DNA from: a virus
Strand: one strand, 5' to 3'
IMG/VR virus record: IMGVR_UViG_3300045918_000295
Location: 1 to 24,450 of that record
DNA: 24,450 bases
How positions within the stretch are numbered: the stretch's first letter is position 1; each line of letters opens with the position of its first letter. A model generated the notes under the pieces. The model worked only from the letters and a program-made list of their open reading frames with translations, searched no databases and was not told where the DNA came from. Made by a program: the position numbers and the translations under genes. Shown one piece after another: positions 1-24,450 of the stretch.

Positions 1-808
1 GGCCGAGGTGTCGCGGCAGCCAGGCCTCGATGTCGGACTTGGCTGCATTGAGCCATTGCGGTGATTCGTGCAGCAGCACCATGTCGTCGACATAGCGGAT
101 GTAGTGGCGGCAGCGCAGATCGTGCTTGATATGTTGGTCCAGCGCATCCAGGAGAACGTTGGCGAAGAATTGACTGCTCAGGTTGCCGATGGGCAGCCCA
201 AGGTGCGATGGCTGGCTGGTGAGGCGTTTGTGCGGTGGTACGCGATCCAGTAGATCCGGATCGCCGCGGTATTCAAAGTCCTGGCGCGGATCATGGAATA
301 GGATCTGCTCTGCCAGCTGCATCCACCAGCCGCTGACGCGCTTGGCCAGCAGCTCGCGCACAACGTATTTATTGATGCTGACGAAGAAGTTGGCCAGATC
401 CAGTTTTAGGTAGTGCGCTGGCTTGCTCCAATTCTGGGTGATGCTGCGGATCTTCGATTCCAGCCTCTGGGCCCCATATAGCGTGCCGCGCCCTGGGATG
501 CAGGCGCATGAGTCAGCGATGAATCCGGCATAGAAGCGGGGCGAGATTCGGTTGTAGAGCAGGTGGTGCACGATGCGGTCGCGGAACTCTGCGGCCCACA
601 CTTCGCGCGGCTTGGGTCTGGTGATGACGAAACAGATGCTCTTGCCGGGGCGATACGAGCCGTTGCGCAGTTCGTCGTCCAGTTGGCACAGGTTGGCCTC
701 AAGGTTGATCTCGAATGCGAGGGAGGACGGTTTGTTGCGCTTGCTCTCACGGCAATCGAGGTAGGCCTGTACCAGCTCCTCGAAAGAAAAATCAGCATGG
801 TGGCGCAA
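1..808 (-). CDS. DGR reverse transcriptase (partial, C-terminus beyond window edge)
   Basis: Group II-intron-like reverse transcriptase that would copy the neighbouring template repeat RNA into adenine-mutagenised cDNA. I translated the minus strand by hand from 808 to 1 and found one uninterrupted frame of 269 codons. Visible motifs in order are FEELVQAYLDC near the start, RDRIVHHLLYNRI with IPGRGT (finger region), KLDLANFFVSI (motif A, first catalytic Asp), GLPIGNLSSQFFANVLL (the SQ motif 4 typical of DGR enzymes) and YVDDMVLL (catalytic Asp pair). The thumb and C-terminus lie beyond position 1. There is no in-frame ATG. The best start is a TTG at 808, eight bases downstream of the TR, with no clear ribosome site, and the frame stays open upstream through the TR. 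The overlapping 406-840 frame is a shadow. Family assignment is secure; the start is uncertain. Confidence 0.93.
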   Translation of the reverse strand, partial: MRHHADFSFEELVQAYLDCRESKRNKPSSLAFEINLEANLCQLDDELRNGSYRPGKSICFVITRPKPREVWAAEFRDRIVHHLLYNRISPRFYAGFIADSCACIPGRGTLYGAQRLESKIRSITQNWSKPAHYLKLDLANFFVSINKYVVRELLAKRVSGWWMQLAEQILFHDPRQDFEYRGDPDLLDRVPPHKRLTSQPSHLGLPIGNLSSQFFANVLLDALDQHIKHDLRCRHYIRYVDDMVLLHESPQWLNAAKSDIEAWLPRHLG

Positions 809-815
809 TGTTTGA

Positions 816-923
816 TCTGCGGACGGGGCGAGCGCGGCACTCAGAGCTCTTGTTGTTGTTGTTCTGGTTTCCGTTGTTGAAATTCTGATACCAGGCGTTG
901 TTTGAGTTGCCGGCGTGCTGCGT
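816..923 (-). repeat. DGR template repeat (TR)
   Basis: This 108-bp block aligns without gaps to 1496-1603 at an exact offset of 680 bp. It shows 16 mismatches, all at positions where the TR has A on the minus (coding-sense) strand (T on plus). Read in the target frame it encodes an Asn-rich peptide with 11 Asn codons (10 AAC, 1 AAT), the codon choice typical of DGR templates. The 37 bp at 816-852 are identical in TR and VR and correspond to the initiation-of-mutagenic-homing end. Beyond 923 a 2-bp difference interrupts further similarity (see findings). The TR lies between avd and the RT gene, the usual place. Confidence 0.95.
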
Positions 924-1095
924 TTATTCGCACTATCTACGTCGCCATGCCGACCGCTGCAGTCAGTCAGCATGGAAACTGCGCGGGACCTTTCCTGGGT
1001 ATCTAGCCCGGCGGTATCCGTTATGCGCATATCGGTGGCTTGCGCCAGCGGTGCGACCAGATTAAAAGATCGTACAGTCATAGCGGCCTTGACCA
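924..1095 (-). ncRNA. Non-coding spacer, probable 5' part of the TR transcript
   Basis: These 172 bp between the avd stop and the TR contain no plausible gene on either strand; the short frames here overlap avd or the TR and lack ribosome sites. In characterised DGRs the RNA flanking the TR is needed for priming and RT binding, so this stretch probably belongs to the template RNA. That is inference. I see no strong promoter hexamers or terminator in it. Confidence 0.4.
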
Positions 1096-1452
1096 TCATG
1101 AAACAGACGATGTTGCGGATTGCTTGCGCCATCCATTGGCTTGCTTGCCGATGCTGGTGGTGAGCTTGATCGCCGCGCCGTACTGGCCGGTGGAGATCAT
1201 TCGCTTGTCACGCGCCAACCGGAGCATCAGTTCGGCAACCTGGACCCGTTCAACGATCGAAAGCAAGTAGGTCTCTTTCTCCTTGGCACAATTGGCGCGG
1301 AAGATGAGGACCAAAACGGCGATGCATTCCTTGCGGAGTTCGGCGCCGATCAATGCCTTGAAGTCGCGGGGCATGTTCTTGATGAGATCAACGATCACAT
1401 CGAACAGGTCGTAGGCCGCTTTGTGAATTGCCAGCTCTGTATGGATAGCCAT
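1096..1452 (-). CDS. avd: DGR accessory variability determinant (Avd-like four-helix bundle protein)
   Basis: A 118-residue, mostly helical, basic protein. In characterised DGRs Avd forms a barrel-shaped pentamer of four-helix bundles that binds the RT and template RNA and is required for mutagenic homing. The assignment rests on length (known Avd proteins are about 110-130 aa), on the pattern of long charged helices ending in a segment that reads RDKRMISTGQYGAAIKL followed by SIGKQANGW, and on its position between the variable gene and the TR. It starts 19 bp after the target stop codon, with only a weak AGG upstream. An alternative label is a generic four-helix-bundle protein of the 23S intervening-sequence family, which is structurally the same superfamily. 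Confidence 0.85.
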   Translation of the reverse strand: MAIHTELAIHKAAYDLFDVIVDLIKNMPRDFKALIGAELRKECIAVLVLIFRANCAKEKETYLLSIVERVQVAELMLRLARDKRMISTGQYGAAIKLTTSIGKQANGWRKQSATSSVS

Positions 1453-1471
1453 GCTGATGGAAACCTAATTG

Positions 1472-1843
1472 TTAAATGACTGAATCACTAAATTCTCTGC
1501 GGACGGGGCGAGCGCGGCACTCAGAGCTCTTGCTGCCGCTGAGCTGGTGTCCGCTGCCGAAACCCTGATACCAGGCGCTGTAGGAGTCGCCGGCGTGCTG
1601 CGTATTCGACCAGTACCAATCTTTCTGAAACTCTTCCGGCATGTACTTGTAGAACAGCGCTTGCTCGGCACGATCCGGAAGGTCTCCGCCGAGATCTTTG
1701 GCGAGCTGCATACCTGCGTCCCAGCTGGCTACGCTTTCATCGACTGGAAGCAAGATTGTGTGAATGGTTTTGCCGTCTGGCAGGGTGATGCTGAAGGCGT
1801 ATTTCTCGCCTTCGTTTAGCGGCGGCAGGGTGATTGCGTTCAT
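1472..1843 (-). CDS. DGR target (variable) protein, C-type-lectin-like C-terminus
   Basis: A 123-residue protein whose last third is the VR. The ATG at 1843 has a strong AAAGGAG site nine bases upstream. The N-terminal part (EGEKYAFSITLPDGKTIHTILLP) is beta-rich. It is followed by a GGDLPDRAEQALFYKYMPEEF helix and then WYWSNTQ, AWYQGF and CRARPVRREF, an arrangement found in the formylglycine-type C-type-lectin fold of DGR targets. Diversified residues relative to the TR are 86, 88, 89, 94, 96, 97, 99 and 101-104. It is much smaller than a tail-fibre adhesin and has no signal peptide, so it may be a subunit or a cytoplasmic binder; its ligand cannot be told. It lies 27 bp behind parB and is probably co-transcribed with it. 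Confidence 0.9.
   Translation of the reverse strand: MNAITLPPLNEGEKYAFSITLPDGKTIHTILLPVDESVASWDAGMQLAKDLGGDLPDRAEQALFYKYMPEEFQKDWYWSNTQHAGDSYSAWYQGFGSGHQLSGSKSSECRARPVRREFSDSVI
1496..1603 (-). repeat. DGR variable repeat (VR)
   Basis: This is the partner of the TR at 816-923, inside the 3' end of the target gene. On the coding strand the 16 changes from the TR are 11 A>G, 3 A>C and 2 A>T. No template G, C or T has changed. Twenty of the 36 template adenines are unaltered, including all six in the 37-bp homing end at 1496-1532. Changes cluster in AAC codons and convert every TR-encoded Asn (to D, Y, S, G, G, S, H, L, S, G, S); one further change is synonymous in a Ser codon. Confidence 0.95.
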
Positions 1844-1870
1844 GCTTTTGCTCCTTTGGTTGAGGGTTGA

Positions 1871-3721
1871 TTAAAGCGGGGTTGGGAATGGCCACGTCGC
1901 AGCTGGGCGAACTTTTTTGTCTGTGCCAAATACAGGTTCCGGAACGTCGGCTGCTTTCTTTCCTTTAGGCTTCGCGTCTTTCTTCGCAGCTTCCTTGTCT
2001 TTCTCGGCCTTCTTTGCTGCAGCTGCTGCAGCTTTGTCCGCTGCCTTGGCTTCGGCGAGGGCCTCTTTTTCGACGGTGTCGGCATCGATGCCGATCTCCT
2101 GGGCGATGGTGTACAGGTTGTCTTTGATGCTGTGCGATCCCAGCTCGACGACCATGGCCAGATCGAGCAGAAGCAGCACGTGTTTTTGCGTGGTTAGCTT
2201 GGGGATCTCTTCCTGGAAGGCGCACAGCAGGTCTACTTCTTCGGGCAGATCTGGCATGTACATCTTGGCGATGAGTTCCGCCCCATCGGAGTCGCCGTAT
2301 TCAATTGCATCGGAGAAGAATTGCTTAGCCAGGACGCAATACAGGCCGTCCGGCATCACTGGATTGGGATTGTTCAGGTTGGCATCGATCTGCTGGTGCA
2401 GGGTTTCAAACAGGCGCTTGCGGGCGAACTCTTTTTGATTATTCTCCGCGCGTGCTTTTTCCTGCTGTTTTTTCCAGGCATCATTGCCACTGTCCTGCTT
2501 TGCTTTTTGCACTGGCGTGATCTCAAAGCCTGCTTCACGCAGCGCCTTGGTAGCGGCCTCGATGCTGACGGTCTCGATCATGCTGCCGGGCTTGTGCGGG
2601 TTTTCGATGAGGGTCTTGGCCAGCGGCGCCGCCTTGTCGCCGGTGGGCTGCAGCAGCTTCTTTTCCTTGAGCAGCTTGGCGTAGGTGCGGCCTTCTGAAT
2701 CGCCGGGCACTAGGGTGTCTAGGGTGGCGTAGCCGTGTTTTTCGAGTTGCTCCTTTGGCTTCTCCCAATGGTTCGGCAGGATCTTCTTGGAGTCTTTGGC
2801 CAGAATGACCTGGTTGCCTTTTTCTTCGGCCGCTTTCTGGATGGCCAGCACGTGGGCGGTCTTTTTCAGGGCGTGGCAGACGGGGTCGGTGCAGACATCT
2901 TTACTGGTGACGTCGTCGAAAAGTTCGGGCTGGTTACCGGTGCGCTTGGTGCAGTTGGTGCAGCTGCCCGCCTTGGGAAGCAGTTCGTCATTTTTGATAT
3001 CGAAGGGTGCCTCGGCGAGATCCAGCATGTAGCGGTCCTGCAGGATCTCTTTGGCCTTGCGATAGGACATTGCTTTGTCGCCCTCGACATGGTTCCCTGT
3101 GCTGTAGTTCATTTTGCGCGTTACTTCGGCGAGCGCTTCGATCTGCAGCTTCTTGACGGGGATGCGCGCGATCAGCAGGGCGGTAGAGGCGTCCAGTTCG
3201 CCGGCATAGAATGCTTCGCGGCCTTCCTGGCACAGTTCCAGCAGCTTGAGGCGGGCATAGATGGTTCCACGGCTGACGCCCATGATGTCGGCGATCTTTT
3301 CAGCGGTATGTGGATTACCCGCAGCATCAGTTTCTTTCATCAGTTTCTCGAATCCCTCGGCTTCCTCGAGCTCGTCCAGATCCTCGCGCTGTTTGTTTTC
3401 GATCAGCTGAATGGTGAGGACTTCGAGGTCAGTGAGTTGTCTGGAGATGCAGGGAACTTGATCGAGGCCCGCGATCTCTGCCGCGCGCCAGCGGCGTTCG
3501 CCAGCAACGATTTCATATTGCCCGGACTCAAGCGAGGGGCGCACCAGGATGGGCTGGGCGATGCCTACTGAGCTGATAGACTTGGCGAGGTCTCCCAAGC
3601 TGGCGGCATCCAGTCCGCGACGTTTGCGCGGATTGGTGGGGGATGGATGCAGGCTTGTGTGGGGTAGCAGGGCTGCATTAAGTTGGATGTTGAGCTGTAG
3701 GGTATTTTCGGGTGCGTTCAT
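1871..3721 (-). CDS. ParB/RepB/Spo0J-family DNA-binding protein
   Basis: A 616-residue protein. The N-terminus carries a ParB nuclease-like domain with the hallmark GERRWRA box (about residues 74-80) and an ENKQREDLDELEEAEGF segment (108-124). A helix-turn-helix follows (EKIADIMGVSRGTIYARL, about 141-158). Cysteines at about 254, 257, 277 and 282 could bind a metal. The C-terminus is a long Ala/Lys/Glu-rich tail. The frame extends 39 codons upstream, but the ATG at 3721 is chosen because AGGAGT lies seven bases before it and it starts four bases after the preceding stop. There is no ParA gene beside it, so a role in phage DNA organisation or regulation is as likely as partition. Confidence 0.88.
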   Translation of the reverse strand: MNAPENTLQLNIQLNAALLPHTSLHPSPTNPRKRRGLDAASLGDLAKSISSVGIAQPILVRPSLESGQYEIVAGERRWRAAEIAGLDQVPCISRQLTDLEVLTIQLIENKQREDLDELEEAEGFEKLMKETDAAGNPHTAEKIADIMGVSRGTIYARLKLLELCQEGREAFYAGELDASTALLIARIPVKKLQIEALAEVTRKMNYSTGNHVEGDKAMSYRKAKEILQDRYMLDLAEAPFDIKNDELLPKAGSCTNCTKRTGNQPELFDDVTSKDVCTDPVCHALKKTAHVLAIQKAAEEKGNQVILAKDSKKILPNHWEKPKEQLEKHGYATLDTLVPGDSEGRTYAKLLKEKKLLQPTGDKAAPLAKTLIENPHKPGSMIETVSIEAATKALREAGFEITPVQKAKQDSGNDAWKKQQEKARAENNQKEFARKRLFETLHQQIDANLNNPNPVMPDGLYCVLAKQFFSDAIEYGDSDGAELIAKMYMPDLPEEVDLLCAFQEEIPKLTTQKHVLLLLDLAMVVELGSHSIKDNLYTIAQEIGIDADTVEKEALAEAKAADKAAAAAAKKAEKDKEAAKKDAKPKGKKAADVPEPVFGTDKKVRPAATWPFPTPL

Positions 3722-3725
3722 GGTT

Positions 3726-4598
3726 TTACTCCTGAGTTGTATGGGCGAGGATGGTTTGCACTTCAGAGCGCGCAAGCACGACCGAGATCCCGTCCTTGCA
3801 GATAGCCACGCCGCCATCCTTGCGGACGCCGAAGGCAAAGCTATATTCCGGATCGAAGGCAGCGAGGGGTTTGGCGGCTACAGGCACGGATGTGGCTGCA
3901 GGCTTTTGGGGCTTCTGCGGCTTGGCCTTGGCCAGCGCTGCCGAAGCTTTGGCGATGGCAGCTAAAGCGGGACGATTGGCAGGTTTGCCGGTCTCGGTAA
4001 TTGGATACAGCTTCCGTTCGGCTCTGATGCCTTCGTATCTAACCGTCTTCGACGAATGGATCAGATTTTCGATGATCTTCCGGACCTGCTTATCTGTTGA
4101 GTCTGGGTACTCGACGAGGAGGTATTCGATCAAGTCGGTTTGTTTCATGCCGGGCTTTTTGACGATCATATTGAAAGTCGTGGTGCGGATTCCGCTTGAG
4201 GGATGTCCCATGGGTTTCTCCTGAGTTTGTGGGAATGGTGAAATTGAAGTATTTGGCTGCACTTTTGCAGTCGCCGGCTGCATCTTTGCGGCCGCTTGTT
4301 CTTGTGTTGCTACCTTGCGCACAAGCACGGCGCGAGGTGCTGGGGCTGGCGTGGAAATGCGGAAAGGTGCGGGCGCCTGGATCGCGCCGGTGATCCAGTA
4401 CGAGACAAATGGCTGGCTGTTTTTGCAGCCGGAGGCGCGCTGGATAGTTTTGTCGAGGTACATCTGATCGAGAAGATTGTAGAGTTCTCCTAGGTCGTCA
4501 CAGATCGGCTCGGCGATCTTGCGCAGGGTTTCCAGCGGAATGGAGAATTGGCTGCTTGATCCGGTGAGTTCCTTCAGGACAGCGTCGCGGAGATTCAT
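3726..4598 (-). CDS. Putative DNA-binding protein with two winged-helix-like segments
   Basis: Not recognised as a named family. The 290 residues contain an N-terminal helical segment (LRKIAEPICDDLGELYNLLDQM), a Pro/Ala/Gln-rich linker, and a second winged-helix-like segment (MKQTDLIEYLLVEYPDSTDKQVRKII). After an Ala/Lys/Pro linker, the C-terminal patch (SFAFGVRKDGGVAICKDG) resembles the short beta motif seen in many phage regulators. The ATG at 4598 overlaps the upstream stop as ATGA, which favours it over the GTG at 4607. It directly precedes parB, so a joint role in DNA binding is plausible but unproven. Confidence 0.75.
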   Translation of the reverse strand: MNLRDAVLKELTGSSSQFSIPLETLRKIAEPICDDLGELYNLLDQMYLDKTIQRASGCKNSQPFVSYWITGAIQAPAPFRISTPAPAPRAVLVRKVATQEQAAAKMQPATAKVQPNTSISPFPQTQEKPMGHPSSGIRTTTFNMIVKKPGMKQTDLIEYLLVEYPDSTDKQVRKIIENLIHSSKTVRYEGIRAERKLYPITETGKPANRPALAAIAKASAALAKAKPQKPQKPAATSVPVAAKPLAAFDPEYSFAFGVRKDGGVAICKDGISVVLARSEVQTILAHTTQE

Positions 4599-4690
4599 AG
4601 CAGCCACCAGGTGATTAGAGCCAGCACTGCGCAGCTGAGGAAAAAATACGGACGCGGATCGGGTATTTTGGGGAGGGCTTCGGATTTCAT
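4595..4690 (-). CDS. Small membrane protein, 31 aa
   Basis: A very short gene. A charged, Pro-rich N-terminus (KSEALPKIPDPRP) is followed by one hydrophobic helix (YFFLSCAVLALITWWLL) reaching the C-terminus. Both ends overlap neighbours in the ATGA style: its ATG overlaps the stop of the upstream 42-aa gene, and its stop overlaps the start at 4598. This coupling is the main evidence that it is real. Function unknown. Confidence 0.6.
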   Translation of the reverse strand: MKSEALPKIPDPRPYFFLSCAVLALITWWLL

Positions 4691-4815
4691 GCTGTCCGCC
4701 TTTCTATTCTGTGTCTGGCCATGGCATACCAAACCAACCAGGCATCAGATGCAGCGTTGATCTTGGTGGTGGACCAGATATGCAGGTAGTAGTCGATCAC
4801 ATGCGCGTTCATCAT
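4687..4815 (-). CDS. Small hypothetical protein, 42 aa
   Basis: It encodes a short, aromatic-rich protein (VIDYYLHIWSTTKI, then DAWLVWYAMARHRIERR). It begins at tandem ATG codons overlapping the stop of the gene at 4812, with a purine-rich AGGCGGGCGG site upstream. It ends in an ATGA overlap with the next gene. It is too short to assign a family; the coupling on both sides supports translation. Confidence 0.6.
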   Translation of the reverse strand: MMNAHVIDYYLHIWSTTKINAASDAWLVWYAMARHRIERRTA

Positions 4816-5207
4816 GCCGCCCGCCTTTCTTCCTTGACGACCGGCATGCCAAATGCATGCCAGAGTCGCATGCAGGCTTCGTTCGCTTGCTGGGCGCGGT
4901 CGTCCATGGCTTCCAGATAGTTTTTCTTCGGCTTCGATTTAGGTTGTTTTGGATTCTTGCCTCGACTGTAGTGGCAGATGGTCTGGTACATTTTTTTATG
5001 AACGCCAACGCGATCGATGTAGCCAGTCCGCGAGAGCGTTGACACGGCTTGCGTTAAATGGGCCTCGGTGTAGCCGTTGGCTTTTGCGATGCCGACCAAG
5101 TCCGCGACGTAGAACACGTGTTCAAACGAAAGCGTCTCGATGTGCTTGATCAGCGCAGCCTTAAGCGTGCCGTAGTCAGCAGCGGATCTGAGTTTGGGTG
5201 TTTTCAT
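4812..5207 (-). CDS. Putative winged-helix regulator, 131 aa
   Basis: A 131-residue basic protein. The N-terminal 80 residues read as a winged helix: an LKAALIKHIETL helix, then EAHLTQAVSTLSRTGYI as the recognition helix and wing, then a beta strand. A Lys-rich linker and a short helix with EACMRLWHAF follow. The ATG at 5207 has GGAAGA upstream and overlaps the previous stop (ATGA). The frame continues a further 79 codons upstream, but that part overlaps the two small genes above and is a shadow. Its role is probably DNA binding within the early operon; no specific family is claimed. Confidence 0.72.
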   Translation of the reverse strand: MKTPKLRSAADYGTLKAALIKHIETLSFEHVFYVADLVGIAKANGYTEAHLTQAVSTLSRTGYIDRVGVHKKMYQTICHYSRGKNPKQPKSKPKKNYLEAMDDRAQQANEACMRLWHAFGMPVVKEERRAA

Positions 5208-5323
5208 GAGATGGTCTTCCCGCTCAGTTCCCAAGCGGATGCCAGGGAGTGGTTGAGATTGAGAAAGAAAGCGAAGTCGCGCAGGCGCTTGATGAGGCGA
5301 GAGATGCGGGTACGTTTTTTCAT
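5204..5323 (-). CDS. Small basic hypothetical protein, 39 aa
   Basis: It begins with a strongly basic stretch (KKRTRISRLIKRLRDF) followed by a short hydrophobic and polar segment, suggesting an amphipathic or nucleic-acid-binding peptide. The ATG at 5323 directly abuts the upstream TAA, and the stop overlaps the next ATG. Function unknown; the operon position is the main support. Confidence 0.55.
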   Translation of the reverse strand: MKKRTRISRLIKRLRDFAFFLNLNHSLASAWELSGKTIS

Positions 5324-5428
5324 TTAGATCTCCGTCTTGGATGCGATTCTTCCGCCCCAAGAAATCAGCATAAATACCGCGACGAGGATGATGTACGGCG
5401 CAACGCTGTCTGCCAGTTCCCAGTTCAT
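5324..5428 (-). CDS. Small single-pass membrane protein, 34 aa
   Basis: A clear transmembrane helix (VAPYIILVAVFMLISWGG) lies between a short acidic N-terminus and a basic C-terminus (RIASK), predicting N-out/C-in topology by the positive-inside rule. A GGAGG site precedes the ATG at 5428, which overlaps the upstream stop. Such tiny membrane proteins are common in phage early operons; no function can be assigned. Confidence 0.62.
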   Translation of the reverse strand: MNWELADSVAPYIILVAVFMLISWGGRIASKTEI

Positions 5429-5595
5429 GCTGCCCTCCGCTCAATCGGCTTGCATGTGATCTTCACCGGCCCCTGCGACAGCTGACAGGTGCGAATGCCG
5501 GTACAAGTTGCCTCGAAAGTGCTGTGCGCGACGATCTTGCGCACAGTGCGCTTGCCGCCGCTGATCAGGACAAACTGAAAGGTGGCCGCGCTCAT
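5425..5595 (-). CDS. Hypothetical protein, 56 aa
   Basis: A short basic protein, probably beta-rich (FQFVLISGGKRTVRKIV, then FEATCTGIRTCQLSQGPV), with three Cys. It is coupled on both sides by ATGA overlaps with the 117-aa gene upstream and the 34-aa membrane protein downstream. Not recognised. Confidence 0.65.
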   Translation of the reverse strand: MSAATFQFVLISGGKRTVRKIVAHSTFEATCTGIRTCQLSQGPVKITCKPIERRAA

Positions 5596-5945
5596 ACCAG
5601 CACCACTTTGCCGATGGCAACGCGCAGCAAGTTCAGCTTTTCATCAATCCCAGCCTGGGATGCGTCGCCCTCAAATCCGGTCATGAATTGCTCTGCGACT
5701 GACAACGCGCTCAAGATGAAGCGCGGGCTGATCAGGTTGTTGTTGGTTTGCAGCGTTTCAACGGCGGCATGGCAGCGATTGACGATCTGCTGGATCTCTT
5801 CCGTCTTCTCGCTGTCGAGTTCGGCTTTGTTCTTGAGATGATCCAGCTCCATCGCGGCATCCAGCGATGATTTGATCAGCACCGCGACGGAATGGCCGTA
5901 GGTGGTGTAGACGTCTGTACTGAGTTGTGGCGCAGCGGATTTCAT
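5592..5945 (-). CDS. Hypothetical helical protein, 117 aa
   Basis: A mostly alpha-helical acidic protein. A central region (LDAAMELDHLKNKAELDSEK, then TEEIQQIVNRCHAAVETL) has heptad-like spacing and may form a coiled coil. No signal peptide or catalytic motif is seen. It starts in an ATGA overlap with the gene ending at 5942 and ends in one with the 56-aa gene. Function unknown. Confidence 0.72.
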   Translation of the reverse strand: MKSAAPQLSTDVYTTYGHSVAVLIKSSLDAAMELDHLKNKAELDSEKTEEIQQIVNRCHAAVETLQTNNNLISPRFILSALSVAEQFMTGFEGDASQAGIDEKLNLLRVAIGKVVLV

Positions 5946-6151
5946 GCTTCCGTTCCTTTCTGGATAAGTTCGTTGAGTTGGTCCCGGATGAATTGCTTTT
6001 CCCTGGCGTCGCCAGTGAGCAAAGATCCAAGCATTGATGACATGCGGCCGGTGCAGTAGGGATAAAGGCCGCTGTCGTTGCTATAGGTGGCGACGTATTC
6101 CTTTTTGATGCCTTGGAATAGGGCATCGGAGATGTCGGATTTCACACTCAT
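5942..6151 (-). CDS. Hypothetical protein, 69 aa
   Basis: A short protein with helical ends (SVKSDISDALFQGI and REKQFIRDQLNELIQKG) and a central Tyr-rich loop (YSNDSGLYPYCTG). Coupled to both neighbours by four-base overlaps. Not recognised; likely a host-takeover or accessory early protein by position only. Confidence 0.68.
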   Translation of the reverse strand: MSVKSDISDALFQGIKKEYVATYSNDSGLYPYCTGRMSSMLGSLLTGDAREKQFIRDQLNELIQKGTEA

Positions 6152-6393
6152 GAGATCAGCGCCAGTTCTTGAGCGAAGTCATAAATGGCGCGGTTTTTCT
6201 TGCGCAGCTCCGTGATGTTGTAGCCACGCGCCCGCAGCCGCTCAATGCAAGTGGCGCACTGGTCATCATCAGAAGCGGTGAGAAAGCTGGAAAAAGAAAC
6301 GATGCGGTAAACGCCATTCTTCGGCGCAAGGCCGCACAGCGAGCGCTCGTGGCCGATGTGGGTGTGGATCTTGGTGTTGGGTTTGTTCGCCAT
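6148..6393 (-). CDS. Small putative zinc-binding protein, first gene of the leftward operon
   Basis: An 81-residue protein with candidate metal ligands in order: His 12 and 15, Cys 20 (SLCGLAP), then Cys 46 and 49 (DQCATCIERLRARGY). This pattern is seen in many small phage zinc-ribbon proteins. The ATG at 6393 has a strong GGAGG site and lies about 27 bases after the predicted PL start site. As promoter-proximal gene it should be expressed early when repression lifts. The binding role is inferred from the Cys/His pattern only. Confidence 0.72.
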   Translation of the reverse strand: MANKPNTKIHTHIGHERSLCGLAPKNGVYRIVSFSSFLTASDDDQCATCIERLRARGYNITELRKKNRAIYDFAQELALIS

Positions 6394-6426
6394 CGCTGCC
6401 TCCGTTTTGGGTGGTCGATGGCAAAC

Positions 6427-6470
6427 ATTCTAAACGTGCCGTTTATATAAAGTCAAACAGAATGTTTAGT
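6427..6470 (-). promoter_or_regulatory. Leftward early promoter PL with two operators
   Basis: On the minus strand a -35 TTGACT (6451-6456) and a -10 TAGAAT (6427-6432) are separated by 18 bp. Operator 1 (6429-6447) reads TCTAAACG-TGC-CGTTTATA, one mismatch from the perfect palindrome found at PR. Operator 2 (6452-6470) reads GTCAAACA-GAA-TGTTTAGT and covers the -35. Operator centres are 23 bp apart. A repressor bound here would block both promoter elements. The geometry mirrors PR exactly, which makes chance unlikely. Confidence 0.85.
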
Positions 6471-6523
6471 ATGTGGCAAAATAAAAGCCGTAGGGGTGTC
6501 CTGCGGTTTATTTGGAGTTAGTA

Positions 6524-6769
6524 ATGACTGATTATGTTGAGCCTAAAAGGCCGGAGAAGATGACGGATGAAATGGAAGCGGAATACTGGGCTGCCAGCGA
6601 ACGTGGCGATCTGGGGCGGTGCAAAGAGATTATTGAGGCTTGTGGGCTTATTTGGCGCGAGTTGGAGCTGCCCGAAAAGTACAAGAACGATATTTCATAT
6701 CAAACGTCACGTGAAGGCCTTGAGACTCCGCCCAGATTCGTATCTGCTCAAAAGGATCATCCCCGGTAA
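6524..6769 (+). CDS. Hypothetical acidic protein, 81 aa
   Basis: A short, charged protein (RPEKMTDEMEAEYWAASERG, then RCKEIIEACGLIWRELELPE) with no known family. The ATG at 6524 is preferred over 6512 because GGAG lies seven bases before it. A stem-loop with T5 (6790-6817) follows its stop by about 20 bp, which supports a rightward transcription unit. Its 3' half overlaps the leftward gene at 6648-6854 on the opposite strand. Confidence 0.55.
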   Translation: MTDYVEPKRPEKMTDEMEAEYWAASERGDLGRCKEIIEACGLIWRELELPEKYKNDISYQTSREGLETPPRFVSAQKDHPR

Positions 6770-6854
6770 AGTAAAATTGAATTATTGATGCCCATAGCAC
6801 TTCATGGGCGCCTTTTTGGCGGACTGCTTCAAGGATGTCTTTGAGGTGACTCAC
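6648..6854 (-). CDS. Hypothetical protein, 68 aa
   Basis: A compact protein (LKDILEAVRQKGAHEVLWAS, then DPFEQIRIWAESQGLHVTF) with a plausible alpha/beta composition. The best start is GTG 6854, overlapping the upstream stop as GTGA; the ATG at 6887 has no ribosome site. It would be co-transcribed with the secreted-protein gene at 6851-7246 and the repressor. It overlaps the plus-strand ORF 6524-6769 by 122 bp, so one of the two may not be translated. Confidence 0.5.
   Translation of the reverse strand: MSHLKDILEAVRQKGAHEVLWASIIQFYFTGDDPFEQIRIWAESQGLHVTFDMKYRSCTFRAAPTRAK
6790..6817 (+). terminator. Putative intrinsic terminator after 6524-6769
   Basis: GCCCAT (6790-6795) pairs with ATGGGC (6804-6809) around an eight-base loop. 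GCC and T5 (6813-6817) follow. It is placed about 20 bp past the stop of the plus-strand ORF. It lies inside the opposing minus-strand ORF, so it could be fortuitous. Confidence 0.5.
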
Positions 6855-7246
6855 TGTTTGTTGGGTTTCCAGTCCGACGTGTAGCATTCAGAAGGCGTCT
6901 TATATTCCCCCTTCATTTCCGCTGTAGATTTAGCAAGGCTGCATAAACTTGCGGCAGATGAGTATTTGTAAAATAGGTCTCCATCTGGCAGCGGACATTT
7001 TGCCTGGACAAGAAGCTGAATCAGTGTGTTGTTCTGAATCAATTGCCCATTTAGGTTTAATAACCTGTTGTTATCTTGGTTGGCTCCGGTAACTGAACCA
7101 TACGAATAAAGGGAAATCAATTTCAGGTTTTCCTCTAAGGCTTGTGAATATTTTGCGCAAGGTGTTGATGGTGGAGTAGCGCAGTTTGCGTTGGTCATCG
7201 TTAAAACAGAAATTAGGCTCCAAATCATTATCGTCAAATATTTCAT
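6851..7246 (-). CDS. Secreted cysteine-containing protein, lysogenic-conversion candidate
   Basis: The 131 residues begin with a classical Sec signal peptide: short basic n-region, hydrophobic core (YLTIMIWSLISVLTMT) and a likely cleavage after NANCA. The mature part has four Cys (about 30, 84, 102, 121), compatible with two disulfides, and an Asn/Leu-rich centre. AAAGGGG precedes the ATG by six bases. It lies just downstream of the repressor gene on the same strand, the place where temperate phages carry genes expressed in the lysogen, such as superinfection-exclusion or surface-modifying proteins. Base composition is visibly more AT-rich than the structural module, suggesting separate acquisition. 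No family recognised. Confidence 0.7.
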   Translation of the reverse strand: MKYLTIMIWSLISVLTMTNANCATPPSTPCAKYSQALEENLKLISLYSYGSVTGANQDNNRLLNLNGQLIQNNTLIQLLVQAKCPLPDGDLFYKYSSAASLCSLAKSTAEMKGEYKTPSECYTSDWKPNKQ

Positions 7247-7300
7247 TTAATACCCCTTTAATCGAAGTTGAATTTAAGCTGAATTTGAATCTGCATTACA

Positions 7301-7705
7301 TTATTGCGTGCCGTTATCTTTGGGCTTTCCTGGTTCAATAAGCGTATTCCCTACGTGATACCAAGCCTGTCTTTGTGCCAAATTCGTGATGCTCCGGTTA
7401 ATCTCGACAGCGTGTCGGTCATCTTTTGTAAGTTTGATTGTCACCATCTCACCTTCATTGTCTCTTAGCCAAAATGGATCGCAGCCAAGTATTTTTGCCA
7501 CGTTGAGTAGCTCTTTACTGGGAATTCCTCGTGATTTCCAGTTGGTCATCATTTGATCATATTGTCCAATCAGGCGACCAACATCGGCTGGATTTGTCAG
7601 TCCATGCAACTTTTCAGCCGCTTCCATCATTCTTTCGTAGTCAGTGCTCATAAAGGGAAGTCTATAACGCTGTGTTTCGTATGGGCTAAACATAGTGTTT
7701 GACAT
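7301..7705 (-). CDS. Short CI-like phage repressor (helix-turn-helix)
   Basis: The open frame is 134 residues. A helix-turn-helix of the CI N-terminal type is visible (ADVGRLIGQYDQMMTNWKSR, then GIPSKELLNVAKILG, then DPFWLRDNEG). The protein lacks the LexA/CI Ser-Lys autoprotease domain, since only about 60 residues follow the HTH, so RecA-stimulated self-cleavage is unlikely. Start choice is open: 7705 and 7693 lie in or beside the operator and could be leaderless; 7651 (MSTDYERMM) gives a 116-aa protein matching the usual repressor start. It faces the Cro-like gene across the palindromic operators and very probably binds the operators at PR and PL. Confidence 0.78.
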   Translation of the reverse strand: MSNTMFSPYETQRYRLPFMSTDYERMMEAAEKLHGLTNPADVGRLIGQYDQMMTNWKSRGIPSKELLNVAKILGCDPFWLRDNEGEMVTIKLTKDDRHAVEINRSITNLAQRQAWYHVGNTLIEPGKPKDNGTQ

Positions 7706-7728
7706 TATCTAAACGCCGCGTTTAGAAT
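7685..7728 (+). promoter_or_regulatory. Rightward early promoter PR with two operators
   Basis: A consensus -35 TTGACA (7699-7704), an 18-bp spacer and -10 TAGAAT (7723-7728) point rightward. A perfect palindrome, TCTAAACG-CCG-CGTTTAGA (7708-7726), fills the spacer. A weaker operator (7685-7703, GCTAAACA-TAG-TGTTTGAC) covers the -35, 23 bp away centre to centre. Predicted transcription start is near 7735, the A of the cro-like ATG. The repressor promoter probably lies on the other strand (GATAAT near 7705), so the operators can act on both directions. Confidence 0.88.
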
Positions 7729-7734
7729 GCGCCA

Positions 7735-7929
7735 ATGGATTCGCAAATCAAAAAAGACGCAGAACTGATCGAACAGCTTGGTGGACCAACCAAGCTGGCG
7801 CAAATTCTTGGCTACGAGATGCCAATCGGGGTGCAGCGCGTGAGCAATTGGCGCACTCGTGGTATTCCGGCGAAGGTAAAGGTCGACCGTCCTGATTTGT
7901 TTCTGAACAGATACCAGGAGGCCGCATAA
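7735..7929 (+). CDS. Cro-like / YdaS-like helix-turn-helix regulator
   Basis: A 64-residue protein with an HTH of the Cro/YdaS type: IEQLGGPTKLAQILGYEMP, then VQRVSNWRTRGIP. The LGGPTKLA motif and the recognition segment ending in W-RGIP are standard for these phage antirepressor-type proteins. It is the first gene from PR and divergent from the repressor, so it is expected to act as Cro. No Shine-Dalgarno precedes the ATG, and the predicted transcript starts at or within a base of it. It is followed immediately by the next gene. Confidence 0.85.
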   Translation: MDSQIKKDAELIEQLGGPTKLAQILGYEMPIGVQRVSNWRTRGIPAKVKVDRPDLFLNRYQEAA

Positions 7930-8574
7930 ATGGATCCTATCTATCACACTGATTCCTATCCGCGCGAAGGTTGCATTGTGAGTATTGATGTGCAGAAAGA
8001 TGGCTACGCGCTTCGCATTTCCTCGCCAACCGGTGAGCCGATGGAGTTTTATGGAAAAGTGCGCACGCCGCGCGCCATAGGTCGCTTGGTTGAAGAGTGG
8101 TGTGCAGGGTTTGTCCCCCGCCGGGTTGACCGCTTGGATCATTTGTATGCAGCATACCTTCGCTGGTGCGAACAGGCGGGCGAAGGTAAGTCAGGATGGC
8201 TTAGTAAAGAAAAAGATTTGGAGGCTGCCAAGCGAGCTATCGCGGCCGGTTTGTCTACAAATCCGAATCGGAAGGTATCCTTGTTGCCAAAGCTTCCAAA
8301 GTCGCCAATGGAAGTTCTTGGGTGCGAAAGATCTAATGCTTCTTTGGTAGAGCCCCAGCAGGATCTGATAACAGCGCAACCGCGAAGCCTTTGGTCAATG
8401 TACCGACGTTGGTCTCTCCATTGCGAGTCATTTCCCCGGCCATCTGATTCATCTCTTTTGAAAGATTCTCCGCGTATGACTTTGGGATATGCCTTCCCAA
8501 GACGATCAGTAGCGATCCGATTGCTTGTTTCAATTCTTGTATTGATGGCTCTTTCATGGGCATTCCTTTCATGA
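7930..8574 (+). CDS. Hypothetical early protein (214 aa frame; C-terminal part doubtful)
   Basis: The ATG follows the cro-like stop directly and has an AGGAGG site, so the start is firm. Residues 1 to about 120 look like a normal protein (GCIVSIDVQKDGYALRIS, then RAIGRLVEEWCAGF, then AAYLRWCEQAGEG). The last 80 or so residues, Ser/Arg-rich with a hydrophobic end, overlap a convincing minus-strand gene (8333-8557) and read like a shadow. A frameshift or 3' replacement near 8330 could have joined a true gene to antisense sequence. No family recognised. Confidence 0.6.
   Translation: MDPIYHTDSYPREGCIVSIDVQKDGYALRISSPTGEPMEFYGKVRTPRAIGRLVEEWCAGFVPRRVDRLDHLYAAYLRWCEQAGEGKSGWLSKEKDLEAAKRAIAAGLSTNPNRKVSLLPKLPKSPMEVLGCERSNASLVEPQQDLITAQPRSLWSMYRRWSLHCESFPRPSDSSLLKDSPRMTLGYAFPRRSVAIRLLVSILVLMALSWAFLS
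8333..8557 (-). CDS. Hypothetical protein, 74 aa
   Basis: It encodes a helical protein (EPSIQELKQAIGSLLIVLG, then KSYAENLSKEMNQMAGEM). The ATG at 8557 is preferred to 8572 because AAAGGA lies about eight bases upstream. It is isolated on the minus strand, convergent with and nested inside the 3' part of 7930-8574. A half-operator-like GTTTAG lies upstream near 8580. Function unknown. Confidence 0.5.
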   Translation of the reverse strand: MKEPSIQELKQAIGSLLIVLGRHIPKSYAENLSKEMNQMAGEMTRNGETNVGTLTKGFAVALLSDPAGALPKKH

Positions 8575-8604
8575 TGGTGTTTAGCGTGAGAACTCAATCC
8601 TATC

Positions 8605-8697
8605 ATGGCTGCGAATGCCCAACTCTTGCGGGGCGCGCATGACAAGCGCCTCAAACCAAACCCCGTCCTCCTCCCTGAGCGGGTGCCGTCACCCTGA
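8605..8697 (+). CDS. Possible small ORF, 30 aa, just before the terminator
   Basis: ATG to TGA encoding a basic, Pro-rich peptide (MAANAQLLRGAHDKRLKPNP at its start). It has no clear ribosome site and ends nine bases before the terminator stem. Listed because it is the only sensible frame in the 255-bp gap between 8575 and 8829; it may well be untranslated. Confidence 0.2.
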   Translation: MAANAQLLRGAHDKRLKPNPVLLPERVPSP

Positions 8698-8705
8698 CGG
8701 CTTGA

Positions 8706-8741
8706 TGTCACCACGTATTCCCTGCGTGGTGACATTTTTTT
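8706..8741 (+). terminator. Strong intrinsic terminator between cro-like operon and cII
   Basis: A perfect 10-bp stem, TGTCACCACG (8706-8715) with CGTGGTGACA (8725-8734), nine-base loop, then T7 (8735-8741). It points rightward. It sits between the cro-like pair and cII, the position of tR1 in lambda, so early antitermination or a separate cII promoter would be needed for downstream expression. The rest of the 8575-8829 gap shows no other structure. Confidence 0.88.
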
Positions 8742-8829
8742 ATTCAGCTGTGGTCGGCCTTGGTTCATGCACGCATGGTGCAACTAACGCGCCAGTCCAC
8801 AAACGTCAACATCAAACAAGGAGTGACAA

Positions 8830-9303
8830 GTGAGTAGTTATCCTGACTTCCTGTATCGCATAGCGCATAACTACCCGGGCGCTGTTCCTGCCCTGGCTGC
8901 ACGCATGGAGCGCAACCCAACAGTGCTTATGCATAAGCTCAATCCCAACAACACAACGCACTGCCTGACTGCCAATGAGGCAGAGCAGATCATCGACCTC
9001 ACCAATAGCAACCTTGAGGCAGCACAGTTGTTTGCAACAAAAGCCAATGCCGTGGTGGTGCAGATCGTCGAGTGCCACGGTTCGGATGTTGAGATGCTCG
9101 ATGCATTCATGGATGTGGTTAAAGAACTAGGCGCCTTCAGTGCCGAGTTCCAACGTGACTATGCCGATGGCCGCATCACCCCGGCCGAGTTCAGGCGTCT
9201 CACCAAGGAAGCCGTGCGTGTGCAGGGTTCAGTGCTTAGCTTCATGGCCCGCGTCGAGCAGATGGTTGAACTCCCGCGCACCCACATCCACAGCATCAAG
9301 TGA
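8830..9303 (+). CDS. Phage regulatory protein CII (CP76 family)
   Basis: A 157-residue protein starting at GTG with AAGGAG eight bases upstream. It shows the family signature: a short N-terminal helix, YPGAVPALAARMERNPTVL, then MHKLNPNNTTHCLTANEAEQI and a long helical C-terminal region. Members of this family act as lysogeny-establishment activators or replication regulators in P2-like and lambda-like phages. It is the first gene after the terminator and overlaps the next gene by a GTGA. Confidence 0.85.
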   Translation: MSSYPDFLYRIAHNYPGAVPALAARMERNPTVLMHKLNPNNTTHCLTANEAEQIIDLTNSNLEAAQLFATKANAVVVQIVECHGSDVEMLDAFMDVVKELGAFSAEFQRDYADGRITPAEFRRLTKEAVRVQGSVLSFMARVEQMVELPRTHIHSIK

Positions 9304-9461
9304 CCACCGTGTTCCCCGTCCCCCTGCCTATGGCTGCGGCTGCTGTTGTGTATGCAGTTGCAGTAGTTGCGCAACAGATAAACAACAGGCAGACCCGACC
9401 AGGGTTTGGGTCCTTCCTGGCCCAAAGCCTCGCGGGTCAATTCGAGCATGCAAAGTCTTGA
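9300..9461 (+). CDS. Small membrane protein, 53 aa
   Basis: It starts at GTG overlapping the cII stop (GTGA). It carries one hydrophobic helix (MAAAAVVYAVAVVAQQI) followed by a basic and Gly-rich tail. Its 3' end overlaps the next gene by 14 bp. Similar small hydrophobic ORFs follow CP76 genes in related prophages by my recollection; no function is assigned. Confidence 0.5.
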   Translation: MTTVFPVPLPMAAAAVVYAVAVVAQQINNRQTRPGFGSFLAQSLAGQFEHAKS

Positions 9462-9714
9462 ATGTGCGCGGGTTGTGCATAGTCAACTGACCCCTGATTG
9501 TGATCTGTGCCTGGCTGATCAGGGTGTCTATGACATGGGGAGAGTGTGCTGCAGGGCGAGGTTTTTAGTGCATCAGCCTTATACGCAGTGGCGGCAAGGG
9601 TGGTTGGCAAGGTGGAAGAAGCAGGTCAGTACCGAATTTTATGCAGAGATCGAGCGCGCCACTAAGGCGCGATGGGAAAGAACAAAGGGGCAGCGTGTTA
9701 AAGATCAATGTTGA
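9448..9714 (+). CDS. Hypothetical basic protein, 88 aa
   Basis: It has an N-terminal Cys cluster (CDLCLADQG and VCCRARFLV) and a basic, Trp-rich C-terminal helix (YTQWRQGWLARWKKQV, then KARWERTKGQRVK). The ATG at 9448 is chosen because the upstream extension to 9406 overlaps the previous gene in another frame. A role in nucleic-acid binding would fit the composition but is a guess. Confidence 0.58.
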   Translation: MQSLECARVVHSQLTPDCDLCLADQGVYDMGRVCCRARFLVHQPYTQWRQGWLARWKKQVSTEFYAEIERATKARWERTKGQRVKDQC

Positions 9715-10438
9715 AGTCGATATGAGCAAGGTGCGGGACGAGGTAGCCAATGCCGAGAAACAGGTGCGCTTCGCCACGGCAGTCGCCCTGACCCGGACGG
9801 GGTATCGCGTTTCCAATGCGGAGGGGGCGGGGGTAAAGCAAGCCTTTGACCGACCGACGCCATCAACGCAACGCGCGTTTCAAGTCGACAAGGCGACGCG
9901 CGACAATCTCACGGCAACAGTCAGCATCAAACAGCGCTCGGCAGGCCTGCCGGCAGATGAATATCTGCATGCTAATATCGTTGGCGGAAAGCGCGATATG
10001 AAGCGGTCAGAGATCATGCTGCAGGCCGCTGGTGTCCTGCCACATGGGATGCAAACCGTCCCTGGCGCCGGCGCAAAGCTGGACGCATACGGCAATATGA
10101 GCCGCGGACAGATCAACCAGATCCTTAGTTATTTCCAAACCTTCGGCATCACTGTATTGAATTCTGGCCGCATGAATATGACGGCAGAAAAGCGTGCCAA
10201 GCTGGCTGCGCGTCGTGGATATTTTGTTGTGCCGGTCGCTGATCGGAAGGTGAAACTTTTCCCAGGCATTTGGCAGCAGGACGGTCCGCGCGATATCAAG
10301 CCGGTTTTGCTGTTCGTGAAGCCTGGCATATATAAGGCAATCTTCGCCTTCGAAGATATTGGCGCCAAGGAAGTGCAGGCTGCCTTCAACGAAGAGTTCG
10401 ACGCGGCTATGGAAAATGCAATGAGGACCGCCCGATGA
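9695..10438 (+). CDS. Putative phage structural protein resembling minor tail protein Z
   Basis: A 247-residue protein. Start GTG 9695 with AAAGGGG four bases away (alternative ATG 9722); it overlaps the preceding gene by 20 bp. The plan matches lambda gpZ-like proteins: an Ala-rich N-terminal helix (QVRFATAVALTRTGY), a basic middle, a beta segment (GYFVVPVADRKVKLF, then KPVLLFVKPGIYKAIFAF) and a C-terminal helix (AAFNEEFDAAMENAM). If correct, a late structural gene lies in the early region, directly overlapping the primase start (ATGA). The family call is from pattern only and could be wrong. Confidence 0.5.
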   Translation: MLKINVEVDMSKVRDEVANAEKQVRFATAVALTRTGYRVSNAEGAGVKQAFDRPTPSTQRAFQVDKATRDNLTATVSIKQRSAGLPADEYLHANIVGGKRDMKRSEIMLQAAGVLPHGMQTVPGAGAKLDAYGNMSRGQINQILSYFQTFGITVLNSGRMNMTAEKRAKLAARRGYFVVPVADRKVKLFPGIWQQDGPRDIKPVLLFVKPGIYKAIFAFEDIGAKEVQAAFNEEFDAAMENAMRTAR

Positions 10439-12861
10439 CCTGGGAGAACTACGACGACGTACTCACCCAGTTGCAGGATGCAAGCCTGATACTCGATAGG
10501 ACGCTCACCTTCGACGCCCGGATCCAGCGCTGGAAAGTTGAGAACGAGGACAAGGAAAAGCGCGGTTGGTCCCGGCTGCGCGAGTGGACATCAAACTCTG
10601 GCAAAACCTACATCGTTGGCGTGTATGGCGTCTGGCACGGCAATGACGATGGTAAGCAAAGCGTCTCGCTGAAGAAAGACCTGCAGTCCACGCTGACCGA
10701 CGATGATCGCAAGGCCATGCGCGAGGCGCATAAGGAAGCCGAAAAACGGGTTGCCGATATTCGTAAGGCAGAAGTCAAACGGGCGGCAGGCTGGGCAGCT
10801 GCAGTGTGGAACAAGTGCGAGCCGTGTGAAGCGCACGAGTACCTGGTGCGCAAGCAGATCCAGCCGCACGGGTTGCGGATCCTGCAGCAGTATGTCGACG
10901 ACATGAAGCCGGACGGAATGGACGATTCCAACTTCTTCCGGCTCAAGGTAGCGGCCGGCGCGCTGGTGGTTCCAATGCACGATGCCAAGGGCGCCATTCA
11001 GGGGCTGCAATTCATCTATGCCAAGGGCCATTCACGCCGCACCAAGATCGAACGCGACAAGGAATTTTGGCCCAGCGGCATGGCCATGGGCGGCACGTTC
11101 GGACTGATCGGCGCGGTGAAGCGAGAAGGCATCCTGCTCATCGCCGAGGGATACGCCACTGCTGCGACGCTGCACGAATGCGCCGGTCAATCGGTGGCTT
11201 ATGCTTTCAGCGCCAACAATCTGAGCAAGGCCGGCAAGCAGTTGGCCAAGGAATATCCGAGACTACGGATCCTGTTTTGCGCGGATGATGACTACCTGAC
11301 CGACGGTAATCCGGGATGCACTGCAGCTGCAGACGCCTGCGCCGCGATCGAGCGCAGCGCGTGGATCAAGCCTAACTTCCTGGATGACGCGGGAGTTGAT
11401 CGCCGGGAGGGAAAGAAGCTCACCGACTTCAACGATCTGTTGTGCCTGACAGGCCTGACGGTAGCTGTTGCCGACCAGGTGAATACCAAACTCGATGAAC
11501 ATAAATGGCGAGACCAACCCGCCACTGGCGCGCCAAGCGCGGGGGTAACGCAGCAGGGGGGAGGGGAACGCGCCAAACTTAAATCCATGCTCACCATCGA
11601 TGAGGGTTTAGAGCGCTTCGCACTGGTGTACGGCGGAAAGTCCACCCTGTTCGATTTTCAGGAACACATCCTGGTGCCGAAGGCGGACGTGCTGGACATC
11701 ATCCCCGAGCACGGCTGGCGCGACATGAGATCCACGAAGAAAGTGGTGCGCATGGATGAGGTCGGCTTCGATCCGGCCGGCATGGACAGGCGCATCACCT
11801 GCAACCTATGGGGCGGGTGGCCGACGACGGCGAAGCAGGGCAGCTGCGATCGCCTGTTGGAGCTGCTTGAATACCTCTGCAGCAATGACGAGAACTATCG
11901 CGACCTTTTCAACTGGGTGATCCGCTGGCTGGCCTTCCCGATCCAGCACCCTGGCGCCAAGATGCAGACCGCCCTAGTGGTGCAAGGTCCGCAAGGCACC
12001 GGCAAGAACCTTTTCTTCGAAGCGTACAAGGGGATCTACGGCGAATACGGCCGCATCATTGATCAGGATGCAGTCGAGGATAAATTCAACGACTGGGCCA
12101 GCAAGAAGCTGTTCATGATCGCCGACGAAGTCGTCGCCCGGGCCGAGCTGTACCATGCCAAAAACAAGCTCAAAGGCATCGTCACCGGCACCAGCATCCG
12201 CATCAACCCAAAGAACGTCAGCGCGCACGACGAAGTAAACCACGTCAACCTGGTATTCCTGTCCAACGAATACCAGCCGCTGGTGCTGGAAGACGACGAC
12301 CGGCGCTATACCGTCATCAAGACACCGGAAAAGCTCACAGCGGAATTCTATCGAGAGGTGCGGGATGAGATCGACAGCGGCGGCATAGAGGCGCTGCACT
12401 GGCACTTGCTGCAGCTCGAACTGGGCGACTTCAACGAACACAGCAAGCCGCCCATGACACAAGCCAAGGCAGACCTAATCGAAGTCAGCCAGGACAGCGT
12501 CAAGCGCTTCATCCTGGAATGGCAGCGCGAAGAGGCTGGCGTCCCGTTCGTCCCGTGCCTTGGATCCCACCTATACACCACCTACAAGCGCTGGTGCGAC
12601 CACACCGGAGAGCGATCCCCGAGATCACAGGCGCAGTTCCTTGGCACGGTAAAAAACCTTCCGCGCTGGCGGGCTGGCCAGCCGCTCGATACATTCGAGA
12701 CGCTAAACAGCGATACGAAAAAAGGCCGCAAGATGGTCATCCCTCCCGATGACTTGCTTAAAACGTCTGCTAATTTCGTTGAAAAAGGCGAAAAAACGCA
12801 GGCCGTTTGGCTCACCGAATGTTTTTTCAAATTCGCGTTGGCGGGAGAATTCGAATGCTGA
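10435..12861 (+). CDS. Phage primase-helicase (TOPRIM primase plus SF3 helicase)
   Basis: An 808-residue bifunctional replication protein. The TOPRIM domain shows ILLIAEGYATAATLHE (catalytic Glu, about residue 237) and ILFCADDD (about 280). The C-terminal SF3 helicase shows Walker A GPQGTGKN (about 518), Walker B KKLFMIADEV and the sensor segment NLVFLSNEYQPL. It should prime and unwind phage DNA at the origin. Its length fits primase-helicase fusions of temperate phages and satellites. The ATG overlaps the preceding stop. The iteron block begins at the base after its stop codon, suggesting that it acts on an origin there. Confidence 0.93.
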   Translation: MTWENYDDVLTQLQDASLILDRTLTFDARIQRWKVENEDKEKRGWSRLREWTSNSGKTYIVGVYGVWHGNDDGKQSVSLKKDLQSTLTDDDRKAMREAHKEAEKRVADIRKAEVKRAAGWAAAVWNKCEPCEAHEYLVRKQIQPHGLRILQQYVDDMKPDGMDDSNFFRLKVAAGALVVPMHDAKGAIQGLQFIYAKGHSRRTKIERDKEFWPSGMAMGGTFGLIGAVKREGILLIAEGYATAATLHECAGQSVAYAFSANNLSKAGKQLAKEYPRLRILFCADDDYLTDGNPGCTAAADACAAIERSAWIKPNFLDDAGVDRREGKKLTDFNDLLCLTGLTVAVADQVNTKLDEHKWRDQPATGAPSAGVTQQGGGERAKLKSMLTIDEGLERFALVYGGKSTLFDFQEHILVPKADVLDIIPEHGWRDMRSTKKVVRMDEVGFDPAGMDRRITCNLWGGWPTTAKQGSCDRLLELLEYLCSNDENYRDLFNWVIRWLAFPIQHPGAKMQTALVVQGPQGTGKNLFFEAYKGIYGEYGRIIDQDAVEDKFNDWASKKLFMIADEVVARAELYHAKNKLKGIVTGTSIRINPKNVSAHDEVNHVNLVFLSNEYQPLVLEDDDRRYTVIKTPEKLTAEFYREVRDEIDSGGIEALHWHLLQLELGDFNEHSKPPMTQAKADLIEVSQDSVKRFILEWQREEAGVPFVPCLGSHLYTTYKRWCDHTGERSPRSQAQFLGTVKNLPRWRAGQPLDTFETLNSDTKKGRKMVIPPDDLLKTSANFVEKGEKTQAVWLTECFFKFALAGEFEC

Positions 12862-13104
12862 CACTACGGGCACTACGGGCAACACTACGGGCACCACTAC
12901 GGGCACCACTACGGCAGAAACCCAATAGGAATATGGACACTACGGACACTACGGGCAAATCCTCACGTATATGCGCACATGCGCACATGCGCACACACAC
13001 GCGCGCGCACACCCATACATTCCCCCGTAGTGTCCGTAGTATCAGTAGTAATAAGGCTTTAACCCGTAGTGTCGCCCGTAGTGTGGTGGTGGTTACCCGT
13101 AGTG
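12862..13104. repeat. Inverted clusters of CACTACGG iterons: candidate phage replication origin
   Basis: Forward copies of CACTACGG begin at 12862, 12871, 12883, 12895, 12907, 12938 and 12947. Reverse copies (CCGTAGTG) lie at 13025-13032, 13064-13071, 13076-13083 and 13097-13104, with a variant TCCGTAGTA at 13033-13041. Forward spacings are 9 to 12 bp except for one 31-bp step. The two clusters face each other around an alternating purine-pyrimidine tract. The block fills the whole gap between the primase-helicase and small terminase genes. Repeat arrays next to replication genes are typical of iteron origins; that reading is inference. Confidence 0.8.
12964..13012. other. 49-bp perfectly alternating purine-pyrimidine tract (Z-DNA-prone)
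   Basis: Every base from 12964 to 13012 alternates pyrimidine and purine. It includes three tandem ATGCGCAC octamers (12971-12994), a CA run and a GC run. Such tracts readily adopt left-handed DNA under negative supercoiling. It sits midway between the inverted iteron clusters. Confidence 0.85.
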
Positions 13105-13114
13105 GATGTGTTGC

Positions 13115-13645
13115 ATGACAACTCCGGCAACTACCTGCAACCAAGTCCAGTTTGCTAAGCTCATTGGCTGCAACAAGTCGCACGTCACACGGCTCAAGCA
13201 GGATGGCCGCCTGGTGCTGACAGACTCCGGCCTGGTAGACATCGAGGAAAGCAAGGCGCGCATCGTAGCAACCGAAGGGGGTAGGGACGATGTAGCGGCT
13301 CGCCATGCTGCGGCAAAAGGGAGGGACACCAAACCACTGGACGAGTCGAGGTCGAAGGCTCAGGCGCGCAAGGAAATGGCTCAGGCGGACGTAGCCGAGA
13401 TGGAGCGCGACTTGATGCGCGGCAAGTTGATCGAGCGCGAGCAAGTGGAGATGGCCTTGGCCGATCTGGTCGCCTTCGCGCGCCAGGGCGTGGAGAACCT
13501 GCCGCATCGTGTGGCGGCGCAACTGGTGGGTAAGGACTTCGACCAGATCATGGCTACGCTCAAGCAGGAGGTTGTGGCGATGATGGGCGATATGCACAAA
13601 GAGGCGGGCAAGCGGCTCGTGGATCTGACGAAAGTGGAGGGGTGA
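13115..13645 (+). CDS. Terminase small subunit (Nu1-like)
   Basis: A 176-residue DNA-recognition subunit of the packaging motor. An N-terminal winged-helix DNA-binding region is visible (VQFAKLIGCNKSHVTRLKQD, then GRLVLTDSGLVDIEES), followed by a Lys/Glu/Ala-rich helix (KAQARKEMAQADVAEMERDL) and a C-terminal helical region that would contact the large subunit. An in-frame ATG three codons earlier (13106) is possible; neither start has a strong ribosome site. It directly precedes the large-subunit genes, as in lambda. Confidence 0.85.
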   Translation: MTTPATTCNQVQFAKLIGCNKSHVTRLKQDGRLVLTDSGLVDIEESKARIVATEGGRDDVAARHAAAKGRDTKPLDESRSKAQARKEMAQADVAEMERDLMRGKLIEREQVEMALADLVAFARQGVENLPHRVAAQLVGKDFDQIMATLKQEVVAMMGDMHKEAGKRLVDLTKVEG

Positions 13646-13650
13646 TAGAT

Positions 13651-13848
13651 ATGAAAGTGAAAACAGTGTTTGTGTTTTTGAACCAAAACAAGCCAGAAGC
13701 TCACGCAACGATTGACGTTCCTGGTCTCGGTGAAGTAAAAATCGTTGAGGCGTTGTCTACTCGGCTCTGCGAAGAGATCCGCGCGGAGGCAGTGTTGGCC
13801 TTGCGCGTAAAGATGGGGCAACAAATTCAGGAAAAGACGGAAGCGTAA
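13651..13848 (+). CDS. Hypothetical protein, 65 aa
   Basis: A small alpha/beta protein (KVKTVFVFLNQN, then HATIDVPGLGEVKIVEAL, then a helix). The ATG at 13651 has GGAGGGG eight bases upstream; the GTG at 13642 overlapping the previous stop is a less likely start. Its TAA overlaps the ATG of the large terminase by one base. Not recognised; some phages carry small packaging accessory proteins here. Confidence 0.65.
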   Translation: MKVKTVFVFLNQNKPEAHATIDVPGLGEVKIVEALSTRLCEEIRAEAVLALRVKMGQQIQEKTEA

Positions 13849-15779
13849 TGGGCGCCTCTGAAGGCCAATTCCTCGCGCTGCGCGCATTCGACAAAGGCTG
13901 GAAGCCGAAGTCGTTCCTGACTGCCTCTGAGTGGTCGGATGCAAACCGCGTGCTGTCTGGCGTTGGCAGTTCGGAGCAGGGTGCCTGGAAGACCTCGCGC
14001 ACGCCATATCTACGCGAGATCATGGATAAGCTGTCCGAACACGATCCGGCGCAGTTGATCCCCTTCATGAAGCCGACGCAGATCGGCGGTACCGAAGTCG
14101 GCAGCAACTGGATTGGCTACGTCATGGACCACGCCAAAGGCCCTATGGCTGTGGTGATGCCCACCGAGAAATCCATGAAGGACTGGATGGCGCAGAAGTT
14201 CGAGCCGATGGCCGAAAGCACGCCGGCGGTGGCCAAGGTGTTATCCAAGCGCAGCAACAACAGCAGCGAGAACAACTCCCAGTTCAAGAAATTCCTCGGC
14301 GGGATCTTGTTCACCAAAACCGCAGGCAGTACTGCCGACCTAAAGTCCACCAGCCTGCGCTATGTGCTGGCAGACGAGATCGACGAATGGGAAAGAGAGA
14401 CCACGCAGGGCGATCCGTTCGGCCTGCTGCAGGCGCGGCAGGATAACTTCCACGACCGCAAGGCCTACGTGCCCAGCACGCCCACGATGAAGGATGCCAG
14501 CCGCATCGAAGAACTCTACGAAGGCGGCGATCAGCGCCAGTACCATGTTCCTTGCCCACATTGCGGTGAACTGCAGACGCTCAAATGGCCGAACCTGAAA
14601 TGGACCCGCCACCCGGATACCAAGCGCATCACCGAGGTGTATTACGTCTGCAACGTGCACGGCTGCGTTATCCAGGAATACAGCAAGGCATCCATGCTGC
14701 CCGAGCTTGGCCACGGCGGGCAGGCGCGCTGGATCCCGGACGTGCCAGGCGCGGCCTACCCCAGCTACCGCATCAACGCGCTGTATTCGCCCATTGGTCT
14801 GGGCCGCAGCTGGACAGAACTGGTCACGCAATGGATCGAGGCGCAGGGCGACAACGCCAAGCTTATGCGCTTCATGAACACGCGCCTGGGCGAGACCTGG
14901 GCCGACCGCACGCGCGACATCAAAGCCAACTCACTGGAAGCCCGCGCCGAGCCCTACACGCTGCGCAGCGTGCCGCAAGGCTGCTACGTCATCACCACCG
15001 GCGTGGACGTGCAGGACAACCGGCTGGAGATCAAGGCGCTCGGCCACGGCAAAGGCAATCGCACCTGGACGCTGGACGTGCACGTGCTTCCCGGCAACCC
15101 CACCGATGAATCCCTGTGGCAAGCGCTAGCCGATTACGTCAACAACATCAAGTTCACCAACAGCCACGGCAAAGAACTCGTCAGCGAGGCCTGCGCCATC
15201 GACACCGGCGGCCACCACACCCACGACGTCTATGCCTTCGTGCGCGCCAACAAGGTGCGCCGCCCGATGGCGTGCAAGGGCGCCTCTACCCCGGGCCGCG
15301 TGATCCTGGGCAAACCCACTGATCAGGACGTGAACTGGCGCGGCGTCACCATCAAGAAAGGCGTCAAGCTCTACCTGCTCGGCACCGACACCGCCAAGCA
15401 CCAGCTCTACAACCGGCTGCACGACGATGCCGAAAAGGATCCGTCCGACCGTAAGGTGCACTTCTCCAACCAGCTCGACTCCAGCTATTACGACCAACTG
15501 GTCAGTGAGACCTTCAACCCGCGCAAGAACCAATGGGAATTGAAGAAAGGCAAGCGCAACGAGCAACTCGACCTATGGGTGCTATGCGTCGCAGCCAGCC
15601 ATCATCCGGAGCTCTACCTGCACAAATGGAAGGCCGCCGACTGGGACCGCCGCGCCGCCATGCTGGAACCGAATGTGGTGCAAGATGGTGCAGATCCTGC
15701 CAAGACAGTGCAGACGCCCGCACAACCGGAACAACCCGCCCGTAGCCGTCCGCGCGTCGTCAACAAGCCGAGGTTTTAA
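13848..15779 (+). CDS. Terminase large subunit (lambda GpA family)
   Basis: A 643-residue packaging ATPase and nuclease. The N-terminal ATPase shows a variant Walker A (KPTQIGGTEVG, about 75-85) and Walker B RYVLADEIDEW (about 171-181). A zinc-knuckle-like pair follows (CPHC at 236-239 and CNVHGC at 268-273). The C-terminal nuclease region includes VITTGVDVQDNRLEI and CAIDTGGHHTHDVYAF with acidic metal ligands. Length matches lambda gpA (641 aa). This family generates cohesive ends at a cos site in lambda, so a cos mechanism is likely here. Starts one base into the previous stop. Confidence 0.95.
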   Translation: MGASEGQFLALRAFDKGWKPKSFLTASEWSDANRVLSGVGSSEQGAWKTSRTPYLREIMDKLSEHDPAQLIPFMKPTQIGGTEVGSNWIGYVMDHAKGPMAVVMPTEKSMKDWMAQKFEPMAESTPAVAKVLSKRSNNSSENNSQFKKFLGGILFTKTAGSTADLKSTSLRYVLADEIDEWERETTQGDPFGLLQARQDNFHDRKAYVPSTPTMKDASRIEELYEGGDQRQYHVPCPHCGELQTLKWPNLKWTRHPDTKRITEVYYVCNVHGCVIQEYSKASMLPELGHGGQARWIPDVPGAAYPSYRINALYSPIGLGRSWTELVTQWIEAQGDNAKLMRFMNTRLGETWADRTRDIKANSLEARAEPYTLRSVPQGCYVITTGVDVQDNRLEIKALGHGKGNRTWTLDVHVLPGNPTDESLWQALADYVNNIKFTNSHGKELVSEACAIDTGGHHTHDVYAFVRANKVRRPMACKGASTPGRVILGKPTDQDVNWRGVTIKKGVKLYLLGTDTAKHQLYNRLHDDAEKDPSDRKVHFSNQLDSSYYDQLVSETFNPRKNQWELKKGKRNEQLDLWVLCVAASHHPELYLHKWKAADWDRRAAMLEPNVVQDGADPAKTVQTPAQPEQPARSRPRVVNKPRF

Positions 15780-16069
15780 TGAGCGACGTTATCCGCCGAG
15801 CCGCAGCCAGACTGGTCCGCTCCCAGCAATTCTTGCAAACATTTACCGAACTGGTGGCGGTTGAGATGGAGCGCCAACTGCGCGCCGAAGCGGGCGGGGA
15901 AAATATCTACGTTGCAAAAACTACTAGCATGGTAGAGCGCCGCGAACGCGACAGGCTGATCAGGGAGTGCTTCACTGGCAGCAACATCAATTTTTTAGCC
16001 GGAAGATTTGGCCTCTCTCCCCAGCACATCCGCCGTATCGTGGCTAAAAAAAGTAACATCGGCGGGTGA
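15779..16069 (+). CDS. Mor-like transcription activator
   Basis: A 96-residue protein. The C-terminal half (RRERDRLIRECFTGSNINFL, then AGRFGLSPQHIRRIVAKK) matches the helix-turn-helix pattern of the Mor/C activator family of Mu-like phages, including the short basic tail. The N-terminus is helical and could dimerise. It starts in a one-base overlap with the terminase stop. Its position within the late head module is unusual for an activator. Its last codons lie inside the first copy of the junction motif. Confidence 0.68.
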   Translation: MSDVIRRAAARLVRSQQFLQTFTELVAVEMERQLRAEAGGENIYVAKTTSMVERRERDRLIRECFTGSNINFLAGRFGLSPQHIRRIVAKKSNIGG

Positions 16070-16077
16070 AAATGTTC
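16048..16077 (+). repeat. Junction motif copy 1
   Basis: Thirty bases identical to 18994-19023. The core runs AACATCGGCGGG then TGAAAATGTTC, in which AACAT and ATGTT can pair as a stem. It overlaps the stop codon of the Mor-like gene and the start of the five-gene cassette. Confidence 0.85.
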
Positions 16078-16131
16078 AAGACAACCGTACAAGATGCCCC
16101 CATCAAAACAGGTAAGGGGCATCAATCGTGA
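16072..16131 (+). CDS. Possible 19-aa leader peptide
   Basis: ATG inside the junction motif, three bases after the Mor-like stop, and TGA overlapping the GTG start of the next gene. The peptide (MFKTTVQDAPIKTGKGHQS) is polar. Translational coupling to the next gene is possible, but the length gives little statistical support. Confidence 0.25.
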   Translation: MFKTTVQDAPIKTGKGHQS

Positions 16132-16733
16132 AAAACAAGCTCGCAATATTGCTTTATAAGATCCGCAACTGGAAGGCCGTATGGCGCGCCTTTTACATGG
16201 GCGCCTATATAACCCTGGATACCCAACTCGCCAAACTGCTGCGCGTGGATACCGGCGGCACCGCCCGCGCCTATGGCACACTGGGTGCGGTACTCATCCG
16301 CGCCGATGGCACCCGCCTTGATTTCGGCTGCGTTGCGCGGCGCGTGGTTACCACCGCTTTTGTCAATTACCTACGCGATGATATGGCCAACGCGGCGGGC
16401 GGCGCAGATATATCTACTTTCAAATACCACGAATGCGGCACCGGCGTTGCCGCCGAAACCATTGCCGATACTGCGCTGGGCACCCCTTGCACCACCGCAC
16501 TCAACCCCGCTTCCACCCGCGCCACCGGCACGCAGGTAAACGGCACCGCAAAAACATACCAATCAGTCGGCACCTTAACCTTTGGCTCAACCGCCGCCGT
16601 CACCGAACACGGCATCTTTAACGCACTCACCACCGGCGTGCTGTTAGATCGTTCCGTCTTCGCTGCCATCAATGCGGCCGCGCTGGATAGCATCCAGTTC
16701 ACCTACACGCTCACGATTGCGGACGGGGGTTGA
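16128..16733 (+). CDS. Putative phage structural protein, 201 aa
   Basis: GTG start with a purine-rich GTAAGGGG site upstream. A basic N-terminus with a hydrophobic stretch (LAILLYKIRNWKAVWRAFYM) leads into a long Thr/Ala/Gly-rich, probably beta-rich body (KYHECGTGVAAETIADTALG, then GTLTFGSTAAVTEHGIFNAL). The composition is that of virion decoration or fibre-associated proteins. First full gene of the cassette between the junction motifs. No family assigned. Confidence 0.6.
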   Translation: MKNKLAILLYKIRNWKAVWRAFYMGAYITLDTQLAKLLRVDTGGTARAYGTLGAVLIRADGTRLDFGCVARRVVTTAFVNYLRDDMANAAGGADISTFKYHECGTGVAAETIADTALGTPCTTALNPASTRATGTQVNGTAKTYQSVGTLTFGSTAAVTEHGIFNALTTGVLLDRSVFAAINAAALDSIQFTYTLTIADGG

Positions 16734-16734
16734 T

Positions 16735-16998
16735 ATGCCGGTCACCAAGACATCGGTGGTATCGCATACGCTCATTTCTATGAACGTAAGCATGACCAGC
16801 GGCACGATCAAATGCGCATTCGTCCGCACGCTTGATGGCGTAGCCTCTGGCGAGATACCTTTGGTGATCGAGGGGGTAGATATGGCGGTCATTCTTGGCA
16901 CCCCAGCCAGCCCTGCAAAGACTGTCGGTAACGACATCACCGATCTGGTGTATGCCTACGCCATCAGCAAAGGCGTCATCGATGGGGTGATCTCGTAA
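16735..16998 (+). CDS. Hypothetical virion-associated protein, 87 aa
   Basis: The ATG at 16735 has a GGGGG-containing site and starts one base after the preceding stop; upstream codons in the same frame overlap the previous gene. It is Val/Ile/Ser/Thr-rich and probably beta (SGTIKCAFVRTLDGVASGE, then IPLVIEGVDMAVILGTP). Its TAA overlaps the next ATG by one base. Not recognised. Confidence 0.6.
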   Translation: MPVTKTSVVSHTLISMNVSMTSGTIKCAFVRTLDGVASGEIPLVIEGVDMAVILGTPASPAKTVGNDITDLVYAYAISKGVIDGVIS

Positions 16999-17744
16999 TG
17001 GATAATACGGCACAAGGCGGCGCAGATACGATTGCAACAGATGATCTCGCCACGCTCAATGGTGCAGCTTCATCTGGCGTAAAGGTACAGCGCGTAAAGC
17101 CTGTATTTGGAGTGGATAGTGATGCCCGCGATGTTTCCGGTGCGTTTCCGTTCCCCGTCACGCTGGAAGGCGGAAAGATTATCACCTTCAATGGTCGCGC
17201 TTCTTCATTTAGGATTCCTGGTCGTGCAGGTACGACAGGTCAAAAGCTATTCAGTATCTTCAATACCGTAGGCTCCGGCAAGCTGGTTGAATTCGATGAG
17301 GCGCATATCCATCTGACAGCCACTGTTATCAAGGCGGTAACAGTTCTTCCACCAGTTATGAGGCTATATCGAGTAACGGCTGCACCTACCAACGGCACCG
17401 CAGCGACGAAGGTGTCGGCAGACTCTACGCAAAGTTCCAGCACATCCGTCGCAGTGCTGTTCGATGCTTCGGCGGATGGCACCAGCTCCACTACAGCACT
17501 AACCTCAACACTCACTGTTGGCGTCAACGTCATCACTGGGCAATTCGCCGCCCGTATGATCACTGCGGCAGGCTTCGATATGATCTTTAAGATGGAACTG
17601 CTAAGCGGTGAAGACGAGGCGATCACGTTACGCGAAGGCGAAGGAATTGTGGGTATGCTCGATTACACACTGGCGACTCAAAACCCAGTCACCGATATGT
17701 GGTTATCCACCATTGACTGGAAAGAGTACACGCTGGCACCGTAA
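16998..17744 (+). CDS. Putative virion structural protein, 248 aa
   Basis: Thr/Ala/Val-rich with many predicted strands (GGKIITFNGRASSFRIPG, then VEFDEAHIHLTATVIKAV, then GVNVITGQFAARMITAAGF) and little charge clustering, as in phage neck, decoration or receptor-binding proteins. It overlaps the previous stop by one base and is followed within 4 bp by the repeat-protein gene. It is probably part of one assembly with its cassette neighbours; that is inference from co-location. Confidence 0.6.
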   Translation: MDNTAQGGADTIATDDLATLNGAASSGVKVQRVKPVFGVDSDARDVSGAFPFPVTLEGGKIITFNGRASSFRIPGRAGTTGQKLFSIFNTVGSGKLVEFDEAHIHLTATVIKAVTVLPPVMRLYRVTAAPTNGTAATKVSADSTQSSSTSVAVLFDASADGTSSTTALTSTLTVGVNVITGQFAARMITAAGFDMIFKMELLSGEDEAITLREGEGIVGMLDYTLATQNPVTDMWLSTIDWKEYTLAP

Positions 17745-17747
17745 ACC

Positions 17748-18710
17748 ATGAGCCTGCTGCTTTTATTACGCGGTACTGGCGGTGGCGGCACAGCCTACAC
17801 TCAAGCCGTAGGCGGCGCACTTACATTCACTGGTATTGCCACACGCGCAACCAATAAAAAACTGGCTGGAACGCTATCCTTTGTCGGTGTGGTTTCCCGC
17901 ATCACCAGCAAGATGCTAACCGGTACGATTTCATTCAGCGGCGCGCTCGCCAAACGCACCAGTAAGCTGCTCACCGGCGGTCTGTCGTTCGTTGGTGGCC
18001 TTATCGGCTCACTCATCCCCTACGTACCCGGCGGCACACTGTTCACCCAGGCCATCGGCGGCACGCTGTCATTCAGCGGCGCACTCGCTAAGCGCGCGGG
18101 CAAGGTAATCACTGGCGGTCTATCGCTCTCGGGTGCGCTGCAAAAGCAGGCGAGCAAATCAATAGCGGGCGCACTGTCCTTTGTGGGTGTAATCTCCCGC
18201 GCAACCAGCAAGGCCGTCACCGGCACGCTGTCATTCAGCGGAGCGCTTGCTAAGCGCACCAATAAGCTGCTCACTGGAGGCCTGTCGTTTGTTGGTGGCC
18301 TCATCGGCTCACTCATCCCCTATGTGCCCGGCGGCACTCAGTTCACCAAAGCCATTGGCGGCACGCTTTCATTCAGCGGATCGATTACTAGGCGCATAGG
18401 CAAGGCCGTCGCTGGCAGCTTATCGTTCTCGGGTGCACTGCAAAAGCAGGCGCGCAAATCAATAGCGGGCACGCTGTCCTTTGTGGGTAGGTTGGCTGGA
18501 TTTATTCTTGGCTCGAATACGGTAACCGTCACCCTTAAATTTTTATCGGCCATTGTTCAGCGCATCAGCCTTGCATCGTCTGCGGCAAAAACAATCAACC
18601 TTAGCTCGGCGATCACGCAGCGCATCGCTGGTGTATCCCCTATTGAGCGCACACATCAAGCCGTATCGGTCATCGAAAAAACTAAAGCACTATCCTCAAA
18701 AATCAAATAA
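17748..18710 (+). CDS. Repeat-rich hydrophobic protein (18-residue repeats), 320 aa
   Basis: After a Leu-rich start (MSLLLLLRGTGGGG) the protein is built from tandem units of about 18 residues with consensus LSFSGALAKRTSKLLTGG or LSFVG variants. Two linkers read GGLIGSLIPYVPGGT. A super-repeat of exactly 100 residues is superimposed. The pattern of alternating hydrophobic strand, Gly turn and basic helix-like stretch suggests a solenoid or fibrous stalk, possibly membrane-active. The last 75 residues lack clear repeats (SNTVTVTLKFLSAIVQRI). The ribosome site is weak. Unfamiliar as a family; a tail-associated or surface-binding function is a guess. Confidence 0.65.
   Translation: MSLLLLLRGTGGGGTAYTQAVGGALTFTGIATRATNKKLAGTLSFVGVVSRITSKMLTGTISFSGALAKRTSKLLTGGLSFVGGLIGSLIPYVPGGTLFTQAIGGTLSFSGALAKRAGKVITGGLSLSGALQKQASKSIAGALSFVGVISRATSKAVTGTLSFSGALAKRTNKLLTGGLSFVGGLIGSLIPYVPGGTQFTKAIGGTLSFSGSITRRIGKAVAGSLSFSGALQKQARKSIAGTLSFVGRLAGFILGSNTVTVTLKFLSAIVQRISLASSAAKTINLSSAITQRIAGVSPIERTHQAVSVIEKTKALSSKIK
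17874..18495 (+). repeat. 300-bp tandem repeat within 17748-18710
   Basis: Sequence from about 17874 recurs at an exact 300-bp offset for two copies plus a few codons (for example the GTTGGTGGCC at 17991 and 18291). Copies differ mostly at synonymous third positions, so the duplication is old and under protein-level constraint. The region before 17874 lacks one 54-bp unit relative to the later copies, indicating unit-level gain or loss. Confidence 0.85.
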
Positions 18711-18722
18711 GGAGCAGCCATT

Positions 18723-18995
18723 ATGTTCAAACCCGACATCGGCACCGTCATCTCTTTGGATACCGGTGCAGTCATCACCGGCTACACCGTCACCATTGAA
18801 GTCAAAAAACCCAATGGCACTACCGCAAGCTGGACCGCCACCATCGGGGTAGATACCAAATCGGTCGAACACGCCATCGCTAGCGGAGATCTCACTGAAT
18901 CCGGAACCTATCAACTGCAAGCCAAAGTGAGTAGTGGTGGCAATACCTGGTATGGCTCCACCGCCAGCTTGGTGGTAAAGGATATGTTTAAGTAA
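18723..18995 (+). CDS. Putative Ig-like / beta-sandwich protein, 90 aa
   Basis: The ATG has AAGGAG about eight bases upstream. The sequence alternates strands (GAVITGYTVTIEVKKPNG, then ASWTATIGVD, then ESGTYQLQAKVSSGGNTWYG) and ends in ASLVVKD, an Ig-like or BppU-type N-terminal fold seen in phage baseplate and fibre proteins. Its TAA lies in the second junction motif. It is similar in style to the N-terminus of the next gene, so the two may be paralogous domains. Confidence 0.65.
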   Translation: MFKPDIGTVISLDTGAVITGYTVTIEVKKPNGTTASWTATIGVDTKSVEHAIASGDLTESGTYQLQAKVSSGGNTWYGSTASLVVKDMFK

Positions 18996-19023
18996 AAAGT
19001 AACATCGGCGGGTGAAAATGTTC
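18994..19023 (+). repeat. Junction motif copy 2
   Basis: Identical over 30 bases to copy 1. Here it is followed by CCGCC, so GGCGGG can also pair with CCCGCC around TGAAAATGTT, giving a stronger stem than copy 1. It lies between the 90-aa gene and the gpW-like gene. Confidence 0.85.
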
Positions 19024-19048
19024 CCGCCATCGTCCTACTCTGCCAAGC

Positions 19049-19609
19049 ATGGTAGACATACACACTTCCGAACCGTCCTCAGTCATCGCTGGGGATACGC
19101 TTAGCTGGCAAAAATCGTTGGCAAGCTACCCCGCTAGTGCGGGGTGGACGCTGCATTACCGCCTGATCAATGCGGAAACGCATCTTGATATTCCATCCAG
19201 CGCAAATGGCGAAGCGCATCTGATCAACATACCGGCAGCTACCAGCGCGGCCTATGCGCCAGGTATTTATTCCTGGCAGTCCTACGTCACCAACATCGGT
19301 GGCGAACGCTACACCATCCAGACCGGCAAGATCGAGATCAATCCTGACTGGACAGCACTCTCCCTGCTCGACACGCGCAGCATCGCCCGCCAAATCCTTG
19401 ATGCGCTGGAAGCGGCATGGGTCAGCGCATCAGCAAAACGGGCATTCGTGTGGGAATACAAGATCGCCGGTCGCCAAATGAAATTCGCCACCCGCGTGGA
19501 ATGGATCGCCGAACTGGATTACTGGCGGCGTGAAGTCGCCAAAGAAGAACGAGCCGAAAAAATCGCCGCCGGACTTGATAGCGGCCGCAAAGTATACGTG
19601 AGGTTCTGA
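19049..19609 (+). CDS. Head-tail connector, gpW-like, with N-terminal Ig-like domain
   Basis: The 186 residues divide in two. Residues 1 to about 100 are beta-rich (SSVIAGDTLSWQKSLASYP, then YSWQSYVTNIGGERYTIQTG), like an Ig-type domain. Residues 105-186 form a helical region (SIARQILDALEAAWV, then YKIAGRQMKFATRVEWIAEL, then GRKVYVRF) resembling the small gpW family that closes the portal. Its place directly before the portal gene fits lambda order A-W-B. Fusion to an Ig domain is unusual for gpW (68 aa in lambda). Its TGA overlaps the portal ATG. Confidence 0.62.
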   Translation: MVDIHTSEPSSVIAGDTLSWQKSLASYPASAGWTLHYRLINAETHLDIPSSANGEAHLINIPAATSAAYAPGIYSWQSYVTNIGGERYTIQTGKIEINPDWTALSLLDTRSIARQILDALEAAWVSASAKRAFVWEYKIAGRQMKFATRVEWIAELDYWRREVAKEERAEKIAAGLDSGRKVYVRF

Positions 19610-21192
19610 TGGCTCCTACCTGGTACAACGAGAAGAACGTCAAACAACGCGGAAGCGTCGTTCTGAAACAATGGAACGAACAGCGCGACATCGAACGCAA
19701 CATCGCGCAGCGCGTTGCACAGCAAAGCGCGATGCAAAAGCGCAGCTTTCAAGCAGGCGTCCCGTCGCGTTTGACCGGCAATTTCAACGCCTTCAACACT
19801 AGCCTGGACAGCGACCTTTATGTCGCGCTGAATACGCTGCGCGCACGCAGTCGCCAGCTCACTCAAAACAACCCCTACGGCCAGAAGTTCCTGCGCATGG
19901 TCGCCAGTAACGTGGTGGGGCAGGGCTTCACCCTGCAGGCTCGCGCGCAGGATAACAAAGGCGAACCCGATCACGCCGACAATAAGGCTATCCAGAAGTC
20001 ATACGAGGAATGGTCTAAGCGTGGCAATTGCGATGTAACCGGGCAGCTCTCGTTTGCCGAACTCTGCCGCCTGGTGATGCGCACCGTCGCGCAAGATGGC
20101 GAAGTTTTGATCCGCCGCGTGCGCGGCAAAAAGGTTAACAAGTTCGGGTATGCGCTGCAGGTGCTGGATATCGACCGCCTGATGGTGCAGGAACAATTGA
20201 AACTGGCCAACGGCAACTTCATCCGCATGGGCGTTGAGATCAACACCATGGGCAAGCCGGTCGCCTACTGGGTGCGTCAATCGCATCCTTATGACGCATT
20301 TATGCAGACGGCTGCGCCGACAGTGGAGCGTATTCCCGCCGAAGACATATTCCATTTCTTCATTCCTTTACGCCCAGAGCAGCGCCGCGGCGTGCCATGG
20401 ATGCATGCCGCTATCGAGCGGCTCTACCACATCGGCGAGTTGGATCAGTCCGCCCTGGTGGCAGCACGCAAAGGTGCCGATTCGCTCGGCTTCCTGGTGA
20501 GCCCCAATGGCTTGCCGCCGGATCCGACTGCCTCCGGTACGAATGCATCCGCCATCGAGATAAGCGTGCCCGGCACCTTTGATACTTTGCCGGAAGGTTA
20601 CGACTTCAAACAATTCGATTCCAAGTATCCGAACGATGTTTATGCGGATTTTATGAAATCCGCATTGCGCGCGGTAGCTTCCGCCATTGGTGTTGCTTAC
20701 AACGGGTTGGCAAACGATCTGGAGGGAGTCAACTACAGCAGCATCCGCTCCGGCGTGCTGGAAGAGCGCGAATTCTGGATGGAGCTGCAGGACTGGCTGA
20801 TCAGCGCCTTCCTGATCCCGAACTATGAAGACTGGCTGCTCATGTCGTTAGGTATGGGCGCCGTCACCGGCCCCACCGGCTTTCCGCTACCTGCAACTAA
20901 ATACGACAAATTCTCTGAACACGAATGGCAAGGACGCCGCTGGGGCTGGGTTGATCCAGAGGGGGATCTGCGAGCGTCGGTGCTGGCGGTAAACAACGGA
21001 CTTAAAAGCCGCACCCGTATCTGCGCCGAGATGGGGCTGGATCGCGAGGTTGTATGGCAAGAACTGCAGCGCGAACAGCAGGAAATGGAATCCATGAAAT
21101 TGAACCTGGCAGCACCCGTTGCTCCGCCGCCGGCGCCGGTTGCGCTGAAAGGAACATCGGCTAGTGAAAATGTTCCGGCCAACCAAGGATGA
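19609..21192 (+). CDS. Portal protein (lambda gpB family)
   Basis: A 527-residue portal subunit that forms the dodecameric DNA gate at the head vertex. Characteristic stretches include ALNTLRARSRQLTQNNPYGQ, VASNVVGQGFTLQAR, MRTVAQDGEVLIRRVRG and the conserved ESSxR-like region here reading GVNYSSIRSGVLEEREFW. Length matches lambda gpB (533 aa). It starts in a one-base overlap with the connector gene. Its C-terminal codons lie in the third junction motif copy (KGTSASENVPA). Confidence 0.94.
   Translation: MAPTWYNEKNVKQRGSVVLKQWNEQRDIERNIAQRVAQQSAMQKRSFQAGVPSRLTGNFNAFNTSLDSDLYVALNTLRARSRQLTQNNPYGQKFLRMVASNVVGQGFTLQARAQDNKGEPDHADNKAIQKSYEEWSKRGNCDVTGQLSFAELCRLVMRTVAQDGEVLIRRVRGKKVNKFGYALQVLDIDRLMVQEQLKLANGNFIRMGVEINTMGKPVAYWVRQSHPYDAFMQTAAPTVERIPAEDIFHFFIPLRPEQRRGVPWMHAAIERLYHIGELDQSALVAARKGADSLGFLVSPNGLPPDPTASGTNASAIEISVPGTFDTLPEGYDFKQFDSKYPNDVYADFMKSALRAVASAIGVAYNGLANDLEGVNYSSIRSGVLEEREFWMELQDWLISAFLIPNYEDWLLMSLGMGAVTGPTGFPLPATKYDKFSEHEWQGRRWGWVDPEGDLRASVLAVNNGLKSRTRICAEMGLDREVVWQELQREQQEMESMKLNLAAPVAPPPAPVALKGTSASENVPANQG
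21151..21175 (+). repeat. Junction motif copy 3 (diverged)
   Basis: It matches 22 of 25 bases of the core of copies 1 and 2. GGAACAT (21151-21157) pairs with ATGTTCC (21170-21176) around a 12-base loop. It encodes the last residues of the portal protein, and a GTG-AAA-ATG within it is an in-frame but poor start for the next gene. Confidence 0.75.
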
Positions 21193-21199
21193 TGAAGCC

Positions 21200-23122
21200 A
21201 TGAAAGAAACCATCAAAACCAAGCCACTGAATCGGAGTATGAGCTTCGATCGTTCAACCATCGACGTTGAAGCGCGTACGGTCGATCTTTCGTTCTCGTC
21301 AGAATTTCCAGTGCGCCGCTGGTTTGGTACTGAAGTTCTGGACCACAGCCCCAGCTCCTGCGACCTATCGCGCCTCAATAACGGTGGCGCGCTCCTGGAT
21401 AACCACGATCCAGACGAACAGATTGGCGTTGTTGTACCGGGCTCCGCCCGCATTGATCCGGACAGAATTGGCCGCGCTAAAGTCAAGTTCAGCAGATCAC
21501 AAGAAGGTGAAAGCAAATTTCAGGACGTACAAGACGGGATCATCACCTTGTGCAGTACGTTCTATGCAATTAATCAGATGGTGGAAACCACCACCACTGA
21601 TGCAGATGGCGACGAAGACACCATCTGCCGCGCAATGTCATGGATGCCGCTGGAGATTAGCTTGGTCGCAATCCCGGCGGACCCGACTGTGGGAGTAGGC
21701 CGCTCGGCGGGAGCCGAAGAGATCGAAACCGTGTTTGAACGCAGAGAGAAGCCTGCGCCGGTAGTTATCCCCGCAATACAAACCCCACAAATTAGGAGCA
21801 TAGATATGGACCAAGCAGCTAAAGATGCGGCAGCAGCCGCAAGTGCAGCTCGCGCAGATGGAGCGCAAGTTGAACAAAAACGCACAGCAGATCTGACGAC
21901 GCTGGCAGATACTTATGCCAAATACGGTGCACGCGAACTTGTCGGCGACTTCGTTCGTTCCGGCAAATCCGTGCAGGAATTTCAGAACGCGATCATGGAC
22001 AAGATGGCCACTCGCCACAGCGACGCTGGAGATCTCAAGATCGGCATGAATGACGGTGAAGTGCAGGAATATTCGCTTGCACGTGCAATCAACGCATCTA
22101 TCAACAAGGACTGGAGCAAGGCTGGTCTGGAACTGGAAGCATCCAATGCGGTTGCCAAGCGCACCGGCATGGTGGCCGAAGGCTTCTTTGTACCGGTCGA
22201 AGCATTCAGCAAGATGTCCGGCAAGCGTGCATTCGATGCGGGTACCGCTGGCAACGCTGGCAACCTGGTACAAACCTCCGTGTTGGGCGGCGAGTTTGTG
22301 GATGTGTTGCGTAATGCGCTGGTGCTCAACAAGATGGGTATCCGCGTTTTGGGCGGCCTGACCTCCAATATCGCCATTCCACGCAAGACCGCTGCATCGA
22401 CGATCTCGAACGCGACGGAAACCGCGCAATTCAGCGCAACCAATCCGACGACTACGCAGATCCTGTTGTCGCCAAAGCGTATCGGCGCATCTATCCCCTA
22501 CACCAAGCAAGCACTGTTGCAATCCAGCCTGGACGTTGAATCCATGCTGCGCGACGACCTGGCAGCCGGCATCGCTGTGATGATCGACAACATGGGCCTG
22601 AATGGCACGGGCACGGCTCCGCAACCCCGCGGTTTGGTCGCACAAAGCGGTATTGGTGCGGTGGTTGGCGGTACCAACGGCGCGCAAGTTGCATGGTCGC
22701 ACCTAGTTGGTCTGGAATCTGCCTGCGCAAACGTCAACGCCGAGCCGGATCAGTTGGCAGGCTACGTCATCAATACCAAGACTCGCGGCTGGGCCAAACA
22801 GCAACCCAAGGTCGGCACCACATTCCCAAATTTCCTGTGGGATTCGGGTGTGCAGCCGCTCAATGGCTACCGCACTGCAGTGACCAACAACATGGTCAGC
22901 AACGGTACCAAGGGTACTGCGGCTGGCGTCACCAGCACTTTGGCATTCTCTTCCGATTGGTCCAACTTCATCCTGGCGCTGTTTGGTGGTCTGGATATCG
23001 TGGTAGATCCGTACAGCCTGGCAGATTCCGGCCAGATCAAGCTGACTGCTAACCAGTTCATCGACATTGGCCTGCGCAATCCGGCCTGCTTCGCGGTGAT
23101 GACTGACGCGCTGACTGTTTAA
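21200..23122 (+). CDS. Prohead protease - major capsid protein fusion (HK97 fold)
   Basis: A 640-residue ORF joining two head genes in one frame. Residues 1 to about 170 are the prohead serine protease: LLDNHD (His 69) and the nucleophile region MPLEISLVAIPADPTVG (Ser 154). A Pro-rich linker and an Ala/Lys-rich delta-like segment follow. The rest is an HK97-type capsid protein (GFFVPVEAF, IPRKTAASTI, PKRIGASIPYTKQALLQSS, and C-terminal DIGLRNPACFAVM). ATG 21200 is chosen over 21164 because AAGGATGA precedes it and it follows the portal stop by 7 bp. An internal ATG at 21806, with AGGAG seven bases upstream, would give a separate 438-aa capsid protein. Confidence 0.92.
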   Translation: MKETIKTKPLNRSMSFDRSTIDVEARTVDLSFSSEFPVRRWFGTEVLDHSPSSCDLSRLNNGGALLDNHDPDEQIGVVVPGSARIDPDRIGRAKVKFSRSQEGESKFQDVQDGIITLCSTFYAINQMVETTTTDADGDEDTICRAMSWMPLEISLVAIPADPTVGVGRSAGAEEIETVFERREKPAPVVIPAIQTPQIRSIDMDQAAKDAAAAASAARADGAQVEQKRTADLTTLADTYAKYGARELVGDFVRSGKSVQEFQNAIMDKMATRHSDAGDLKIGMNDGEVQEYSLARAINASINKDWSKAGLELEASNAVAKRTGMVAEGFFVPVEAFSKMSGKRAFDAGTAGNAGNLVQTSVLGGEFVDVLRNALVLNKMGIRVLGGLTSNIAIPRKTAASTISNATETAQFSATNPTTTQILLSPKRIGASIPYTKQALLQSSLDVESMLRDDLAAGIAVMIDNMGLNGTGTAPQPRGLVAQSGIGAVVGGTNGAQVAWSHLVGLESACANVNAEPDQLAGYVINTKTRGWAKQQPKVGTTFPNFLWDSGVQPLNGYRTAVTNNMVSNGTKGTAAGVTSTLAFSSDWSNFILALFGGLDIVVDPYSLADSGQIKLTANQFIDIGLRNPACFAVMTDALTV

Positions 23123-23137
23123 TCACAGCCAGTAAGT

Positions 23138-23163
23138 GATGGGAGGTTCGCCTCCCATCTTTT
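23138..23163 (+). terminator. Intrinsic terminator/attenuator after the capsid gene
   Basis: A perfect 9-bp stem, GATGGGAGG with CCTCCCATC, closed by a TTCG tetraloop and followed by four T residues. It lies 15 bp after the capsid stop. With a short T-run it may reduce rather than end transcription into the joining genes, or stabilise the 3' end of the capsid mRNA. Confidence 0.82.
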
Positions 23164-23185
23164 GTAAAACAACAGGAGAATTTAA

Positions 23186-23377
23186 ATGCCAAAAGTATAT
23201 GCAACCGAGCCGATGATGCATGCAGGTAACACCTACCTACCCGGCGAATCCATGGAAGCGGATGTCAACGACACAGCGGCTATTTTGGCCGCAGGCCGTG
23301 GCACATTGGACGAAAAGAACGCAGCCGTGGCAGCCAAGCAATTCGCCGCAGCACAAAAAGCCGCAGCAGCAGGCTAA
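23186..23377 (+). CDS. Small head-associated hypothetical protein, 63 aa
   Basis: It begins with a short beta hairpin (VYATEPMMHAGNTYLPGE) and ends in an Ala/Lys helix (NAAVAAKQFAAAQKAAAAG). CAGGAG lies eight bases before the ATG. It sits where lambda has FI, between capsid and FII, but similarity to FI is only positional. Four bases separate it from the next ATG. Confidence 0.7.
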   Translation: MPKVYATEPMMHAGNTYLPGESMEADVNDTAAILAAGRGTLDEKNAAVAAKQFAAAQKAAAAG

Positions 23378-23380
23378 GCA

Positions 23381-23665
23381 ATGATCGAAGATCACGCCAT
23401 GTTTTTGCAGGACTTCAGCGTATCCGCCCAAGGCGGAGCAGTCACGCTGAATGGGACTGCCATCGATGGCATCTTCGATAACGCAAATGCTACTGCCCTG
23501 AATATGCTGGGCGGTAGCAACCCAATTTTCGAGTGCCCTGAAGCCAGTCTTTTGGGCGTCGACCCGCGCGGCGGCACGATGGTGATCAATGGGATCACCT
23601 ACATCGTCCGTGAGAACAAACCGGATGGAAACGGCATGACCATCCTGGAGCTGGATAAGCAATGA
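23381..23665 (+). CDS. Head-tail joining protein (gpFII-like)
   Basis: The 94 residues form a compact beta protein: DFSVSAQGGAVTLNGTAIDG, IFECPEASLLGVDPRGG, then MVINGITYIVRENKPDGNG and a C-terminal ILELDK. The pattern (early IxGIFD, middle PxF, late ING-x-Y-x-V and PDG-x-G) matches the phage attachment/FII family, which binds between connector and tail. An internal ATG at 23399 is an alternative start. Overlaps the next gene by four bases. Confidence 0.72.
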   Translation: MIEDHAMFLQDFSVSAQGGAVTLNGTAIDGIFDNANATALNMLGGSNPIFECPEASLLGVDPRGGTMVINGITYIVRENKPDGNGMTILELDKQ

Positions 23666-24096
23666 GCACCAAGTCCCTCCGGATCCGCAATGCCCTTGTG
23701 GCGCTATTCACGGCGACACCGGTGGCTGGCGTGGCAGCTGCTGCCGTTTATACAGATTGGCGTTTTGCCATCAAGCCCATCGATCTGCCGGCGATCGCGG
23801 TCGAACTCGGCGATGAAATTGCGCCGCAGCGCGTGCTAATCGGCGCGCTCGATCGCACCCTGCAGGCTAAAGTTTCCATCATCACTGCAGGCGACGATGC
23901 CACTACCGCAGCCGATACCATCGTTGCTGAAGCGCATCGTCGCCTGGTCGCCGATCTCACCCTTGGTGGACTGGCAATGGATGTGAAGCAGGATGCCATC
24001 TCACGCCAGCGAGATGTACTGGAAAAGCCGGTCATGATCACCGAGCTGAACTACCTGGTCGAATACCGAACAACGATGACATCGATGGAGATATAA
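23662..24096 (+). CDS. Minor tail / tail terminator protein (gpU-like)
   Basis: A 144-residue alpha/beta protein. An N-terminal helix (SLRIRNALVALFTATP) is followed by IDLPAIAVELGDE, which matches the conserved strand of lambda gpU (FPAVAVYL), then TLQAKVSIITAG, a long helix (ADTIVAEAHRRLVADL) and a C-terminal strand (ELNYLVEYRTTM). Tail terminators cap the growing tail tube before head joining. It starts in an ATGA overlap with the FII-like gene, as expected for the module. Confidence 0.72.
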   Translation: MSTKSLRIRNALVALFTATPVAGVAAAAVYTDWRFAIKPIDLPAIAVELGDEIAPQRVLIGALDRTLQAKVSIITAGDDATTAADTIVAEAHRRLVADLTLGGLAMDVKQDAISRQRDVLEKPVMITELNYLVEYRTTMTSMEI

Positions 24097-24273
24097 ATGG
24101 ACCAAGCAGCCAATCAGGATACACCCCCCGCCGGCAGCAACGCTTCCGGAGCGCAAAAATCCGCTCCGGGCGACGCTGTGCAGACGCCTACACACGGCGG
24201 GAGCTATCTGGTCGACCCGGACACCGGCGCCTACACGCTGGTGGAATGCACCAAACAACGTAACGAGGAGTAA
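24097..24273 (+). CDS. Small hypothetical protein, 58 aa
   Basis: It is a low-complexity, Ala/Gly/Pro/Ser-rich N-terminus (DQAANQDTPPAGSNASGAQK) with a short C-terminal strand (GSYLVDPDTGAYTLVECTK). The ATG directly follows the gpU-like stop and the stop is three bases before the tail tube ATG. Similar short Pro/Ala proteins with a DPxTG-like end occur beside tail tube genes; function unknown. Confidence 0.62.
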   Translation: MDQAANQDTPPAGSNASGAQKSAPGDAVQTPTHGGSYLVDPDTGAYTLVECTKQRNEE

Positions 24274-24276
24274 GCC

Positions 24277-24450
24277 ATGTCACGCTATACACGCAACTCG
24301 GCCATTCTGGCAAAAATCGAAACCACCTACGGCACGGATGCCGCGCCAACCGGCGCCGCCAATGCGCTGTTGGTCAGCAACCTGTCTATTACCCCCTTGA
24401 ACGCGCAGAACGTTGATCGGGGCCTGATCCGTAACTTCATGGGGGGGTCT
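24277..24450 (+). CDS. Major tail (tube) protein, partial at right edge
   Basis: GAGGAG six bases before the ATG gives a strong start. The visible 58 residues (SRYTRNSAILAKIETTYGTD, then AANALLVSNLSITPLNAQNV, then DRGLIRNFMG) follow the N-terminal pattern of siphophage tail tube proteins, in which a short helix precedes a strand listing reference values. The rest lies beyond the window. The context (after the tail terminator) agrees. Confidence 0.75.
   Translation, partial: MSRYTRNSAILAKIETTYGTDAAPTGAANALLVSNLSITPLNAQNVDRGLIRNFMGGS

Follow-up and report, generated by a model that had tools for sequence, protein, structure and literature searches.

The 24,450-nucleotide viral contig analysed here, the window, is the entire IMG/VR record IMGVR_UViG_3300045918_000295 and begins with a diversity-generating retroelement (DGR) that departs from BPP-1 in how its template RNA appears to be built. 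A structured RNA, RT-15, lies on the 5′ side of the template repeat (TR), no spacer lies on its 3′ side, and the reading frame of the reverse transcriptase (RT) is open through both RT-15 and TR. The best overall explanation, and a highly probable one, is a temperate-phage DGR that sits in the early operon, from repressor to integrase, and works by the mechanism proposed below. That the element is a genuine DGR, as the first-pass annotation had claimed from the sequence, is close to certain: the assignment rests on RT phylogeny, the restriction of TR differences to adenines, the presence of Avd, the lectin fold of the target, and natural activity in relatives.

Layout of the cassette

The genes are arranged on the minus strand in the order target with its variable repeat (VR), avd, TR and RT (Table 1). 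The 172 nt between avd and TR are occupied by RT-15, which overlaps the final 17 nt of avd, while about 7 nt separate TR from the start of RT homology. The stop codon of the target is 21 nt past the end of VR. The first-pass annotation had described a complete element in canonical order. The order stands for the genes but not for the RNA, which has its structured part 5′ of TR and lacks a 3′ spacer. Nor is the element complete: the contig end cuts the RT domain, leaving 269 of about 364-376 residues, and as the window is already the whole record, the RT remains incomplete.

Table 1. Features of the DGR and the adjoining upstream gene in the window
Feature	Position	Strand	Basis
DGR reverse transcriptase domain	2..808	-	PHROG and PDB matches, tree, IGNLSSQ and YVDD motifs
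Template repeat (TR)	816..923	-	108-nt repeat of VR
RT-frame leader across RT-15 and TR	809..1081	-	Open frame, list of starts, stop avoidance in the family
RT-15 structured RNA, Rfam RF03018	921..1112	-	Covariance-model match and covariation
avd (accessory variability determinant)	1096..1452	-	PHROG 3206 and Pfam bAvd
Target gene, 123 aa, C-type-lectin fold	1472..1843	-	AF2, Foldseek, weak Lcl_C match
Variable repeat (VR)	1496..1603	-	Repeat of TR, differences at template adenines
ParB-family gene, upstream neighbour in the minus-strand gene run	1871..3838	-	ParB_N 3.7e-25

Reverse transcriptase, Avd and relatives

The RT carries IGNLSSQ, which fits the [ILV]GxxxSQ type of DGR motif, and YVDD, so that the SQ and YVDD motifs named in the first-pass annotation are both present. 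It matches the PHROG reverse transcriptase profile at 1.1e-89. Its best PDB match is the BPP-1 bRT (8ub7, 1.8e-32), followed at 0.00012 by the next entry, with group II RTs far behind. In the RT tree, the window sequence groups inside the DGR clade with six known DGR RTs, those of BPP-1, BalMu-1, VHML, crAss, ANMV-1 and Bacteroides F2 (SH-aLRT 99.9). The same node rules out a group II or retron RT; the retron rows have long branches. The Avd protein matches PHROG 3206 (6.8e-32) and, above the Pfam cut-off, bAvd (1.1e-11).

Related RTs define a family of 123 loci, the window included, drawn from viral contigs, isolated phages and bacterial genomes. The closest bacterial loci have 87-88% RT identity and lie in Gallionellales and Gallionellaceae genomes, others lie in Burkholderiales and Pseudomonas, and prophage relatives reside in Gallionellaceae and Burkholderiales genomes. 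The host of the window's temperate phage is probably a member of Gallionellaceae or a related betaproteobacterium. One of these bacterial genomes, from Gallionellales, contains the prophage locus L121 as well as a second RT (L144) that groups with BPP-1 in the tree, which suggests that it may hold a second DGR.

Adenine-specific differences and activity in nature

Of the 108 positions of TR and VR in the window, 16 differ, each of them at a template adenine, exactly as first reported. The differences comprise 11 A>G, 3 A>C and 2 A>T, and the probability that 16 randomly placed differences would all fall on the 36 adenines of TR is 1.4e-9. Read in the VR frame, TR contains eleven AAY codons (ten AAC and one AAT), whose adenines can be randomized without creating stops. 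The bias extends to the family, where 2236 of the 2328 differences across 184 TR/VR pairs are at a template adenine, a base that makes up 30% of template positions.

Direct evidence of activity in nature comes from two relatives, L031 and L035. Their TRs are identical and their VRs differ at 14 sites, all adenines of the template, while 0/235 non-adenine VR sites and 0/1770 other sites differ. With TR unchanged and VR altered at adenines only, the family diversifies in nature. A chance repeat or a pseudo-DGR is ruled out by this pair together with the adenine-only differences in the window and the 184 family pairs.

The window VR also differs from each VR of the relative L002 at 20 positions, all of which are adenines in the L002 TR. 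At 19 of the 20 the TR of the window has adenine too; the two TRs are one base apart, with C in the window where L002 has A.

No clear IMH stem-loop was found after the VR of the window, where the sequence forms only a 4-bp AT-rich stem. GC-rich hairpins occur 25-34 nt 3′ of VRs in eight other loci (L074, L080, L084, L086, L101, L105, L122 and L123). These hairpins of some branches resemble the IMH stem-loop of BPP-1, whereas the branch of the window is without them. In BPP-1 itself, the IMH stem-loop downstream of VR is not strictly needed.

A structured RNA on the 5′ side of TR

RT-15 matches its Rfam model over its full length in the window (155.6 bits, E 3e-38, against a gathering score of 82 bits), and was found in 10 of 10 relatives tested. 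The single-sequence fold of RT-15 with TR is as stable as its shuffles (z -0.03); because this measure is uninformative, comparative evidence was used. When 68 relatives were aligned for this analysis, standard pairing was seen in 91% of cells and double changes in 37 of the 55 pairs, while shifting the pairings by 1-3 nt lowered standard pairs to 31-44%. The closing helix of RT-15 stops a few nucleotides 5′ of TR. The Rfam entry RF03018 bears no DGR label, unlike RF03022, and no mention of RF03018 was found in the literature searched, the coverage of which is incomplete.

The other side of TR has no spacer. In 116 of 117 loci, no more than 45 nt part the 3′ end of TR from the point where RT homology begins, with a median distance of -2. 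In BPP-1, a spacer 3′ of TR recruits RT-Avd and primes the cDNA, and cDNA synthesis is brought to an end by a motif within the 3′-terminal part of avd (PMC12875486). This precedent allows for a different reading of the window, in which the recruiting and priming RNA is still 3′ of TR but hidden in the start of the RT gene, and RT-15 only stops the cDNA or regulates avd and RT. However, the Phage_DGR RNA (RF03022) has no match between TR and RT in the window or elsewhere in it. A spacer hidden within the RT coding sequence also leaves no sign at synonymous sites, as fourfold third positions at the RT start are no more conserved (0.505 and 0.489) than elsewhere (0.41-0.55). Finally, in the relative L012, RT-15 remains beside TR although the RT lies half a kilobase off with its own ATG. 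Taken with these observations, a hidden 3′ RNA is rather unlikely.

That RT-15 is part of the template RNA is therefore the favoured reading, and a probable one. With a 3′ spacer missing, the element that recruits, and perhaps primes, is most likely RT-15 at the 5′ end; whether it substitutes for the 3′ spacer of BPP-1 is an evenly balanced matter. A more specific proposal is tentative: the template RNA would be a permuted version of that of BPP-1, in which RT-15 recruits, and possibly provides 2′-OH priming, from a position 5′ of the template as in a retron, and TR doubles as a translated in-frame leader of the RT.

The RT frame is open through the template

In the window, the RT frame is open from ATG 1132 across RT-15 and TR into the RT domain, with in-frame ATGs, reading down, at 1132, 1099, 1096, 1081, 1030 and 973. 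ATG 1081 is preceded by AAGG at 1090-1087 with a 5-nt spacing, and judged by this sequence context it would be the most likely start of the RT. A TTG at 808 is present in 3 of the 86 loci first examined, the window counted. The first-pass annotation had held that the RT lacks an ATG near its N-terminus and would be missed by simple ORF calling. No ATG is indeed close to the catalytic domain, but with the frame open from ATG 1132, ORF calling would not miss the RT.

Nearly all relatives keep the RT frame open upstream through TR and RT-15. Stop codons were compared with a null in which each alignment column is redrawn independently (300 randomizations). Upstream of TR, the RT frame has 4 stops where 17.4 are expected, a count as low being reached in 0 of 300 randomizations, while the other two frames agree with the null. 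Because relatives are counted here as if they were independent, the tests look stronger than they are; protection against this comes from the column null and from setting the three frames side by side. Where neither TR nor the sequence after it offers an ATG (31 loci), stops number 0 against 6.0 expected. Restricting the test to the 27 bacterial-genome loci leaves a deficit (2 against 3.6 expected) that is not significant. Inside TR, counted over 97 loci, stops number 1 in the RT frame, 0 in the VR frame and 50 in the third frame. Insertions and deletions upstream of TR are mostly multiples of three.

The open frame could be a by-product of a conserved RNA, with the RT starting in TR or at its edge and most of the template left untranslated. 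An ATG lies inside TR in 57 of the 97 loci, the nearest in-frame ATG sits past TR in just 5 of 97, and no start codon is conserved. Amino-acid constraint upstream of the domain is also weak, the synonymous share being 0.38 as compared with 0.28-0.29 in the wrong frames and 0.8 in the RT. In four loci (L026, L080, L091 and L117) the RT must start within or after TR, owing to stops upstream of TR or in it. Even so, a by-product is hard to reconcile with stop avoidance that exceeds column composition in the RT frame only, that persists in the 31 loci where TR and the sequence after it provide no ATG, and that is joined by indels in threes. The locus L012 is a further difficulty for it. Here a methyltransferase-like ORF (5363-5998) stands directly behind TR in the frame of TR and splits RT-15 and TR from the RT, so that a different protein continues the same frame. 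Between TR and the conserved part of this gene there is no start codon, and the ATG of the RT overlaps the gene's stop codon. The insert is matched by phage methyltransferases at up to 72% (phage KLER1-1) and has zero matches in Pfam.

On balance the by-product reading is improbable, and there is good reason to think that the RT is translated through the template, that is, through RT-15 and TR. The weak amino-acid constraint implies that the leader is probably dispensable; this pattern would fit a leader whose frame is retained and whose sequence probably serves the RNA.

The frames of TR can also be arranged otherwise. In the Limnobacter locus L118 (around 7880-7980), TR is read in the same frame as VR, so that the RT would bear an N-terminal lectin-like peptide, AYAWIQNFNNGNQNNNWKNNNYRARAVR.

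The target protein and its likely place of action

The target matches Pfam Lcl_C at 6e-7, under the curated cut-off, so that of the profile searches first suggested those for RT and Avd gave firm matches and that for the target a weak one. Its AF2 model (pLDDT 94.5) has a lectin-like fold, and the best solved Foldseek match of the model is 8q4e, the C-terminal domain of Legionella Lcl (4.6e-4). As modelled, the target is a C-type-lectin-fold protein with VR near its C-terminus. No signal peptide or membrane segment is apparent in it, and hydropathy across the family reveals no strong hydrophobic segment in the targets.

The gene in the window has a composite origin. The part upstream of VR agrees with target A of L002 (94%), and the part downstream of VR with target B of the same locus (98-100%). 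By this comparison two ancestral targets in tandem have fused to give it, as if the 492 bp between the VRs had been lost. VRs resemble one another over a long stretch and the contig comes from a metagenome, so an assembly that collapsed two tandem VRs could have given the same product. However, the VR of the window is no simple mosaic, given its 20 differences from each L002 VR, all at template adenines, and single-VR loci exist elsewhere (18 of 102), which leaves an artefact unlikely and a true fusion preferred. Two VRs are found in 69 of the 102 loci and three in 9, and in most loci a tandem target pair adjoins avd. A second VR was looked for across the window and not found, on a contig that does not include the tail genes.

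Each of the complete phages Magia, QDWS and Cruim01 carries three VRs, all of them in genes that lie from the repressor to the RT. Two adjoin avd and the third is farther upstream, between the repressor gene and recombination-type genes; none of the three phages has a VR among its virion genes. Across the family, the target genes are small and lie in the stretch from repressor to integrase. In a large survey, tail proteins make up most of the phage DGR targets (PMC8144416), and some DUF1566-like folds sit in long phage proteins, one of them named tail fiber, from which the target might, like that of BPP-1, be part of the virion and serve to recognize the host. The short length of these proteins, the position of their genes among repressor, recombination and integrase genes, and the virion genes of Magia, QDWS and Cruim01, free of VRs, make that quite improbable. 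Action in the cell is favoured by the same small early-region genes, the absence of VRs from virion genes and the lack of a strong hydrophobic segment, and the diversified target is in all likelihood a non-virion protein.

The first-pass annotation had also placed the element in a prophage early operon. This is well supported by relatives, namely the Gallionellaceae and Burkholderiales prophages and especially L121, a Gallionellales prophage in which one strand carries the DGR, ParB and a phage integrase in succession. The contig itself shows no integrase or att site. The ParB gene, which is upstream of the DGR in the window, is downstream of the RT in L121 (9122-10909), and a ParB relative is near the DGR, upstream or downstream, in 25 other loci. 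Elsewhere in the contig (17748-18710), a 320-aa ORF of repeated units such as SLSFSGALAKRTSKLLTGGLSF adjoins structural genes.

Proposed mechanism and significance

A single transcript would span avd, RT-15, TR and RT, in which the RT-15 fold and TR together make up the template RNA. RT and Avd would bind this RNA and produce an adenine-mutagenized cDNA, which would then home into VR. RT-15, at the 5′ side, would recruit and perhaps prime, replacing the 3′ spacer of BPP-1. The first codon of the RT would lie within the template RNA, for the window at the ATG preferred above, and TR would then be at once the template of the cDNA and coding sequence for the N-terminal leader. Inside the lysogen or infected cell, the product would most likely act as a variable binder of molecules of the host or of rival phages, which is the least certain step of all.

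What a DGR template RNA requires is known mainly from BPP-1. A large family with its RNA on the opposite side and TR in the RT frame is a natural test of the parts that recruit, prime and stop the cDNA. It also suggests a function for RT-15, an Rfam family named by its neighbour alone, and draws attention to phage DGRs that would diversify proteins acting within the cell.

Comparison with known systems

DGRs, Avd, DUF1566 targets, multiple VRs per DGR (PMC6642488) and overlap of TR with RT ORFs are already known. No description of the 5′ RNA, the missing spacer or evidence for translation of the template was found in the literature searched, which was covered incompletely.

The window has in common with BPP-1 (mtd-avd-TR-brt) the gene order, adenine-specific TR/VR differences, Avd, a related RT and a C-type-lectin target fold. 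The two differ around TR. In BPP-1, TR abuts avd and is followed by a 144-nt gap before brt that holds the Phage_DGR RNA RF03022, whereas in the window the gap is between avd and TR, is filled by RT-15, and is matched by none between TR and RT. The BPP-1 RT has its own start, while the RT frame of the window is open through TR. The target of BPP-1 is a tail protein and that of the window an early-region gene.

Closer to the window are Burkholderia phage Magia (Magiavirus) and its Shewanella and Pseudomonas phage relatives, which have RTs of the same family at 64-70% identity and share with it Avd and small lectin-fold targets near the integrase. Among the relatives of Magia, RT-15 was tested in QDWS and Haboob and is annotated in Cruim01. 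The window has one fused target by the DGR, the Magia group two. The Magia DGR has been announced, its authors proposing genes 47 and 57 as targets (PMC7883833); a further VR, unnamed in the announcement, is found in gene 46, which adjoins avd. A TR overlapping the 5′ end of an annotated RT ORF has been described before, from annotation only (PMC3521204). To that overlap, the family of the window adds conservation of the frame and a structured RNA 5′ of TR.
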